Positions 1 to 64,000 of a stretch of DNA of 64,000 nucleotides are shown here, one piece after another. The notes beneath the pieces were generated by a model. That model was not told the origin of the DNA. It did no database searches and worked only from the letters and a program-made list of their open reading frames with translations. Position 1 is the first letter of the stretch; the number at the start of each line of letters is the position of its first letter. The translations under genes were made by a program, and so were the position numbers. The DNA lies in assembly GCF_030409835.1 (NCBI RefSeq), contig NZ_JAUFQO010000001.1:372001-436000 (forward strand), written 5' to 3'. The DNA is from Lutimonas halocynthiae (lineage in GTDB: Bacteria > Bacteroidota > Bacteroidia > Flavobacteriales > Flavobacteriaceae).

Positions 1-1
1 A

Positions 2-631
2 AGGGATGATGTTTATGGCGGGAATGTCATTAACAGGAGTCGATTTCCTTTAAGGCTGGTTGCTAAAGTTATATCGGCAGTGGGTTTAGATTTTCCGGTA
101 TTGGTAAAATTGAACCTGCATGACGGTTTCAAAAAAGGATTCTCGTTAAATGATTGCATTCATGTTTCAAAAGAACTTGAAAAAATTGGTTGTTCCGCTA
201 TAGTTCTGAGTGGAGGTTTTACAAGCAAAACACCTTTTTATCTGATGAGAGGAAAGGTTCCGCTTAAAGGCATGATTAAAAATGCCAGCTCTATAGCTGA
301 AAAACTAACAATGGCTCTCTTTGGGCCCTTAATCATTAAAGCATACCCATTTAAAGCAAATTTTTTCTTAGCTCAGGCTATCAAAGTGAGGCAAGCTGTT
401 GGTCTAGACCTGGTCTACCTTGGCGGAGTTGATTCAAAACAGGGTATCGAAAAGATATTAGAAGCAGGGTTTAATTTTATTGCCTTGGCAAGGCCTCTGA
501 TTCATGACCCGGCATTTCTGAATAAAATCAATCAAGGACTTATTGAAAAAAGCCTGTGCAACAGATGTAATGAATGTATTGTTGAAATGGATAGAGAAGG
601 AATTAAGTGTGTTTTGGACTCCGCAGGTTAG
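2..631 (+). CDS. NADH:flavin oxidoreductase (Old Yellow Enzyme family), 5' end outside window
   Basis: FMN-dependent alkene/enoate reductase-type TIM barrel; 209 residues of the C-terminal part are visible. The frame is open from base 2 and begins with RDDVYGGNVINRSRFP, the conserved OYE segment R-D-x-Y-GG-x-x-x-NR-x-RF, so the GTG at base 80 is not the start. The FMN-phosphate half follows (LGGVDS, then FIALARPLIHDP). The C terminus carries Cys-x2-Cys-x2-Cys-x10-Cys, reminiscent of the 4Fe-4S cysteines between the barrel and the NAD(P)H domain in 2,4-dienoyl-CoA reductase-like OYEs. Here the protein stops right after them with no second domain. The family call is firm; the substrate is unknown. 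Confidence 0.88.
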   Translation, partial: RDDVYGGNVINRSRFPLRLVAKVISAVGLDFPVLVKLNLHDGFKKGFSLNDCIHVSKELEKIGCSAIVLSGGFTSKTPFYLMRGKVPLKGMIKNASSIAEKLTMALFGPLIIKAYPFKANFFLAQAIKVRQAVGLDLVYLGGVDSKQGIEKILEAGFNFIALARPLIHDPAFLNKINQGLIEKSLCNRCNECIVEMDREGIKCVLDSAG

Positions 632-693
632 CTATTTCCTAAGATTAAATCGTATTTTAGTTTGTAGGAATTTTACGATTAAAGAATTATAAA

Positions 694-1041
694 ATGGCTT
701 TTAGTGAATTTTTAGCAGATAGAGTGCGGCAAAGACTCCTTAACAAAGGACAGGTTGAAGAAAAGAAAATGATGGGAGGTCTGATCTTTATGGTCAATGA
801 TAAAATGTGTATTGGTATTGATATTGATAAAAAAACACAAGATGACAGGCTCATGGTTCGTGTTGGGAAATTACCTTATAAAGATTTATTACAAAAAGAT
901 GGAAGCCGTCCCATGGACTTTACAGGCTCTGTAATGAGAGGCTTTCTTTTTATTGACCCCGAAGGATTTGACAAAGAGAAAGACCTGGATTTTTGGGTCC
1001 AAAAAGCCTTAGAATTCAATAAATTGATTATTAAAAAATAA
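694..1041 (+). CDS. TfoX N-terminal domain protein
   Basis: A 115-residue protein made of one TfoX-N domain: an N-terminal helix (EFLADRVRQRL), then the KKMMGGLIFMVNDKMCIGI strand pair with its conserved GG and the later MRGFLFIDPEGF segment. In Proteobacteria TfoX/Sxy controls competence, but stand-alone TfoX-N proteins in Bacteroidota have no established function. It lies 12 bases before the next gene on the same strand, so co-transcription with the GNAT and HAD genes is likely. Starts at ATG after a 62-base gap. Function beyond the family is unknown. Confidence 0.8.
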   Translation: MAFSEFLADRVRQRLLNKGQVEEKKMMGGLIFMVNDKMCIGIDIDKKTQDDRLMVRVGKLPYKDLLQKDGSRPMDFTGSVMRGFLFIDPEGFDKEKDLDFWVQKALEFNKLIIKK

Positions 1042-1053
1042 GACGGTATCTAA

Positions 1054-1575
1054 ATGAATCTCATCTTCAAAAAAGCTCTAATTGATGAAATAGACCATGC
1101 CTTGGAGTTGTTTAAATTAGCTAGCCTATCGCTTGGTGAAAAAAAAGTGAGTCAGTGGAGTTACTGGTCAGACCCTCCTGAAGAAAAAATTACCTGGGTA
1201 AAAGAAGGATTCGACAAAGGTGAATTCTTTTTTGTTTATAATGATAGTGGTATCAAGGTAGCTATGTTTAGATTACTGCAAAACGACACATTATATTGGG
1301 GTGAAAAAGGGCTGGAAAATAATGTTAAATATGTCCACTCTTTAGTTGTTCGGCCTGACTTTTCTGGATTTGGAATCGGAAAGATGGTTATGCTGAAGCT
1401 TCTTGAAAACATGAAATCTGAAGGCGTAAAAAAATTTCGACTTGATTGTGATGGCTCCAACCCAAGACTATGTCAATATTATGAATCATATGGCTTTAAA
1501 AAAGTCGGAGAAAAAGAGACCCCTTATGCCATCAATAACCTATATGAAATGTCACTAAATAATGATAGGTTTTGA
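1054..1575 (+). CDS. GNAT family N-acetyltransferase
   Basis: A 173-residue single-domain acetyltransferase. The acetyl-CoA-binding motif A is visible as VHSLVVRPDFSGFGIGKMVM (V-x-x-x-x-R-x-x-G-x-G-I-G), followed by the typical C-terminal LDCDGSNPRLCQYYESYGFKKVG segment with the conserved Tyr-x-x-x-GF. The acceptor substrate cannot be read from sequence. Its stop codon overlaps the TTG start of the next gene by four bases, suggesting translational coupling with the HAD phosphatase. Confidence 0.85.
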   Translation: MNLIFKKALIDEIDHALELFKLASLSLGEKKVSQWSYWSDPPEEKITWVKEGFDKGEFFFVYNDSGIKVAMFRLLQNDTLYWGEKGLENNVKYVHSLVVRPDFSGFGIGKMVMLKLLENMKSEGVKKFRLDCDGSNPRLCQYYESYGFKKVGEKETPYAINNLYEMSLNNDRF

Positions 1576-2222
1576 ATTATAAAGACGAACATACAGGTCC
1601 GGATGCCTTAATATTCGATATGGATGGAACCCTTTGGGATGCAGTGGAAACATATACCCTGGCATGGAATGAATATTTTAAAAAACATGGACTTACAACT
1701 TTCCTGACAAAGGCCGATTTAGATTCTTTGATGGGTTTGGAAGAAGAAAAATTTCTTGAAATAGTACTTCCTGATTTCACTCATGAAGATAGAAAATCCT
1801 GCTATAAAGCAGTGATACAGTTGCAATATGATCTGATAGATGAAATTGGTGGTGATATTTATGCCGGCGTTCAGAAGTACCTGCCTTTACTGCATAAAAA
1901 GTACCAACTGTTTATCGTAAGTAATTGCCCAAAAGACACGATTCATCATTTTATGAAATTTGCCGAAATTGAGCATTTAATTACAAGCTCTCTTTCTCAT
2001 GGGCAAAATTATAAACCCAAACATGAAAACATATCAAGCCTGGTAACTAACTATAATTTGAAGAAGCCTCTATATATAGGCGATACACAAGGAGATATGA
2101 TACAAAGTGAAAAAGCTGAAGTTCCATTTGTTTTCATGACCTATGGATTTGGTACTTGCGACACCTTTGAAAAAAGCTTTGATGACTTTGAAGCATTTGC
2201 CTTATACTACTTAAATCACTAA
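1572..2222 (+). CDS. HAD-superfamily hydrolase (phosphoglycolate phosphatase-like)
   Basis: A 216-residue Mg-dependent phosphohydrolase. Motif I is LIFDMDGTLWD with nucleophile Asp16 and acid/base Asp18; motif II is IVSNCPKD (Ser/Asn); the motif III lysine is in YKPKHENI; motif IV is IGDTQGDM. A helical cap lies between motifs I and II (about residues 22-100), as in the PGP/beta-phosphoglucomutase subfamily. I chose the TTG at 1572 because the next in-frame ATG falls inside motif I. It overlaps the upstream acetyltransferase by 4 bases. The substrate is unknown. Confidence 0.85.
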   Translation: MNYKDEHTGPDALIFDMDGTLWDAVETYTLAWNEYFKKHGLTTFLTKADLDSLMGLEEEKFLEIVLPDFTHEDRKSCYKAVIQLQYDLIDEIGGDIYAGVQKYLPLLHKKYQLFIVSNCPKDTIHHFMKFAEIEHLITSSLSHGQNYKPKHENISSLVTNYNLKKPLYIGDTQGDMIQSEKAEVPFVFMTYGFGTCDTFEKSFDDFEAFALYYLNH

Positions 2223-2302
2223 ATTCGGGTTTCAATGTTTTGACGGGTTTGTTGCCGCTCAAAACGCCAATAAATCAAAAAGAAATTCATAAATATCTAA
2301 CT

Positions 2303-2917
2303 ATGAAAAATATTTATATGCTTTTGCTGAGCCTGGCCTGTCTTTCGGTATCATGCAAGAATGAGCTCCAAAAATCTGATGAATTTAAAGTTAAAAAAGC
2401 CTTGGATTCGGTTTCAGAAGTCATTTCAGTTGAAGCAGCAAAACCTTCTTTTGTTGCCCAATCTACAGATCAGCAAACTGCCGATAATATTAAAAACTTT
2501 TTAGTGAATGATTATTTGAAAGAAGAACTTTCTCTTTTAACAGCTAATGATAGAAAGTTTCAATTTTATAAAATTGATCTTAATGCGGATGGAAAGGATG
2601 AAATATTTGTTCGTTTTATGACCTCATATTTTTGTGGGTCAGGAGGCTGTACTTTTTTATTGTTAGATCAATATAGCGAAATTATCACCCGGTTTTCAGT
2701 AACCAGAGCGCCCATTTTTGTAGAACCTTCAAAAGTGAATGATTGGGCTTTATTACTTGTTAAGGATTCAGGAGTTTTTAAAGAACTAATATTTCAAGAT
2801 GGTTCATACCCATCCAACCCATCAGTTTTACCAAAGGCACCTTATGATGCTCCTAGTGGCCATGCTCAGGTCATGTTTCATGATGAGCTTTATGAATCTA
2901 AGACGTTTGAGTTTTAA
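2303..2917 (+). CDS. Putative lipoprotein of unknown function
   Basis: A predicted 204-residue lipoprotein that I do not recognise. The start is placed at the internal ATG (2303) because it begins an ideal type II signal peptide (MKNIYMLLLSLACLSVSC, lipobox S-V-S-C); the longer frame from TTG 2240 would put 21 hydrophilic residues in front of it. The mature part contains IDLNADGKDEIFVRF, which resembles a calcium-binding or FG-GAP-like D-x-N-x-D-G-x-D-E loop, and a pair of cysteines (CGSGGC) that may form a disulfide. It probably sits in the periplasm or outer membrane. Confidence 0.7.
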   Translation: MKNIYMLLLSLACLSVSCKNELQKSDEFKVKKALDSVSEVISVEAAKPSFVAQSTDQQTADNIKNFLVNDYLKEELSLLTANDRKFQFYKIDLNADGKDEIFVRFMTSYFCGSGGCTFLLLDQYSEIITRFSVTRAPIFVEPSKVNDWALLLVKDSGVFKELIFQDGSYPSNPSVLPKAPYDAPSGHAQVMFHDELYESKTFEF

Positions 2918-2933
2918 AAATTAACCTTAACTA

Positions 2934-3419
2934 ATGTTTGATAGAATAGAAAAACTTGAAAAGAAATTACTTTGCGGACTTTCTTTAAAGATGTCCTTTA
3001 CTGATAATAAAACTTATGAGTTATGGAGTTCATTTATGCCATTGAGAAAGAAAGTTACAAATGCCGCTTCCACTGATTTATATTCTATGCAGATCTATGG
3101 AGAAATTCTTGATTACAACAAGCTAAACCCTACGAGCACCTTTACGAAATGGGCAGCAGTTGAAGTTAAAGATCATTCAAAAATACCTGAAGAGTTATTC
3201 CCATATGAATTAAACGAAGGCCTATATGCCGTGTTTATCCATAAAGGAACTCCCCAGGATTTTCCTAAAACTTTCGCTTATATTTTTGAAAATTGGATAC
3301 CAAATTCAAAGTACGAAGTTGATTACAGAGAGCATTTTGAGTTAATTCCTGAAACCTACAAACCTGACGATCCGAATGCAAAAGAAGAGGTTTGGATTCC
3401 AATTTTAGAAAAAACATGA
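2934..3419 (+). CDS. GyrI-like small-molecule-binding domain protein
   Basis: A 161-residue protein built from the GyrI-like/AraC effector-binding fold (SHS2 module): IYGEILDYNKLNPTSTFTKWAAVEV, then GLYAVFIHKGTPQDFPKTFAYIFENWIPNS (the classic G-x-Y-A-V-x-x-x-x-G segment), ending with the FELIPETYKPDDPNAKEEVWIPI signature typical of this family. There is no DNA-binding domain, so it is a stand-alone effector-binding protein. The next gene is a Crp/Fnr-type regulator 15 bases downstream, so the two may act together; that is inference from proximity only. Confidence 0.8.
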   Translation: MFDRIEKLEKKLLCGLSLKMSFTDNKTYELWSSFMPLRKKVTNAASTDLYSMQIYGEILDYNKLNPTSTFTKWAAVEVKDHSKIPEELFPYELNEGLYAVFIHKGTPQDFPKTFAYIFENWIPNSKYEVDYREHFELIPETYKPDDPNAKEEVWIPILEKT

Positions 3420-3434
3420 TTGTATTTAGATTTT

Positions 3435-3971
3435 ATGGATATCATTAAAGAACTCGTAACAACTATTTCAGAAGCTTCATTGTGGGGAGATCCCATGTGC
3501 CTTGAACGCAATGAATATTTAATATCGGAAGGAAACATAGAAACTGCCTTGTACTTTATTAATAGCGGAAGCCTAAGAATATTTATGCTAGACGAAAATG
3601 AAGAACATACGATTCGATTTGGATACAAAGACTCTATTATTACTGCTCTTGATTCTTTTGTTAAAGGAGGAAAAACATCGTTCTACATTCAAGCCCTAAA
3701 AAAAACCTCGTATAAGTCAATTTCTAAAATTGATTTTAATGCCTTGATGAATAAAAACAGCAGAAATAAAGACCTTTGGAAAAAGCTTTTAGAGGCTTTT
3801 GTAATTCAACAAATGGAAAGGGAGACCGATTTGCTGACCTCTTCTCCGGAGGCAAGGTATCACAGGGTTCTTAAAAGAAGTCCTCAAGTATTTCAGGAAA
3901 TACCACACAAATACATTGCTTCTTATTTAAGAATGAGCCCGGAAACGCTATCGAGACTTAAAAAATCTTGA
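3435..3971 (+). CDS. Crp/Fnr family transcriptional regulator
   Basis: A 178-residue regulator with a cyclic-nucleotide-binding-like beta barrel (LERNEYLISEGNIETALYFINSGSLRIFML, about residues 25-60), a long dimerisation helix (about 110-135) and a C-terminal helix-turn-helix (HKYIASYLRMSPETLSRLKKS). The C-terminal domain is compact, as in many Bacteroidota members. I prefer the ATG at 3435 over an upstream TTG at 3420. The pocket lacks an obvious PRAA-type cAMP phosphate cassette, so the ligand is probably not classical cAMP. Likely co-transcribed with the GyrI-like gene. Confidence 0.83.
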   Translation: MDIIKELVTTISEASLWGDPMCLERNEYLISEGNIETALYFINSGSLRIFMLDENEEHTIRFGYKDSIITALDSFVKGGKTSFYIQALKKTSYKSISKIDFNALMNKNSRNKDLWKKLLEAFVIQQMERETDLLTSSPEARYHRVLKRSPQVFQEIPHKYIASYLRMSPETLSRLKKS

Positions 3972-4025
3972 TTCAAATCAATTTTAATCTGACTCTTTTA
4001 GCGCATTTTTATCAAAACTTAAATT

Positions 4026-4571
4026 ATGAAATGTAATACTATAGATTTAATTAATGATTTGACAGAAAGAACTTTAAAAATTCAATCTGGCTTAAAAAAT
4101 CTAGAGGCTTTCTCTACAGATGATCTTAATAAAAGGGACCATCCAGATGCTTGGAGTGCCTTTGAATGCATAGCCCATTTGAATATTTATGGAGATTTCT
4201 ATATTCCTGAAATAACAAAAAAAATAGCACAATCCAATAGGCTAAATCCTTCACCAGTTTTTAAAAGCGGTATTCTCGGTAATTATTTCGTAAAAATGGT
4301 TGGCCCGCTTGATGCATCGAAAAAGATGAAGACACTATCTTCTGCTAATCCACTTGGAAGTACATTAGACATATCAACATTGCATAAATTCGATAACCAA
4401 CAAAGTGCCATGTTGGAAATACTTAAAAATGCAGCTTCAGTTGATCTAAACAAAACAAAAACCGGAATAAGTATAGCCCCATGGATCAAAATAAAACTCG
4501 GAGATACCCTTAGGGTTGTAATTCTTCATAATCAAAGACATATGGAACAGGCCTTACGCGCAACTAATTAG
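4026..4571 (+). CDS. DinB family protein (putative metal-dependent enzyme)
   Basis: A 181-residue four-helix-bundle protein of the DinB/YfiT-like group. The three metal ligands are visible: His51 in ECIAHLNIYGDFY, and His168 and His172 in ILHNQRHMEQAL. DAWSAFE before the first His matches the W-s-x-x-E pattern of DinB_2 proteins. Such proteins act as thiol-dependent S-transferases or have unknown activity; no substrate can be assigned. It lies 54 bases after the Crp/Fnr gene on the same strand. Confidence 0.8.
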   Translation: MKCNTIDLINDLTERTLKIQSGLKNLEAFSTDDLNKRDHPDAWSAFECIAHLNIYGDFYIPEITKKIAQSNRLNPSPVFKSGILGNYFVKMVGPLDASKKMKTLSSANPLGSTLDISTLHKFDNQQSAMLEILKNAASVDLNKTKTGISIAPWIKIKLGDTLRVVILHNQRHMEQALRATN

Positions 4572-4616
4572 GTTTAATACCAGCAATAAAGAAGGATATT
4601 AAAACAGTTTTTTTAT

Positions 4617-4632
4617 CTTGCCATGAGGCAAG
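4617..4632. promoter_or_regulatory. Perfect hairpin/palindrome upstream of the epimerase gene
   Basis: CTTGCC-ATGA-GGCAAG is a perfect 6-bp inverted repeat with a 4-base loop. A T-run precedes it on the plus strand rather than following it, so it does not look like a terminator for the upstream DinB gene. It overlaps a TATCTTG stretch that resembles a -7 box, so an operator at the promoter of the epimerase/reductase pair is the more likely reading. Confidence 0.35.
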
Positions 4633-4693
4633 GGGTCTTGGTCTGAACGAACCATGAGCATTTAGCCTAAAAAGCAAATACATATTGAATTAG

Positions 4694-5671
4694 TTGGTAA
4701 AGCAAAAAACGATATCAGTAACTGGAGGAACCGGACATTTAGGAATAAACCTCATCAAGGAGCTCTTGCGAAAGGGATTTATTGTAAAAGCTTTGATTAG
4801 ACATTCATCCTTTCCTATGATTCATGAAAATTTGACCTGGATTGAAGGTGACTTGAATAATTTGGCTTCTCTTGAAAAATTGATAGATAAATGCGAGGCC
4901 ATTATCCATTCTGCCAGTGCAATTTCATTGGGTGAAAAAAAACAAGAACTGGTCTATGAAGTCAATGTCACAGGAACAAGAAACCTTTTGGCAACTTGTT
5001 TGCATAAACCAATCAGGTTCATATATATCAGCTCTTCAACAGTCGTTGAAGATCCTATAAATGATGAAGTCTTCAATGAAAACCGTTCTTATAAAACTGA
5101 TAAATCTTTTTACTATGCCTGGACAAAAGCGATGGCTGAAAAAGATGTCCTGAAATATGAAACAGAGCATAATTTAGATGCTTGCATTGTCAGATCAACC
5201 GCTATTATAGGCCCGGAAGATTATGGCCCTTCTCCTTTTGGAAGAACCATAGAAGATTTGAATCTAGGGAAGTTGCCTTTTATTACGAAAGGAGGCTACA
5301 ATATGATCGATGTAAGAGACCTGTCTACAACAATTATATCATCAATTTCAAGAGGCAAAAAAGGTGGTATCTATTTAGTTGGAGGCGAATATGTGAGTCT
5401 TGAAAACTTGGCTAAAATGGCGAATAAGAGCAAAGTTCCCAGGGCATTGTCAATCGATTTCTTAGTCAAAATACTACCCTTAATTCGGGTATATGAAAAA
5501 TTCATTCCTTTAAAATGGCCTATTAGCAAGGAGAGTTTAAGCACCTTAAAAAATGCCCCAAAAAAAATGGATTGCTCAAAAGCTAAAACAGAACTCGGTC
5601 ATAAAAACAGACCAGTTGAAGAGAGTGTAAATGACCTTGTAGCATGGTTCCATAAAAACAACAGGTCATGA
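4694..5671 (+). CDS. NAD-dependent epimerase/dehydratase (extended SDR)
   Basis: A 325-residue extended short-chain dehydrogenase. The N-terminal Rossmann motif is VTGGTGHLG (G-x-x-G-x-x-G), and the catalytic Tyr-x3-Lys is in YYAWTKAMAEKD with the upstream serines in YISSSTVVED. The substrate-binding C terminus is diverged, so the substrate is unknown; dihydroflavonol-reductase-like or 3-beta-HSD-like groups fit best. It starts with TTG. Its stop overlaps the ATG of the steroid-reductase-like gene (ATGA), indicating translational coupling and possibly a shared sterol/isoprenoid-like substrate. Confidence 0.85.
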   Translation: MVKQKTISVTGGTGHLGINLIKELLRKGFIVKALIRHSSFPMIHENLTWIEGDLNNLASLEKLIDKCEAIIHSASAISLGEKKQELVYEVNVTGTRNLLATCLHKPIRFIYISSSTVVEDPINDEVFNENRSYKTDKSFYYAWTKAMAEKDVLKYETEHNLDACIVRSTAIIGPEDYGPSPFGRTIEDLNLGKLPFITKGGYNMIDVRDLSTTIISSISRGKKGGIYLVGGEYVSLENLAKMANKSKVPRALSIDFLVKILPLIRVYEKFIPLKWPISKESLSTLKNAPKKMDCSKAKTELGHKNRPVEESVNDLVAWFHKNNRS

Positions 5672-6417
5672 CTTTAACCACTTTAAATATCATTTGTGTT
5701 ATTTGGGCATCGATTGGAATTGGCTCTTTTGTCTTATTACAGTTTGTAACGGCACCATACGGAAGACATGTAAAAAGTGGCTGGGGGCCGCAAATTTCGA
5801 ACAAGCTGGGCTGGATATTTATGGAAGCGCCTTCATTTTTTATTATTCTTTATTTTTATTTGAGTTCTGACCAGAGCTTATTCGCAAGTATGTTATCCCT
5901 TATATGGCTTCTGCATTATTTCAACAGAACTTTTATTTATCCTTTTCGAATCAGGACCAAAGGCAAAAAAATGCCCCTGCTTATTGTTGGATCCGCTATT
6001 TTTTTTAATTGTATCAATGCAGGTCTCAATGGTTATTTTCTGGCCAATTTTGAAAATTACAGTACTGAATCATTTTATCAACTAAACTTTATAATAGGTG
6101 TTTTACTATTTATAATAGGGTTTATTATCAATCAAAAAAGTGACCATATTCTTATTCATTTGCGAAAACCTGGAGAAACAGGCTATAAAATTCCACAAGG
6201 ATTTCTTTTTAATTACCTCTCCTGTCCTAACTTATTTGGGGAGTTAATACAATGGACCGGTTTTGCTTTAATGGCATGGAACCTGCCCGCTCTCACCTTT
6301 CTTGTCTGGACTTTTGCTAACTTAATCCCCAGAGCATTAGGGCATCATGAGTGGTATAAGAAACAATTTCGTGATTATCCAGCAAAAAGAAAAGCAGTGC
6401 TCCCAGGAATTTTGTAA
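5668..6417 (+). CDS. 3-oxo-5-alpha-steroid 4-dehydrogenase-like membrane protein
   Basis: A 249-residue integral membrane protein with about six hydrophobic segments. The C-terminal third is the steroid 5-alpha-reductase signature: GYKIPQGFLFNYLSCPNLFGELIQWTGFAL, then NLIPRALGHHEWYKKQFRDYPAKRKAVLPGIL, with the conserved Asn-Tyr...E and H-x-W-Y-x-x-F-x-x-YP-x-R-x-A-x-x-P residues that contact NADPH in this superfamily. Bacterial members reduce enone double bonds of sterol or isoprenoid-like lipids; the real substrate is not known. Coupled to the preceding SDR by a 4-base overlap. Confidence 0.87.
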   Translation: MTLTTLNIICVIWASIGIGSFVLLQFVTAPYGRHVKSGWGPQISNKLGWIFMEAPSFFIILYFYLSSDQSLFASMLSLIWLLHYFNRTFIYPFRIRTKGKKMPLLIVGSAIFFNCINAGLNGYFLANFENYSTESFYQLNFIIGVLLFIIGFIINQKSDHILIHLRKPGETGYKIPQGFLFNYLSCPNLFGELIQWTGFALMAWNLPALTFLVWTFANLIPRALGHHEWYKKQFRDYPAKRKAVLPGIL

Positions 6418-6440
6418 CTTATAGGATTGAACTTTAAGAA

Positions 6441-6872
6441 ATGAAACCTGCTATCATCGAGTTACTAGTATTATTTGTTATGTATTCGGGTTCTAGCTTT
6501 GCACAAGATATTAACGAATTCCAGTGGAAAAATCGCTTGGTGATTCTTGCTACGCACTCAATCGACAACAACAGTTATAAGGCGCAGATAAATTCATTAA
6601 AATCTGACCCTGAAGGTCATGACATAAGAAAATTACTCATTATAACAATCGTTCCTGGCTATCAATCATTTGGTCTGACTACCAATACGCGTCAAGCTAT
6701 TGATTCTAGTTATGAAAAGTTTCTTTTAAAAAATGACCCGTTTATGTTTTATTTAGTGGGTCTTGATGGTGGCGTGAAACTCAGCTCCCCAGATATCATC
6801 AGTAATAAGGAATTATTCCAAATAATTGATGTTATGCCAATGAGACGCCTTGAAATAGACGATAAAAATTAG
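6441..6872 (+). CDS. DUF4174 domain-containing secreted protein
   Basis: A 143-residue exported protein: a signal peptide (MKPAIIELLVLFVMYSGSSFAQ) followed by one DUF4174 domain (FQWKNRLVILAT at the start; FMFYLVGLDGGVKLSSPDIISNKELFQIIDVMPMRRLEI at the end, where the GLDGG-x-K and the IDxMPMRR tail are diagnostic). The fold is thioredoxin-like but no CxxC is present, so redox activity is unlikely. Periplasmic; function unknown. It follows the steroid-reductase-like gene by 23 bases. Confidence 0.82.
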   Translation: MKPAIIELLVLFVMYSGSSFAQDINEFQWKNRLVILATHSIDNNSYKAQINSLKSDPEGHDIRKLLIITIVPGYQSFGLTTNTRQAIDSSYEKFLLKNDPFMFYLVGLDGGVKLSSPDIISNKELFQIIDVMPMRRLEIDDKN

Positions 6873-6944
6873 TCTTAAGAGCGATCATCTTTAAGGTGAT
6901 AATTCAAAAGTTTACTTGTTTTTTTATGTTAGCATGTTGCAAAC

Positions 6945-6981
6945 GAATCATTTGTGGTATTAAATGATTCAAATTTTGAAT
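6945..6981. promoter_or_regulatory. Two overlapping palindromes, candidate operator of the FAD oxidase gene
   Basis: GAATCATTT (6945-6953) and AAATGATTC (6962-6970) form a perfect 9-bp inverted repeat with an 8-base spacer. Overlapping it, ATTCAAA-T-TTTGAAT (6967-6981) is a perfect 15-bp palindrome. Both lie 21-57 bases upstream of a TAACTTTA near-consensus -7 box (7002-7009), so a repressor or activator site is likely. No cognate regulator is identified. Confidence 0.45.
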
Positions 6982-7001
6982 TATTCAAGTAAATAAGACT
7001 G

Positions 7002-7009
7002 TAACTTTA
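7002..7009 (+). promoter_or_regulatory. Near-consensus Bacteroidota -7 promoter box (TAACTTTA)
   Basis: Seven of eight positions match TAnnTTTG; it is 35 bases before the ATG of the FAD oxidase gene and just downstream of two palindromes. No clear -33 TTG at the ideal spacing. Confidence 0.4.
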
Positions 7010-7044
7010 GTTCACCCTTTTAACCTAATCTAAAAATCAAACTT

Positions 7045-8412
7045 ATGGAAGCCAAATTTGAAGAGTTTAAAGCTCAAATTCGTGGAGAAGTAATTCTTCC
7101 GGATAACGAAAATTACGATGAATCAAGAAAAGTATACAACGGGATGATCAACAAGCATCCTGGCATGATTATAATGTGTGTAGATGTTGCCGACGTCATT
7201 GCATCGGTAAACTATGGTCGAGACAACAATATATTAGTTGCCGTTAGAGGTGGAGGCCATAATGGTGGAGGTCTCGGCATTTGTGACGATGGTATGGTAA
7301 TTGACCTTTCAGGTCTTAAATTTGTACGGGTCAATACAGCTGATAATACAGTGAGAGTCGGAGGTGGCAACATCTGGGGCGAAGTAGATCATGCTACGCA
7401 TCCATTCGGGCTTGCCGTACCGGCAGGCATCATTTCTACTACTGGAGTTGGCGGTCTTACGCTAGGTGGTGGCGTTGGGCATTTATCTCGAAAATACGGA
7501 CTCACTATTGACAATTTACTTGAAGCTGATATGGTATTGGCCGATGGATCTGTTGTAACAGTAAGTGCCGATCAAAATGAGGATCTTTTTTGGGCCATTC
7601 GTGGTGGTGGTGGTAATTTTGGAATCGTGACTTCATTCAAATTTCAAGCCCATCCTGTCAAAACAGTGATCGGCGGACCAACCTTATGGCCAATAGAACG
7701 AACAGAAGAGATCATGGAATGGTATCATGGTTTTATACATAATGCCGAAGAAGACCTTAACGGATTTGTAGCGACAATGATCATTCCCGGACCTCCATTT
7801 CCAGATGAACTTCATCTTAAGAAATTCTGTGGTATTGTATGGTGCTATACTGGTGATCCTGAAAAATTCAATGAACTATTTAAGCCTGTTCTTGAAAAAA
7901 ACCCCATATTTCAACACGTAGGAGAAATGCCTTACCCATCGGTACAAACCTTATTTGATGGCCTTTTCCCTAAAGGACTACAATGGTATTGGAGAGCTGA
8001 TTTCTTTACCGATTTAGGTCCTGAGGCTAGAGCAGAACACAAAAAGTATGGTTCAATGATTCCTACGCCGCTATCACAAATGCATTTGTATCCCATTAGT
8101 GGGGCAGCAAGTAGACCAGGTTTAACAGATACACCCTGGGCTTATAGAGATGCTAAATATGCAGGCGTTTTTGTCGGTGTTGATGCTGATCCTGCTAACG
8201 CAGAAAAAATAACAGACTGGGCTAAGAGTTACCAGGAAGCGCTGCACCCTTATTCATCTGGTGGTGCCTATACTAACTTTATGATGGATGAAGGTCAAGA
8301 AAGAGTTCGTGATAGTTACAGACAAAACTATGATCGTTTGGTCAACATAAAAACCGAATACGATCCGGGTAATTTATTCAGAGTGAATCAAAATATCAAG
8401 CCCAAATCTTAG
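7045..8412 (+). CDS. FAD-linked oxidase, berberine-bridge-enzyme-like
   Basis: A 455-residue oxidoreductase of the VAO/PCMH fold. The FAD domain (about 35-210) contains VAVRGGGHNGGG, in which His72 is the expected covalent FAD-histidyl attachment site, and the GVGGLTLGGGVGHLSRKYGL phosphate-binding stretch. The BBE domain lies at the C terminus (YDRLVNIKTEYDPGNLFRVNQNI). The position that carries the second, cysteinyl flavin link in bicovalent enzymes (AG-V-C-P-T) reads AGIIST here, so the flavin is probably attached by one bond only. No signal peptide is visible, so it appears cytoplasmic. The substrate, likely a sugar or alcohol, is unknown. A terminator follows. Confidence 0.88.
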   Translation: MEAKFEEFKAQIRGEVILPDNENYDESRKVYNGMINKHPGMIIMCVDVADVIASVNYGRDNNILVAVRGGGHNGGGLGICDDGMVIDLSGLKFVRVNTADNTVRVGGGNIWGEVDHATHPFGLAVPAGIISTTGVGGLTLGGGVGHLSRKYGLTIDNLLEADMVLADGSVVTVSADQNEDLFWAIRGGGGNFGIVTSFKFQAHPVKTVIGGPTLWPIERTEEIMEWYHGFIHNAEEDLNGFVATMIIPGPPFPDELHLKKFCGIVWCYTGDPEKFNELFKPVLEKNPIFQHVGEMPYPSVQTLFDGLFPKGLQWYWRADFFTDLGPEARAEHKKYGSMIPTPLSQMHLYPISGAASRPGLTDTPWAYRDAKYAGVFVGVDADPANAEKITDWAKSYQEALHPYSSGGAYTNFMMDEGQERVRDSYRQNYDRLVNIKTEYDPGNLFRVNQNIKPKS

Positions 8413-8450
8413 GCTTTTCCCCTGCCTATTGAAATTTTTATTTTTGGCGG

Positions 8451-8489
8451 AAAAGGGAATTAAGGTATACTGCCTTGGTTCCCTTTTTT
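8451..8489 (+). terminator. Rho-independent terminator after the FAD oxidase gene
   Basis: AAAAGGGAA pairs with TTCCCTTTT, with an inner AAGG/CCTT stem around the loop TATACTG, and the right arm runs into a T6 tract. It lies 39 bases after the stop codon. Confidence 0.75.
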
Positions 8490-8584
8490 AATCTAAATTT
8501 TTCATGAACATCGTATAAAGTTCATTTTGTTATTTGCTTTTTAAGAGAGACAATTCTTATCTTTATTTTTTCAATTAAAAACAT

Positions 8585-10786
8585 ATGATTTCTCTTAATA
8601 TTAAAGACCGCTTTGGCTTATTGCTGTGTTTATTTTTTTTCGCTGGAATTCTAACCTCGTTTGGACAAGAAAGTACTTTTAAAGACACCAAATTACCCAT
8701 AGATAAGCGAGTCAGCCTACTCTTAGATGAATTAACCCTTGAAGAAAAAGTTTCGCAAATGGTCAATAGTTCAGAAGGAGTAGATCGATTGGGAATACTT
8801 CCTTATGATTGGTGGAATGAAGCGCTTCACGGAGTTGGAAGATCTGGTAAAGCAACTATTTTTCCACAAGCAATTGGAATGGCAGCCACTTTTGATCCAG
8901 ACCTCATTTATCAGGTATCTAAAGCCATTTCAGACGAGGCAAGAGCTATGTTCAATGCTGCGCAAGAAGTTGGCAATTACAATCGATATACCGGCCTTAG
9001 CTTTTGGACGCCTAATGTAAATATATTCAGAGATCCTCGTTGGGGAAGAGGACAGGAAACCTATGGAGAAGACCCTTTCTTAACTGGATTGCTCGGCACT
9101 TCTTTTGTCAGAGGCTTGCAAGGAGATCATCCAACCTATCTTAAAACGGCGGCCTGCGCCAAACATTATGCCGTGCATAGTGGCCCTGAAAAACTCAGAC
9201 ATGAATTTAATGCGAAGGTCAGTCAAAAAGATCTTTATGAAACTTATCTACCTGCATTTGAACAGTTAGTGCAGGCTAATGTTGAGTCAATCATGTGTGC
9301 TTATAACAGAACAAATGGTGAACCCTGCTGCAGTAGCAATACACTTTTGAATGACATTTTGATAGAAGATTGGAACTTCAAAGGGCATGTCTTAACGGAT
9401 TGTGGTGCTTTAACAGATTTCTATTCTGACATCGGGCACGGAACCGTATCTACAAAAGCAGAAGCTGCTGCATTGGCCCTAAAAGCTGGCGTGAGCTTAA
9501 ACTGTGGAGACACATTTTCTGCCCTCACCGAAGCTGTTAACTTAGGCCTAGTGAAAGAGTCTGACATTGATGAACAATTGTTCAAATTACTTAAAACACG
9601 TTTTAAACTAGGCATGTTTGATCCTGCTGAAATGAATCCCTATAACGATATATCCTCAGATGTAATTGACAGTAAAATTCACAGAGATCTCGCTTATGAA
9701 ACAGCTGTTAAATCAATGGTCCTTTTAAAAAATAATGGGGTATTACCCTTGAAAAATAATTTGAAACGATACTATGTTGTTGGACCTAATGCTGCCTCCA
9801 TTGATGCTTTGCTTGGTAATTATTTTGGTGTGAATCCGCAATTGGTCACTTTTCTCGAAGGAATTAGCTCAAGGGTGGCTCTTGGAAGCCAAGTACAATA
9901 CAGTCCTGGTACAACGCTTGATCAGCCAAACATTAACCCTATAGATTGGAGCTCAGGAGGCGCAGCAGATGCAGATGCCACTATTGTAGTAATGGGATTG
10001 ACAAGACATATTGAAGGCGAAGAAGGGGAGTCTATTTCTTCTCCATATTCTGGAGACAGGTTAGACTATGACATTCCAAAGAATCAAATAGATTACTTGA
10101 AAAAAATTAAAGGTAATCACGGGAAACCAGTTATCGTAGTTATAACAGGAGGATGTCCTATGAATCTTGCTGAAGTACATGAGATGGCAGATGCTGTTTT
10201 GTTTGCTTGGTATCCGGGAGAAGAAGGAGGATCTGCCGCAGCTGATATCTTGTTTGGTAATGTTTCACCCTCCGGAAGACTCCCAATCACTTTCCCAAAG
10301 AGCCTGGATCAAATCCCTGCATACGAAGATTACAATATGAAAGGAAGAACATATCGCTACATGACTGAAGAACCGATGTACCCATTCGGCTTTGGTCTTA
10401 GTTATGCAAACTTCAATTATTCTAACCTCAATCTTTCCAAAAAAATTAAAAAAAGTGATCATCCAAAAATTTCTTGTACCGTAACGAATAATTCAGAAGT
10501 TGAAGGGGATGAAATCGTTCAATTATATGCTTCAGCTAAAATCAAAGGTATAGATAGCCCAAAATTCGCTTTAAAAGCAGTGAAACGGATCCACTTAAAA
10601 GCACAAGAGAGTAGGGAGCTTGTTTTTGAGGTCACAGATGAAATGCTTGAGGTTTTTGACCAGGATGGCAAGAAAATAAATCCAAAAGGAGATTTTCATT
10701 TCTTTATTAGTGGCAGCCTGCCCACCCAAAGAAGTCAAGATCTTGGCGCAGTTAGTGGCTTAAGAACTATGGTACAAATCAAATAA
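8585..10786 (+). CDS. Secreted glycoside hydrolase family 3 (beta-xylosidase/beta-glucosidase type)
   Basis: A 733-residue exported glycosidase. A signal peptide (about 1-27, ending TSFGQ) is followed by the GH3 (alpha/beta)8 domain (about 45-330), the alpha/beta sandwich (about 375-610) and a C-terminal fibronectin-III-like domain (about 640-720). The catalytic nucleophile should be Asp272 in HVLTDCGA; substrate-site residues CAKHYAVHSGPE (Lys193-His194) and FRDPRWGRGQETYGED are intact. The EGEEGES loop of the second domain is the likely source of the acid/base glutamate. PDWWNEALHGV-type sequence (YDWWNEALHGV) favours the beta-xylosidase branch. A TATCTTTA box lies at 8558. The next gene is a secreted ADP-ribosylglycohydrolase-fold lipoprotein. 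Confidence 0.92.
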   Translation: MISLNIKDRFGLLLCLFFFAGILTSFGQESTFKDTKLPIDKRVSLLLDELTLEEKVSQMVNSSEGVDRLGILPYDWWNEALHGVGRSGKATIFPQAIGMAATFDPDLIYQVSKAISDEARAMFNAAQEVGNYNRYTGLSFWTPNVNIFRDPRWGRGQETYGEDPFLTGLLGTSFVRGLQGDHPTYLKTAACAKHYAVHSGPEKLRHEFNAKVSQKDLYETYLPAFEQLVQANVESIMCAYNRTNGEPCCSSNTLLNDILIEDWNFKGHVLTDCGALTDFYSDIGHGTVSTKAEAAALALKAGVSLNCGDTFSALTEAVNLGLVKESDIDEQLFKLLKTRFKLGMFDPAEMNPYNDISSDVIDSKIHRDLAYETAVKSMVLLKNNGVLPLKNNLKRYYVVGPNAASIDALLGNYFGVNPQLVTFLEGISSRVALGSQVQYSPGTTLDQPNINPIDWSSGGAADADATIVVMGLTRHIEGEEGESISSPYSGDRLDYDIPKNQIDYLKKIKGNHGKPVIVVITGGCPMNLAEVHEMADAVLFAWYPGEEGGSAAADILFGNVSPSGRLPITFPKSLDQIPAYEDYNMKGRTYRYMTEEPMYPFGFGLSYANFNYSNLNLSKKIKKSDHPKISCTVTNNSEVEGDEIVQLYASAKIKGIDSPKFALKAVKRIHLKAQESRELVFEVTDEMLEVFDQDGKKINPKGDFHFFISGSLPTQRSQDLGAVSGLRTMVQIK

Positions 10787-10854
10787 TCCATCGACTCATA
10801 TTTAAAATAATTGTCTTTTTTTAACTCAACAAGCTTATTCTTTAGCAACATACT

Positions 10855-12243
10855 ATGTCTAAAATAAAATACTTCATTACCGGTTTATTCCTTCTAGGTC
10901 TATTTCTAAACTCGTCTTGTCATTCAGGTAAGAAGCATGAGGTGGAAGCTAAAAACAATAAAATTCTAAAAGATTCCAGCCTAATTTATGGAGCTTACAC
11001 AGGCAATGAATCTGATCTAAAAATATCTAGGTCTGCTTACAAAGAACAACTTTACGGATTCTGGCTGGGTCAATGCATAGCAAATTGGACCGGTTTGGTA
11101 ACTGAAATGGACAAAATAGGAAATGTTGGTGAAATTAAAACCGGCAAATTCTATACAAGAGATGATTGGGGGAAAAAAGACCAACCCAGTATTTGGGCTG
11201 AAGGAGTTCCCAGTGACTTATCTGAAAATATAGACTTTGTCCTTAGGGGCCCTGACAGTATTTGGGGAGCTGATGATGATACAGATATTGAATATATGTA
11301 TCAACACCTTCTTTATAAGAACAAAACAAGTCTGCTAAGCCCTGAACAAATTAGTGAGGGGTGGTTAGAACATATTCGCTCAGAAGAAGAAAACTATTTG
11401 TGGGTATCAAACCAAACAGCCTTCGATCTTATGGTAAAAGGAATGCTTCCTCCTGAAACGAGTTTACCTGAGCACAATGAAAATTACATGATGATCGATG
11501 CGCAACTCACCACAGAAATATTTGGGTTATTTGCTCCGGCAAGGCCTGATATTGCTATAGAAATGGCTACTTTACCCATTAGAACCACGGCGTATCTGGA
11601 TGCCGCATGGATCTCAGAGTTTTACGTGAGAATGTACGCCTTATCTTCTTCTGTAGAAAAAGAAAAAACCATGAAGCAAAAAATCCATTGGATGGCTGAA
11701 GAAGCAAGAAGGGGCATTCCAGAATCTTCCTATGCTGCCAAAATGTTCGATTTTGTAAAACTGCAATATGAGAACGGAGTACCATGGGAATCGGCTAGGG
11801 ATCAAGTTTATCAGCGCTATCAGGTTGAACAACAAGACGGGTATGACATTAGCTCAAAGAATTTATATTGCAATGGATGCTTTGCTTCTGGGATTAATTT
11901 TGCCGCAAGCATCGTAAGTCTGCTATATGGAGAAGGCGATTTCAAAGAAACGATAAAAATCGGTGTATTGGCTGGATGGGATTCTGATAACCCAACAGCA
12001 ACTTGGGGTGGCTTAATCGGTTTCATGATAGGTAAAGAAGGGGTAGAAAAAGCTTTTGACCAAAAATTTTCGAATCGTTTCAATATCCACAGAACAAGAC
12101 AAAACTTTCCAAACAATGGCATTGATAATTTCGATGACATGGCTAAAAAAGGAATATTCATAATTGACCGCGTTGTTCAAGAACGTATGAAAGGCGGAGT
12201 TGATCTTGAAAATGACCAATGGCTTATTCCTTTGGCCAAATAA
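10855..12243 (+). CDS. ADP-ribosylglycohydrolase-fold lipoprotein
   Basis: A 462-residue lipoprotein (lipobox NSS-Cys22) of the DraG/ARH all-helical dinuclear-metal family. Both metal-ligand clusters are visible: WGADDDTDIEYMYQ (Asp140-Asp144) and GVLAGWDSDNPTATWGGLIG near residue 375, equivalent to the DxDT...G pattern. Classical DraG enzymes act on ADP-ribosylated proteins in the cytoplasm. Export to the envelope and the adjacent GH3 glycosidase argue that this one hydrolyses an external N- or O-glycosidic substrate instead; that is inference. It follows GH3 by 68 bases without a visible terminator. Confidence 0.83.
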   Translation: MSKIKYFITGLFLLGLFLNSSCHSGKKHEVEAKNNKILKDSSLIYGAYTGNESDLKISRSAYKEQLYGFWLGQCIANWTGLVTEMDKIGNVGEIKTGKFYTRDDWGKKDQPSIWAEGVPSDLSENIDFVLRGPDSIWGADDDTDIEYMYQHLLYKNKTSLLSPEQISEGWLEHIRSEEENYLWVSNQTAFDLMVKGMLPPETSLPEHNENYMMIDAQLTTEIFGLFAPARPDIAIEMATLPIRTTAYLDAAWISEFYVRMYALSSSVEKEKTMKQKIHWMAEEARRGIPESSYAAKMFDFVKLQYENGVPWESARDQVYQRYQVEQQDGYDISSKNLYCNGCFASGINFAASIVSLLYGEGDFKETIKIGVLAGWDSDNPTATWGGLIGFMIGKEGVEKAFDQKFSNRFNIHRTRQNFPNNGIDNFDDMAKKGIFIIDRVVQERMKGGVDLENDQWLIPLAK

Positions 12244-12275
12244 GCTTTTAAACTATATATTTTATTAAAACAACT

Positions 12276-12854
12276 ATGAACGACATAATTTCTGCAGGCC
12301 TGCCATTGGCCTATGAAGATTTATTAGCAAAATGTAAAGAAATTGGTTTTACCATGCCCTCCGATCTTTATATTGGTTCCTTATTAAAAACATTAATTTG
12401 TTCAAAACCCAAGGCCAACATTCTTGAATTAGGCACAGGTATAGGCTTAACCTTATCTTGGATGATAGACGGAATGGATTTGGATTCAACGATTTATTCG
12501 GTGGATAATGACCCTCAGCTCATCAGAATAGCGACAGATTTCTTTGGTGAAGATAAAAGAGTTAATTTGATTTGTGAAGATGGGTCAGCATGGATAAAAA
12601 ATTATTCGGGAGACTTATTTGATTTGATCTTTGCGGATGCCTGGCCCGGAAAATACAGCGATTTAGACTTGACTTTGGAATTGTTAAAACCTGGTGGCTT
12701 TTATATCATTGACGACATGCTCAGCCAGCCTAATTGGCCGGAAGGACATCAGGAACTCGTTTATGAATTAATAGGCGTACTCGAAAACAGAAAGGACCTT
12801 CAGCTTACCAAAATGAATTGGTCTACAGGGATTATTATAGTGGTTAAAAAATAA
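12276..12854 (+). CDS. Class I SAM-dependent methyltransferase (O-methyltransferase-like)
   Basis: A 192-residue methyltransferase. Motif I is ILELGTGIGLTLSW (residues 49-62), the acidic ribose-binding residue is in IYSVDNDP, motif post-I/II is CEDGSAW, and FADAWPGKY followed by LKPGGFYIIDDML gives the motif III/IV pattern of catechol- or caffeoyl-CoA-type O-methyltransferases. The acceptor is unknown. It starts 32 bases after the ADP-ribosylglycohydrolase-fold gene, so it may belong to the same transcript. Confidence 0.85.
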   Translation: MNDIISAGLPLAYEDLLAKCKEIGFTMPSDLYIGSLLKTLICSKPKANILELGTGIGLTLSWMIDGMDLDSTIYSVDNDPQLIRIATDFFGEDKRVNLICEDGSAWIKNYSGDLFDLIFADAWPGKYSDLDLTLELLKPGGFYIIDDMLSQPNWPEGHQELVYELIGVLENRKDLQLTKMNWSTGIIIVVKK

Positions 12855-12962
12855 TCGATTGACTCTTGAAATATCACATGCCATAAATTCAACTTTTGAT
12901 TATCTTTAAGCAAGTCTAACAAAATATAAGATTATAAAGTCTCAAAAATTCTTAGATCTCAT

Positions 12963-12996
12963 AAAATATTAATCATTTATGAAAATATTAATCATT
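12963..12996. repeat. Direct repeat of 15 bp spanning an SDR start codon
   Basis: AAAATATTAATCATT occurs at 12963-12977 and again at 12982-12996, a 19-base period. The second copy encodes residues 2-6 of the SDR and the first is its untranslated leader, so the start region looks like a small tandem duplication. Confidence 0.7.
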
Positions 12997-13581
12997 GGTG
13001 GCAACGGAACAATAGGCCGAAAAGTATCATCACATTTAAACGAGAAACATGAAGTTCTCATTGCAGGAAGAACAAGTGGAGACTATTTAGTAGATCTTAC
13101 AGATATAAACTCAATACGGAGTACACTCGCTTCAATCCCCTCGTTAGACTCTATTATTTGCATTGCTGGTGAGGCCAAATGGGATGACTTTAAAGACTTG
13201 AGTGAAGAGGATTTCTATATAGGGATCAGAAGTAAGCTAATGGGACAGGTAAACCTTGTCCGTGTTGGCCAGGACTATTTAAAATCCAAAGGTTCCATAA
13301 CGCTATCGACAGGTATTCTTGCAGATGATCCGGTTATTAAAACGACTAGTGCGGCTATGGTTAACGGAGGTTTACACAGTTTTGTTATGGCTATTGCTCT
13401 TGAAATAGAAAATGAACTCAGAGTTAACGTTGTCTCCTTAGGTGTTGTGGAAGATGCTTATGAAAAATATAAAGGTTTTTTTCCAGGACATAATCCTGTT
13501 CCTATGAATAAGGTTGTCAATGCCTATGTAAGGAGTGTTGAAGGCAGGGGCAATGGCGAAATAATAAGAGTTTATGAATGA
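12979..13581 (+). CDS. Short-chain dehydrogenase lacking the catalytic tyrosine
   Basis: A 200-residue Rossmann protein with nucleotide-binding motif GGNGTIG (residues 7-13) and an IAGEAKWDD segment in place of the classical NNAG. At the position of the Tyr-x3-Lys active site it reads TTSAAMVNGGLHSFV with no Tyr, matching the Lin1944-like SDR subgroup, which keeps the cofactor site but not the catalytic tyrosine. It may be an atypical reductase or a binding protein. Overlaps the YdjC gene by 8 bases, so the two are probably translated together. Confidence 0.8.
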   Translation: MKILIIGGNGTIGRKVSSHLNEKHEVLIAGRTSGDYLVDLTDINSIRSTLASIPSLDSIICIAGEAKWDDFKDLSEEDFYIGIRSKLMGQVNLVRVGQDYLKSKGSITLSTGILADDPVIKTTSAAMVNGGLHSFVMAIALEIENELRVNVVSLGVVEDAYEKYKGFFPGHNPVPMNKVVNAYVRSVEGRGNGEIIRVYE

Positions 13582-14455
13582 GCAACAAAATCTCTCTCAA
13601 AATTTAGGCTATCCAAAAGATACCAAGTTATTAATGATTCATGCAGATGATGCAGGCTTGTCACATGCAGAAAATAAGGCCACTATCAAAGGACTTGAAA
13701 AGGGTTCAGTCAATTCTTACAGTATCATGGTTCCTTGTCCTTGGTTCTATCAAATTGCAGTTTTTGCCAAAGAAAATCCCTCTTATGATTATGGGATTCA
13801 CTTAGCACTTACTTGTGAATGGCAATCCTATAAATTTGGGCCTGTTCTATCTAGCAAAGAAGTTCCAAGCCTGGTAGATAAAAACGGATTTTTCTATAAA
13901 AGCAGGAAAGAACTCGTCGATCAAGCTGATCCGGAGGAAGTTAAAATAGAACTTTGTGCACAAATAGACAGGGCAATACATTTAGGCCTCACGCCTTCGC
14001 ATTTAGACTCACATATGTACAGTCTTGGAGCCTCCGAAGCGCTCTTTAAAGTATATCATGAACTTGGAGAACGATACAATCTGCCAATAATGCTGAATAA
14101 GCAATTGACTGAAGAAATGTCTGGCTTAAAAGACCTCTATATGAATTCTTTACACAATGCGATTGTTGATCATGTTCTCCTTGGAAACTACGAAGCTTTT
14201 AAAAATGACAGGCTATCAAATTTTTATGAAAATTCCCTAAAAAATCTTCAGCCAGGGTTTAATATTATGCTGATTCACACAGCCTATAATTCAAGTGAAA
14301 TGAGAAGCATTACTGAGAATCATCCAAATTTTGGAGCAGCATGGAGGCAAATTGATCTGGATTTTTTTACAAGTAAAAGATGTAAAGACATTTTGATAGA
14401 AAACCAAATTCAAATGATTACCTGGAGTGATATTAAAAGTCTTTATTATTCTTAA
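13574..14455 (+). CDS. YdjC/ChbG-family carbohydrate deacetylase
   Basis: A 293-residue polysaccharide-deacetylase-like TIM barrel. Metal ligands are visible: Asp25 in MIHADDAG, and His143 and His147 in PSHLDSHM; the GIHLALTCEW strand (His76) is also conserved. YdjC/ChbG enzymes remove acetyl groups from chitooligosaccharides or related amino sugars; a cytoplasmic location is likely because no signal peptide is seen. It closes the carbohydrate-flavoured plus-strand run and overlaps the convergent TonB-receptor gene by 4 bases at their stops. Confidence 0.87.
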   Translation: MNEQQNLSQNLGYPKDTKLLMIHADDAGLSHAENKATIKGLEKGSVNSYSIMVPCPWFYQIAVFAKENPSYDYGIHLALTCEWQSYKFGPVLSSKEVPSLVDKNGFFYKSRKELVDQADPEEVKIELCAQIDRAIHLGLTPSHLDSHMYSLGASEALFKVYHELGERYNLPIMLNKQLTEEMSGLKDLYMNSLHNAIVDHVLLGNYEAFKNDRLSNFYENSLKNLQPGFNIMLIHTAYNSSEMRSITENHPNFGAAWRQIDLDFFTSKRCKDILIENQIQMITWSDIKSLYYS

Positions 14456-16905
14456 AAAGTTCCGATTACAGTAAATGAAAAGTTTCGGCCAGGAGCGCTT
14501 ATTGCAGAGGCAAACTCTTTATAATGAACATCTAAAATATTATCTACATTGATCAGCAGATCAACATATTTTGAAGTCTTGAATCTCATATAATAATTCA
14601 ATGTATACCAAGCCGGTGTTCCATAATACTCTCCTTCTGGAAGCACATATGGTGTTTGTTCTATATTATCGATTCCTTCAGAAATATTATAATCTTCAGC
14701 TCTTTTTCGGGTATTAAAAACCATGTTGATACCCGTTTCAATTCTATTTCGGGCATAACCTAGCTCTATGTTTCCAAAAAGTGGAGGAATAGAAGACAAT
14801 GGCTCATTCGTATCATAAGCTGTCCCTTTCGTATATGTCAAAGATGCTCTGGTGTTCCAGGTATTGGTCAGATTTCCTTTAAAAGTCATTGTTGCACCCG
14901 CCAGATATGCGTTACCCATATTTATATTGGCCACGACATTAGCTAATTCACCATCATAAATTATTTCGGATTCGCCATTAATTTCAAAAGGGGCCCTGAC
15001 TATATAATTATTTAATAAAGTGTAGTAGGTAGTTAAGCCAAAATAGGATTTCTTATCATCAAAGTATTTTATTAAACCTGCTTCAAAATTATACGCAAAT
15101 TCGGGCTCTAGATCAACGTTTGGGACCGTGACATCTCCATTCTTTTCTCTTACCTTTCCAATATCGTCAATATTTGGTGATCTAAAACCTGAAGATAAGA
15201 CGCCATTTACCTGCCAATCGTCAGTTGGTCTGTATGCGTATCCTGCCGTAACAGTAACCGAAGTGTTCATCGTTCTGATATCACTATCAGGTAAGGAAAT
15301 ATAAGTGGTATCTATCCATTTGGCCGTTAATACGGTATTGGTGAGTCTTAAGCCTGTATTCAAAGTTGATTTTTTACCTATATCCTGTCTATAACTCGCA
15401 TAAACTGCAGAGCTCAAATAACTGCTTCCACCATCAGGATATCTTGTTTGAACCACGTAATTGTCTTTCACCCCAATTATTTCATCACCTACAACATCCA
15501 GTACTTCTCCTTTGGAGGTAGAATTGACATCATTATAGGCAACCTCAAAACCATAGCCAAAATTTCTTCTGACATTTGGATCAAGGTTTTTGGTGAAATC
15601 TCCATTAAGACTATAGACCTGAACTTTTTCAAATTTAGAAGACCTGTCAAAACTATCGAATTTCCGATCAATTCTTGATTCTTTAATATTCTGATAGGCG
15701 GCCGTAAAACTCCCTTTATCAAGCCATTTTTTATTGGAGACTACATTGAATTGAGTTGAAAACAAGAACCTGTCCTGAGGGCCATAGTACCATTCGGCAA
15801 AACGGAGCATACCATCTCTTCGCTCTGTTAATTTATCAAACCTATTAATTTTTGAAGAACTACTATACTGTAAATTGAACATTAAATCATTACCCTTGTC
15901 AAGCGGAATAAAAAGCTTTTGCAGGAAATCGGTTTGTTGATATCCCACATTCCTTTGCACGGTTGGATCTGAATTTAAAACTGGTTCAGGATTATAATAA
16001 GTATCTGTATTATCTGAATATTCGTACTGAAGCCCCCAATTGTCAAATCCATGAGGTCTTAAGTTACCCATCCGGAGATCTCCAAACTTACTGTGCGATA
16101 CGCTGGTAAAAGAGGCAATTTTCTCAAATTGCAATTCTACCGCCGCGCTGAGCGTATTTTCATTATTCACGGTGCTATAACGGCCTAAAACCTCAAGGTT
16201 CACATTAGGTCGCTCTGAAGTTTGCGGCTTCCTGGTATAATAATGAATTACCCCTCCAAGGGCATCAGAGCCATAAATAACTGAAGACGGCCCAAAAAGA
16301 ACTTCTGTTTTGTCTAACATGCTTGGAGAAACTGTGATAGAGTTTTGTAAATGCCCTTTTCTATAAATAGCATTATTCATTCTTACCCCATCCACTACAA
16401 GTAGAATTCTATTCGCCTCCATACCCCTAAGTACAGGGCTACCTCCTCCAAATTGAGTTTTTTGAACCTTTACACCTGGAATTTTAGCCAACATGTCTGC
16501 AGTGGTTTGAGGAACTGAATTTTGGATATCTTTATTTGAAAATACCGCTATTTCTTCGGCTATTCTGCTCCGTTCAACATCCTCCATAGCAGCAGACAGA
16601 AATACTTCTTTTAGGCGTTCAGATTTAAACTGTAAAAAGATGGTCGTAAAATCCCGTTTGATTTGTTTCTTAATGAGCTCCAATTCCACATAACTCACGT
16701 GGTGGATGGTTAACAATTCCATCTCTTCAAATTCGCTTAAATCTAGTATCCCATTTCTGTCAGAAATTACTGACTTTGATTGGTCTTCATTAGTCACCTG
16801 CACATTAGAAATAGGAAATTCTGAATCTTTATCAACTATGACACATTTTTGCGCATATGAAAAATGCCCAATAAGGACAATTAAGACTACATTAAGAAAT
16901 TTCAT
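14452..16905 (-). CDS. TonB-dependent outer-membrane receptor (heme/siderophore type)
   Basis: An 817-residue receptor: signal peptide (1-19), an N-terminal carboxypeptidase-regulatory-like domain (about 20-95), a plug (about 118-225; DMLAKIPGVKVQKTQFGGGSPVLRGMEANRILLVVDGVRMNN) and a 22-strand-type barrel ending in the aromatic GTF. The barrel contains FRSPNIDDIGK and VPNVDLEPE, like the FRAP/NPNL boxes of hemoglobin/heme receptors, but the heme-ligand histidine cannot be assigned confidently. No SusD partner is adjacent, so it is more likely a metal/heme receptor than a glycan one. Its start overlaps the end of recO by 14 bases. Confidence 0.88.
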   Translation of the reverse strand: MKFLNVVLIVLIGHFSYAQKCVIVDKDSEFPISNVQVTNEDQSKSVISDRNGILDLSEFEEMELLTIHHVSYVELELIKKQIKRDFTTIFLQFKSERLKEVFLSAAMEDVERSRIAEEIAVFSNKDIQNSVPQTTADMLAKIPGVKVQKTQFGGGSPVLRGMEANRILLVVDGVRMNNAIYRKGHLQNSITVSPSMLDKTEVLFGPSSVIYGSDALGGVIHYYTRKPQTSERPNVNLEVLGRYSTVNNENTLSAAVELQFEKIASFTSVSHSKFGDLRMGNLRPHGFDNWGLQYEYSDNTDTYYNPEPVLNSDPTVQRNVGYQQTDFLQKLFIPLDKGNDLMFNLQYSSSSKINRFDKLTERRDGMLRFAEWYYGPQDRFLFSTQFNVVSNKKWLDKGSFTAAYQNIKESRIDRKFDSFDRSSKFEKVQVYSLNGDFTKNLDPNVRRNFGYGFEVAYNDVNSTSKGEVLDVVGDEIIGVKDNYVVQTRYPDGGSSYLSSAVYASYRQDIGKKSTLNTGLRLTNTVLTAKWIDTTYISLPDSDIRTMNTSVTVTAGYAYRPTDDWQVNGVLSSGFRSPNIDDIGKVREKNGDVTVPNVDLEPEFAYNFEAGLIKYFDDKKSYFGLTTYYTLLNNYIVRAPFEINGESEIIYDGELANVVANINMGNAYLAGATMTFKGNLTNTWNTRASLTYTKGTAYDTNEPLSSIPPLFGNIELGYARNRIETGINMVFNTRKRAEDYNISEGIDNIEQTPYVLPEGEYYGTPAWYTLNYYMRFKTSKYVDLLINVDNILDVHYKEFASAISAPGRNFSFTVIGTF

Positions 16906-17617
16906 TAAAGACCTCTTTTAGTACTTTTAGTGATCGTGGTTTTTTAAATCCGGGTAAATGAAGTTCGTAATATTCCAAAAGAATATCCAGCACACTCTGT
17001 CGGCTTTCTGAATTCCATTTCAATTCTACCATATCATCAAATTTTATGCCGATTAACGATTTGAAAAGAATTAATTTTTTACCGCTAAGAAAACTCCTAA
17101 AAGGTTGCGAAATTGTAAAGTTCCCTTCTTCAAGATCAAAGAAATTTGCTGACATCGAACTTGTGTCAGGATAAAAACCTAAATATTTGGTTAACTCAAG
17201 GAGAAAGATCAAATGAAAGTTGGCAAACGAATCGTGAAGATCAAGCCATTTCAAAGAAGCCTCTATATACTGAAACTGCAATTGATTTTCTTCCTCTTCT
17301 TTCAAGGCATAAGCCAAAACCTCTGCTAAAAACAAAGCTATTGACTGTTTGTATATGTCTGTGGCAAGGGTCTGATACAAGTAATATACACTGGCCTCAG
17401 ACATTTTATTCAGGTTTCCCTGTTTGTTATGATAAGCTGTTATTTCCAACTGACTTAACGCTTGAAAATAACCTATTTTAAGTTTTTTGCTTTTTGATCT
17501 ATAAATACTTCTCAGCAAATATGACTTCACCCCCTGTTCAGTCAGACATTTCACGATAAGATCGGCCTCCCCATATTTTATTGAGGTCAATACAATCGCC
17601 TTTGTCTTTATCAACAT
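16892..17617 (-). CDS. recO: DNA repair protein RecO
   Basis: A 241-residue recombination mediator that loads RecA with RecF/RecR at gaps. The N-terminal OB fold opens with MLIKTKAIVLTSIKYGEADLIVKCLTEQGV, the typical K-x-x-A-I-V-L-x-x-x-x-Y-x-E-x-D-x-I pattern. The helical C-terminal part ends around ESRQSVLDILLEYYELHLPGFKKPRSL, matching the conserved Y-Y-x-x-H-L-x-G-x-x-x-x-S-x-x-x-L tail. The zinc-finger cysteines of some RecO proteins are absent, as in many Bacteroidota members. Located 11 bases downstream of porZ on the same strand, probably co-transcribed. Confidence 0.9.
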   Translation of the reverse strand: MLIKTKAIVLTSIKYGEADLIVKCLTEQGVKSYLLRSIYRSKSKKLKIGYFQALSQLEITAYHNKQGNLNKMSEASVYYLYQTLATDIYKQSIALFLAEVLAYALKEEEENQLQFQYIEASLKWLDLHDSFANFHLIFLLELTKYLGFYPDTSSMSANFFDLEEGNFTISQPFRSFLSGKKLILFKSLIGIKFDDMVELKWNSESRQSVLDILLEYYELHLPGFKKPRSLKVLKEVFNEIS

Positions 17618-17628
17618 TTACTTGGGAG

Positions 17629-19968
17629 TTAGTTAATGATTGCTATTTTGGTAGAAGCAGTCTCAGATTTGTCAGGGCTGGTAAGCAGCACAATATACAC
17701 CCCAGAAGCCACTTTTCGACCCCTTAGATTCGTTTTGTTCCAAATCACTTTTCCGCCTCTTATTTCTTGACCAATATCTACATTGGTTTCATGAACAAGC
17801 CGGCCGGCAATATCGAGAATCTTAACATTTGTGCCTTTGGGAAGATGACTACCGTTTCTGCCGTCTATTGTAATAAAATCGTGTTCTTTTTTTGCAGGAT
17901 TAGGGAAGGCATAGACTTCTTCGAGCGTTTCTCCAAATGGAGCTACTTCACTGTTAAAAGCAACGATACCTTTATCTGTGGCAAAAAACACCTTTCCTGA
18001 ACTATCGTCGATTCTAATCTTTAATACACTATTTGAAGGTAGCGGTGAATTGTCTTTATTGAAATTATATAAAGTTTGACTTCCTGAAGGGTTTGTTCCT
18101 AATACGCCACCTGTGTCTGTTCCAAACCATTTGTTTTCAGCTCCGTCTATGGCTATCGAATTAACTGGTTGTTCTCCTAATAATTTTTTCGGAATCCCAT
18201 TGTCATCTATAATCACTGGTTGCGCATCATAAATATCAGCGTCGAAAACACTTCCTGCGCCAGCATAAACCACCAACCCTTTTTGTGTACCAATCCACAC
18301 CCTGTTATTCCTATCCACTGCTAATGTCCTCACATTTATATCTGGTAGCGATCCTTTTGTGCTTTCCGTAATTAAAGCCCTTTTTCTATCTCCAGATTCA
18401 TTATATACCAAGGCCCCATTCCTTCTTGAACCCATCCATATGCTGCCTGTCTTATCAACTACCAGCTCTGTTAAACCAAGCGCCACAGAATTGGTTATTA
18501 TTGAACTTAAATCAAATTCATCCCAATTACCATTCGGATCCAATTTCTTCAACCTGTTTGGTACCCAAGAGTTGGATATCCAGAAATTCCCTCTATTATC
18601 AAATGCTGCCCCATTAATCCTTATACTTGAATTCGGGTCACCATCCTGATATAAGTCTTCTAAACCACTGTTAGTATCATCCCACAATACAGATGCTTCA
18701 TCATTTTCTACAACTAACATGCCGCTTCCCCATGAGCTTAGATAGGCCTTGTTATTTATATTTGGATCTAAAGTAACATGCACCAGGTCTTTGGCAGGAA
18801 AGTTAGTATCATAGTCAGTATTAATCCAAGCAGCAGATTCTACAGCAGATCCATTAAAATGAGAATAACCCAGCCTTTTCCCTAGAGGAGCGAAAGAAAG
18901 GTTATAACCGCCATAAACAACCCAAAGGTTATTGTCAGCTACTTCAATAGAGAACACCTTGTTCGAAGTTGGACCTTCGGGGTGAATTTCCAGGTATTCT
19001 GCCTGAAAAAATGATTTTGTCAATATCCCAAAGCTATTTGTTGCTAAATACACATTATCATTTGTGGCATAAGATGTATTGAGCTGAAAACTATAATTTG
19101 GTGATGCTTTGGCTTCATAAATCAAATTCAGATCTTTATCAAGCACCATAGCAGATTCCAATAAAGTAACAGTCAAAAACTGATCAGATGACCTGAGGTT
19201 TAAAATATTGCTGTTGTAATTTCTTCTTTGAACTAGTCTATCTACTCCAACCAGCTGATATAATAGACTTGAACTAGAGGTAAAAATTACATCGTTAAAT
19301 ACTGAAATTGAAGTAAAATTCCCCAAAAGATCACCTTCTGGTTGTAACCAATTATTATAATCGACTAGATTTGGATCATTAATATCAGCTGAAAAAATTC
19401 CCTTTTGAGTTACCGCATAGATTGTTTCATTATTAATGCTTATTTGATTGACAAAGACCGGACCCGAATTCTCATCGATATAAAAAGTGTCTCCAAAATT
19501 AAGATTGATTACATCATATTCTACAATTCCAAAAGGGGTAGACAAATACAATATCCCGTTGAACTCAGTGATATGATTAATTTGTTTTTGCCCCGTTATA
19601 TCAAGTCTTTCTATATCATTGGCTACTGTTATTTTTCCATTTTCATCAATTATTTCAATCAGTCCTGTTTGATATCCAATAATAAATCGGTTTGTGGAGG
19701 CGCTATAATAAAGACTCGTTGTTTCCTTTCCTGAAAGACCGTGTACGGAAGAAATTTTTTCCATATAACCAGTTTCTGCATTTTGAATAAAAGCAGCATT
19801 ATCAGCTATGGCATAAATCCTATTGTCAATTTTGACAAAGTCTTTCACATTATTATAGGAAAAAAAGTCTTCCCAGGAACTACTAAAATCAGTTTGTGAT
19901 AAAAGTGGCTGGCTAAGCACAAGAAAAAACAAAATGGCAAAAAAGTCTTTTTTAATAAAAAGAGACAT
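17629..19968 (-). CDS. porZ: PorZ-like two-component-regulator-propeller protein of the type IX secretion system
   Basis: A 779-residue secreted protein with a signal peptide ending LLSQ, two seven-bladed propeller-type regions (about 30-330 and 340-680; Y-propeller repeats such as NRVWIGTQKGLVVY and GSIWMGSRRNGALVY) and a C-terminal T9SS-type sorting/anchoring domain (VYAFPNPAKKEHDF... GRKVASGVYIVLL). This order is that of PorZ, which in Porphyromonas delivers anionic LPS to the sortase attachment complex. The position directly before recO is a common flavobacterial arrangement. A perfect TATCTTTG box lies upstream on the same strand. Confidence 0.85.
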   Translation of the reverse strand: MSLFIKKDFFAILFFLVLSQPLLSQTDFSSSWEDFFSYNNVKDFVKIDNRIYAIADNAAFIQNAETGYMEKISSVHGLSGKETTSLYYSASTNRFIIGYQTGLIEIIDENGKITVANDIERLDITGQKQINHITEFNGILYLSTPFGIVEYDVINLNFGDTFYIDENSGPVFVNQISINNETIYAVTQKGIFSADINDPNLVDYNNWLQPEGDLLGNFTSISVFNDVIFTSSSSLLYQLVGVDRLVQRRNYNSNILNLRSSDQFLTVTLLESAMVLDKDLNLIYEAKASPNYSFQLNTSYATNDNVYLATNSFGILTKSFFQAEYLEIHPEGPTSNKVFSIEVADNNLWVVYGGYNLSFAPLGKRLGYSHFNGSAVESAAWINTDYDTNFPAKDLVHVTLDPNINNKAYLSSWGSGMLVVENDEASVLWDDTNSGLEDLYQDGDPNSSIRINGAAFDNRGNFWISNSWVPNRLKKLDPNGNWDEFDLSSIITNSVALGLTELVVDKTGSIWMGSRRNGALVYNESGDRKRALITESTKGSLPDINVRTLAVDRNNRVWIGTQKGLVVYAGAGSVFDADIYDAQPVIIDDNGIPKKLLGEQPVNSIAIDGAENKWFGTDTGGVLGTNPSGSQTLYNFNKDNSPLPSNSVLKIRIDDSSGKVFFATDKGIVAFNSEVAPFGETLEEVYAFPNPAKKEHDFITIDGRNGSHLPKGTNVKILDIAGRLVHETNVDIGQEIRGGKVIWNKTNLRGRKVASGVYIVLLTSPDKSETASTKIAIIN

Positions 19969-19983
19969 AGATCAGATTTTGAT

Positions 19984-19991
19984 CAAAGATA
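19984..19991 (-). promoter_or_regulatory. Bacteroidota -7 promoter box (TATCTTTG) for porZ-recO
   Basis: Perfect match to TAnnTTTG on the minus strand, 15 bases before the porZ ATG. A clear -33 TTG at the usual spacing is not seen. Confidence 0.5.
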
Positions 19992-20060
19992 TTTATTTCC
20001 TCGAAAAAAAGTGTCGATTATATATCTATTCCAATTATTTTTGACTGGATTTTCAATAAG

Positions 20061-20450
20061 ATGCTAATGCAAGACCATATTGCTGTTTCCTTAATCATCT
20101 GTTATCTGACTTTGAGTTTTGGATATTCTATTCTTGAAAAAATGATTCAATGGCAAAGCTCAAAGAATTACTATGTAGCTCATTTCAAAAACACCTTTCT
20201 TAAGCATCACATTAGCCAAGCTATTGTTTTTGTAATAATACTGGAAATTATCTGTGTAAGTTTGAGTATAATAGGTTTATACAGGCTATTTGTTTCTAAT
20301 GAATCACAAACCTCATTATGGGGCCTAGCAGCTATGGCTATAACATTAATAGTATTAATGACCGGACAAAGAATAGCCCAGGATTACTCCGGGGCTATGA
20401 ATATTACGGTGTATTTTATACTTACCGTTATGGGTATTTATATACTTTAG
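20061..20450 (+). CDS. DoxX-like small integral membrane protein
   Basis: A 129-residue protein with four predicted transmembrane helices (about 8-25, 50-72, 84-102 and 110-128) in the pattern of the DoxX/DUF417-like superfamily. A conserved LEKMIQW segment follows helix 1 and RIAQDYSGA precedes helix 4. Proteins of this fold take part in quinone-linked redox or thiosulfate metabolism in some organisms, but no specific role can be given here. The gene is divergent from porZ and convergent with the OmpA-family gene (5-base gap). Confidence 0.7.
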   Translation: MLMQDHIAVSLIICYLTLSFGYSILEKMIQWQSSKNYYVAHFKNTFLKHHISQAIVFVIILEIICVSLSIIGLYRLFVSNESQTSLWGLAAMAITLIVLMTGQRIAQDYSGAMNITVYFILTVMGIYIL

Positions 20451-20455
20451 ATCTA

Positions 20456-23359
20456 CTAAAAAGAATTCTCTAAATTTAATTTAGTAACAGCCATTAATTC
20501 ACCTTCTAAAAATACTTTAATCGGGTAAACTCCTTTTTCAAAACTGCCTCCTTTTCTTTGGATAAACATAGTAACATCTACATCATGATTATTATAATTA
20601 ATAATGGCATGATCAGTGTATTTAGATTCTGTTTCTGTGTTTTTCAAAGTAAAAATTCCTTTTGCTTCTTCCACTTTTCCTTCTGGATTCTGCAATACCA
20701 AATGAGCTTCTTTCCTTCCAGAATCTACCTTTTGATTACTCAGTAATTTAAACGTAACTTTTATCAAATCGGTTTTATTGGCACTGTTGGTTTTCTGGTA
20801 TTTACCATTACCGCTCATTTTCATGGCTGTAATCTCCACATTGTCTACAGTCAGATTCTCTTCCATTTCAACAACCTTAGGCTTGGCATCAGTCTGAGCA
20901 ACCGCATTGTCAGTTGATGACTTAGGAGCATAGGCTGCCTGTCTTTCGCTTCTGCTTCGAGATCCGTTGATTGAGCTCCTACTGCTGTTTCTAACCATCA
21001 GGTCTCTATACTTCTTCTTAAAATGCAGCACGTTGTTTTTATATTCAATAATATTTGACCAACCTGTTTCTTGCATTTCCTCTGCATCAACAATAATCGC
21101 GGCAATTTTACCTTTTTGAAATTTTAAAGAATCAGCTAAATTCGGATAATTTGGGATAGCCTCTTCATACTTCTTCTCTAGCTCTGTCAATTGCTCAATC
21201 ATCTTGATTTTTTCAGTACCTATATAATTAAGCACCTTATTACTCTCAGGATTTGTAGCGACAATTGTCGAATTATAATTAATGACAACAGCTTCTTTAA
21301 TTTCTTTCTTATCTTCTTTTTCGGAGGAAGCAACTATATCTTGCTCCTTTTCAATTTTCCCGCTATTTACTTCTGTTTTCTCTATTTTATTTTCAGCAAC
21401 TATGACTTTACTTTCTTCTGGTTTTTCTTCTTTAATTTCCTCTTTTGAAGCGATTGGATTTGCTTCTGCTTTAGGTTTTAATGATGCAGCCAGAGGCGCC
21501 ATTTTTAAATTAGTTTTTTTAATTTCAGTCGCGTTAATTTGGTGATCCGTAGCGGCAACTTTTACGTTCTCCTCTTTCGCACTCTGTATTGGCTTAACTT
21601 CTTCTAATGCTATGGTCTCAACCTCAGCAACTACTTTTTCTTCCTTGGCAACTGGCTTAACTTCACTTAACTCAACTTTCGTTTCTGTTTTAGCCTTTTC
21701 TACTTTCTGTGATTTGGCAGCTACAGCTACAGCTGACTTTTTTGGCTGATAGGCAGTTTTTGTTTTTGTCGACCCAGAACTCTTTTTATTTGTTTTGGCT
21801 GGGACGTTTAAGAAGTTGAACTCAGTTCTTCTATTCATTTGATGAGATTCTTCTCTACATTCAACACCATTAACACACTGGTTGATCAACTTATCTTCAC
21901 CATATCCTTTTGATTTGATTCTGCTCTCATCAATTCCTTTTGATTTCAAATATTCAACTGCTGCTTTGGCACGTCGTTTTGAAAGCGCAACGTTATAAGC
22001 ATCTGTTCCACGTGAATCAGTATAAGACGAAGCCTGAATAACCAGATTATCATTCTGAGTCATAATCTCAGCTATCTTATCCATTTCTCTAGCAGCTTCT
22101 TCTGTGATCTGCGCGTCGTCATACTCATAATAGATAGGTGACATTCTATCAACTACAGGCTGTTTCTTTTCAATTTTACTAAGATTCAGATTGGTATGTA
22201 AGGCTGAATGGTAATTCTCTTCAAGAATTTCAATTCGTTTTTTATCATCTAAATAATCAGGATTTGAAGCAACTAGTTCGTACTCTTTAGCACATGATAC
22301 CGTAAATTGATATGTACCATCACTATAGGTTGCAACTGATTCAATTAAGCTTCCATCTATAGAGTATAGATCAACAGTAGCTCCTGATAAAGCTTCGTAT
22401 GATTGTCTGTCTCTAACTTTTCCGTCAACAGTAATAAAACATTTTCCAGGTCTGACATCTTCCTCTAATGTAAAAGAATAGAGATCATTAAAACCATCTC
22501 CTTGAAGACGGTTAGATGTAAAAAATCCCTGGTTATTGTCTTTATTAACGATATAAGCAAAATCATCATTAATACTATTAATAGGTGAAGACAACTCATA
22601 TACTTCAGAAGTAGCATTATCGAATACTTCAACTGCAAAAACATCTAATTTTCCAAGACCTTTATGACCATTTGAAGAAAAATAAAGAATATTTTCATCT
22701 GTTATATAAGGAGTAGTCTCATTTCCATCAGTATTTACAAAAGATCCCAGGTTTTTTGGCTGGCTGTACTCACCTTCAGCTAAAATATCAACAACGAAAA
22801 TATCTGACATTCCCTTTGAAGGCAATCTGTCAGAAACAAAATACAATTTGCTATCATCTACATTTAATACAGGGTAACCAGTAGATGTCTTCTTTTTATT
22901 AAAAGGAAGCTTCTTTGCATTTTTCCAACTTCCGTCGGCTGCAACATCAGCTTTATACAATATGAGTCTCTTGTTCTTTGGTAAGTTCTGCTTCTTTAAT
23001 TTCTTTTTGTATTTGTTTCTACTGAAGTAAACAGTTCTTCCATCCTTAGAATAAGTAACTCCAGTTTGGTTTACCTTTTTATTAATGTCTTTAGTAACTC
23101 TTTTTACATTTTTAATTTCTCCATCAAAATTTATATCTCCTTTATAAAGGTCTTTTCTTGGATTGTAATTTTTTTTAGCGGTAGTTACTTTGTGATCGGC
23201 AGAAGTAAATATTAATTTATTCTCATCTAATATGGCAACACCATAATCTGAGTTCTTCTTGTTTACTTCTAAAAATTTAATTTGATACTTCCCGGTCGAC
23301 TGACCTGCCACTTGTAAAAAACAAGCTAGAAAAAAAATTAATATGAATCCCCTTTTCAT
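20456..23359 (-). CDS. OmpA-family protein with PD40 repeats and a long unusual C-terminal extension
   Basis: A 967-residue envelope protein. In order: signal peptide (1-19); PD40/TolB-like beta-propeller repeats (about 35-300; KLYFVSDRLPSKGMSDIF, ILYFSSNGHKGLGKLDVF); a carboxypeptidase-regulatory-like domain (about 308-392); an OmpA peptidoglycan-binding domain (about 405-520; SSYTDSRGTDAYNVALSKRRAKAAVEYL, with the Asp and Arg that bind diaminopimelate); a Lys/Glu/Ala-rich low-complexity linker (521-690); a helical stretch (715-790); and a terminal beta-rich domain (830-967). The first part resembles T9SS-associated PorE, but without a TPR domain. An OmpA domain is normally C-terminal; here about 450 residues follow it. 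Confidence 0.85.
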   Translation of the reverse strand: MKRGFILIFFLACFLQVAGQSTGKYQIKFLEVNKKNSDYGVAILDENKLIFTSADHKVTTAKKNYNPRKDLYKGDINFDGEIKNVKRVTKDINKKVNQTGVTYSKDGRTVYFSRNKYKKKLKKQNLPKNKRLILYKADVAADGSWKNAKKLPFNKKKTSTGYPVLNVDDSKLYFVSDRLPSKGMSDIFVVDILAEGEYSQPKNLGSFVNTDGNETTPYITDENILYFSSNGHKGLGKLDVFAVEVFDNATSEVYELSSPINSINDDFAYIVNKDNNQGFFTSNRLQGDGFNDLYSFTLEEDVRPGKCFITVDGKVRDRQSYEALSGATVDLYSIDGSLIESVATYSDGTYQFTVSCAKEYELVASNPDYLDDKKRIEILEENYHSALHTNLNLSKIEKKQPVVDRMSPIYYEYDDAQITEEAAREMDKIAEIMTQNDNLVIQASSYTDSRGTDAYNVALSKRRAKAAVEYLKSKGIDESRIKSKGYGEDKLINQCVNGVECREESHQMNRRTEFNFLNVPAKTNKKSSGSTKTKTAYQPKKSAVAVAAKSQKVEKAKTETKVELSEVKPVAKEEKVVAEVETIALEEVKPIQSAKEENVKVAATDHQINATEIKKTNLKMAPLAASLKPKAEANPIASKEEIKEEKPEESKVIVAENKIEKTEVNSGKIEKEQDIVASSEKEDKKEIKEAVVINYNSTIVATNPESNKVLNYIGTEKIKMIEQLTELEKKYEEAIPNYPNLADSLKFQKGKIAAIIVDAEEMQETGWSNIIEYKNNVLHFKKKYRDLMVRNSSRSSINGSRSRSERQAAYAPKSSTDNAVAQTDAKPKVVEMEENLTVDNVEITAMKMSGNGKYQKTNSANKTDLIKVTFKLLSNQKVDSGRKEAHLVLQNPEGKVEEAKGIFTLKNTETESKYTDHAIINYNNHDVDVTMFIQRKGGSFEKGVYPIKVFLEGELMAVTKLNLENSF
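22004..22019. other. Weak parS-like site inside the OmpA-family gene
   Basis: TGTTCCACGTGAATCA differs from TGTTNCACGTGAAACA at one base. It overlaps codons for the conserved OmpA motif DSRGTD, so chance is a strong alternative. Listed because a perfect parS and a 15/16 parS lie within 5.3 kb. Confidence 0.2.
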
Positions 23360-23554
23360 AATGTGTATGTTATAATTGTTTGTAATTCAAATATTTAATT
23401 GCCAAACTAAAACTGTTTTGATTTTTAAAGTTTTCTAAAACAGGCGCGTTTTTAAACTTGGCAACTTATCAACAGTGTGTTAATAACGCAGAAAAGTCAA
23501 TAAAATTATATTTGACAGAAATTTTATTGTTGCTGAAAAATCAGAAATAAGAGC

Positions 23555-23583
23555 AAAAAAAAAGCCCGCAAAAATGCGAGCTT
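23555..23583 (-). terminator. Rho-independent terminator after the Skp-like gene
   Basis: AAGCCCGCA/TGCGAGCTT stem with one internal mismatch and an AAAA loop. On the minus strand it is followed by a run of nine T. It lies 22 bases after the stop codon of the gene ending at 23605. Confidence 0.8.
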
Positions 23584-23604
23584 TTAATTCTATCATTTAT
23601 ATTC

Positions 23605-24165
23605 CTAATTCACCGGAGTTGATTCAGGGGCTGCAACTTCTGTAGCAGGAGCTTCAGAATCATAGTTGCCATTTAATGCTTCAATTACCTGGTCAGTAAT
23701 ATCAAGTGTTTCATCTCCATACAAAACAGTTTTAGTTTGTACAGAAGATCCCAGGATGTAAGTGTATCCATTTGTTTGACCATAGTCAGCTAAAAAAGAT
23801 TCAATATCGCTATTTATCTTTTCATACTTGGCCTGTCCTTCAGACTGAACCTGCTGCTGTGCCATTTGTTGTTGTTGTTGGAACTGTTGTTGCTGTTGCA
23901 TCAACTCAGCTTCTTGTTTCTGACGATCAGAAGCAGAGAGCTTGTCTTTGTTTTGCTGATACTCTTGGATCTTTTGTTGCAAAGGCATTGCCATTTGATC
24001 TAATTGCTCAGATATTTGCTGTGATTTCACCTTCATTTCTTCTTCCGCTTGCACGGCGCCTTCATACTCTTTCAATATTTCCTCTAGGTCAACATAGGCT
24101 ATCTTAACCTGATTACAAGATGTTATCAACATCATCAAAGAAAATACTATTGCTAATTTTTTCAT
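23605..24165 (-). CDS. OmpH/Skp-family periplasmic chaperone, predicted lipoprotein
   Basis: A 186-residue Skp/OmpH-like protein that would hold unfolded outer-membrane proteins in the periplasm. The start is set at the ATG 24165 because it begins a lipoprotein signal (MKKLAIVFSLMMLITSC, lipobox I-T-S-Cys17); the longer frame adds 18 residues with no signal logic. KIAYVDLEEILKEY is the Skp core strand, followed by a long glutamine-rich coiled coil (about 45-115) and GYTYILGSS...ILYGDETLDITDQVI-type sequence typical of Skp. The lipid anchor is atypical compared with soluble Skp. The C-terminal tail is Glu/Ala/Pro-rich. Confidence 0.87.
   Translation of the reverse strand: MKKLAIVFSLMMLITSCNQVKIAYVDLEEILKEYEGAVQAEEEMKVKSQQISEQLDQMAMPLQQKIQEYQQNKDKLSASDRQKQEAELMQQQQQFQQQQQMAQQQVQSEGQAKYEKINSDIESFLADYGQTNGYTYILGSSVQTKTVLYGDETLDITDQVIEALNGNYDSEAPATEVAAPESTPVN
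23856..23905. repeat. CAA/CAG-type trinucleotide tract encoding poly-glutamine
   Basis: On the minus strand this stretch is an irregular run of CAA and CAG codons giving the Q-rich coiled-coil part of the Skp-like protein. Copy-number drift by slippage is possible. Confidence 0.6.
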
Positions 24166-24190
24166 TATAATTAATTTTGATTTAGTGTGG

Positions 24191-24219
24191 CAAATGTAAA
24201 ATAATGATTCGATTAACAA
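24191..24219 (-). promoter_or_regulatory. Bacteroidota promoter (TTG-18-TACATTTG) of the Skp-like gene
   Basis: On the minus strand the -7 box TACATTTG (24191-24198) is a perfect TAnnTTTG, with a TTG -33 element 18 bases upstream (24217-24219). The ATG is 25 bases downstream, which supports the start chosen at 24165. Confidence 0.6.
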
Positions 24220-24371
24220 TCAAAAACTTTTATTAATTCAGCAAGGTTCGGTATGATAAGGGATATTTATAGAAATCCTAAGACTATAAAAATGTTTTAT
24301 GATTTCGAGCCGACATAGCCTTCGTTTAAAAAGACTTCGTTAATCACTCTTTATATCATTGCCTAAAAATT

Positions 24372-24397
24372 GTTAAAAGCCCTTAAAAGCCCTTAAA
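24372..24397. repeat. Short tandem repeat, 10-bp unit (TTAAAAGCCC)
   Basis: Two full copies plus a partial third, just beyond the stop codon of the methyltransferase gene. No stem-loop is formed, so a role as terminator is doubtful. Confidence 0.5.
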
Positions 24398-24401
24398 ATG
24401 A

Positions 24402-25307
24402 TTATTTATCGTTTTTTATGATGTATATCAATGATGAGTATTCACCTGTCTTCTTAGCTTTCATGTTTGAGAGGAGCCCTATTTTAAATCCGGAAAACAA
24501 ATTTGATTTACCCGTTTTATACTTTTCGGACAATAGACTCACATAAAAAGAATCAAAAATAAGTGGCAGTACCTTTTCAATCTTAAAACTATTGCGTTCA
24601 AAAATATTTTGAATAGCTTCCTGGCTAAAATGCCACAAATGTCTGGGCACATCATAAGCTGCCCAAAACTCTTTATAATAACTAGCGTCGTAACTTTTAT
24701 AATTTGGCACAGCTATGATTAAGCATCCATCAACAGTTAGTAACTGTTTTAACCTGCCAACGTATTCTAACAAATTTGGTACATGCTCTAAAACATGAAA
24801 CATGGTTATCACATCATATCTGTCTTTAGAATCACTTGATAGATCATCTATATCTGAAACGAGAAGTTCTTTTGATGATATTTTTTCACCAGCCAATGCT
24901 CTTGCCTTATCACTAGGCTCAACTCCATTTATGCTCCAACCATCATTTTCACAAGCTGATAACAGATCACCAGTACCACAACCTATATCCAAAAGGCGGC
25001 CTTTATTACTTGACAGGCCATTGATCATTTTCACTTTTTTCTTTATTGAATAATTCTTTATCACTTGATAAGCCTTATCCATTAGAGAGCGCTTTGAATC
25101 AGTATGGGAGATATAGTCTTCACTTTCGTAATAAGAAGAAAGCTTATCAAGAGATGGGCGTGGAGAAGTCACTAAAAGATTCGTACTCGCATCCAATAAA
25201 AGCACAAACGTTTCACGTGAAACAGTGTGATCGACACAAGATAAAAATGGTATTAGATCCTTTTCATTTGCATAAGGCTCTATTTGTTTCATTATAGTAT
25301 CATTCAT
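24402..25307 (-). CDS. Class I SAM-dependent methyltransferase (Methyltransf_23 type)
   Basis: A 301-residue methyltransferase with motif I RLLDIGCGTGD (104-114), GVEPSDKARALA as the SAM ribose-binding strand, FHVLEHVPNLLEYVGRL as motif II and AVPNYKS as motif III. The N-terminal 60 residues contain a variant of the metal-site-like region seen in relatives but only one cysteine (Cys24). It follows mnmG by 25 bases on the same strand, an arrangement I associate with Bacteroidota, so an RNA or envelope substrate is possible but unproven. Codons for TVSRET (28-33) form a parS site. Start may also be the ATG five codons later. Confidence 0.85.
   Translation of the reverse strand: MNDTIMKQIEPYANEKDLIPFLSCVDHTVSRETFVLLLDASTNLLVTSPRPSLDKLSSYYESEDYISHTDSKRSLMDKAYQVIKNYSIKKKVKMINGLSSNKGRLLDIGCGTGDLLSACENDGWSINGVEPSDKARALAGEKISSKELLVSDIDDLSSDSKDRYDVITMFHVLEHVPNLLEYVGRLKQLLTVDGCLIIAVPNYKSYDASYYKEFWAAYDVPRHLWHFSQEAIQNIFERNSFKIEKVLPLIFDSFYVSLLSEKYKTGKSNLFSGFKIGLLSNMKAKKTGEYSSLIYIIKNDK
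25209..25224. other. parS: parS centromere-like site embedded in the methyltransferase gene
   Basis: CGTTTCACGTGAAACA matches the ParB/Spo0J target TGTTTCACGTGAAACA at 15 of 16 bases; the central 14-bp palindrome GTTTCACGTGAAAC is perfect. It lies within codons 28-33 of the methyltransferase gene, about 2.0 kb from a perfect site. Intragenic parS sites are common in bacteria. Confidence 0.8.
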
Positions 25308-25332
25308 TTTTTACAAAGCAATTTTGAATAAT

Positions 25333-27207
25333 TTAACGTCCCATATAAACCAACAGTACAGAAACATCACTTGGCGACACTCCTGAAATTCTGCTTGCTT
25401 GCGATATGGTTGCTGGCTGAATCTTTGCTAACTTCTCCCTTGCTTCATAGGAGATTGATTTAATTTTTTCGTAATTAAAATTCACTGGAATTTTTATGTT
25501 CTCTAAGCGCTGTAATTTGTCAGCAGAATTTCTTTCCTTCTCGATATAACCAGAATATTTAACATGGATTTCTGTTTGTTCTACAACCTCCTCATCAATT
25601 TCATGCTCCTTAATAAACTCCATAACTTTAGGAAAACGCTTGACGTCATTAAAATCTAATTGTGGCCTAGAAGCAATTTTAAACATTTTCATTGACTGGC
25701 TTACCGCAGCAGAATCCTTTTCATTCAAGATTGGATTTACATCCTCGGGCTTTATACTTGTATCCTTTAAAAACTTGATAAATAAATCAGTCTTTTCTTG
25801 CTTCTCAAGTACTCTATTCAAACGCTCTTTAGAAGCCAAACCAATCGCATACGATAAGGGTGTCAATCTCAAATCAGCGTTATCTTGTCTTAATAAGGTT
25901 CTGTATTCTGCTCTTGAGGTAAACATCCTATAAGGCTCATCTGTACCCTTGGTAATAAGGTCGTCAATCAAAACGCCTATATAAGCCTCATCTCTTTGTA
26001 AGATAAATGGTTCTCTTCCTTTTATATTCAAGGCTGCATTTATTCCTGCCATCAAACCTTGAGCTGCAGCTTCCTCATACCCTGTAGTTCCATTAATCTG
26101 ACCTGCAAAATAGAGGTTCTTAATAAGCTTTGTTTCTAAAGTATGCTGTAATTGTGTTGGTGGAAAATAATCATATTCTATTGCATATCCGAATCTCAAA
26201 AACTTAACATTTTCAAATCCAGCTACCTTTTTTAAAGCTTTGTATTGTACCTCATGTGGCAAGGAAGTTGAAAAACCGTTTACATATATCTCTGTCGTAT
26301 TCCAACCTTCCGGCTCCACAAACAACTGATGCCTGTCCTTGGTTGCAAACCTATCAATCTTATCTTCTATTGAAGGACAGTACCTTGGTCCAATCCCTTT
26401 AATTCTTCCGGTATACATCGGTGAATTTTCAAAACCCTCCCTAAGCAAATCATGAACTTCTGGAGAAGTATAAGACATAAAACAAGAACGCTGTTCTTTT
26501 AGATTAGTCGTATCAGTATAAGAAAATTTAGAAGTTACTTCATCTCCTGGCTGCTCTATCATTTTTGAAAAGTCTAAAGACCTGGCATCCACTCGAGGTG
26601 GTGTGCCTGTCTTCATTCTTCCAGATTCAAATCCTCTTGCAACCAAATCTTCGGTTATCCCAGTTGAAGATCCTTCCCCTGCTCTACCGCCACCAAAAGT
26701 TTTTTCACCTATATGAATTCGACCGTTTAAAAACGTTCCAGCAGTAACTATAACTGTCGTCCCAAAAATCTCAAGACCCAACTGCGTCTTTACACCTATT
26801 ATCTTTTCTTCATCAAACAACAAACCATTAACAGAGTCTTGAAACATATCAAGGTTATCAGTGTGCTCCAATGTATTTCGCCACTCTTCAGCAAACCTCA
26901 TTCTATCACTTTGCGCTCTCGGACTCCACATTGCAGGCCCTTTAGATTTATTCAACATCTTAAATTGAATAGCAGTTAAATCTGTTACGATACCACTATA
27001 TCCTCCAAGCGCATCAATCTCCCTTACAATTTGTCCTTTTGCAATACCACCCATCGCTGGGTTACAACTCATTTGAGCTATGTTCTGCAAACTCATTGTA
27101 ATTAACAAAGTGTGGCAGCCCAAATTAGCAGCCGCAGCGGCAGCTTCACTTCCAGCATGGCCTCCACCAACAACTATAACATCATACTTCGACTCGAACA
27201 TATTCAT
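25333..27207 (-). CDS. mnmG: tRNA uridine-5-carboxymethylaminomethyl modification enzyme MnmG (GidA)
   Basis: A 624-residue FAD enzyme that with MnmE installs the cmnm5 group on U34 of several tRNAs. The N-terminal dinucleotide fold is YDVIVVGGGHAGSEAA. Family signatures are present: MSCNPAMGGIAKGQ, the catalytic-cysteine segment GRIKGIGPRYCPSIEDKI, FAGQINGTTGYEEAAAQG and the C-terminal GidA-associated domain ending RISGVSPSDVSVLLVY. Length is normal for the family. It follows ybeY by 35 bases, and a perfect parS site fills most of that gap. Confidence 0.97.
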   Translation of the reverse strand: MNMFESKYDVIVVGGGHAGSEAAAAAANLGCHTLLITMSLQNIAQMSCNPAMGGIAKGQIVREIDALGGYSGIVTDLTAIQFKMLNKSKGPAMWSPRAQSDRMRFAEEWRNTLEHTDNLDMFQDSVNGLLFDEEKIIGVKTQLGLEIFGTTVIVTAGTFLNGRIHIGEKTFGGGRAGEGSSTGITEDLVARGFESGRMKTGTPPRVDARSLDFSKMIEQPGDEVTSKFSYTDTTNLKEQRSCFMSYTSPEVHDLLREGFENSPMYTGRIKGIGPRYCPSIEDKIDRFATKDRHQLFVEPEGWNTTEIYVNGFSTSLPHEVQYKALKKVAGFENVKFLRFGYAIEYDYFPPTQLQHTLETKLIKNLYFAGQINGTTGYEEAAAQGLMAGINAALNIKGREPFILQRDEAYIGVLIDDLITKGTDEPYRMFTSRAEYRTLLRQDNADLRLTPLSYAIGLASKERLNRVLEKQEKTDLFIKFLKDTSIKPEDVNPILNEKDSAAVSQSMKMFKIASRPQLDFNDVKRFPKVMEFIKEHEIDEEVVEQTEIHVKYSGYIEKERNSADKLQRLENIKIPVNFNYEKIKSISYEAREKLAKIQPATISQASRISGVSPSDVSVLLVYMGR

Positions 27208-27214
27208 ATCTTAT

Positions 27215-27230
27215 TGTTTCACGTGAAACA
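27215..27230. other. parS: Perfect parS site (ParB/Spo0J binding) between ybeY and mnmG
   Basis: TGTTTCACGTGAAACA, a perfect 16-bp palindrome identical to the widely conserved chromosomal parS. It lies in the 35-base gap upstream of mnmG. Chromosomal parS sites cluster around oriC, so this window is probably origin-proximal; the parA/parB genes are not in the window. Confidence 0.93.
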
Positions 27231-27242
27231 TTTTATCACTTG

Positions 27243-27656
27243 TTAAAAAGTGCGCAAAGATAGGTAATAATCTTCTTTCGCTCTCATCATCATTTTATCC
27301 TCTTCTGACTTGTCTTTGTAACCACAGTAATGCAAGACTCCATGTATCATCACTCTATGCAATTCATCTTTGAAAGACAGGTTCAATTCCTCAGAATTCT
27401 CCTTCACTCTTTCATAAGAAATGTATACATCGCCTGAAACAACAATTCCTTGGGTATAATCAAAACTAATAATATCTGTTAATGTATTGTGTTTCAATGT
27501 TTTAACATTAATTTCGTGGAGATAATCATCATCGCAAAATATGTAGTTTAACTCCCCTAATTCCTTTTCTTCTGAGTCTAAAGTAAACTGTACCCAATCT
27601 GATATCTGTGGCTCATCATCTAAGCTAAACTTACCTACTATTGTATACTCAATCAT
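27243..27656 (-). CDS. ybeY: Endoribonuclease YbeY (16S rRNA maturation)
   Basis: A 137-residue single-domain metalloprotein needed for 16S rRNA 3' maturation and ribosome quality control. The core RVMIHGVLHYCGYKDKSEED gives H-x3-H (His105, His109); the third ligand, a histidine in GYDH of most YbeY proteins, is Asp115 here (GYKD). I believe this is the usual Bacteroidota form, and aspartate can still bind zinc. VKTLKHNTLTDIISFDY is the second family signature. It starts 2 bases after the DUF4175 gene stop, so the two are coupled. Confidence 0.92.
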   Translation of the reverse strand: MIEYTIVGKFSLDDEPQISDWVQFTLDSEEKELGELNYIFCDDDYLHEINVKTLKHNTLTDIISFDYTQGIVVSGDVYISYERVKENSEELNLSFKDELHRVMIHGVLHYCGYKDKSEEDKMMMRAKEDYYLSLRTF

Positions 27657-27658
27657 AA

Positions 27659-30600
27659 CTATGATTTATCTTGTTCAAAATATTCTTTAACTCTTTTTTT
27701 ATATTCAGGAGACAACTCCAGTCGCTTTCTTCTTAAAGCTTCATTTTCATTTCTAAATTTACTTGCATCCTTTAAATCTTGAATCTCTCGAAATTCATTA
27801 TCCCTTTCATTAGTCTCTGACTCACGCTTCGTATCTTTATTCCTTTTCATATTCGCATTCTCCAACTCCAATAACTCATGCTCCAATTTTTGCATCCTAT
27901 CCAAGGTCTCATTAGTAATTCCTTTTTCAAGTAGTATTTTTTCTAACTCCTCCATTTGACTTATGGCAGCCTTTCCTTTTTGACCTCCTCCTCCTTCTTT
28001 GTCAAGCATCTTCTGAAGTTCATCTTTTAATATCTTTTGCTCCTGATACATTTGAAACTGCTCACCACTCATAGCTTCTTTACCATTCTTACCCTGACCT
28101 TTCTGTGCATCCATTCCCTCCTTCATTTTTTTCATCATTCCCTGCTGCTTTTGAATAATGTCTGGTAAACTAAGCTCTCCTTCTTTCCCTTTACCTTTTC
28201 CTGAACCTGGCTTTTGATTTTGCAGATTTTGCAGCATATCACTTAATAAATCAGCTAGGTTATTCGCTGCAGTCATCGTGTATTGTTGATTACTCATTCC
28301 CTGTTGAATTCTATTCTCAGCTATATTTTCAAGTGATTTATCCAAATTATAATGTGCGGAACTTAAATCCTCCTGAATCTTAGAACTCAATTTAACCATT
28401 CGTAAAGACAGGGCGTAGAGGCTGTCATCAATATGTTCAAAATTCTCTTTTAGCTTAATCTGACCCTTTAATTTCTCAGGAAAATCGGCATTCTTTGAAC
28501 TTACAGATTCAAAAGAGAGCATTAGATCTTCTTGATCAAGCGAGAATCTTAACAGATTTTTAAGGATCTGTTGCAAGTCTTGAATGTTTTCTTCTAAACC
28601 CTGCATTTCCATTTCCATTAAACCCGATTCCATTTTTTTACTCAACTCCTTCATTCTTTCAGAGGCCGCTCTTTGCTTATCCTTAGCTTTCTCTTTTGAC
28701 TTTCCTCCATCGACATCTTCCTCATTTTCACTTTTTTCTAAGGATTCTTCAGCCTCCTTCATGTCCATTTCTATTAATTTCTCATCGGGCTCACTTTCAA
28801 AAATGTCTAAGGGATTCTTTAACTGCTCATTCTGCTCCCTCAGGTCGTTAAAATCTTTTTTGATAGAATCAAATTTTTCATTTAAGCGCTGTTGTTCATC
28901 CTTAGAATTTGTTTCTTCTGTACTCAGATCCAATTGCTCCTCTGACAATTCTTTGAGCTTCTCCATAATCTGTACAGATTTTTTCTCAACGTAAAACTGT
29001 TTGGTAAGCTCTAAAATTCTTTCAAGTGTTCTTTTCTCTTGTTTACTTTGTTCTTTAAGCTTGTCTATTTTTTCAAGAAGGTCTTCTTTTTGAAGCTTTT
29101 CAGCCAAAGCTTCTAATTCTTTAATTAATTCTTCCTTTTCCTTGTAATCACTTAATTCATCCCATCTCTTCTTTAGTTCCTCCTTTTTCTCTGTGAGAGC
29201 CGGATCATCTTCATCATTCATTTCGTCAAGATTGTCTTTCATTTTTTCGGCATTCTTGTCCATCATTTCCTGATATTGTTTTTGCCTGTCTAGAAAATCT
29301 TCTAATTGTTTCTTATCATTCCAGTCTACATTTTCTTTGTTCTTTAGTTTTTTCGAAAATTCCTCCATCGCCTTTTCAAGCTCTTCACTTGATTCTTTGG
29401 TCTTCTGCATGTCTTCTATTCCTTCCTTCTGCTCTTTCAAAATTTCAAACTCCTCTTCTTGTTGGGTTCGATTCTTGTAACTAAATGATCTCGAAACTGT
29501 TCTTTTAGGGCCTTTTATGGCGTCATTGTCAAATACCTCGAAGTACACCTCATAGTTATGGCCCTCTTCTAATATAATTCCTTCTGGAAACACATAGAAA
29601 AACTCTTCAAAATCACTTTTGTCAACAGGAATTCTTCCTATACTCTGTTTCTCATTACTCAAGTCTTTTGCGACAACTTGCAATCTCGAAATTCCATAAT
29701 CATCAGTTAATTGACCTAAAAACTGCACCGGCCCTCTCTTAACCGAATCCATGTCAGATTGAACAGCTATTTTAGGATACTCGTCCGCAACAACATCCAA
29801 TTGATAGCGCAAGGTTTCAAAATCTTTTAATTGTTCATTTGAAGATCTTATTTCATATGCTAAATTTTTTCTTACACTTTTGCTGATAATAAACCTGCCT
29901 GTTGAGCCTTGCATCGCCTCATTCTTGTTATCACCTTTTTCATCTAACATTACAAAATCAACAGATTCAGTGTTTTCTGAATCAACTATCCAGGTCACTT
30001 GCGTACCAACAGGAATTATTGCATTACCCGTGTTTCCGATTGTATCTAAAGGCTTATTCAAATAGTCAGGGAATTTCAGCTCCATCCTAAAGTTTGTAAT
30101 TTTAGGAGCAGCTATAACTTTAAGAATATACTCCTTAGAACTTACTGAATTACCTTCAATAAAAAATGTGATATCTTCAATAGGGAACTCAAAATCAAAA
30201 GTTGAAATTCCATCTTCTGCTGGAGAGATATACTGACTTTGCCCTTGGTATACGATCCTTATATTCTCTGGAACTATATCGCCAATTGTTCTAAATTTTA
30301 AAGTAAACGACGCTTCCTGAACAGTTTCTAGTTTATCATTGATTACTTCAAAATAAAATGGTGCCGGCGGAGCAAAGGCTGTTTGATGATGCACTACCCT
30401 ATTCAGGCTTTGCGTAAAAATTGAATTATTGCCAGTGATTCCTATAATAAACCAGATAAGTAATGGTATCACTAAATACCGAAGGTGGGTGACATTCTTT
30501 TTAAAAACAATGGCTTTTCTAAAGTGGATTGGTTTTAAATCCTTTGATTTTTGCTCAATACTTGCCTCTAGCAATTCATTTTTTAGACCTGTTGACTTTA

Positions 30601-30940
30601 ACTGAATTACATTAAGTAATTTATCGTCAACTTCTTTAAAATGAGTGCCAATAATTCTGGACGCTTCAAGGTCAGAAATTCCCTTTCGAATTCCCAAAAG
30701 CTTGAACAAGGGAATCAGTATAAACCTGAATAACAGCAAGGATTCAATACCAATAAAAACCCAAAATAAAATCGTTCTACCTAGTGGTTCTAACCATAAG
30801 AAATATTCAATAAAAAGGGTAATAAACAGGTATAGCATCCCAAAAAACAAAAAGAAAATTCCTCCTTTTATAATTTCATTGGTATAATACTTCTTAATGA
30901 AGTTTTGTAGCTTACCGTGTATGTCGTTGTAGTAATTCAA
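27659..30940 (-). CDS. DUF4175 family membrane protein with long coiled coil
   Basis: A 1093-residue protein. The N terminus has transmembrane segments at about 25-45, 55-80 and 150-168; a periplasmic beta-rich region follows (about 200-490; Ig-like repeats such as KLDTVQEASFTLKFRTIGDIVPENIRIVY-type strands). The remainder is an extremely charged Glu/Lys-rich coiled coil (about 500-830) and a Gly/Lys/Met/Gln-rich C-terminal region ending in more helix (to LELSPEYKKRVKEYFEQ). This is the Bacteroidota DUF4175 architecture; a scaffold or mechanosensing role in the envelope is only a guess. It heads the operon with ybeY, mnmG and a methyltransferase. Confidence 0.82.
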   Translation of the reverse strand: MNYYNDIHGKLQNFIKKYYTNEIIKGGIFFLFFGMLYLFITLFIEYFLWLEPLGRTILFWVFIGIESLLLFRFILIPLFKLLGIRKGISDLEASRIIGTHFKEVDDKLLNVIQLKSTGLKNELLEASIEQKSKDLKPIHFRKAIVFKKNVTHLRYLVIPLLIWFIIGITGNNSIFTQSLNRVVHHQTAFAPPAPFYFEVINDKLETVQEASFTLKFRTIGDIVPENIRIVYQGQSQYISPAEDGISTFDFEFPIEDITFFIEGNSVSSKEYILKVIAAPKITNFRMELKFPDYLNKPLDTIGNTGNAIIPVGTQVTWIVDSENTESVDFVMLDEKGDNKNEAMQGSTGRFIISKSVRKNLAYEIRSSNEQLKDFETLRYQLDVVADEYPKIAVQSDMDSVKRGPVQFLGQLTDDYGISRLQVVAKDLSNEKQSIGRIPVDKSDFEEFFYVFPEGIILEEGHNYEVYFEVFDNDAIKGPKRTVSRSFSYKNRTQQEEEFEILKEQKEGIEDMQKTKESSEELEKAMEEFSKKLKNKENVDWNDKKQLEDFLDRQKQYQEMMDKNAEKMKDNLDEMNDEDDPALTEKKEELKKRWDELSDYKEKEELIKELEALAEKLQKEDLLEKIDKLKEQSKQEKRTLERILELTKQFYVEKKSVQIMEKLKELSEEQLDLSTEETNSKDEQQRLNEKFDSIKKDFNDLREQNEQLKNPLDIFESEPDEKLIEMDMKEAEESLEKSENEEDVDGGKSKEKAKDKQRAASERMKELSKKMESGLMEMEMQGLEENIQDLQQILKNLLRFSLDQEDLMLSFESVSSKNADFPEKLKGQIKLKENFEHIDDSLYALSLRMVKLSSKIQEDLSSAHYNLDKSLENIAENRIQQGMSNQQYTMTAANNLADLLSDMLQNLQNQKPGSGKGKGKEGELSLPDIIQKQQGMMKKMKEGMDAQKGQGKNGKEAMSGEQFQMYQEQKILKDELQKMLDKEGGGGQKGKAAISQMEELEKILLEKGITNETLDRMQKLEHELLELENANMKRNKDTKRESETNERDNEFREIQDLKDASKFRNENEALRRKRLELSPEYKKRVKEYFEQDKS

Positions 30941-31020
30941 TATTAATCTCTAAAATTACAATTAATCTTTAAACCTGAGTTCCCTTTAAATTGTATTTTA
31001 GTAAAGTGTTAACATAAGAA

Positions 31021-31935
31021 ATGAAACAGAATACAGATTTAATTGAAACCTCAGCCCTTAAAATAGGCGTAGTTATTAATGTTATTATGGCGATAGCTGG
31101 CTGGATTGCCTTTTCTGTAACCGGCTCTGAGGCACTGTTATTAGATGGAAATTTCTCATTTATCTCTGCCGTGACCACGGTTGGTGCCATCATCATCATC
31201 CATAAAAAACACAAGAGAACCGCTGTCTTCCCATATGGACGGTATTTTTATGAGTCATTCTTTACCCTTTCAAAAGGGATTCTAATTCTAGGGGTGATCA
31301 TTGCAGCTGTTTTTCAAAATGCCATAAAAATCCTGGAATTTATTGAAGGTAAAGAGCTCGAAAAACTTAAAACAGGCCCTATTGTTATTTATATGGTTCT
31401 CATGGTTGTGCTATGCTTCGGATTGGCATTTCTCTACCAGAACAAAAATAAAAAGATCAACTTTAAGAGCAGTATCCTTGCCGTTGAAGCCAAGGCCAGT
31501 AAGATAGATGGTTTTATGACGATCGCAGTAGGGGTGGCTCTAGTGCTCACCACCTTTGTTCCAGAAACTTCAAGATTCTCTTTTTTACTGTATATAGGTG
31601 ATGCCATTATTGTAATTCTGATGGCCATACTGCTTTTAAACACACCGTTTCAAGTCATCAAAGAAGGTTTTATAGAGCTTGGCGGAGGGAGTCTTCAAAA
31701 TCAAGAATCTGTTAAACAAATCGAAAGTGTTGTCCAAAACCACCTCCCGGATGGATTAGCCATTGATCGCTGTCACATTTCAAAAACAGGTAGCAGCCAT
31801 TTGGTACTTATTTATGCTACATCAAACGAATCAACCATAGCATTAGACAAGCTTTCGCAATTCAGAAAATCAATACATGAAAACATTGATGTTGATTTTC
31901 CAAATTCTGAGGTAGAGATCGTTTTTCGAGATTAA
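31021..31935 (+). CDS. Cation diffusion facilitator-like transporter with a degenerate metal site
   Basis: A 304-residue protein with six predicted membrane helices and a C-terminal ferredoxin-like cytoplasmic domain (about 225-304), as in CDF transporters. In TM2 the usual Asp-x3-Asp reads Asp42-x3-Ser46 (LLLDGNFSFIS), and in TM5 the His/Asp-x3-Asp reads Ala-x3-Asp (AKASKIDGF). Only one ligand of each pair remains. Metal specificity or transport by the classical route is therefore doubtful; compare the intact CDF gene at 53127. The gene is divergent from DUF4175 and convergent with a FadL-like gene. Confidence 0.8.
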   Translation: MKQNTDLIETSALKIGVVINVIMAIAGWIAFSVTGSEALLLDGNFSFISAVTTVGAIIIIHKKHKRTAVFPYGRYFYESFFTLSKGILILGVIIAAVFQNAIKILEFIEGKELEKLKTGPIVIYMVLMVVLCFGLAFLYQNKNKKINFKSSILAVEAKASKIDGFMTIAVGVALVLTTFVPETSRFSFLLYIGDAIIVILMAILLLNTPFQVIKEGFIELGGGSLQNQESVKQIESVVQNHLPDGLAIDRCHISKTGSSHLVLIYATSNESTIALDKLSQFRKSIHENIDVDFPNSEVEIVFRD

Positions 31936-31938
31936 GGC

Positions 31939-33387
31939 CTACTTGCTATTCGCTGCCTTTTCAATATTTAGATTGATACCAAGTGTAAAACTAAAATTAT
32001 GATACTGCGTTGATGTGTTGTTTTGTATATCCCCTCGTAAAAAATTTGCCTGACTCGCTGAAGTCATGCTCACAAACTGAGGGTCTGCTTCAGAACTCCC
32101 ATTCGCATAATCCAGGCCTACTGTGAGGTCCAGCTTTTTATTTGACATCTTGATTCCTGAAGTAATATGATATAAATCCCAATAGGTTATATTCGGAACA
32201 AAATCTTCAGCTCTGTCAAGCGCCTCTTCATCAAAAAAGTTCATATCCGTTCTAAAGCTACCAATATAACTGATCCATTCTTTAATTTCATAACGAATTG
32301 AAAGCCCTACATTCGTTACACTTTTATGCGCCATTACCGGAATTGCATAGTCTTCAGTAGGCCCGGTAGGATAATCAAGATCAATGCTATTATCATTCTT
32401 TTTGATCATTTCATAAGTTTCAATTTTGGCAAACCATTCGGTTGAAAAGCCTACTACGAGTTTTCCAAAATCATATTCTGCACCAAAACTAACTGAAAAA
32501 GGTGTCTTATAAACGCCACTGTATTTATCATGAGAATCTGTGCTGCTTACAAGTATGTCTTCATCAGGTAATACAGATACCTGTGACTTGTATGCATAAT
32601 TGTTTAACAAACCCAAACTTATTGAAGGAGTAGACATAGTCAAGCCTAATTTAAGCTCATCAAGATCGATGTCAATGGCTGGACGAAAAATAAAGCCCAT
32701 TGTTCTGGCATTAAACTTTTGCTCCTCATTGTTCGAGGTCAAATCTGAAAACTGATTCAAAGGGTTCCCAACCTCATCCTCAGGAAAAGCGCTTGCCACA
32801 TAACTATCCAAATAGTCTTGAGTTCTGATAAAAAAATACATTCCCAAGCCTAGCCCAATCCTTTCTGTTACTTTATAAGCAAAAGCTCCAAAAACCCAGC
32901 TTTCCCTGATCCTGTTATCATATCTCAGTTGACCTTGAAAGATATCTTCTCTGCTGTCTGGACTCAAATAATTCCCTACATTCTCATGTTCAATATTAAA
33001 AGACAAATTTGTATTATAACGTGTCATGGCGCCAAAGGCATAAGTCATATCGGGTCGTTTTTTCGACCTTTTCAAATAGGCGATTAAAGATGGCGCTACA
33101 TCTCCTGAGAAATAGTCTAAATTTATTTCATCTCCTCCGGCGTTCTTTATGTTTAATACATCAATTGAAACGACGTCTGCTTGTCCTTCAAAAAACTCTC
33201 CATCTATAAAAGCCAGTGCCCCGGGATTATAATATGCTGCAGCAACATTTCTGATTCCTCCAACTTCTATGCCCCCTTTAAGAGATGAAACAGCCCCAAA
33301 ATTATGGAACCAATAATGCGTTTCTTGAGACCAAAGATGCGTTGAAAATAGAAGAGTCGTAATTAAAAATACTTTTGATAATTTCAT
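31939..33387 (-). CDS. FadL/TodX-like outer-membrane transport protein
   Basis: A 482-residue beta-barrel protein with a signal peptide (about 1-20, ending LWSQ). The N-terminal segment RNVAAAYYNPGALAFIDGEFFEGQADVVSI is the hatch-like A-x-x-x-NPA(G)-x-L motif of the FadL family for uptake of hydrophobic or aromatic molecules. Barrel strands alternate throughout and the sequence ends on an aromatic-rich strand. It is the last gene of the minus-strand block that starts with the three amidohydrolases; the ligand is unknown. 16 bases separate it from the upstream barrel gene. Confidence 0.75.
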   Translation of the reverse strand: MKLSKVFLITTLLFSTHLWSQETHYWFHNFGAVSSLKGGIEVGGIRNVAAAYYNPGALAFIDGEFFEGQADVVSIDVLNIKNAGGDEINLDYFSGDVAPSLIAYLKRSKKRPDMTYAFGAMTRYNTNLSFNIEHENVGNYLSPDSREDIFQGQLRYDNRIRESWVFGAFAYKVTERIGLGLGMYFFIRTQDYLDSYVASAFPEDEVGNPLNQFSDLTSNNEEQKFNARTMGFIFRPAIDIDLDELKLGLTMSTPSISLGLLNNYAYKSQVSVLPDEDILVSSTDSHDKYSGVYKTPFSVSFGAEYDFGKLVVGFSTEWFAKIETYEMIKKNDNSIDLDYPTGPTEDYAIPVMAHKSVTNVGLSIRYEIKEWISYIGSFRTDMNFFDEEALDRAEDFVPNITYWDLYHITSGIKMSNKKLDLTVGLDYANGSSEADPQFVSMTSASQANFLRGDIQNNTSTQYHNFSFTLGINLNIEKAANSK

Positions 33388-33403
33388 AATAATTAAATAC
33401 TAA

Positions 33404-34549
33404 TTAACGTGCCCAATTGCTTCCAATTGTTATATTCCAAGCCCAAATCTCTGGGCCTCTTGCAATATCTATTCCCGTATGAAGCCCGTATTGTTTGGCT
33501 AAAAAATACCTAAATCCTGCACCTCCTGCCACTTTAACATCTTGGAAAATATCACCATAATTTTTTAACGCTTCTCCGGCACCAATAAACCCAACGGCAC
33601 TCCACCGTTTTAAAAAGTTCCAACGCCATTCTGTTTCTACCGTATAAACATTGTCGTTTTGATATCGAAGCGCAGGAATACCTCTTAAAGATATAAAGGG
33701 TAATTGATAAAAAGGTACATCTCCCCATTTTGACGCCACTTGCAGTCGATAACCGGAAAACACCTTCTCATTAACAGGAGTATAAAAATAAGTTCTGGAA
33801 TCTAAATTCCCGTAATTGTTATCTCCTCCCAAAGCTTCTGCAAATGCACCAATTTCCAATGATGTTTTTATACCCTTGTTTGGTGTTAAAGAATTATCTC
33901 TTCCATCATACATAAAAACAGCATTCATTCCAGCCGTATTCGTGTCAATTTCAAGGACTTCCAACTCTGGAATATCGATACCTGTATTAAAGGCTATCTG
34001 ATTATTAAAATAAAGGTAATTCAAACCCATAAAAAAAGGGACTTCCTTTTTTACCCGATATAGCAATTCCTGCATGGTGAGGAATCCTTTCATATTAAAT
34101 CTGTACTCGTTCTGTAGGTTTTCAAATCCTGCACCATAAAAAGTCAAATTAGCCGAAACATAAGCCAATACCCCTAAATATCTAATCCTGTCATTCAAAT
34201 AAGATCCCTGGTGACCTCCACCAATAAACCATGTCCCGTTAGACGTGTAGGCCCCGGCAGCAAAACTAACCGTTGGTGATAAACCCTTTGCTCCTTTATT
34301 TTCAAATGTTTTTCCTTTATGAAAATAGGCTAAGGCTAATCCTCCTCCAAACCCCACAGCTGGTTCTGTAATGATTATTGGTACAGGTAAAAAACCCGTA
34401 TTGGAATTCAAAAATTCGCTCATATCAACGGCCCCATCATCTTTACTGATAAACATGTCTTTAAAAGTTTGGGCCTGCAAAAAACTACATGAAAAGAATA
34501 AGACCAATAGCAGTATCCATAAACTGTTTTTGGGAATGAAATTATTCAT
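33404..34549 (-). CDS. BamA/TamA-family (surface antigen D15) outer-membrane barrel without POTRA domains
   Basis: A 381-residue Omp85-type barrel. After a signal peptide (about 1-27) only about 20 residues precede the barrel, so no POTRA domain is present. The barrel shows FLPVPIIITEPAVGFGGGLALAYF at its start, the family's usual opening for stand-alone Bac_surface_Ag proteins, and FISLRGIPALRYQ, equivalent to the L6-loop V/I-R-G-(F/Y) motif. The last strand is WNITIGSNWAR rather than an aromatic C terminus. POTRA-less members are known in Bacteroidota with unknown function. Adjacent to three other barrels. Confidence 0.8.
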   Translation of the reverse strand: MNNFIPKNSLWILLLVLFFSCSFLQAQTFKDMFISKDDGAVDMSEFLNSNTGFLPVPIIITEPAVGFGGGLALAYFHKGKTFENKGAKGLSPTVSFAAGAYTSNGTWFIGGGHQGSYLNDRIRYLGVLAYVSANLTFYGAGFENLQNEYRFNMKGFLTMQELLYRVKKEVPFFMGLNYLYFNNQIAFNTGIDIPELEVLEIDTNTAGMNAVFMYDGRDNSLTPNKGIKTSLEIGAFAEALGGDNNYGNLDSRTYFYTPVNEKVFSGYRLQVASKWGDVPFYQLPFISLRGIPALRYQNDNVYTVETEWRWNFLKRWSAVGFIGAGEALKNYGDIFQDVKVAGGAGFRYFLAKQYGLHTGIDIARGPEIWAWNITIGSNWAR

Positions 34550-34587
34550 AGGTTGTAGCGGTTAGCAGATATAATTCACAAAAGTAA

Positions 34588-35742
34588 TCAATAAGTAATA
34601 AAAGCCCTAAGGCCAAAAACAGTATTAACCCTTTCGTTTATGGTGTAATAAGCTTGAAAATTAGGGGCAACATTAACATATGGATTGATAAAGAATCTAT
34701 AAAACGTATCCAATCCATATTCTTGTTGACCGTTTTTTTCATTTATCATCAATGCAAATCCTGCCTGATCTGCACTTCTCTTAAATGGATCTAAAAATGA
34801 TAAGCCTGCAACATATGCCGCATTCAACTTATCAATTCTTCCAGAGCCATTCGACAACTTCAAAATCAAAATCATTTTTTCAGTCAATCCTTGATTCGCT
34901 GTATATATCCAGCCAGAACCTGATGATTTATTCTCAGTTTCAGACTGGCGGTATACCATAAAGTTATGATCAGAATACAATCCTTTTTTCTGCCCTAATT
35001 TAAAGCGTAGGAATCCCATATAATTCCAACTGGTACTTGCAAATTCAGGAAGGTATATATAGTCATTAACAGCTTCATTGTCTACAACCAGGCCTCCAAT
35101 ACTCAAACTTTTAGATATATGATATTCAGAATAAAGTCCCATACCTCCCTCCAGATCAGGTACCGGGTCAGAAGCAGCACTTTTGGCAAAATAATTGTAT
35201 TTATCCCAACCTGAATAATTCGTAAAAGTGGTTAAAAACAAAGGATCAAACTTACCCAGGGTAATATCCCATTTTTGATCAAACAAAAACATTTCAAAAA
35301 AGAAACTTTCAATGCTAAAGTCATGATCAGTAACCGTTGAAGCATTAGGTGATGAAATCATCCCCGTTTTCTTTGAAAAATTACTGGTCGTTTCTCCAGC
35401 CCAAAGAGTGCTTTGTTCGAGCCACCCTTGAAAATTTATTTTGATCTTATCATTATCTACCATAAACCAACGATACATCAATCCTAAATCGTGATGTAAA
35501 TTATAGGCATTATCTGGCTCTCCCGTTCCGTATTGAAACATTGGGGCCAGATAGAAAAACACATCGTGTTTCTTTTGAGAATAGGCCCAACGATCAAACC
35601 TGTCAATATGCTTCTTTTCAATAGTATCATTCTCAAGCTTAATTGACTTGAAATTGTTTTCACCTGTGCTTTGCGCAACAATAAAGGTGCTAAAAATCAG
35701 CGCTATCAGTAAAACTAAGCTCTTTAAAAACTGATTCTTCAT
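34588..35742 (-). CDS. Carbohydrate-selective-porin-like (OprB-like) outer-membrane protein
   Basis: A 384-residue predicted barrel with a signal peptide (about 1-23, ending FIVAQ). The segments GWLEQSTLWAGETTSNFSKKTG, FFFEMFLFDQKWDITLGKFDPLFL and GMGLYSEYHISKSLSIGGLVV, together with the late LDTFYRFFINPYVNVAPNFQAYYTIN, resemble OprB-type sugar porins. The C terminus FGLRAFITY ends on an aromatic residue as expected for Bam recognition. The solute is not known; OprB-like porins in this phylum are not restricted to glucose. A good candidate to pass the substrate or product of the neighbouring amidohydrolases. Confidence 0.68.
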   Translation of the reverse strand: MKNQFLKSLVLLIALIFSTFIVAQSTGENNFKSIKLENDTIEKKHIDRFDRWAYSQKKHDVFFYLAPMFQYGTGEPDNAYNLHHDLGLMYRWFMVDNDKIKINFQGWLEQSTLWAGETTSNFSKKTGMISSPNASTVTDHDFSIESFFFEMFLFDQKWDITLGKFDPLFLTTFTNYSGWDKYNYFAKSAASDPVPDLEGGMGLYSEYHISKSLSIGGLVVDNEAVNDYIYLPEFASTSWNYMGFLRFKLGQKKGLYSDHNFMVYRQSETENKSSGSGWIYTANQGLTEKMILILKLSNGSGRIDKLNAAYVAGLSFLDPFKRSADQAGFALMINEKNGQQEYGLDTFYRFFINPYVNVAPNFQAYYTINERVNTVFGLRAFITY

Positions 35743-35811
35743 AAAAATTTCTTTAGATATATAAACCCATTAACAATTCATTCAGATTCGTCGAAACGTA
35801 AATTTCTGTCA

Positions 35812-36594
35812 TTAAAAAAATATTGTCAAACCAGCACTTACGGTATGGTTTTGGTCTTCGAACTTCCCACTGTAAAAACCTGTAATTTGCATTTTTGGAT
35901 TGATACTGTAGGATGCAAAAACTTCTTGTTCAAACCTGTCATTTCGTTCATTATTAAAATCATTCATTTTAAAAATGGGAGTGAGCTGCATAAAGAACTT
36001 TTCTGAAAATACGATAGGAGTTATAACTTGAAAACTCAAACCATGGGTTGCCTGATCTGCAGAAGGGCTCGGATTGTCATAGACTGGTTTACTTGCGTAT
36101 TGATATGAAAGTATAGGGAAAAACTGAATCCAATCAGCGGCCATCAAACCAACGGTTAATCCTGGAGAAACTATAAAACGTCCAGATCCAATGCCATCAT
36201 CAAATGATCCGGTAGGTACAAAGATATCTACAGATGCTCCAAAAGCACCAACAAACTTATCGTAGTTTTTATAAGGTAAAAAGAAATACCGGGCTCTTAG
36301 ATCTCCAATACCAAATTTCTCAGTACGATCATTATAAAGTAAAGGAACTTCTGCCAAGACCAAATGCGCCTCTGACAAAGCCAAAGTCAATTTTCCTCTA
36401 TAGCCAAAAACATTCTGATTTTTCTGGCTTGAAAATTCTAAGGTATTATCTAAGAAAGAATAGAAGTTGGTTGGTTTTGAAGCATCAATCGATTCTTCTT
36501 CCTGACCAACTGTTGAAGCGTTTTCTTCTTGTGCAGCAGCAAGTAAAGAAGTAAATAAAATTAGTACGAGTAGAAGTTGTTTTAAATTTTTCAT
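35812..36594 (-). CDS. Outer-membrane transporter-like protein (MetA-pathway-of-phenol-degradation type)
   Basis: A 260-residue predicted barrel with a signal peptide (1-21). FGIGDLRARYFFLPYKNYDKFVGAFGASVDIFVPTGSFDDGIGSGRFIVSPGLTVGL follows the pattern of the phenol_MetA_deg family (G-I/L-G-D-x-x-x-R ... P-T-G ... G-x-G), and it ends in AGLTIFF. Family members were named from phenol-degradation clusters, but their function is not defined. It is preceded by a 49-bp promoter element shared with the amidohydrolase at 38581. It is 69 bases upstream of the OprB-like gene. Confidence 0.65.
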   Translation of the reverse strand: MKNLKQLLLVLILFTSLLAAAQEENASTVGQEEESIDASKPTNFYSFLDNTLEFSSQKNQNVFGYRGKLTLALSEAHLVLAEVPLLYNDRTEKFGIGDLRARYFFLPYKNYDKFVGAFGASVDIFVPTGSFDDGIGSGRFIVSPGLTVGLMAADWIQFFPILSYQYASKPVYDNPSPSADQATHGLSFQVITPIVFSEKFFMQLTPIFKMNDFNNERNDRFEQEVFASYSINPKMQITGFYSGKFEDQNHTVSAGLTIFF

Positions 36595-36612
36595 TTTTTA
36601 TGTCTTTATGTT

Positions 36613-36661
36613 TTTAGTGTCTCTTACTTATACAAGTGCAAAAAGACATCAAAAACCCTAA
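36613..36661 (-). promoter_or_regulatory. Shared 49-bp promoter element, copy A
   Basis: 39 of 49 bases match the element at 38602-38650, with no gaps. On the minus strand it reads TTAGGGTTTTT, 18 bases, TATAAG, then AAGAGACACTAAA, and ends 18 bases before the ATG of the outer-membrane gene at 36594. TTTTT-18-TATAAG may be the promoter core. Confidence 0.55.
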
Positions 36662-36680
36662 AAGTTTTTTCTTTTTAACA

Positions 36681-36719
36681 AAAAGGAAGGAAATACCGCT
36701 AATCGATATTTCCTTTCTT
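36681..36719 (-). terminator. Rho-independent terminator after the amidohydrolase gene at 36737
   Basis: AAGGAAATA (36687-36695) pairs with TATTTCCTT (36707-36715), extended by four more pairs including one G-U; loop 11 bases. On the minus strand a short T-rich stretch follows. Confidence 0.65.
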
Positions 36720-36736
36720 GGTGCTAATAAACAGCG

Positions 36737-38581
36737 TTAATTTCTATGAGAATTTGATCCATGATCACAACCTATCAATTCAGCTGGCATAGGCGCAAAG
36801 TGCTCATCACTAACCAGGTTATAAGCTGTTCTATCATCTGCCTTATGGGTATACTCTCCATCCATAATCGTAGCCACTACTTTAATATCTTTAAGTTTAT
36901 CTGCTCCCACTTCATATGGACTTGCTTCCAGGATCACAAAATCTGCCAATTTTCCTTCTACAATCGATCCTACTTTATCTTCCAAACTCAATTGCCACGC
37001 TGCATCAATTGTAATAGCACGAATAGCTTCTTCAACCGTCATAGGTGTACGATTTTCAGGAAAAGCAGTTGCATTAGGATTTGAAGCATCTTTTAATGTC
37101 GTTGCACATTGTGCAACAAATAATGGTCCTTGCATGCTAATAGGTGTACTTGGAACATCGGCAGAAATACTCACTGGTACACCATTTCTAGCTAAATGTG
37201 GGTATCGTCCTAAAGAAGAATTCACTTGCTCTTCTCCTCTAATTCTAATATTATCTTTATCACCATTACCAAAAGTATTCGTAAAATTTGGTGTAGAGTT
37301 TACCGGTATTTTATTGTCAATAATACGTTGTTGATCATCTGGATGAACAAAAATAGCATGGTGCAAAGCACTTCTGTTATCTGCATCAATTTCACGAGCA
37401 GCCAATATAGCATCAACGGCAGCTTTTGATGAGCGGTCACCATCAGTATGTATCATCACATCCAAACCTACCTTAGCAGCTTGGGTAACAATTGACATAG
37501 TCTCTTCAGGCTGCACATTGAAAGATCCATTCCCATCTGTACCTAGATAGTTTTCAATATGTGGTGCAGTTCCAGCTACGGTATTCCCTTCAGGATGAAT
37601 TTTAAGGCTCGTAACCATCAACTTGTCAGAGTTGTATTTCTTATTCATTCTAAGACCAAAATCTACAAATTTTTGAGGATCACCAATAGCACTTTTATAC
37701 ATTGGAAGTGCCACTGTACGCATTTTTAAGGTTCCGTTATCCTCTTTTTCTTTTAATAAGTCCATGGCTACCACAAAATCTTTTTCCATCTTATCATGAA
37801 CATCTTTAATGTTGGGTGTCACAATTCCAGGGCATAAAAAAGTAGTCGTTCCATTACTTGCAGCAGCAGCATATAATTCTTCTGCACTTTCTCTAATCAT
37901 ATTTTCAGGATCCCAGGCAACTTCACCATAAGCTTCAAACCATTGTATTTCAATGGCAATTCCTGTTGGGTTTCCTTCAGCATCTCGCATCCAAAAGGTT
38001 ACACCCGGAACTGTATCTGGGGTGTCTTTCGTAATATTCGCAGCTGTTAAAGCCGCTGTATTTAACCAGGCATCATGAATGGTATTATCCAAAATAAAGG
38101 CCGGTCTGTTAGGTACAGCTGCATCTAATTCCGTAGCAACTGGGTATCCCCCTAACATATTGGTATCCCAACCAATACCTTGAATTACTTTTTTGTCTGG
38201 ATTGGCTTCAGCATATGCTTTAATCATAGCAAGCGCTTCAGCCCTATCTTTAGCATCATAGATTTGAACGCCTAAAGACACCCATGAAGACGCTATAAGG
38301 TGATCATGTGCACTCACAAAGCCAGGCATCATTGTTTTACCTGCCAAGTCAGTGGTTTCAGTACCTTCGCCAATGTAGGCCTGTGCTTCTTCGCTAGATC
38401 CTACAAAGACAATCTTACCGTCTTTAACCGCTACGGCCTCTGCTGCAGGTCGCGCTTCATCAACAGTAATCACATTACCATTGGTAAAAACCATATCCGC
38501 GGTTTCTTTTTTAGTTTCAGTATTACAACTTATTAGTAAGCTTATAAATAATACTGAGAGTGTTAATTGAATTTTTTTCAT
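36737..38581 (-). CDS. YtcJ-like amidohydrolase lipoprotein, paralogue 1
   Basis: A 614-residue Amidohydro_3 (YtcJ/NfdA-like) enzyme exported as a lipoprotein (lipobox L-I-S-Cys19). Metal ligands: His92-x-His94 (VSAHDHLIAS), a later His in VMIHTDGDRSS, LHHAIFVHPDD, and Asp in SISADVPSTP. LMVTSLKIHPEG is at the position of the K-x-x-x-DG motif, with Glu in place of Asp. The family hydrolyses C-N bonds in N-substituted amides or related compounds; the actual substrate is unknown. The C terminus (GCDHGS) is shared with the next paralogue. The first 100 residues are nearly identical to paralogue 2, pointing to a tandem duplication. Confidence 0.87.
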   Translation of the reverse strand: MKKIQLTLSVLFISLLISCNTETKKETADMVFTNGNVITVDEARPAAEAVAVKDGKIVFVGSSEEAQAYIGEGTETTDLAGKTMMPGFVSAHDHLIASSWVSLGVQIYDAKDRAEALAMIKAYAEANPDKKVIQGIGWDTNMLGGYPVATELDAAVPNRPAFILDNTIHDAWLNTAALTAANITKDTPDTVPGVTFWMRDAEGNPTGIAIEIQWFEAYGEVAWDPENMIRESAEELYAAAASNGTTTFLCPGIVTPNIKDVHDKMEKDFVVAMDLLKEKEDNGTLKMRTVALPMYKSAIGDPQKFVDFGLRMNKKYNSDKLMVTSLKIHPEGNTVAGTAPHIENYLGTDGNGSFNVQPEETMSIVTQAAKVGLDVMIHTDGDRSSKAAVDAILAAREIDADNRSALHHAIFVHPDDQQRIIDNKIPVNSTPNFTNTFGNGDKDNIRIRGEEQVNSSLGRYPHLARNGVPVSISADVPSTPISMQGPLFVAQCATTLKDASNPNATAFPENRTPMTVEEAIRAITIDAAWQLSLEDKVGSIVEGKLADFVILEASPYEVGADKLKDIKVVATIMDGEYTHKADDRTAYNLVSDEHFAPMPAELIGCDHGSNSHRN

Positions 38582-38601
38582 GTTAGTTTATTTTTTAAGT
38601 A

Positions 38602-38650
38602 TTTAGTGTCTCTTGCTTATAACAGTGTAATTATTAATGAAAAACCCTAA
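38602..38650 (-). promoter_or_regulatory. Shared 49-bp promoter element, copy B
   Basis: Matches the element at 36613-36661 (39 of 49 bases). On the minus strand it ends 20 bases before the ATG of the amidohydrolase at 38581. The TATAAG and the downstream AAGAGACACTAAA are identical except for the base after the hexamer region. Confidence 0.55.
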
Positions 38651-38695
38651 TTATTTTTTTATTTATTTAATAAACACTTCAAATAAATTGTTCAT

Positions 38696-40534
38696 TTATA
38701 AATGCGATCCATGATTACAACCTTTTAGCGCTGCTGGTATTGGTACAAAATGTTTAGGATGTGTTTTCAATACAGCTTGTTTATCATCTGATTTATAAGT
38801 GTATTTGCCATCCATAATAGTACCGATAACCTTGATGTCTTTAATTTTAGTTTCATCCACTTCATAAGGACTTGCTTCTAGGATCACAAAATCTGCGTAT
38901 TTTCCAACTTCAATTGAACCAATTTTATCTTCCATTCTAATTTGCCATGCCGGGTTAATTGTTACCGCTTGAATAGCTTGGGCTACTGTTAGGGTTTTAG
39001 CATCAGCTGGAAATTTTTTAGAATTTTCAAAATCTAATGGATTTCTGAAAGTTACGGCTGTCTGAATTTGTGTTAAAGCGCCAACACTTTCTACAGGTGA
39101 TGATGGTATATCTGATGAAATACTCACCTTGTTCCCAGCACCAATTACATCAGCATATCTTGCCACATGCGTACTTGTTCTTTCTTTACCTAACATTCTT
39201 AGATAGTCCTTATCCTGACTTGCCCAATCTGTTGAGAAAATTGGAGTAACATTCACAGGGATGTTGTGGTCAATGGTTCTTTGTAAGTCAGCAGGGGTCG
39301 CGATTTGAAAGTGATGTAAGGCATTTCTTTCATCGGTATTACCGGCTTCTCTTGAGGCAAGAATAGCGTCAATTTTACCTGCCACAGAACCTGATCCTTC
39401 AACATGTGTAAATACATCCAATCCAAGAGGGTTTGCAGCCAGAAGCACTTCTTTCATCCGGTCTGGAGAGGTAGCCGAAGCGCCGTAATCATCAGTCCCT
39501 TCCCATGGCTCAACCATAAGTACACCTCCTGAACTCCATGTGCCTTCAGGGTGAATTTTAATACCATGAACCCTTAAATGATCTCCGTTATACTTATCAG
39601 CAAACTCTTTAACACGTTTGCTAAATTCTATAGGATCAGAATTGGCATCTTTATAAGCTGGTTGGACGAATGACCGTATACCTAATTTCCCTTCATTATC
39701 AAGCTTTGTAAGTATTTGCATGGTAATCTCTAAATCATCAAACATACCTTCTGTATTACTGAAATTTGGGGTTACTAGGCCAGGCGTTAACATGGTAGTA
39801 TAACCTGCTGCTATTGCATTGCTATGCAGAAATTCACGGCTATCTTCTATCATTTTCTCAGGATTCCACATCACTTTCGCATAGGTTGGAAACCAGGCTA
39901 GTTCTACTCCAACACCGGAGGGCGTACCTGCGGTATCTCTTACCCAGTATGTTACTCCAGGAACGTCATCAGGTGAATCTTTTGTAATCCCACCAGCCTT
40001 CATCGCTTCTGAATTTAACCAGGCATCATGAATGGTAAAATCGAGGAAAATAGCGACTTTGTCAGGAATAAGTTCATCCAACTCTTTTGCTGTTGGAAAA
40101 CCACCCATCAACGTTTTATTATATCCCATTCCGGTATAATACTCCATGTCTGGATTATCGGCTACATATTTTTTAATTAATGCATAGGTCTCTTCTTTAT
40201 TGGTCGCTCCGTTTAAATCAAGACCTTGCTTTGTCCATTGGGAAGCGATAATGTGGTCGTGCCCGCTAACAAACCCTGGCATCATGGTTTTACCTGCCAA
40301 ATCTGTAGTTTCTGTACCTTCGCCTATGTAAGCCTTAGCATCTTCAGAAGAACCTACAAACACGATTTTATTATCCTTTATGGCCACTGCTTCCGCTGAA
40401 GGTTGTTCTTCATCAACTGTAATCACATTACCATTGGTAAAAACCATATCCGCAGCTTCCTGTTTTGTTTCAGACTTACAACCAATTAGTAAGGTTATAA
40501 CTAATACTGACAGTATTAATTGAATTTTTTTCAT
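38696..40534 (-). CDS. YtcJ-like amidohydrolase lipoprotein, paralogue 2
   Basis: A 612-residue tandem paralogue of the gene at 36737, with lipobox L-I-G-Cys19, His92-x-His94 (VSGHDHIIAS), GIKIHPEGTWSSGG, LDVFTHVEGSGS in place of HTDGDRSS, LHHFQIATPADLQ, and SISSDIPSSPVESVG with the late Asp. The C terminus GCNHGSHL keeps the Cys-x-His-Gly-Ser tail of paralogue 1. Divergence in the HTDGD/HVEGS and substrate loops suggests a different substrate. It is 5 bases downstream of the third amidohydrolase gene, so they share a transcript. Confidence 0.87.
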   Translation of the reverse strand: MKKIQLILSVLVITLLIGCKSETKQEAADMVFTNGNVITVDEEQPSAEAVAIKDNKIVFVGSSEDAKAYIGEGTETTDLAGKTMMPGFVSGHDHIIASQWTKQGLDLNGATNKEETYALIKKYVADNPDMEYYTGMGYNKTLMGGFPTAKELDELIPDKVAIFLDFTIHDAWLNSEAMKAGGITKDSPDDVPGVTYWVRDTAGTPSGVGVELAWFPTYAKVMWNPEKMIEDSREFLHSNAIAAGYTTMLTPGLVTPNFSNTEGMFDDLEITMQILTKLDNEGKLGIRSFVQPAYKDANSDPIEFSKRVKEFADKYNGDHLRVHGIKIHPEGTWSSGGVLMVEPWEGTDDYGASATSPDRMKEVLLAANPLGLDVFTHVEGSGSVAGKIDAILASREAGNTDERNALHHFQIATPADLQRTIDHNIPVNVTPIFSTDWASQDKDYLRMLGKERTSTHVARYADVIGAGNKVSISSDIPSSPVESVGALTQIQTAVTFRNPLDFENSKKFPADAKTLTVAQAIQAVTINPAWQIRMEDKIGSIEVGKYADFVILEASPYEVDETKIKDIKVIGTIMDGKYTYKSDDKQAVLKTHPKHFVPIPAALKGCNHGSHL

Positions 40535-40539
40535 GATTT

Positions 40540-42267
40540 TTAATTGTTTTCTCTTTCAAAGGTTGCATTACCTTTATAGTATGTTGCATTAATACTAACT
40601 TGACTTATTTCATGTTCTGGCACATCAAACAAACTTTTTTCCAAAGCCACAAAGTCTGCAGATTTACCAACTTCAATTGAACCAAATTCTTTATCACCAT
40701 TCATTAACCAAGCATTACTAATTGTTGCTGCTTTTATAGCATCTTCTAATGATAGTTTATCTTCATCATGCCCTTGCTGTTTAGCATCTTTTTTCCCTGC
40801 TCTTGCTCTACGTACAAACATTTCAATATTATCTAATGGAGCATAACTTGGAAATGTTGTTGCTACAGGATAATCTGAACCAATACCTACTTTACCACCT
40901 GCGCTTACTACGCTACCTGCAGGATAAAAAGCATCAGCTCTTTCTTTTCCAACGACATCATAATTAACATCCATCGATGGTCCAGGCATGATCCATAAAG
41001 CGCTGAAACTAACCCCAGTATTCGCGTCATTAAAACGCGGCATATCTGCAGGATCAATCATCATAGCATGTGTCATATTTCCTCTTGCTAAACCCTCACC
41101 ATGCTCAGCAATAGCTGCTTCCATAGCATCTATTACCATATCTATCCCGGCATCACCACATACATGAAAATGCATGTTTACCCCATTTTTATAACATTTG
41201 TTAACTAAAGCATTAAATTCATCAATTGGAAACACAGTCATTCCTGTACCTTCATATTTCCCTGAATAAGGCTCTTTTAAGAACCCAGTGCCTGTTTCAA
41301 TAGAAGCGTCAACATTTATTTTTATAGAGTTTGAATACACATCTTCACTTTTCGAATTATTTATTAAGGCCTGTGCTGCTGCAAAATCATCTTCTAAATT
41401 CATTGAATAATGTGACATAGATACACGCATTACAGCACCATGTTTTTTATTAAAACTATTAACTGCATTCATGGCAGGAATAGACTCCGCAAACAATACT
41501 CCAGGATCAAATACAGAAGTAAGTCCAACCGCTGGAAATTTAGGAAACGCTTTTGAAACAACGCCTTCCAACCATTCTTCAGAAATATCTCCAATCATTG
41601 GAAAATACACTCCAAAATAAGCTGGTATCTCTTCAATAAAACCAGTGGCTTCACCATTGGCATCTCGTTGGTAATAACTTTGCTCCGTCGGATCTGGAGT
41701 ATCTTTAGTGATATTTGCTACTTTTAAAGCTGCGGTATTTGCCCAGGCCCCATGTCCATCTGAGCGGACAAATAATACTGGAAGGTCTCCAAAGATTTCA
41801 TCAAGATCCTCTTTTTTTGGTCCTTCTGGCGGAAAATTAGCCAAATGCCAACCATAGGTTATTAATGGTTTTGTTCTCTCTTCAGGTAAAGAAGCAGCAA
41901 ATTCACGAAGCATTTTATACATTTCTTCATTTGTTTCAGCTGATCCAGTATTGAATTCAGAGGTGAGAACGGATGCCGCTACAGAATGAAAATGTGTGTC
42001 AATAAACCCAGGTGTTATAAATTGTCCTTTTAAGTCAACGACTTCTGTGCCTTCTCCCATATAGGCTTTGATTTCTTCATTACTTCCAACTGCCAAAAAT
42101 TTTCCATCTTTTACCGCAAAGGCATCTACCCACGGTTGTGATTCGTTTACCGTATATACTTTACCGTTAGTAAAAACAGCATCAGCAGCTTCTTTTTTTT
42201 TAGTTTCAAAATTGCATGCCATCAATAATGTTAAAAGAAGGACTGTTAAGGGTTTTACCAATTTCAT
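40540..42267 (-). CDS. YtcJ-like amidohydrolase lipoprotein, paralogue 3 (first gene of the block)
   Basis: A 575-residue Amidohydro_3 enzyme, the most divergent of the three. Lipobox L-M-A-Cys18; HxH is THFHSVAAS (His92, His94); SIKINVDASIETGTGFL replaces the KIHPEG motif; MHFHVCGDAGIDMVIDAM supplies the third ligand region, NMTHAMMIDPADM the fourth and GIGSDYPVATTFP the catalytic Asp region. This one is closer to canonical YtcJ (His...GD, GSDYPV). A long leader of about 160 bases with dyads precedes it, so it is the likely regulated entry point of the cluster. Confidence 0.87.
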   Translation of the reverse strand: MKLVKPLTVLLLTLLMACNFETKKKEAADAVFTNGKVYTVNESQPWVDAFAVKDGKFLAVGSNEEIKAYMGEGTEVVDLKGQFITPGFIDTHFHSVAASVLTSEFNTGSAETNEEMYKMLREFAASLPEERTKPLITYGWHLANFPPEGPKKEDLDEIFGDLPVLFVRSDGHGAWANTAALKVANITKDTPDPTEQSYYQRDANGEATGFIEEIPAYFGVYFPMIGDISEEWLEGVVSKAFPKFPAVGLTSVFDPGVLFAESIPAMNAVNSFNKKHGAVMRVSMSHYSMNLEDDFAAAQALINNSKSEDVYSNSIKINVDASIETGTGFLKEPYSGKYEGTGMTVFPIDEFNALVNKCYKNGVNMHFHVCGDAGIDMVIDAMEAAIAEHGEGLARGNMTHAMMIDPADMPRFNDANTGVSFSALWIMPGPSMDVNYDVVGKERADAFYPAGSVVSAGGKVGIGSDYPVATTFPSYAPLDNIEMFVRRARAGKKDAKQQGHDEDKLSLEDAIKAATISNAWLMNGDKEFGSIEVGKSADFVALEKSLFDVPEHEISQVSINATYYKGNATFERENN

Positions 42268-42427
42268 ATTAATTAGTTTTAGATTTAACTTGATTATATT
42301 CTCTATTTACAATAGGGAACTATGATCCTATTTTTCCTAATCGAAATACAAATCAAGAAAGCGTTTTGAACTAAATACTTTATAAGTATCTGTTAAAGAG
42401 TTTTGCTATAATTTATAAGAAAATGTT

Positions 42428-42435
42428 CAAAGATA
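42428..42435 (-). promoter_or_regulatory. Bacteroidota -7 promoter box (TATCTTTG) for the amidohydrolase operon
   Basis: Perfect TAnnTTTG on the minus strand, 160 bases before the ATG at 42267, giving a long leader. The adjacent palindrome would cover the spacer to the -33 element. Confidence 0.5.
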
Positions 42436-42438
42436 AGA

Positions 42439-42463
42439 ATTATCTAGAATCATTCCAGATAAT
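42439..42463. promoter_or_regulatory. 25-bp near-perfect palindrome, candidate operator
   Basis: Arms ATTATCTAGAAT and ATTCCAGATAAT flank a single central C; 11 of 12 pairs match. It sits 3 bases upstream (minus-strand sense) of the TATCTTTG box, a repressor-like position. Confidence 0.6.
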
Positions 42464-42503
42464 GTCAGATTGCTAAAAGACCATTTCAATGGTTAAATCT
42501 GAC
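42464..42503. promoter_or_regulatory. Two-tier inverted repeat next to the operator
   Basis: Outer arms GTCAGATT/AATCTGAC (8 of 8) enclose inner arms ACCATT/AATGGT with a 2-base loop. No T-run follows, so it is not a standard terminator. It directly abuts the 25-bp palindrome. Confidence 0.5.
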
Positions 42504-42586
42504 CTCTGGCAACAAGGAAGGCAAAAACCAGAATCAATTAAAAGTTCAATTTTTAAGCTATTTCATTCATGAAAAAGTAGTACCAA

Positions 42587-43273
42587 CTATTGATTCAAGG
42601 CTCTGTCAATGGCTTCAATAACCATTGGTTTCATAATGGCATAACCTTTTGTAGTGGGGTGAACTCCATCTTCTGCTAGTTCTTTTGGTAAGCCATTTTG
42701 ATCATCTGCCATAGCGCTGAAATAATCCAGGTAGATTAAATCATTTTTTTCGGCATAGTTCTTTAACATGGCATTCAATTGCGGGATCTTTATATTGGGC
42801 TCTAAGCCAGGCCTCCAGGCATAATCAAAGGCTGGTAAAACAGATGAAATAATTACTTCAATTCCATTTGCTGTAGCCAACTCAGACATTGAAATAATAT
42901 TGTCTCTTATTTCCTCTAAAGTCATGGGGCCAGTATTGCCCGCAATGTCATTTGTGCCAGCCAAAATGATTACAACTTTTGGTTGTAAATCAATCACGTC
43001 TGCTCTAAAGCGCAACAACATTTGGGGTGTTGTTTGCCCCCCTATTCCTCGGTTGATATAATTTGGGTTTTTAAAAAATTCTGGATCTTTATTGGGCCAT
43101 CCCTCAGTAATAGAATTACCCATAAACACAACTCTTTTCTCCTCTGGAGAAGGCAATCCTAAACTATTATTTTGTTTTCTAAATCTATTCAAATCGGGCC
43201 AATCTTGTGCGTTACTATTCTGGAAAAAGAGGATACTTATTGCTAATGCTACTATTAATTTTATCTTTTTCAT
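42587..43273 (-). CDS. Secreted SGNH/GDSL-family hydrolase
   Basis: A 228-residue esterase-like protein with a signal peptide (1-22, ending SNAQ). Block I is VFMGNSITEGWP with the catalytic Ser54 (GNSIT instead of GDSIT), block II INRGIGGQT, block III GTNDIAGN, block V DGVHPTTKGY with Asp202 and His205. Such proteins deacylate carbohydrates or lipids; the substrate is unknown. Its start overlaps the end of the upstream unknown gene by 4 bases. It precedes the amidohydrolase block on the same strand but is separated from it by a regulatory gap. Confidence 0.88.
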   Translation of the reverse strand: MKKIKLIVALAISILFFQNSNAQDWPDLNRFRKQNNSLGLPSPEEKRVVFMGNSITEGWPNKDPEFFKNPNYINRGIGGQTTPQMLLRFRADVIDLQPKVVIILAGTNDIAGNTGPMTLEEIRDNIISMSELATANGIEVIISSVLPAFDYAWRPGLEPNIKIPQLNAMLKNYAEKNDLIYLDYFSAMADDQNGLPKELAEDGVHPTTKGYAIMKPMVIEAIDRALNQ

Positions 43274-44136
43274 TCTTCGTTTCTTATGCTTTCAACTTCT
43301 TGTAACAGGAGTTTAACTTCTCTTTCGGCTTCTTCAAACTCCTTTATCTCCGGATCGAATGTAATTAATCTTTCGTATTGATTTTTGGCCTCCAGGGTAT
43401 CTTCCTTTTCGGCTGCAATCATGGCCTTCAACCAAATTGCCGATAAGCGATAATTCGCATCTTTAGACAATTCTCCTACATTTGCATAGGCTAGCGCTTT
43501 TTCATAATTTTTGTCTATCAACTCTATCAAACCATCTACATTCTCTTCACCATATTCCTCTCGCATCAATGCTTCTTCTGATTTCTCATCTTTCGGCTGT
43601 TGAAGCTCACCTGCCTCATTTTCTTTAGTTCTTTCATCAAGATCATTCAACATCGCTGTTTGCGTATTTGACGTTCTGTCATCATTGATATCTCTCGCGA
43701 TACGCCCTGCTGCATTGGTTGCCAATCCGGCTGCAGTCAAACCTCTGTCTCCAGATAACACACCCAGAATTGTCATAATTCCTCCAGCCGCTCTTGTTAC
43801 ATCGGCTCCTGTTCTCTTTTTACTTAATTTCTCCAATTGAAGTGAATAGGCATTCTTATCTCCTGTAAACTCAATCTTTAAATTGGGATATCTATTATCT
43901 GCTTTGCGAAATATCTTGTCAAACGCTTCAAAATTATTGGTGCTTATCAACGATAAGTTGGTGTACTTTACCAGTTCTCCATTAGTTAATTTAATACCTT
44001 TGCTAGTGGCGGTTTTGTTTCTATATGCCACCTGCTCAGTATCCCCGTTCAGATATACAAGATCAATGATTTGAGCCATTGAAAATTGACATATTAAAAG
44101 CATAACAAGTGTCAGCTTAAAACTTTTATCGATCAT
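43270..44136 (-). CDS. Secreted protein of unknown function with a glycine-rich hydrophobic segment and TPR-like C terminus
   Basis: A 288-residue exported protein (signal peptide about 1-21, ending SMAQ) that I do not recognise. It has an N-terminal beta-rich region starting IIDLVYLNGDTEQVAYRN, a Gly/Ala-rich segment AAGGIMTILGVLSGDRGLTAAGLATNAAG (about 117-145) that could insert in or associate with a membrane, an acidic linker, and a C-terminal helical region (about 210-288) in which NYEKALAYANVGELSKDANYRLSAIWLKAMI and EAKNQYERLITFDPE look like TPR units. It overlaps the SGNH hydrolase gene by 4 bases, so the two are co-expressed. Confidence 0.65.
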   Translation of the reverse strand: MIDKSFKLTLVMLLICQFSMAQIIDLVYLNGDTEQVAYRNKTATSKGIKLTNGELVKYTNLSLISTNNFEAFDKIFRKADNRYPNLKIEFTGDKNAYSLQLEKLSKKRTGADVTRAAGGIMTILGVLSGDRGLTAAGLATNAAGRIARDINDDRTSNTQTAMLNDLDERTKENEAGELQQPKDEKSEEALMREEYGEENVDGLIELIDKNYEKALAYANVGELSKDANYRLSAIWLKAMIAAEKEDTLEAKNQYERLITFDPEIKEFEEAEREVKLLLQEVESIRNEE

Positions 44137-44195
44137 AATAATCTTTTTGTCAAATATAATAAACTCATGGCTTATTAAAAATCAAGGGAAGGTCT

Positions 44196-44203
44196 TATCT
44201 TTG
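44196..44203 (+). promoter_or_regulatory. Bacteroidota -7 promoter box (TATCTTTG) for gltX
   Basis: Perfect TAnnTTTG, 17 bases before the gltX ATG; no clean -33 TTG at the usual distance. It supports the ATG at 44221 over the in-frame TTG at 44212. Confidence 0.55.
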
Positions 44204-44220
44204 CGCAAAATTTGCATCAG

Positions 44221-45753
44221 ATGTCAAAACAAGTTAGAGTACGATTTGCGCCGAGTCCAACGGGCCCGTTACATATTGGTGGTGTTAGAACTGCCTTATT
44301 CAATTATCTTTTTGCCAAAAAACACAACGGAACTTTCGTTCTTAGAATTGAAGATACTGATCAAAACAGATATGTTGCAAATGCTGAACAATACATAGTT
44401 GATGCGTTAGATTGGTCACAGATTCCTTTTGATGAAGGTCCTGGAAAAGAAGGCAACTTTGGACCTTATCGACAATCTGAAAGAAAAGATTTATATCAGA
44501 AATACGCTGATCAACTTATTGAAAGTGGACATGCCTATTATGCCTTTGATACGGCAGAAAAACTAGATTTTCACAGAAATGACCACCAGGAAAAAGGAAA
44601 AACTTTTATATACAACTGGCATAACAGAGAAAAACTAACAAACTCTTTAAGTCTATCCACCGAAGAGGTTCAAAAGAGAATCGATGCAGGAGAAAAATAT
44701 GTAATTCGTTTTAAATCTCCCGTTGATGAAATTCTTGAACTTAAGGATATGATCAGGGGAGACATAAAAATAGACACAAATGTTCTAGATGATAAAATTC
44801 TTTTTAAATCTGACGGAATGCCTACCTATCATTTGGCTAATATTGTTGATGACCATTTAATGGAGATCAGTCATGTGATCAGAGGAGAAGAATGGTTACC
44901 GTCTATGGCTTTACACGTTTTATTGTATCGATCATTTGGGTGGGAAGCTCCTGAATTTGCACATCTACCACTTATCTTAAAACCAACTGGAAAGGGTAAA
45001 CTAAGTAAAAGAGATGGGGATAAACTCGGTTTTCCGGTTTTTCCATTAGCCTATACCAACGAAGCAACCGGTGAGGTATCTAGAGGCTACAAAGAAGATG
45101 GCTATTTCTCGGAAGCTTTTATCAATATGCTGGCTTTTTTAGGATGGAACCCTGGAACAGAACAAGAGCTCTTCACTCTAGAGGAATTAATTGAAGCTTT
45201 TGACATTGCTAAAGTAGGAAAGTCAGGATCTAAGTTTGACGCTGAGAAGACCAAATGGTTCCAGCATCAATACCTAATAAAATCAGAAGACAAGGCAATT
45301 TCTGAATTGTTTATTCCAGTTTTGGAAAAACACCTTGGCAATTCTTTTGACAAAAACCTGGATGCTGACTATATTGTCAAAGTTGTAGGTCTGATCAAAG
45401 AAAGAGCCACTTTTGTAGAAGATCTATGGGAACTTGGTAGTTTCTTTTTTATGGCGCCTGAAGCATATGATGCTAAAGCTGCTAAAAAGAACTGGAAGGA
45501 AGGTACAGCTGATCTTATGAATGAATTGACTGAAGTCATTGCTACTATTTCAGATTATACTTCTGAAACGATTGAAATGACCATTAAAGAATGGATCACT
45601 TCTAAGGAAATTGGTTTTGGTAAAGTGATGCAACCCTTGAGACTTAGTCTTGTTGGCGCTTTAAAAGGCCCTCATTTGTCTGATATTGCATTTTTGATAG
45701 GAAGAGACGAAACAATGGCCAGAATTCGTTCAGCGGTCGAAAAATTAGGATAA
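44221..45753 (+). CDS. gltX: Glutamate-tRNA ligase
   Basis: A 510-residue class I aminoacyl-tRNA synthetase. VRFAPSPTGPLHIGGVRTALFN carries the HIGH-equivalent HIGG (residues 18-21); the KMSKS-equivalent is GKLSKRDGDKLGFP. The ATP/glutamate site LRIEDTDQNRY and the GluRS-specific VDDHLMEISHVIRGEEWLPS segment are present. The C-terminal anticodon-binding domain is complete to the stop. I start at ATG 44221 because the TTG three codons earlier adds nothing conserved. Convergent with the thioesterase gene. Confidence 0.97.
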   Translation: MSKQVRVRFAPSPTGPLHIGGVRTALFNYLFAKKHNGTFVLRIEDTDQNRYVANAEQYIVDALDWSQIPFDEGPGKEGNFGPYRQSERKDLYQKYADQLIESGHAYYAFDTAEKLDFHRNDHQEKGKTFIYNWHNREKLTNSLSLSTEEVQKRIDAGEKYVIRFKSPVDEILELKDMIRGDIKIDTNVLDDKILFKSDGMPTYHLANIVDDHLMEISHVIRGEEWLPSMALHVLLYRSFGWEAPEFAHLPLILKPTGKGKLSKRDGDKLGFPVFPLAYTNEATGEVSRGYKEDGYFSEAFINMLAFLGWNPGTEQELFTLEELIEAFDIAKVGKSGSKFDAEKTKWFQHQYLIKSEDKAISELFIPVLEKHLGNSFDKNLDADYIVKVVGLIKERATFVEDLWELGSFFFMAPEAYDAKAAKKNWKEGTADLMNELTEVIATISDYTSETIEMTIKEWITSKEIGFGKVMQPLRLSLVGALKGPHLSDIAFLIGRDETMARIRSAVEKLG

Positions 45754-45756
45754 AGC

Positions 45757-46305
45757 TTATAATTCAAGCTTGATATTGTAATTCTTTAATGTTTCAGCAT
45801 AGTTTTCAGGAATAAAATTTTTCTTACTGAATTCTGTTTTACGATCATTCCTGTTGTTAATATGCTCGATAGATCTGAGAAATCTTCTCAAATCTTCTTT
45901 ATTTGAAATGATTAATCCTGGAACTTTAGTGCTCTGTCCATTTTTATCTTTTGCTACCATTGAAAAATAGGAGGAATTACAATGTTTTTCTTCTCCCGTC
46001 ATGATATTCTGCGAAATAACTCTGATTCCTACAACCATTGAGGAATTTCCAACATAATTAACTTTGGCTTTTAAGGTTACCAACTCCCCTACTTCAATTG
46101 GATTTAAAAAATCTACCCTGTTAACAGAAGCGGTTACACAATAATGGCTGCTGAATTTTGTTGCTGCTGTAAAGGCTGTTTTATCCATCAAGGATAAAAT
46201 AAAACCACCGTGAATTTTTCCGCTAAAATTTGAATGCGATGGCAACATGAGTTCGGTAAGCACGATCTCAGATTCTTTTGTTGTTTTAAAAGCTTGCTTA
46301 GTCAT
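45757..46305 (-). CDS. Acyl-CoA thioesterase (hotdog fold, YciA/BFIT-like)
   Basis: A 182-residue single hotdog-fold thioesterase. PSHSNFSGKIHGGFILSLMDKTAFTAATKFS contains the hotdog active-site segment with conserved Asn, His-Gly-Gly and Asp; VDFLNPIEVGELVTLKAKVNYVGNSSMVVGIRV is the second conserved block. It should hydrolyse acyl-CoAs to free CoA in the cytoplasm; chain-length preference is unknown. It overlaps the preceding small membrane-protein gene by 8 bases and is convergent with gltX. Confidence 0.85.
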   Translation of the reverse strand: MTKQAFKTTKESEIVLTELMLPSHSNFSGKIHGGFILSLMDKTAFTAATKFSSHYCVTASVNRVDFLNPIEVGELVTLKAKVNYVGNSSMVVGIRVISQNIMTGEEKHCNSSYFSMVAKDKNGQSTKVPGLIISNKEDLRRFLRSIEHINNRNDRKTEFSKKNFIPENYAETLKNYNIKLEL

Positions 46306-46669
46306 TATTTAAATCCTTATTGTCTTTGAGTAATTCTACTTCTTTCACATAATACTTTGTGTCTCCAAGCCAGAAGAAGGTTCCAAACCTTTCAATATAA
46401 GTTACTTTTACTCTTTTACCTTGAAAATCTTTTAGATCTTGCAAAACTTTAGCATCACTTTTCTGTACTGAAAAATTGAACTGTTGCTCTTCTGAAACGC
46501 CTTGGCTCAATCTTCCTTCCCAGGTTTTAACTAGCAATCCTCTTTTAGATATTTTAATAAGTTCTCCTGCTCTGTATCCTTCGCTAAAAGTCACAAAATA
46601 TATAAAAACAATGTATAGGATAAAAACGATTAATATCGATACTCCGGCATATGTAAGAAATCTTTTCAT
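46298..46669 (-). CDS. Small membrane-anchored protein of unknown function
   Basis: A 123-residue protein with one N-terminal transmembrane helix (about 5-28) and a soluble domain with conserved-looking EGYRAGELIKISKRGLLVKTWEGRL. I recognise it as a flavobacterial family sometimes mislabelled as 6-phosphogluconate dehydrogenase in automatic annotation; it has no Rossmann fold or such motif, so that label should not be used. The soluble part is probably periplasmic and beta-rich. Coupled by 8 overlapping bases to the thioesterase gene. Confidence 0.7.
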   Translation of the reverse strand: MKRFLTYAGVSILIVFILYIVFIYFVTFSEGYRAGELIKISKRGLLVKTWEGRLSQGVSEEQQFNFSVQKSDAKVLQDLKDFQGKRVKVTYIERFGTFFWLGDTKYYVKEVELLKDNKDLNND

Positions 46670-46789
46670 GTTTGGTTTTTTCTTTTATATCTCAAAAATA
46701 GTAAATAAATTTTCCAATTACTTCAATGTCTAATAATGAAATTATTATTCGTAACTTTAGTAATCATTTTTATCTAAAAAATTCTTGTT

Positions 46790-47701
46790 ATGATTACTGC
46801 GATTCCCTTTATTTTATTAGCCCTTGTCATTCTATTTTTAGGACTGTTTATGGTCAAACAGCAAACAGCCTACATTATTGAAAGATTCGGGAAATTCAAC
46901 AGTATACGCTGGGCCGGACTTCAGTTTAAAATACCTTTTGTAGATCGCATTGCGGCACGTTTGAGTTTAAGAATACAACAACTCGATGTAGTTGTTGAAA
47001 CTAAAACCAAAGATGACGTATTTGTACATCTCAAAATATCTGTGCAATACCAAATATTGAAGGATAAGGTTTACGATGCCTTTTATAGACTACAAAACCC
47101 ACATGAACAATTAACAGCCTATATATTTGATTTGGTAAGGGCTGAAATCCCTAAAATGATTCTGGACGATGTGTTCGAAAAAAAAGATGAAATTGCCATT
47201 GCCGTTAAAAACGATTTAAAACAGGCCATGCTTGATTATGGATATGATATTGTCAAGGCGCTTGTTACTGATATTGATCCGGACTCTTCAGTAAAAGAGG
47301 CTATGAATAGGATTAACGCGGCAGAAAGAGAAAAAGTAGCCGCTCAGCATGAAGGAGATGCTCAACGTATATTAATAGTTGAAAGAGCTAAAGCTGAGGC
47401 TGAAAGCAAACGTTTACAAGGTAGGGGTATTGCTGATCAGCGTCGAGAAATTGCTAGAGGTCTTGAAGAAAGTGTTGATACATTAAACAAAGCTGGAATC
47501 AACCCTCAAGAAGCTTCTGCTTTAATTGTGATTACACAGCATTATGATACCTTACAATCTATAGGAGCAGATAGTAGCTCAAATCTTATTTTATTACCTA
47601 ATAATCCGAACGCTGCAAGTTCTATGTTAAATGATATGACCGCTTCGTTGCTGGCTGCCAATAAAATAAGGGATATGGACGAAAAGAATAAGTCAAAATA
47701 A
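46790..47701 (+). CDS. SPFH/band 7 (stomatin-like) membrane protein
   Basis: A 303-residue protein: one N-terminal transmembrane helix (about 4-22), the SPFH domain (about 22-200; QQTAYIIERFGKFNSIRWAGLQFKIPFVDRIAARLSLR is the family opening) and a long coiled coil rich in Ala/Glu/Arg (about 185-245), ending with a hydrophobic-poor tail. It forms oligomeric membrane scaffolds in the slipin/prohibitin-like class. No NfeD-type protease is next to it. A near-consensus TAACTTTA box lies at 46752. A bidirectional terminator follows. Confidence 0.9.
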   Translation: MITAIPFILLALVILFLGLFMVKQQTAYIIERFGKFNSIRWAGLQFKIPFVDRIAARLSLRIQQLDVVVETKTKDDVFVHLKISVQYQILKDKVYDAFYRLQNPHEQLTAYIFDLVRAEIPKMILDDVFEKKDEIAIAVKNDLKQAMLDYGYDIVKALVTDIDPDSSVKEAMNRINAAEREKVAAQHEGDAQRILIVERAKAEAESKRLQGRGIADQRREIARGLEESVDTLNKAGINPQEASALIVITQHYDTLQSIGADSSSNLILLPNNPNAASSMLNDMTASLLAANKIRDMDEKNKSK

Positions 47702-47727
47702 ACCAGTTTATCACAGGAATTAAAACA

Positions 47728-47758
47728 AAAAACCTCCAATTAAATTGGAGGTTTTTTT
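47728..47758. terminator. Bidirectional rho-independent terminator
   Basis: AACCTCCAATT/AATTGGAGGTT perfect stem with a one-base loop, an A-run on the left and a T-run on the right. It serves the SPFH gene (plus) and the tatA gene (minus). Confidence 0.9.
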
Positions 47759-47778
47759 ATATCCGTAATATTAAGGAA

Positions 47779-47970
47779 TTATTTTTTCTCTTCTGCTTTT
47801 TGAGCTTCTTCCTCGTCATTCGTGGCATTTTTGAATTCTTTAATGCCTGTTCCTAATCCTTTCATCAATTCAGGTAATTTTTTACCTCCAAAAAGTAACA
47901 AAATGGCTAAACCGATGATAATCCATTGCCATGGACCAACAAAACCTAAAAAAATTGTCTGTAACATCAT
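47779..47970 (-). CDS. tatA: Sec-independent protein translocase TatA/E-type subunit
   Basis: A 63-residue protein with the TatA plan: a short N-terminal stretch, one transmembrane helix (about 8-28, IFLGFVGPWQWIIIGLAILLLF), the FGGKKLPELMKGLGTGIKEFKNA hinge and amphipathic helix, and an acidic-lysine tail. It oligomerises into the twin-arginine export pore. No tatC is in the window. The TatA/B distinction is set by length and the FG-K-K-L-P motif; TatA is the better fit. Two adjacent ATG codons could serve as start. Confidence 0.9.
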   Translation of the reverse strand: MMLQTIFLGFVGPWQWIIIGLAILLLFGGKKLPELMKGLGTGIKEFKNATNDEEEAQKAEEKK

Positions 47971-48020
47971 TATTTTATCATTTAGATCACAAAGTTAATA
48001 ATTAAATTCTTATTTATTAC

Positions 48021-48689
48021 CTATTGTTTGACATATCCACCTAGTGACTCACTTTTCTTTACTTCTTCAGGATCTCCTACTATGTTTATAATACCACCTG
48101 TACTGGCGCTGGCATCAACTAATTTAGAAGCCGATACTTTTGCCATTCCTCCGGTTTTTGCCGAAACATTAGTGTATTCTGTTTCCAGTCTTTCTCCTTT
48201 ATAAATTCCTCCTGTATTGGATTTTACATTTTGATTCTTTGAAACTCCTTTTAATTTAACTTCACCACCAGTTACAACCGTTACATCGAGTTGATCAGAA
48301 TCCAATTCTAATACTATTCGTCCAGCTTCCTGTGCTTTACAAGTAATTTTTTCTTGTTTAAAGACTTCATCTGTAAAAATATGTGAACCTTCATTTGCAT
48401 CAATCAGATTAATTTCATCATTATAATACAAATACACCATCACGTCATCTGCTGAAAAAGTATGGGTAATGCTCATAGAAATTTTTAAAGTACCATTGTT
48501 ATTTTTAACGGTAACTTCTGATGACCTATTACCATCAATAATCACTTTTGACTCGTCACTTTTTATCAGCTCAACCTGCAAGCCTCTATAGGTTTTTAAA
48601 CTATGAAAATCTCCAAGATTCATCGTAACTTTTTCCTGGGCGAAACAAAAACTTGTCACAAACATCAGGGTAAAAACTAATCCTTTCAT
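48021..48689 (-). CDS. DUF2807 (GIN head) domain-containing secreted protein
   Basis: A 222-residue exported protein (signal peptide 1-17, ending CFAQ) made of one DUF2807 domain: beta-strand repeats such as DFHSLKTYRGLQVELIKSD at the start and the late NQNVKSNTGGIYKGERLETEYTNVSAKTGGMAKVSASKLVDASASTGGIINIVG repeats, each with an SxTGG turn. It folds as a beta-helix or solenoid. Family members in Bacteroidota are surface or periplasmic proteins of unknown role. It stands 81 bases downstream of rnr. Confidence 0.85.
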   Translation of the reverse strand: MKGLVFTLMFVTSFCFAQEKVTMNLGDFHSLKTYRGLQVELIKSDESKVIIDGNRSSEVTVKNNNGTLKISMSITHTFSADDVMVYLYYNDEINLIDANEGSHIFTDEVFKQEKITCKAQEAGRIVLELDSDQLDVTVVTGGEVKLKGVSKNQNVKSNTGGIYKGERLETEYTNVSAKTGGMAKVSASKLVDASASTGGIINIVGDPEEVKKSESLGGYVKQ

Positions 48690-48770
48690 TTAATTATATT
48701 TTAATTTAAATATTTATTTAATCTAATAATTCTCTTTATTAGACCCATAAAAACGCTATTTGTTACACCC

Positions 48771-50915
48771 TTACTCTTCTACTAAATTAAAATCTAGATG
48801 CTTTCTTTCAAGATCCGTATTTTTAACTGTAACAGTAACCTGATCTCCTAACTGATACATTCTTTTATCGGCCTGACCTATCAAGGCATATTGCTTCTCA
48901 TCAAAGATAAAATAATCGCTTCTTATATCTTTAATCCTCACCATTCCTTCACATTTATTTTCAATGATTTCTACATAAATACCCCACTCTGTAACGCCAG
49001 AAATTACGCCTACAAATTCCTGATCCTGGTGGTCTTGCATGTATTTTACCTGCATATATTTGATAGAATCCCGTTCAGCCTTACTGGCCATATATTCTCT
49101 TTCTGAAGAGTGTTTACATTTCTCTTCATATTTATCAACTTTCACTGAATCACCTCCATCTAAATAATACTGTAACAAACGGTGTGCCATAACATCAGGA
49201 TACCTTCTGATTGGAGAGGTAAAATGAGTATAATAATCAAAAGCCAATCCGTAATGACCAATGTTCTCAGTGGTATAAATAGCCTTACTCATTGATCTTA
49301 TTGTTAAGGTCTCAATCATATTAGATTCAGCCTTTCCATGAACATCAGCAAGTAATTTATTAAGCGAATCTGAAGTTGATTCTCTTGAGTTGGTATCTAT
49401 TCTATATCCAAACTTAGAGATAATGCCTTGCAATAATCCTAGCTTATCAATATTCGGTTCGTCGTGAACCCTGTAGATAAAAGTTTTTTTCTTCTTTCCA
49501 ATAAACTCTGCTACTTTTCTATTAGCAAGTAACATGAATTCTTCAATAAGTTTATTAGCATCTTTACTTTCTTTCACATATACTCCAATCGGATTCGCAT
49601 CTTCATCAAGGTTAAACCTGACTTCAGTTTTATCAAATGAAATAGCACCTTCTGCCATTCTTCTTTTTCTTATTTTCTTTGCTAAACCATCCAGGGTTAA
49701 AATTGCTTCCTTTATAGATTCATTAACATCTGTTTCATTTCCTTCAATAATTTCCTGAGCATCTTCATAAGCAAATCTCTTATCTGAATATATTACAGTC
49801 CTACCAAACCAGGAATCTAATACATGCCCTTTTTCATTCATTTTAAATACAGCCGAAAATGTTAGTTTTTCTTCATTAGGTCTCAATGAACATACATTAT
49901 TCGATAAAATTTCAGGCAACATCGGAACCACCCTATCCACTAAATAAACTGAGGTAGCGCGCTCATAAGCTTCATCTTCAAGCACCGTCTTCTCTTTGAC
50001 ATAATGAGAAACATCTGCTATATGAATTCCAATTTCGTAATCTCCGTTTTCTAAGACCATAAATGATAAAGCATCATCAAAATCTTTAGCGTCTTTAGGG
50101 TCAATGGTAAAGGTAAGGTCCTTTCTCATATCCCTTCTCTTACCAATTTCTTCTTTCGTTATTTCAATTGGAATATTTGAAGCATAGGCCTCAACCTCTT
50201 CAGGAAAAGTATATGGTAAACCATATTCGAGTAAAATAGAATGAATCTCAGTATCGTGATCACCTGGTTTACCAAGTACCTGGATGATTTGTCCAAATGG
50301 ATTCTTTGAATTAGTAGGCCAATCTGTCATTTTAGCCAATACCTTATCCCCATCTTCAGCCTCAGCAAGTTGATCTGACGCAATGAAAATATCTGCATAC
50401 ATTTTATGGTCATCTGGAACCACAAAACCAAATGTTTTATTTTTTTGTAAAACGCCTACAAATTCAGTCTTAGCTCTTTCTAATATTTCTACTATATCAC
50501 CTTCCTGTTTTTTATTCTTCTTTCTCTTATAAACATATACTTTAACTAAATCACCATTTAAAGCATGGTTTAAATTTCTTGATGGAATATAAATGTCATG
50601 TTCCAAATCTTCACATACTACATAAGCATTACCTCTTGATGTGACTTCTATAATACCCTCATAATAATGACTTTGAGCTACTAAAACGAATTTACCTCTT
50701 TCTTTTTCTTCTATTCTTTCCTGAATTTTTAAATCTTGTAGTTCTTTAATTATTTGATTCCTTCCATTGGCATCATCGATATCCAATTTAGCTGCAAGCT
50801 GTTTATAATTCAATAGCTTATTGGAATTCTGATTAAAAACTTGTAAAATTCTTTTACTTAAATCTTTAATTACGTTTCCTTTTTTCTTGTAAATACTATG
50901 TTTCTTTCTTGTCAT
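48771..50915 (-). CDS. rnr: Ribonuclease R
   Basis: A 714-residue 3'-5' exoribonuclease that degrades structured RNA. Order: helix-turn-helix-like N terminus (about 20-60), cold-shock OB folds (about 75-230), the RNB domain (about 255-590) with the catalytic DPKDAKDFDDALSF acidic cluster, and a C-terminal S1 domain (about 635-712; EFVGVISGVTEWGIYVEIIENKCEGMV). The basic N terminus MTRKKHSIYKKKGN is typical of flavobacterial RNase R. Divergent from the lipid-kinase gene. Confidence 0.95.
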   Translation of the reverse strand: MTRKKHSIYKKKGNVIKDLSKRILQVFNQNSNKLLNYKQLAAKLDIDDANGRNQIIKELQDLKIQERIEEKERGKFVLVAQSHYYEGIIEVTSRGNAYVVCEDLEHDIYIPSRNLNHALNGDLVKVYVYKRKKNKKQEGDIVEILERAKTEFVGVLQKNKTFGFVVPDDHKMYADIFIASDQLAEAEDGDKVLAKMTDWPTNSKNPFGQIIQVLGKPGDHDTEIHSILLEYGLPYTFPEEVEAYASNIPIEITKEEIGKRRDMRKDLTFTIDPKDAKDFDDALSFMVLENGDYEIGIHIADVSHYVKEKTVLEDEAYERATSVYLVDRVVPMLPEILSNNVCSLRPNEEKLTFSAVFKMNEKGHVLDSWFGRTVIYSDKRFAYEDAQEIIEGNETDVNESIKEAILTLDGLAKKIRKRRMAEGAISFDKTEVRFNLDEDANPIGVYVKESKDANKLIEEFMLLANRKVAEFIGKKKKTFIYRVHDEPNIDKLGLLQGIISKFGYRIDTNSRESTSDSLNKLLADVHGKAESNMIETLTIRSMSKAIYTTENIGHYGLAFDYYTHFTSPIRRYPDVMAHRLLQYYLDGGDSVKVDKYEEKCKHSSEREYMASKAERDSIKYMQVKYMQDHQDQEFVGVISGVTEWGIYVEIIENKCEGMVRIKDIRSDYFIFDEKQYALIGQADKRMYQLGDQVTVTVKNTDLERKHLDFNLVEE

Positions 50916-51021
50916 TAATTCAATATTTCTAATTTTTAAAAGTACGTATTATAATGACAATCAATTCTAAAAAGCATAATAAAAAACAAATCGTAATTTG
51001 CATCAATTGAATCACTTACAA

Positions 51022-51930
51022 ATGAAATCTGTTTGGTACATTATTTTCAACCCAGTATCTGGGGGAGGAAAAAATAAAAAAACTATTACAACTATAAAAA
51101 AATTACTGGTTAGTCATCAATTACGTTTTGATTTTATATCCACAGAATATACACATCATGAAAAATTATTAGTTGAAAAAGCAATAGTAAATGGTTATCG
51201 TAAATTTATCTGTATTGGAGGTGATGGTACCCTGCACCATATGGTAAACGGAATCATGAATCAAAATCAAATTGCAACTGAGAAAATATCTCTTGCTGTT
51301 ATTCCAATTGGTACCGGTAATGATTGGGTTAAAAATTATAATATTTCATCCAATCCTGCAAAGGCCATTCAAACAATTATTAAGAATAAAGTAATCTATC
51401 AAGATATAGGTAGCATCGTGTTTAAAGAATCACAACAAGAAGAATTCTTTATGAATGCAGCTGGAATTGGTTTTGATGCTTTTGTTGTTAAAAACATCGC
51501 CTCCTTTTCTAAATGGGGTTCTTTAGCTTATATTTTTGCTGCCTTATCCAGTTTAAAAGTATACCAACCTCATCAATTTATTTTAAAAACTGAAAAGGAT
51601 AATTTCAATTCTAAAATGTTTTTAATAAGTATTGGTCTATGTAAATTTTCTGGATCTGGAATGCAATTAACTGATTATAAACGCCACGAAAATGGTTTTT
51701 TTGATATTACCTATATATCAAATATTAAAATACTACAGGTGATTCGACATATCTTTAAATTGTATTTAGGAGGGATCAATAAAATAAAAGAATCTCAGTG
51801 TTTTAGAGAAAAAACAATTAATACTGTAAATAATCATTCTTCGTATATACAAGCTGACGGTGAACTACTTGGGAAAGGAGATGTATCAATAAGCCTTATT
51901 CCTAAGGCTATTCAATTTATCATATCATAA
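51022..51930 (+). CDS. Diacylglycerol-kinase-family lipid kinase (YegS/DgkB-like)
   Basis: A 302-residue lipid kinase. The nucleotide-binding region opens with IIFNPVSGGGKNKK, the GGDGTLHHMVNGI loop and PIGTGNDWVKNY carry the catalytic and binding residues of the DAGK catalytic domain, and the C-terminal beta domain includes YIQADGELLG. I start at the ATG 51022; the TTG 24 bases earlier adds no conserved sequence. The lipid substrate is unknown. A dyad lies just beyond the stop, at 51948-51974. Confidence 0.88.
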   Translation: MKSVWYIIFNPVSGGGKNKKTITTIKKLLVSHQLRFDFISTEYTHHEKLLVEKAIVNGYRKFICIGGDGTLHHMVNGIMNQNQIATEKISLAVIPIGTGNDWVKNYNISSNPAKAIQTIIKNKVIYQDIGSIVFKESQQEEFFMNAAGIGFDAFVVKNIASFSKWGSLAYIFAALSSLKVYQPHQFILKTEKDNFNSKMFLISIGLCKFSGSGMQLTDYKRHENGFFDITYISNIKILQVIRHIFKLYLGGINKIKESQCFREKTINTVNNHSSYIQADGELLGKGDVSISLIPKAIQFIIS

Positions 51931-51947
51931 AATATTTAAGAATTTTA

Positions 51948-51974
51948 ACATTTTTGTAACATATTCAAAAATGT
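51948..51974. promoter_or_regulatory. Perfect 9-bp inverted repeat before a small ORF
   Basis: ACATTTTTG (51948-51956) and CAAAAATGT (51966-51974) are exact complements separated by 9 bases. No T-run follows, so it is a better operator than terminator. It ends 16 bases before a 53-codon ORF. Confidence 0.4.
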
Positions 51975-51990
51975 CTCGTCTATAGAGTAT

Positions 51991-52152
51991 ATGAAACCAG
52001 TAGTTAAAATAATCATTCTCTGTATTCTTATTTTTGCCCTAAGTATTTTAGCAGCAAAAAAAAGTATAGATTATACTTTTAAAAAAGTAGAATGTAACCA
52101 AACAACTCAGACTACATCTTTATATTTTCAATTAACTTCTGATAACATTTAA
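51991..52152 (+). CDS. Possible 53-residue small membrane protein
   Basis: ATG 51991 to TAA 52150-52152. The sequence opens with MKPVVKIIILCILIFALSIL, a good transmembrane or signal-anchor helix behind a basic start, followed by a polar tail of about 33 residues with one cysteine. I do not recognise a family. It stands alone in an AT-rich gap, after a perfect inverted repeat. An ORF of this size could arise by chance, but the textbook topology argues for a real small protein. Confidence 0.4.
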   Translation: MKPVVKIIILCILIFALSILAAKKSIDYTFKKVECNQTTQTTSLYFQLTSDNI

Positions 52153-52682
52153 TCATTCATTTTCTTCCTTCTATTTTTTTGTTATTAACAACTATAATAT
52201 TATTAATAGATTTAATTTAAATTTTAAAAAAAGAAATGATGTGTATTATAGCTTGTTAATACACCCAATAAAAAGATTAAATAAAATTATGAAATATCAG
52301 TTTTAAAAAACTATAAACAGTTTATAAAAAACTAAAAGCCTAATAATCAATTTTATTTTTGAGTTATACACAATTTAATATTGTTGTATTAACTGTTTTA
52401 AATGTAAAACTAAATTAAAAATATTGATAATAATACTGTTAAAACCTGTTAATAAATAGAGGTGAAATTCTTACAAATAAATTTGTTTGTTTTATTTGTT
52501 TTAATCAATAGGTAAATAAGCTTGATTTGCAAAATATATTTATCAGAACTATCGCTAATTTAATCAACAATTAGCTATAATTATAAAGCCTTCCAAATCA
52601 GTAGAATGTAAACATTGATTAACAATGCAATAATTTTATGTTTATTACTTGAATAATCTTAATTTTGTTTAAAAATAAAAGG
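52153..52682. other. 530-bp AT-rich non-coding region, tentative oriC candidate
   Basis: No open reading frame of note. It is visibly the most AT-rich stretch of the window. It holds one TTATACACA DnaA-box-like site (52364-52372), a GTGTATTA/TAATACAC perfect 8-bp inverted repeat (52241-52264) whose arms resemble degenerate DnaA boxes, repeated TGTTAATA words and a CATTG/CAATG dyad (52613-52627). Transcription leads away from it on the left (mostly minus), less strictly on the right. parS sites lie 25-27 kb away. Only suggestive. Confidence 0.3.
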
Positions 52683-53117
52683 ATGAAACTAGCAATTGGA
52701 AATGATCACGCAGGGACTGAATATAAGTTTGAAATTGTAGATTATTTAAAAGATAACGGTATCGAGGTTCAAAATTTTGGTACAGATGATAATCAAAGTA
52801 TGGATTACCCTGACGCCATTCATCCTGTTGCAGAAGCTGTTGAATCTGGCTCAGCTGATCTAGGGATTATTATATGTGGAAGTGGTAATGGAGCTGCAAT
52901 GACAGCGAATCATCACCAAAAAATTCGCGCAGCTTTATGTTGGAATAATGAATTGGTATCTCTTGCCAGACAACATAATGATGCAAATGTTTTAAGTATA
53001 CCAGCTAGATTTGTCTCTAAAGAAGATGCTTTACAGTTTGTAAAGACATTTATTAATACTGAATTTGAGGGAGGACGACATCAAAATAGAATAGATAAGA
53101 TTCCTACTGTTAAATAA
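52683..53117 (+). CDS. rpiB: Ribose 5-phosphate isomerase B
   Basis: A 144-residue RpiB/LacAB-type aldose-ketose isomerase of the pentose-phosphate pathway. MKLAIGNDHAGTEYK gives the conserved Asp8-His9, and LGIIICGSGNGAAM has the catalytic Cys65 with the GSGNG phosphate loop; ALCWNNELVSLARQHNDANVLSIPARF is the second signature. The ATG at 52683 is chosen; the longer TTG frame adds six unlikely residues. 9 bases before the zinc-exporter gene, so probably co-transcribed. Confidence 0.94.
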   Translation: MKLAIGNDHAGTEYKFEIVDYLKDNGIEVQNFGTDDNQSMDYPDAIHPVAEAVESGSADLGIIICGSGNGAAMTANHHQKIRAALCWNNELVSLARQHNDANVLSIPARFVSKEDALQFVKTFINTEFEGGRHQNRIDKIPTVK

Positions 53118-53126
53118 AAATTTTCT

Positions 53127-54035
53127 ATGGGTCATCACCACACACATCAACATGGCCAATTGTCTGGAAACAGACTACTTTTTTCAATTGTATTAAACAT
53201 AATAATTACCGCCTCACAGGTAATTGGTGGAATTATTTCAGGAAGCTTGGCTTTAATTTCAGATGCAGTTCATAATTTATCTGATGTTATATCTTTAATC
53301 ATAAGCTATGTTGCTAATATTTTAAGCAATAAAAAGAAACAAACTTTACACCAAACTTTTGGATTTAAAAGAGCTGAAATCATAGCAGCTTTTATTAATT
53401 CATCTACTTTGATTATCATAGCGGTTTTTTTGGCCATTGAAGCCGTTAAAAGATTAAATGATCCTCGTGAAATTGCTTCTGATTTAGTGATATGGCTGGC
53501 TTTTATAGCTATTCTTGGTAATGGTTTAAGTGTCTTATTATTAAAGAAAGATGCCAATCATAATTTAAATATGAAATCAGCATATCTTCACCTGATTACT
53601 GATATGCTAACTTCTGTTGCAGTTTTGATAGGCGGTTTATTAATGAAGTATTATCAGATATATTGGCTGGATGCTATATTAACTATTATAATTTCTATCT
53701 ACCTTCTTTTTATGAGTTGGAGCATCTTTATAGACTCCCTTAAAATACTAATGCTTTTTGCTCCTAAACATCTTGAAATAGAAGCTATTCAGAAGGAGAT
53801 TATATCAGTCCCGGAGATTGATAATATTCATCATGTACATATTTGGCAATTAAATGATCATGATGTTCATTTTGAGGCACATATAGAGTTTAATAAGGAT
53901 ATTAAATTATCTGATTTCGACCAGATATGTTCAAAAGTTGAGCTCATTTTATTTGAAAAGTTTCACATCAATCACTCCAATCTGCAACCTGAATTTGAAA
54001 GAGATGATCACAAAGATTTTATTATTCAGGATTAA
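53127..54035 (+). CDS. CzcD-type cation diffusion facilitator (zinc/cobalt exporter)
   Basis: A 302-residue efflux transporter. A His-rich N terminus (MGHHHTHQHG) is followed by six membrane helices. The metal sites are intact: TM2 SDAVHNLSD (His49-x3-Asp53) and TM5 YLHLITDML (His-x3-Asp). The C-terminal cytoplasmic domain contains IHHVHIWQLNDHDVHFEAHIEF, the ferredoxin-like zinc-binding domain. Substrate most likely zinc. It lies between rpiB and an ElaA-like acetyltransferase with gaps of 9 and 11 bases. Contrast with the degenerate CDF at 31021. Confidence 0.92.
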   Translation: MGHHHTHQHGQLSGNRLLFSIVLNIIITASQVIGGIISGSLALISDAVHNLSDVISLIISYVANILSNKKKQTLHQTFGFKRAEIIAAFINSSTLIIIAVFLAIEAVKRLNDPREIASDLVIWLAFIAILGNGLSVLLLKKDANHNLNMKSAYLHLITDMLTSVAVLIGGLLMKYYQIYWLDAILTIIISIYLLFMSWSIFIDSLKILMLFAPKHLEIEAIQKEIISVPEIDNIHHVHIWQLNDHDVHFEAHIEFNKDIKLSDFDQICSKVELILFEKFHINHSNLQPEFERDDHKDFIIQD

Positions 54036-54046
54036 TTAAAAAGTAA

Positions 54047-54490
54047 ATGAACTGGACACTGAAAAGTTTTAAAGAATTAACCCTTTCTGAATTCCATGAT
54101 ATTATCCAGTTGCGTCTTGATATTTTTGTAGTTGAGCAAGACTGTCCTTATCTAGACTTGGATGGAAAAGATCAAATTGCCTATCATTTTTTTGGAAGAA
54201 CGGATGAAGGTAAAACAGTTGCTTATACAAGATTATTCGGCCCGGATGAGTATTATAAAGAGGCCGCCATTGGAAGAGTAGTAGTGCATCAAGACTATAG
54301 AAAAGATGGATTAGGATTTGAGTTGATGTCAAAATCAATTGAGCAGATAGAATCACTTTATCATACCAAAACTATTAAAATTGGTGCGCAAAGGTATTTA
54401 AGAAAGTTTTATGAATCTCTGGGTTTTGAATCAACAGGAGAGGATTATATGGAGGATGGAATTCCACATACATACATGATTATCAAGTAA
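54047..54490 (+). CDS. ElaA-like GNAT family acetyltransferase
   Basis: A 147-residue N-acetyltransferase of the ElaA type: RLDIFVVEQDCPYLDLDGKDQIAYHFFG is the family's signature opening (RxxxFVVEQ-x-CPY-x-D-x-DG-D), IGRVVVHQDYRKDGLGFELM is the acetyl-CoA pyrophosphate-binding motif A, and RKFYESLGF closes the fold. The substrate is unknown. Co-directional with the zinc exporter, 11 bases apart. Convergent with the truncated outer-membrane gene. Confidence 0.9.
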   Translation: MNWTLKSFKELTLSEFHDIIQLRLDIFVVEQDCPYLDLDGKDQIAYHFFGRTDEGKTVAYTRLFGPDEYYKEAAIGRVVVHQDYRKDGLGFELMSKSIEQIESLYHTKTIKIGAQRYLRKFYESLGFESTGEDYMEDGIPHTYMIIK

Positions 54491-54522
54491 TCAGAGATTA
54501 TTATTAGAAAAAATTCATCAAC

Positions 54523-55092
54523 TTATTTAGGTTTTTTAGGAAAAAGTAATTGTACTTGTAATCTAAATTGCCAATCACCCCAACCATCAGGTCTAACAGT
54601 ATTATAATAGGTTTGTGCATTCACATTGATTGGTTGTTTTCCAATTCTAAACACTTTACCAGCTCCACCACCAAAAGGTACGATCCATTGTTCGCCACTT
54701 TCGGCATTCCAATTTGCCGTTAAAATAGGTGCAGATACGATATACCAGGCTTTAGGAAGGTTATAATTCACAAAATATTGGAATAAGAACTTGTTTTCTT
54801 TGGCGTCACCAAAAGTCCAAACATTATTGATAACAACTCCGGCAACCCACTGATTAATGGTTGTCAATGCCACTACTGATGGGCCAATACCAAATTCTCT
54901 TGTTCCAAATTCGTCTGGATTAGAAGCTGTTGGTATTTGAAAGACAGGACCAACTCCCCAGGTAATTTGAGACGCTTTAGTAGGCGCTAACCAAGCTGTA
55001 TAACTAATATCGCCAATACCAGTTGATGAATTAACACCATCTGAACCATAAGGTTGTGTAATTACAGGAATAATAACTCTATTAATTAAATT
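54523..55092 (-). pseudogene. 5'-truncated outer-membrane transporter gene remnant
   Basis: The minus-strand frame is open from 55092 to the stop at 54523, but there is no ATG. A TAA stop (55093-55095) directly precedes NLINRVIIPVITQPYG. The remnant continues TWGVGPVFQIPTASNPDEFG and ends in LQVQLLFPKKPK. This matches the central and C-terminal part of the neuromedin-U-like/transporter barrel family (INRVIIPV, WGVGPVF-x-P-T, FPK end), whose full length is about 280 residues; about 90 N-terminal residues and the signal peptide are missing. A GTG at 54873 would give 116 residues but is not a plausible start. No second half is visible upstream. Confidence 0.72.
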
Positions 55093-55279
55093 TTATTGAG
55101 GATTTAGTTTACTTCATAAATCATTTCCTATTAATGAATATTAAGAGAAAAAGAAAAGCCTAATACTTAAAAAGATTGTTAATAATTATGTTGCTCATTA
55201 TAGGAATTAATACCCCTAAAAATTCCTATTTTAGCTACCGTTCAATAAATAGAAAAACAGATAAATTTTACGACTGATT

Positions 55280-56284
55280 ATGGCAGAAGACAAAGAAAAA
55301 GCAGCAAAATTAAAAGCACTACAGTTAACCCTTGATAAACTGGATAAAACCTATGGAAAAGGTTCTGTTATGAAAATGGGAGATGTGCCCTATCAGGATA
55401 TAGAAGTTATCCCGTCGGGTTCATTAGGCTTAGATCTGGCCTTAGGCGTTGGTGGATATCCAAGAGGAAGGGTAGTAGAAATTTTTGGACCTGAATCTTC
55501 AGGTAAAACAACATTGGCTTTACACGCCATGGCAGAGGCTCAAAAAGCAGGAGGAATTGCTGCTTTTATTGATGCAGAGCACGCTTTTGACCGTTTTTAT
55601 GCTTCGAATTTAGGTGTAGATATTGATAATTTAATCATATCTCAACCTGATTACGGGGAACAAGCTTTAGAAATTGCCGATAACTTGATTAGTTCTGGTG
55701 CTGTAGATATCGTAGTCATTGACTCGGTGGCTGCCTTGACACCAAAAAGTGAGATAGAAGGAGAGATGGGTGATTCAAAAATGGGCCTACATGCTCGTTT
55801 GATGTCACAGGCTCTTAGAAAGCTTACGGGTACTATCAATAAAACAAATTGTACAGTGATCTTTATCAATCAGTTAAGAGAAAAGATTGGTGTTATGTTT
55901 GGTAACCCTGAAACCACTACTGGTGGTAATGCATTGAAATTTTATGCTTCAGTTCGTCTAGATATTAGAAGAAGAACACAAATTAAAGATGGAGACAAGG
56001 TTTTAGGTAACAGGGCTAAGGTCAAAGTTGTAAAGAATAAAGTAGCACCACCATTTCAAACTACTGAGTTTGATATAATGTATGGGCTAGGCGTTTCAAA
56101 AGTTGGTGAAATACTTGATTTGGGCGTTGAATATGAAATCATTAAAAAAAGTGGCTCATGGTTTAGCTACGGAGACACCAAATTAGGGCAAGGTAGAGAT
56201 GCTGTTAAGTCACTAATAGGCGATAATCCAGAACTTGCTGAAGAGCTGGAAGGCAAGATAATTGAAGTTATTAAAGCCAGTTAG
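55280..56284 (+). CDS. recA: Recombinase RecA
   Basis: A 334-residue recombinase. Walker A is GPESSGKT (residues 70-77), Walker B is [12 protein letters not shown], loop 1 [23 protein letters not shown] and loop 2 [30 protein letters not shown] are intact. The start [31 protein letters not shown] is normal. The promoter region is close to a truncated outer-membrane gene. A bidirectional terminator follows. Confidence 0.98.
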
Positions 56285-56302
56285 CAGACTATATATCAAA
56301 AA

Positions 56303-56335
56303 AAAAGCGACTTAATTATAAGTCGCTTTTTTTTT
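56303..56335. terminator. Bidirectional rho-independent terminator after recA and hemD
   Basis: AAGCGACTTA/TAAGTCGCTT perfect 10-bp stem with an ATTA loop, flanked by a long A-run and a T-run. Lies between the two convergent genes. Confidence 0.92.
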
Positions 56336-56349
56336 GATTAAGAAGTTAA

Positions 56350-57093
56350 TTATTTATTAGCTTCTTTAATATATTTTTCAAGAGCCATAGTCATTGAAGG
56401 CGTTTCCTTTGAAGGAGCAGCAATGTCAATTTGCAGACCAGCTTCTTCTGCCGCTTTTACTGTTGAATTTCCAAAAACAGCGATTCGCGTATCGTTTTGT
56501 TTGAATGTTGGAAAATTTTCAAATAAAGATTTTATTCCGCTTGGGCTAAAGAAGACCAACACATCATAAAACACGTTTTGAAGATCAGAAAGATCGCTAA
56601 TTACAGTTTTGAATAAAATAGCTCTCTTCCAATCTACTTTAAGGCTATCCATTTTATCAATCATGCTCTGTTTTACCATATCAGAACTTGGTAAAAGGAA
56701 TTTTTCAGACTTATGCTTTTTAATTAAAGGCATAAGATCATCAAAAGTTCTTGTACCAACATAAATCTTGCGCTTTCTATAGACAACATACTTTTGTAGA
56801 TAAAATGCTACAGCTTCAGACAAACAAAAATATTTCATATCGTCTGGAATAACAACTCTCATTTCATCAGCAAGGCGAAAATAGTGATCAACGGCATTTC
56901 TACTTGTAAAAATAACAGCTGAAAATCCTAAGAAATCAATCTTTTGGTTTCTAACTTCTCTGGATGATTCTCCTTCAACATGAATAAACGAGCGAAAATC
57001 AATTTTCACTTTTTGTTTATTCATCAAATCAAAATAAGGTGATTGTTCTGCTTTCGGAGCAGGTTGTGAAACGAGTATAGTTTTTACTTTCAT
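56350..57093 (-). CDS. hemD: Uroporphyrinogen-III synthase
   Basis: A 247-residue HemD-type protein of the heme pathway, which closes hydroxymethylbilane to uroporphyrinogen III. The two alpha/beta domains of the fold are visible: IDFLGFSAVIFTSRNAVDHYFR (the FTS-x-NAV segment) and LQNVFYDVLVFFSPSGIKSLFENF (the F-x-SPSG-x-x-x segment), with NDTRIAVFGNSTVKAAEEAGL at the end. Sequence identity in this family is low, so the call rests on these motifs. 11 bases after the DUF4271 gene. Confidence 0.82.
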   Translation of the reverse strand: MKVKTILVSQPAPKAEQSPYFDLMNKQKVKIDFRSFIHVEGESSREVRNQKIDFLGFSAVIFTSRNAVDHYFRLADEMRVVIPDDMKYFCLSEAVAFYLQKYVVYRKRKIYVGTRTFDDLMPLIKKHKSEKFLLPSSDMVKQSMIDKMDSLKVDWKRAILFKTVISDLSDLQNVFYDVLVFFSPSGIKSLFENFPTFKQNDTRIAVFGNSTVKAAEEAGLQIDIAAPSKETPSMTMALEKYIKEANK

Positions 57094-57104
57094 ATAATTT
57101 TGTT

Positions 57105-57767
57105 TTAATCAACAAACAGTTTATAAAGAACTATAAAGGGGGCTAATTCAAGGGCGCAAAGATACAAAAATAAATAGAACAAATTGTTAAAACTCAATTT
57201 TTCGTTTTTGATCAATACAAAGTAACGAAATAAAGCTATTGCAAATGAGGCTACTATGCCGAAAGTTATCAAGAACTTATGAAAAATACCCACGCTGTAA
57301 TTGGCCAAAACCAACAATGGTAAAACAAGAACAGATATTAAAGCTAAATTACTCATTTTCAAAAAAGTAAAATACTTTTGACCTTCTTCTGCTTCAAAAA
57401 TAAATGCCAGTAAAACACCAACAAAATAGCGCACGAGGAAATAACCAAAAGTCATTAAAAGAATCTGAAAGAAGAAGTAAAACTGATCGTGATCTGGGGA
57501 TGATGAAAACGTATTAAATGCAAAATAAAGAAAGAGTGAAATGTTAAAAATGATGATAAAAAAGAAAATGACATGAAAACTATTGAAAACAAGAGGTCTG
57601 GTTTTGATGTAATCTGTGTAGTATTTTTCTGAATAAACTAAGGAGAATAATTTAGAAAATCTTTCAGTATAGTTGAATTGTAAAACAGCTATTAATATCA
57701 AAACCGCAAGAAAGAACAGCGTCACCCAATCGTTTGTAACGGATATTTTTTCTATGCCTTCAAACAT
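57105..57767 (-). CDS. DUF4271 membrane protein
   Basis: A 220-residue integral membrane protein with about six hydrophobic segments, characteristic of DUF4271: NDWVTLFFLAVLILIAVLQFNYTERFSKLFSLVYSEKYY near the start and FRYFVLIKNEKLSFNNLFYLFLYLCALELAPFIVLYK at the end. Family function is unknown. Its position between a GT39-type gene and hemD on one transcript (gaps of 13 and 11 bases) is the only context. Confidence 0.85.
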   Translation of the reverse strand: MFEGIEKISVTNDWVTLFFLAVLILIAVLQFNYTERFSKLFSLVYSEKYYTDYIKTRPLVFNSFHVIFFFIIIFNISLFLYFAFNTFSSSPDHDQFYFFFQILLMTFGYFLVRYFVGVLLAFIFEAEEGQKYFTFLKMSNLALISVLVLPLLVLANYSVGIFHKFLITFGIVASFAIALFRYFVLIKNEKLSFNNLFYLFLYLCALELAPFIVLYKLFVD

Positions 57768-57780
57768 GAGTTAAATTCAA

Positions 57781-59460
57781 TTAATTATTATCGATCTGAA
57801 CAACAGGTACTTTATTTCCTTGAAAACCTTCCAGTAAATTATAAAACTCAATGGCTACCCTGAATGTTAGTTCTTCATTCTCAGGAAGATCCGGACTAAT
57901 AAACGTTGCTTCGATTACCCTGTTTTCAAGCGCTTTTAATTCTAGATTGTCATCGATTTGTAATAAAACTTTTGCAATAATATCCTTCTTAGGAGCTTGA
58001 AATACGCCGATAAATCGAATGTTGTCAAAAGTAATATTTTTATTATAAGTATTTGTAAAAGTAAATTCAAATTTATTTTGACCTGGCTTCACTATTAATT
58101 CTTCAGAGCTTATCACACAATGGGCTTTTTCAAAAGTTTGGTAGTTGCTAATCGATTTACCATATAGATATTTGTTCTTTCTGGTGGCGAGGATTGGTTG
58201 ATCCTTAACAAAAGGGGTGGCACTATAAACATCTTCTCCTTGCATATTAGCTTCAAAATTAAGAAGGTTATATTGGCTTTTTCTACCTTTTAAAATGCTA
58301 TACGAATGGGTTTTAATGCCTGTGTAAAAATTATAAAGTGACGCGTTGCTATATGAATTTACAAATACAATAGGTTTACCTTCTGTATTTGTTTTAAGAT
58401 CAGGAATCCATTGTTCTGATACGTGCGGCTCAAGCACAATAGGTGATATAGAAGGAATCGCGAAGAATAACCTGATGATGATGATAATGGCGAGCTGTGT
58501 TCCACCTAAGATTTTCAGCCATCGTCTTGCTTCAGGTTTTTTGATAAAATAAGGGAATGTTAACAATGTTAGCGGAATAAGTATGATAATAACCCACTGT
58601 GCTTGTGGCTTACTATTGAATGAACTTATTAAAAAGAAGAGAAAAAAGCCATAAACAATATACTTTAGGGCTCTTTGAAAATCTCCGAGAGCTTTTTGTT
58701 TAAAAAAAGCTTTGTATATAACCGGAAATGTTATTCCTATAACGGCAAGCATATTCCCAAGATGAAGAAGCGTTTGGTCTATCTGATAAGAGTGTTTATT
58801 TCTTTCTTTTAAGTGATAGAGTATAGAAGGGAAGCCGTTTTCATATTGCCAATAAAGATGAGGGAGGAAAAGAACAAGACCAGTAATACCTGCCATCCAG
58901 AATCTGGGTTTTTTTAGTAGCTTCCAATTTGACAATACGATAAACCCAATTACAAGAATACCGTGGTATTTACTATAGAGCATGGCCGCCATGCTAAAAC
59001 CCAATAACAGGGTGTTGAGGTTATTTTCTTTACTTAAAAATCTTTTGTAGGACAATAAGAACAAGGCGGAAAAGAAAAGCAGAGGTGTGTCAGGCGTCAT
59101 GATAAAACCAAAAACCTGCCATAAAGCCATTGAAACTACTACTGTAAAAAAGAGCAAAACATGTTGCCATTTTTCCTTGACATCTACCATTAACCAAATA
59201 AGCCATAACATGGCGCTAAAACTAAGGGTGCTGAGAATCCTCAATCCCAATTCACCTGTGGCGAATTGATTTCCAATAGCGCCCCAGAGCGCAACCATTG
59301 GCGGATGGTCGAAATACCCAAAAGCCAGGTCCTTTGACCAGGTATAATAATAAGCTTCGTCTTGAAATAAGTTTGTAAAATGACTTTGTAATACATTGAT
59401 TACAGAGAACAAGAGAAGTATCGAAAAAAATAGATACTTAGGATCTTTTAAAATTTTCAT
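57781..59460 (-). CDS. ArnT/dolichyl-phosphate-mannose-type glycosyltransferase (GT39/GT83-like)
   Basis: A 559-residue polytopic membrane protein. The first loop has LFQDEAYYYTWSKDLAFGYFDHPPMVAL with Asp34-Glu35 and DHPP, the signature of lipid-linked-sugar glycosyltransferases of the GT-C fold. About ten helices follow, then a C-terminal beta-rich domain (about 420-559). The start is set at the ATG 59460, not at the ORF's first ATG 18 bases earlier, because MKILKDPKYLFF precedes the first helix. It lies next to a polyprenol-phosphate-mannose synthase-like gene on the opposite strand, which could supply its donor. Acceptor unknown. Confidence 0.85.
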   Translation of the reverse strand: MKILKDPKYLFFSILLLFSVINVLQSHFTNLFQDEAYYYTWSKDLAFGYFDHPPMVALWGAIGNQFATGELGLRILSTLSFSAMLWLIWLMVDVKEKWQHVLLFFTVVVSMALWQVFGFIMTPDTPLLFFSALFLLSYKRFLSKENNLNTLLLGFSMAAMLYSKYHGILVIGFIVLSNWKLLKKPRFWMAGITGLVLFLPHLYWQYENGFPSILYHLKERNKHSYQIDQTLLHLGNMLAVIGITFPVIYKAFFKQKALGDFQRALKYIVYGFFLFFLISSFNSKPQAQWVIIILIPLTLLTFPYFIKKPEARRWLKILGGTQLAIIIIIRLFFAIPSISPIVLEPHVSEQWIPDLKTNTEGKPIVFVNSYSNASLYNFYTGIKTHSYSILKGRKSQYNLLNFEANMQGEDVYSATPFVKDQPILATRKNKYLYGKSISNYQTFEKAHCVISSEELIVKPGQNKFEFTFTNTYNKNITFDNIRFIGVFQAPKKDIIAKVLLQIDDNLELKALENRVIEATFISPDLPENEELTFRVAIEFYNLLEGFQGNKVPVVQIDNN

Positions 59461-59499
59461 TAAGCATATTCTTAACACAAAATTAGCAATAATTTATTT

Positions 59500-59507
59500 T
59501 ACCTTTG
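59500..59507 (+). promoter_or_regulatory. Bacteroidota -7 promoter box (TACCTTTG)
   Basis: Perfect TAnnTTTG 18 bases before the ATG of the polyprenol-phosphate mannosyltransferase gene. No clear -33 element. Supports the start at 59526. Confidence 0.5.
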
Positions 59508-59525
59508 CCATACAAAATAAGCATT

Positions 59526-60257
59526 ATGCAAGATACCCTAGTAATCATTCCAACATTTAATGAGAAAGAGAACATTGAGAGGATCATAAGGGCTACTTTT
59601 TCCCAAACAAAATCGTTTGACATTCTAATTGTAGATGACAGTTCTCCTGACGGAACCGCGGATATTGTAAGGAAACTTCAAGAAGAACACCCCAAAAGCC
59701 TTTATTTAGAAAGCAGAAAAACAAAAGATGGCTTAGGACGGGCTTATATACATGGATTTAAATGGGCCATTAAAAGAAAATATGATTATATCATAGAAAT
59801 GGATGCCGATTTCTCTCATAATCCGAAAGATTTGGTCAGATTATATGAGAAATGTGTTAAAGAGGGAGCTGATGTTTCAATTGGTTCTCGTTATTCGAAT
59901 GGTGTTAATGTTGTGAATTGGCCAATGAAGCGTGTTTTATTGTCTTATTTTGCCTCTAAATATGTAAGATTTATTACTGGGATGCCTTTTAATGACACAA
60001 CGGCTGGCTTTGTTTGTTATAATCGAAAAGTGCTGGAAACCATACAGTTGGATAAAATAAAATTTGTGGGTTATGCCTTTCAGATAGAAATGAAATTTAA
60101 AGCATGGAAACACGGATTTAATGTTCAAGAGGTTTCTGTGATATTTACTGACAGGACTTTAGGTGAATCTAAAATGAGTAAAACTATTATTACAGAGGCT
60201 ATATTCGGAATAATAAAAATGAGATTCTCAGGTTTGCCCAAACCAGCAAAAAAGTAA
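59526..60257 (+). CDS. Polyprenol monophosphomannose synthase (DPM1-like GT2)
   Basis: A 243-residue GT-A glycosyltransferase. TLVIIPTFNEKENIERII opens the domain; VDDSSPDGT and EMDADFSHNP (Asp93-x-Asp95, the metal/nucleotide DxD) are intact; GSRYSNGVNV, FNDTTAGFVCYNRKVLE and the final FTDRTLGESKMSKTII with its arginine and ESKMS match DPM1. It should transfer a hexose (mannose or glucose) to polyprenyl phosphate, a donor for GT39-type enzymes such as its divergent neighbour. The TTG at 59505 is rejected in favour of ATG 59526. Confidence 0.92.
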   Translation: MQDTLVIIPTFNEKENIERIIRATFSQTKSFDILIVDDSSPDGTADIVRKLQEEHPKSLYLESRKTKDGLGRAYIHGFKWAIKRKYDYIIEMDADFSHNPKDLVRLYEKCVKEGADVSIGSRYSNGVNVVNWPMKRVLLSYFASKYVRFITGMPFNDTTAGFVCYNRKVLETIQLDKIKFVGYAFQIEMKFKAWKHGFNVQEVSVIFTDRTLGESKMSKTIITEAIFGIIKMRFSGLPKPAKK

Positions 60258-60262
60258 GAAAA

Positions 60263-61606
60263 ATGAAAATGAACACTTTAATAAGAAACGCAAGGCTTGT
60301 CAATGAAGGCAAAACCAGCGTTTGTGACGTTTTGATTGAAGGCGAAAAAATCAAACAAATCAGTGATCGCATTGATGATTTTCCTCAGAATACGGCTATT
60401 ATAGATGCACAGAACAAGCTTTTAATACCTGGAATGATTGATGATCAGGTGCATTTTCGTGAGCCAGGATTAACCCAGAAGGCGAATATTGCTTCAGAAT
60501 CACGTGCAGCCGTTGCAGGTGGTATTACTTCGTTTATTGAAATGCCAAATACAGTTCCTCAGGCAACCACTCAAGAATTGCTTGAAGATAAGTTCAAAAT
60601 TGCGGCAAAAGATTCATATGCTAACTACTCTTTTATGATGGGAGGGACAAATGACAATCTCGAAGAGTTGTTGAAAACTGACCCCAAGAATGTAGCTGCT
60701 ATAAAGTTGTTTTTAGGCTCTTCAACCGGTAATATGTTGGTTGATGATGAAGAAGTGCTAGAGAAAATATTTTCCTCTACAAAATTGCTTATCGCCGTTC
60801 ACTGCGAGGACGAGACAACCATAAAAAATAATTTAGACAAGCAAAAAAGCATATATGGAGACGATATACCCATAAAACTGCATCCTGTTATCAGAAGTGC
60901 CGAAGCTTGCTATAAATCTTCATCAAAAGCCATTGCGCTTGCTAAAAAAACAGGAGCAAGACTACATGTATTTCATCTTTCAACCGAAATTGAAACAGAT
61001 TTGTTTAGCAATAAAATACCGCTGGAAGAAAAGCAAATTACAGCTGAAGTTTGCGTACATCATTTATGGTTTGAAGAAAAAGATTATGAGCAAAAAGGAA
61101 CTTTAATAAAGTGGAACCCTGCGGTTAAATCTAAAAAAGACAAAGAAGGGCTATGGAAAGCTTTATTGGATGACAGAATTGACGTTATAGCTACTGACCA
61201 TGCTCCACATACATTAGAAGAAAAAAATCAAGTATACACTAAGGCTCCGAGCGGTGGCCCTTTGGTGCAACATGCCGTATTAGCTATGTTGGAGGCTGTA
61301 AGGGATGATAAAATTAGTGTGGAGAAATTGGTAGAGAAAATGTGCCATAATCCTGCAAAACTCTTTAAAATAGAACAAAGAGGGTTTATAAAAGAGGGTT
61401 ATTTTGCAGACCTTGTCTTAATTGACACCGAATTGAAACAAACAATTGATAAAGGTAATATTTTATACAAGTGTGGTTGGTCACCTTTTGAAGGCACAAC
61501 TTTCCATTCAACTGTGACACATACATTTGTAAACGGACATTTAATGTATAATAAAGGAGAATTTAACGATACAATTAAGGGAAAACGTTTAATTTTTAAT
61601 CGATAA
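60263..61606 (+). CDS. pyrC: Dihydroorotase (Bacteroidota type)
   Basis: A 447-residue cyclic amidohydrolase of pyrimidine synthesis. The metal motif reads MIDDQVHFREPG, so the first histidine of the usual HxH is Gln62 with His64 kept; I believe this DDQVHFREPG form is common in Bacteroidota. AAIKLFLGSSTGN carries the likely carboxylated lysine, IAVHCED and HVFHLSTE the other ligands, and DVIATDHAPHT the catalytic Asp. It could be named pyrC or allB-like; adjacency gives no allantoin context. It overlaps the next gene by one base. Confidence 0.9.
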   Translation: MKMNTLIRNARLVNEGKTSVCDVLIEGEKIKQISDRIDDFPQNTAIIDAQNKLLIPGMIDDQVHFREPGLTQKANIASESRAAVAGGITSFIEMPNTVPQATTQELLEDKFKIAAKDSYANYSFMMGGTNDNLEELLKTDPKNVAAIKLFLGSSTGNMLVDDEEVLEKIFSSTKLLIAVHCEDETTIKNNLDKQKSIYGDDIPIKLHPVIRSAEACYKSSSKAIALAKKTGARLHVFHLSTEIETDLFSNKIPLEEKQITAEVCVHHLWFEEKDYEQKGTLIKWNPAVKSKKDKEGLWKALLDDRIDVIATDHAPHTLEEKNQVYTKAPSGGPLVQHAVLAMLEAVRDDKISVEKLVEKMCHNPAKLFKIEQRGFIKEGYFADLVLIDTELKQTIDKGNILYKCGWSPFEGTTFHSTVTHTFVNGHLMYNKGEFNDTIKGKRLIFNR

Positions 61607-62034
61607 TGAAAGTATTTTATTTCTTATTCATGGTTTTTTTAATTTTTAGTTGCACTGATAAAGTGAACTATGAGAAGCCGGAAGACCTTATTGGCAAGGA
61701 GGAGATGATTAATCTGCTCTATGATATGCACCTTGCTGTTGGAACTTCTAATATTAAAAATGTTCATTTGGAGAAAAACAGGAATTATATGTCATTGGTG
61801 TTCCAAAAATATGGAATTGATAGCACGCAGTTCGCTGCTTCAAATATTTACTATACTTCAAACATCAATGAATATGAGGAAATTTATGAAGAAGTGCAAC
61901 GGAGGTTAGACACTATTAAGAACTTTTATCAAGATAGAATGGATTCTTTGGCAGGTGAGCAAACTACGCAAAGAAACAAAGCAATTCAGAAAAAAACGGA
62001 CAGTATAGAAAAGTATCAAAAAAGAAGGAACTAA
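61606..62034 (+). CDS. DUF4296 lipoprotein
   Basis: A 142-residue lipoprotein (MKVFYFLFMVFLIFSC, Cys at 16). The DUF4296 core is clear: PEDLIGKEEMINLLYDMHLAVGTSN, then NYMSLVFQKYGIDSTQFAASNIYYTSNINEYEEIYEEVQRRLD, and a long C-terminal helix. The family is found in Bacteroidota and its role is unknown. Its ATG shares the last base of the dihydroorotase stop (TAATG), so translation is coupled. Converges with the epimerase gene. Confidence 0.86.
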   Translation: MKVFYFLFMVFLIFSCTDKVNYEKPEDLIGKEEMINLLYDMHLAVGTSNIKNVHLEKNRNYMSLVFQKYGIDSTQFAASNIYYTSNINEYEEIYEEVQRRLDTIKNFYQDRMDSLAGEQTTQRNKAIQKKTDSIEKYQKRRN

Positions 62035-62037
62035 ATC

Positions 62038-63039
62038 TTACTGTACCAGACTTTGAGCCGTTTTTTGAATACATGATTCCATAGCTTCAAACTCAAAATT
62101 TAATTCTTTCTTTATTTTTTCCGCAGTATAAGGATGATCGGCCAATGCTGACCTCGCCGTTCTTTTGGTCAGCAAGGGAGGCGAAAGCGTGATTTTACTT
62201 CTTAAAAATTCAATACGCCAGATACATTCACTCATTAATTTGTTAATTCGAACTTTCGGTTTGTTTTTATTGAGCGCTTTTGAGATGGAATAGAGTACTT
62301 GTTTATAGCTGAGATTTTCTGATACCACTATAAAGCGCTGGTTGCTTACGTTAGAGTTCATAAGGCGCTGCATTATTTTTACTACATCTTGAACCCCTAC
62401 GAATCCGGTGATACCTGTAGTATAAAATTTTAAACCTTGTTGAACCTTAGTAAACATACGTCCTGAGCCTTTATGCCAGAAACCAGAACCAATAATGACT
62501 CCAGGGTTCACAATAACAACCGGAACTCCTTCTTGGGAAGCTCTCCAAACCTCCATTTCAGCACCATATTTTGTTATGGCGTAGCCACTTTTATCAGTAG
62601 CGCTGTTCCAATTATCAGATTCGTCCATGATAACACCTGGCGCTGCGTTTTCAATGGCAGCTACTGAACTGACAAAACACAGCTTTTCAACCTGATTGCA
62701 AATACAGAGATTAACAATATTAGTTGTACCCTCAATGTTTATCCTTCTCATTTTCTGATAATCACTCGATAAAAATGATACCAGTGCAGCAGAATGATAC
62801 ACCTGATGCACATTTTCAAAAGCAATTTCAAGTTCAGGCACATCATTAAGGTCAGCCTCAACCCACCTTATTTTATTAAATATGTTATCTGCTTCAGGGC
62901 TATAATATTGAAAAACTCTTTTAACAGCATTGAGGTCACTGTTTTTTTGATGAATAGCACGAACACTATCATTTTCAAGTAAAAGATGATATAACAAGTG
63001 GGAGCCCACCAAGCCAGTTCCGCCGGTTACCAAAATCAT
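62038..63039 (-). CDS. NAD-dependent epimerase/dehydratase (extended SDR)
   Basis: A 333-residue extended SDR. The N-terminal Rossmann motif is ILVTGGTGLVGSHLLYHLL, with the adenine-binding VEADLND strand, SSVAAI serine region and catalytic Tyr-x3-Lys in GYAITKYGAEMEVWRA. VVIVNPGVIIGSGFW is the dihydroflavonol-reductase-like P-x-x-x-x-G segment. Sugar-nucleotide or lipid-like substrate; not identified. It lies between the DUF4296 gene (convergent) and tyrS (divergent). Confidence 0.88.
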   Translation of the reverse strand: MILVTGGTGLVGSHLLYHLLLENDSVRAIHQKNSDLNAVKRVFQYYSPEADNIFNKIRWVEADLNDVPELEIAFENVHQVYHSAALVSFLSSDYQKMRRINIEGTTNIVNLCICNQVEKLCFVSSVAAIENAAPGVIMDESDNWNSATDKSGYAITKYGAEMEVWRASQEGVPVVIVNPGVIIGSGFWHKGSGRMFTKVQQGLKFYTTGITGFVGVQDVVKIMQRLMNSNVSNQRFIVVSENLSYKQVLYSISKALNKNKPKVRINKLMSECIWRIEFLRSKITLSPPLLTKRTARSALADHPYTAEKIKKELNFEFEAMESCIQKTAQSLVQ

Positions 63040-63138
63040 GTTACGAAAATAAACATTTGAATGAAACTATCTGATTCAATGAAGCCTTTATTTATTTGAA
63101 TTATTATGAGAATTGAATTCAAAGAAGGCGATCTTTTT

Positions 63139-63146
63139 TATATTTG
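63139..63146 (+). promoter_or_regulatory. Bacteroidota -7 promoter box (TATATTTG) for tyrS
   Basis: Perfect TAnnTTTG, 12 bases before the tyrS ATG. A TTG at 63113-63115 could be the -33 element with a 23-base spacer. Confidence 0.5.
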
Positions 63147-63158
63147 CTGAAATTTTTT

Positions 63159-64000
63159 ATGATGAAGAAGAATTTCGTTGAAGAGCTTCGTTGGAGAGGA
63201 CTCCTGCACAATATCATGCCAGGAACAGAAGAGCAATTATTAAAAGAATCAACTGCGGCCTATATTGGTTTTGATCCTACAGCAGATTCTTTGCATATAG
63301 GAAGCTTGGTACAAATCATATTATTAATGCATTTGCAACGCTCAGGTCATAGACCAATTGCGCTTGTGGGTGGGGCAACCGGAATGATAGGTGATCCTTC
63401 AGGGAAATCGAATGAAAGAAATTTACTCGATGAAGAAACCCTTGCAAAAAATATAAAAGGAGTGAAACAGACGCTTGAAAGATTCATTGATTTTTCGGGT
63501 GCTGTTGACAATGCCGCTGAAATGGTAAATAATTATGATTGGATGAAAGACCTTTCATTTTTAGAATTTGCCAGAGATATTGGAAAACACATCACGGTTA
63601 ATTATATGATGGCTAAAGATTCGGTAAAGAATCGAATCAATTCTGAATCTAAAGAAGGGATGAGTTTTACAGAATTCACTTACCAATTGGTTCAAGGTTA
63701 TGATTTTCTTCATTTATACAGCCATAAAAATTGTCTTTTACAGATAGGGGGGAGTGACCAATGGGGAAATATCACCACAGGTACTGAGTTGATTCGCAGA
63801 AAGGTACAAGGAAAAGCATATGCTTTGACCAGTCCTTTGGTGACGAAAGCAGATGGTACAAAATTTGGAAAAACAGAAGGAGGAAATATTTGGCTTGATA
63901 CGAAAAGAACTTCTCCTTATAAATTTTACCAATACTGGTTAAACGCTTCAGATGTTGATGCTGAGAATTATATTAAGATCTTTACTTTTCTCGATAAAGA
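63159..64000 (+). CDS. tyrS: Tyrosine-tRNA ligase, 3' end outside window
   Basis: The first 280 codons of a class I synthetase. The HIGH-equivalent is [10 protein letters not shown] (His46-Ser49); [18 protein letters not shown] is the tyrosine/ATP loop; [14 protein letters not shown] and the KMSKS-equivalent KFGKT ([14 protein letters not shown]) are present. The frame runs off the window end without a stop. Either ATG 63159 or 63162 could be the start. A perfect TATATTTG box lies upstream. Confidence 0.96.

Follow-up and report, generated by a model that had tools for sequence, protein, structure and literature searches.

A probable origin-proximal parS site beside mnmG in Lutimonas halocynthiae and the recurrence of such sites at mnmG over much of the Bacteroidota

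Introduction

In Lutimonas halocynthiae, a 16-bp palindrome takes up most of the short gap (35 bp, positions 27208-27242) that separates ybeY from mnmG. This raises two questions: is the palindrome a chromosomal parS site, and why does it lie against mnmG, a gene assigned by TIGR00136 to a tRNA wobble-uridine modification enzyme? In passages of a review, parS is described as typically lying near oriC, with extra copies tolerated only near an existing site, and the forces that drive parS clustering and placing over evolutionary time are named as an open question (PMC7333895). We analyzed a window of 64,000 nucleotides, C1:372001-436000 of the assembly, together with the rest of the genome and with related genomes. 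Positions refer to this window unless a contig is given.

Results

A perfect parS palindrome in the gap between ybeY and mnmG

The window letters confirmed that the gap holds a perfect palindrome, as a preliminary description of this DNA had claimed (site 1, Table 1). Site 1 matches the 16-bp palindrome TGTTNCACGTGAAACA that defines parS, and is separated by 7 bp from the mnmG start codon and by 12 bp from the ybeY ORF. An exact match to TGTTNCACGTGNAACA was found at site 1 alone in the whole assembly (3,989,279 bases, 20 contigs). When one mismatch was allowed, three places were found genome-wide, all inside 5.2 kb (sites 1, 2, and the third site of Table 1), and the reversed pattern, used as a control, gave 1 match. 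The parS-like sites of this genome are thus rare and clustered, and the many randomly scattered copies that were to count against the preliminary description were not found. At two mismatches, 22 places were matched compared to 11 for the reversed pattern. The signal at this level is therefore mostly noise, and only the first three places deserve attention.

Table 1. Positions of the parS-like sites, the likely origin, and the genes discussed in the text
Feature	Position	Strand	Description
parS site 1	27215-27230	.	TGTTTCACGTGAAACA, perfect 16-bp palindrome, ybeY-mnmG gap
parS site 2	25209-25224	.	CGTTTCACGTGAAACA, one mismatch, other side of mnmG
Third parS-like site (weak)	22004-22019	.	TGTTCCACGTGAATCA, one mismatch, inside OmpA-like gene
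mnmG (gidA)	25333-27207	-	TIGR00136, 848.1 bits (cut-off 524.85); between sites 1 and 2
ybeY	27243-27656	-	TIGR00043, 102.9 bits (cut-off 45); upstream neighbour of mnmG
Class I methyltransferase-like ORF	24402-25307	-	UbiG-like, below cut-off; downstream neighbour of mnmG; contains site 2
Likely oriC	51931-52664	.	AT-rich gap, 19.8% GC, cumulative GC-skew minimum
parB	C8:117265-118161		298 aa, carries GERRYRA
parA-like ATPase	C8:116499-117281		260 aa, KGGVGKTT; directly upstream of parB

Site 2 and the weaker third site had been left out of the preliminary description. Site 2 is located 108 bp beyond the mnmG stop, within codons ~28-33 of the methyltransferase ORF. The one congener examined (G025) keeps the pair around mnmG as TGTTCCACGTGAAACA and TGTTTCACGTGAAACG, the latter being the counterpart of site 2. 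A counterpart of the third site was absent from the equivalent region of this congener at up to two mismatches. The third site is possibly a chance match, and its inclusion in the centromere was dropped as unsupported by this one congener.

The genome encodes one ParB, on another contig

One ParB scored above the TIGR00180 cut-off in the genome (167 bits, cut-off 58.45), and no other member of the ParB family reached an E-value of 0.001. Its best solved relative is the ParB family protein 7bnk (8.7e-51). The parB gene, the absence of which would have spoken against the preliminary description, is therefore present, and a parA-like gene lies directly beside it. The product of the latter resembles ParA models and scores above no NCBIfam cut-off. 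Both genes are located on contig C8, where no parS was found within one mismatch. Proximity of parS to parAB, which is common and not obligatory, was thus not observed: the two are on different contigs. Were C1 and C8 parts of a single chromosome, a minimum of about 379 kb would separate parB from site 1. In 19 of 19 single-contig relatives, the distance between parB and mnmG was 0.30-2.24 Mb, corresponding to 8-47% of the chromosome. The centromere stays with mnmG and not with parAB.

The likely replication origin is about 25 kb from site 1

Between 192 and 616 kb of C1, the GC skew at third codon positions was negative in each of the 12 left-hand blocks of 20 kb and positive in each of the 9 right-hand ones. 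The negative blocks run to 432 kb, and the switch falls within the block at 412-432 kb. The cumulative skew, followed in 4-kb steps, reached its minimum at C1:424001 (window position 52001), at an AT-rich gap flanked by a diacylglycerol-kinase-like gene and rpiB. Because the skew changes sign at this gap, the window contains the likely oriC, placed by skew and AT content only. The statement that the window is close to the chromosome origin held, as about 25 kb separate site 1 from the skew minimum and the AT-rich gap.

In three single-contig relatives, for which 20-kb blocks were sampled, the skew switched at mnmG itself or no more than about 150 kb away. The sign change fell at 1.25-1.37 Mb in G216 (mnmG at 1.376 Mb), at 1.64-1.70 Mb in G201 (mnmG at 1.594 Mb), and at 2.77-2.79 Mb in G193 (mnmG at 2.764 Mb). 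Isolated blocks on the arms beside the switch had the wrong sign (one in G201, two in G193).

DnaA boxes were dropped as proof of the origin. The canonical box TTWTNCACA showed no enrichment, with 3 copies in the window vs 10.3 expected, and the looser TTATNNACA, with 3 matches in the AT-rich gap compared to 0.26 expected by length, was chosen after the sequence had been read. The dnaA gene is on another contig, C8. A Hi-C study of gut bacteria cautions, in the part consulted, that the origin is not in every case found at dnaA, and uses parS clusters for origin placement, with two Bacteroidetes species included (PMC10197239).

Sites adjoin mnmG at most of the loci examined

Conservation was examined at 120 mnmG loci: the best 80 of 590 confirmed matches to the MnmG of the window (mostly Flavobacteriaceae, going by their titles), another 29 within the same class, and 11 from the remainder of the phylum. 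Among these 120 loci (best 80 of 590 included), a site with at most one mismatch was found within 250 bp of the mnmG ORF at 104 and was missing at 16; the counterpart of site 1 on the upstream side was present at 98 and that of site 2 on the downstream side at 80, so that 74 loci had sites on both sides, 24 upstream alone, and 6 downstream alone. By group, sites on both sides were found at 61/80 (best 80 of 590), 12/29 (same class), and 1/11 (elsewhere in the phylum), and on at least one side at 73/80, 23/29, and 8/11, respectively. At six loci (L079, L091, L096, L115, L119, and L123), the fetched stretch had no site even at two mismatches; the first three are one Capnocytophaga and two Saprospiraceae records.

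The flanks of mnmG contained 221 sites in 59,912 bases, compared to 43 in the other 2,225,763 bases of the 120 loci (density ratio 191), and the latter include extra array copies upstream of mnmG. The reversed pattern was found 0 times in 2,285,675 bases. The median gap between site and ORF, which is approximate because ORF starts were extrapolated from alignments, was 9 bp upstream (n=98, with 58 at 12 bp or less) and 8 bp downstream (n=80, with 51 at 12 bp or less). A wider flavobacterial form of the site reads TGTTCCACGTGGAACA.

Several further features were observed at individual loci. Three Flavobacterium loci carry 12 (L061), 7 (L054), and 6 (L045) parS-like copies upstream of mnmG at up to two mismatches; in L061, the copies of one series are spaced by about 45 bp and those of a second by about 117 bp. 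The near-parS sequence TCTTCCACGTGAAACA occurs at +6.4 to +7.4 kb from mnmG in five genera (L029, L032, L037, L043, and L049). In addition, parS overlaps a possible start codon of eight ORFs that start with MFHVKH, MFHVEH, or similar (L049, L080, L092, L124, L128, L132, L134, and L136). The ATG arises where an A stands directly before parS.

The association extends over much of the phylum

The best 80 of 590 loci were chosen by MnmG similarity and are therefore close and related. A fairer test is provided by 118 Bacteroidota genomes of at least 95% completeness, in which ParB scored over the cut-off in 118 and MnmG in 117. The exact 16-mer was found in 64/118 genomes and its reversed control in 1/118. 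The count of 116/118 genomes with a site at one mismatch was set aside as evidence, because the reversed control also matches in many genomes at this level.

Perfect sites, counted in the TTTC/GAAA, TTCC/GAAA, and TTCC/GGAA forms, lay within 500 bp of the mnmG match in 123 of 153 cases and within 8 kb in 142. Divided into two subsets, 112/125 of the first and 11/28 of the second were within 500 bp, and 23/28 of the second were within 8 kb. The remaining 11 are sites on the same contig at 25.5 kb (G170) and 12.9 kb (G128), and sites on a contig other than that of mnmG: three in G207, two each in G112 and G132, and one each in G162 and G123, the last 545 bases from its contig end. In two genomes of one family (loci L178 of G162 and L179 of G135), no site was present at mnmG, and GGTTCCACGTGGAACA was located at 6927 and 9580, respectively, inside an ORF that resembles threonine synthase when read by eye.

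Neither ybeY nor the methyltransferase was found near mnmG in the 11 loci of the phylum outside the class. Neighbor models over the cut-off at these loci and at one locus of the class were SecD, RmlD, MnmE, and SerS, and models below it were RsmG, glutathione peroxidase, DNA polymerase II, and agmatinase. As the other neighbors differ across lineages, mnmG is the steady partner of the sites. The preliminary description had linked the mnmG locus with segregation in this lineage; the link between mnmG and parS stands and reaches over much of the phylum, with the qualification that parAB itself is on another contig.

Discussion

Judged from its letters, its place, and its context, site 1 is a real, oriC-proximal parS. 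It resembles the chromosomal parS sites of Bacillus subtilis Spo0J, Caulobacter ParB, and Pseudomonas aeruginosa in its 16-bp consensus, its position near oriC, and its few clustered copies. The ParABS systems of these bacteria also share with that of L. halocynthiae a ParB with a GERRxRA motif and an adjoining ParA-like ATPase. Unlike in those systems, the sites here flank mnmG and parAB lies on another contig. In B. subtilis, parS-359 is located within parB and was carried by a 7.2-kb PCR product whose edge holds gidA, as given in the relevant part of PMC4442127. A single site of this type is a known kind of element; the point of interest is the arrangement that flanks mnmG. No description of this link in Bacteroidota was recognized among the open-access papers searched, and the main parS survey, by Livny et al. 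2007, may mention it.

Very probably, site 1 is a chromosomal parS that forms a two-site centromere around mnmG together with site 2, serves ParABS segregation, and is locked to the gene by abutment. Among the weak points of this explanation are that site 2 has one mismatch and sits in a coding region, that the Noc model outscores the ParB domain model on this ParB, that 16/120 loci (best 80 of 590 included) have no site close to mnmG, that some genomes carry perfect sites on a contig other than that of mnmG, and that the skew samples contain wrong-sign blocks. Following the established ParABS mechanism, we infer that ParB dimers would recognize the palindrome with a helix-turn-helix domain, take up CTP in the GERRYRA pocket, and close into clamps, which would slide off the site over mnmG and its neighbors. 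ParA would then move the ParB complex, and newly copied origins would separate. Most simply, the sites would stay with mnmG because they abut its ORF, because the gene is itself origin-proximal, and because an additional parS is reportedly tolerated only close to one already present. A rearrangement breakpoint would seldom fall in the gap of about ten bases between site and ORF.

Other readings of the palindromes were weighed against this one. Because a 16-nt palindrome is self-complementary and the sites adjoin start and stop codons, they might act as RNA hairpins at both ends of the mnmG message and not as DNA sites. In this case, letters 5 and 12 in the mRNA sense should favor U-G over C-A, whereas the counts were 27 vs 19 upstream and 10 vs 26 downstream. 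The arrays of up to twelve copies (at two mismatches) well upstream and the sites away from mnmG also speak against hairpins. The reading was rejected on the counts at letters 5 and 12, where base pairing was not retained, and on the lack of an Rfam match in the window, and we regard it as highly improbable. Binding by another regulator or by the ParB paralogue Noc would be conceivable since other proteins can bind CACGTG palindromes and since the Noc-binding site (NBS) is a related palindrome, which differs from parS by two bases according to a passage in a review (PMC7333895). The NCBIfam Noc model even scores the ParB of this genome at 236 bits, which is above the score of the ParB domain model (166 bits), yet under its own cut-off of 315. 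However, the genome has no second ParB-family gene at an E-value up to 0.001, the one present has a parA-like gene beside it, and conservation covers the full 16-bp parS consensus, beyond CACGTG. The window carries parS letters, with no match to the NBS at two mismatches. Another regulator or Noc is thus scarcely credible as the cognate protein. A chance palindrome could be argued from the excess of only 22 over 11 matches at two mismatches, by which weak sites mean little, but it is contradicted by the exact site, the clustering, and the conservation, and its probability is practically negligible.

An alternative that accepts the sites as parS is that they also act on mnmG, with ParB at the start and stop controlling or insulating transcription and thereby keeping the sites in place. 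The tight abutment (medians of 9 and 8 bp), the sites on both sides at 74/120 loci (best 80 of 590 included), and the variation of neighbors other than mnmG between lineages are consistent with such control. A precedent exists in P. aeruginosa, where ParB at parS3 and parS4, likewise intergenic and just upstream of genes, is reported to repress the genes behind them in the part of the study consulted (PMC7022226). Against control, the lock can be explained by tight linkage alone, and the 6/120 downstream-only and 24/120 upstream-only loci (best 80 of 590 included) indicate that no one regulatory layout is general. Promoters of Bacteroidota carry the motif TTTG-N17-22-TANNTTTG. It was found in only 6/119 upstream regions, compared to 0 inside mnmG, a control unmatched in base composition. 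A role of ParB in mnmG expression is possible, and control of mnmG as the reason for the lock is, in our view, unlikely. A further-reaching proposal, which we consider doubtful and decidedly speculative, is that mnmG of Bacteroidota has been built into the centromere: the flanking parS would be selected, ParB clamps would adjust mnmG expression and so couple wobble modification and translation to segregation, and parAB would be free to move. If this were true, tRNA wobble modification, and hence translation, would be coupled to origin duplication and segregation.

For the Bacteroidota, the probable chromosomal parS centromere at mnmG offers a natural series of many genomes: it remains beside a single gene, whereas parAB and its further neighbors change place. 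This series makes it testable whether passive linkage or an action of ParB on mnmG holds the two together. It also provides a practical marker: within this phylum, the origin region is indicated by an mnmG gene flanked by parS and not by dnaA.
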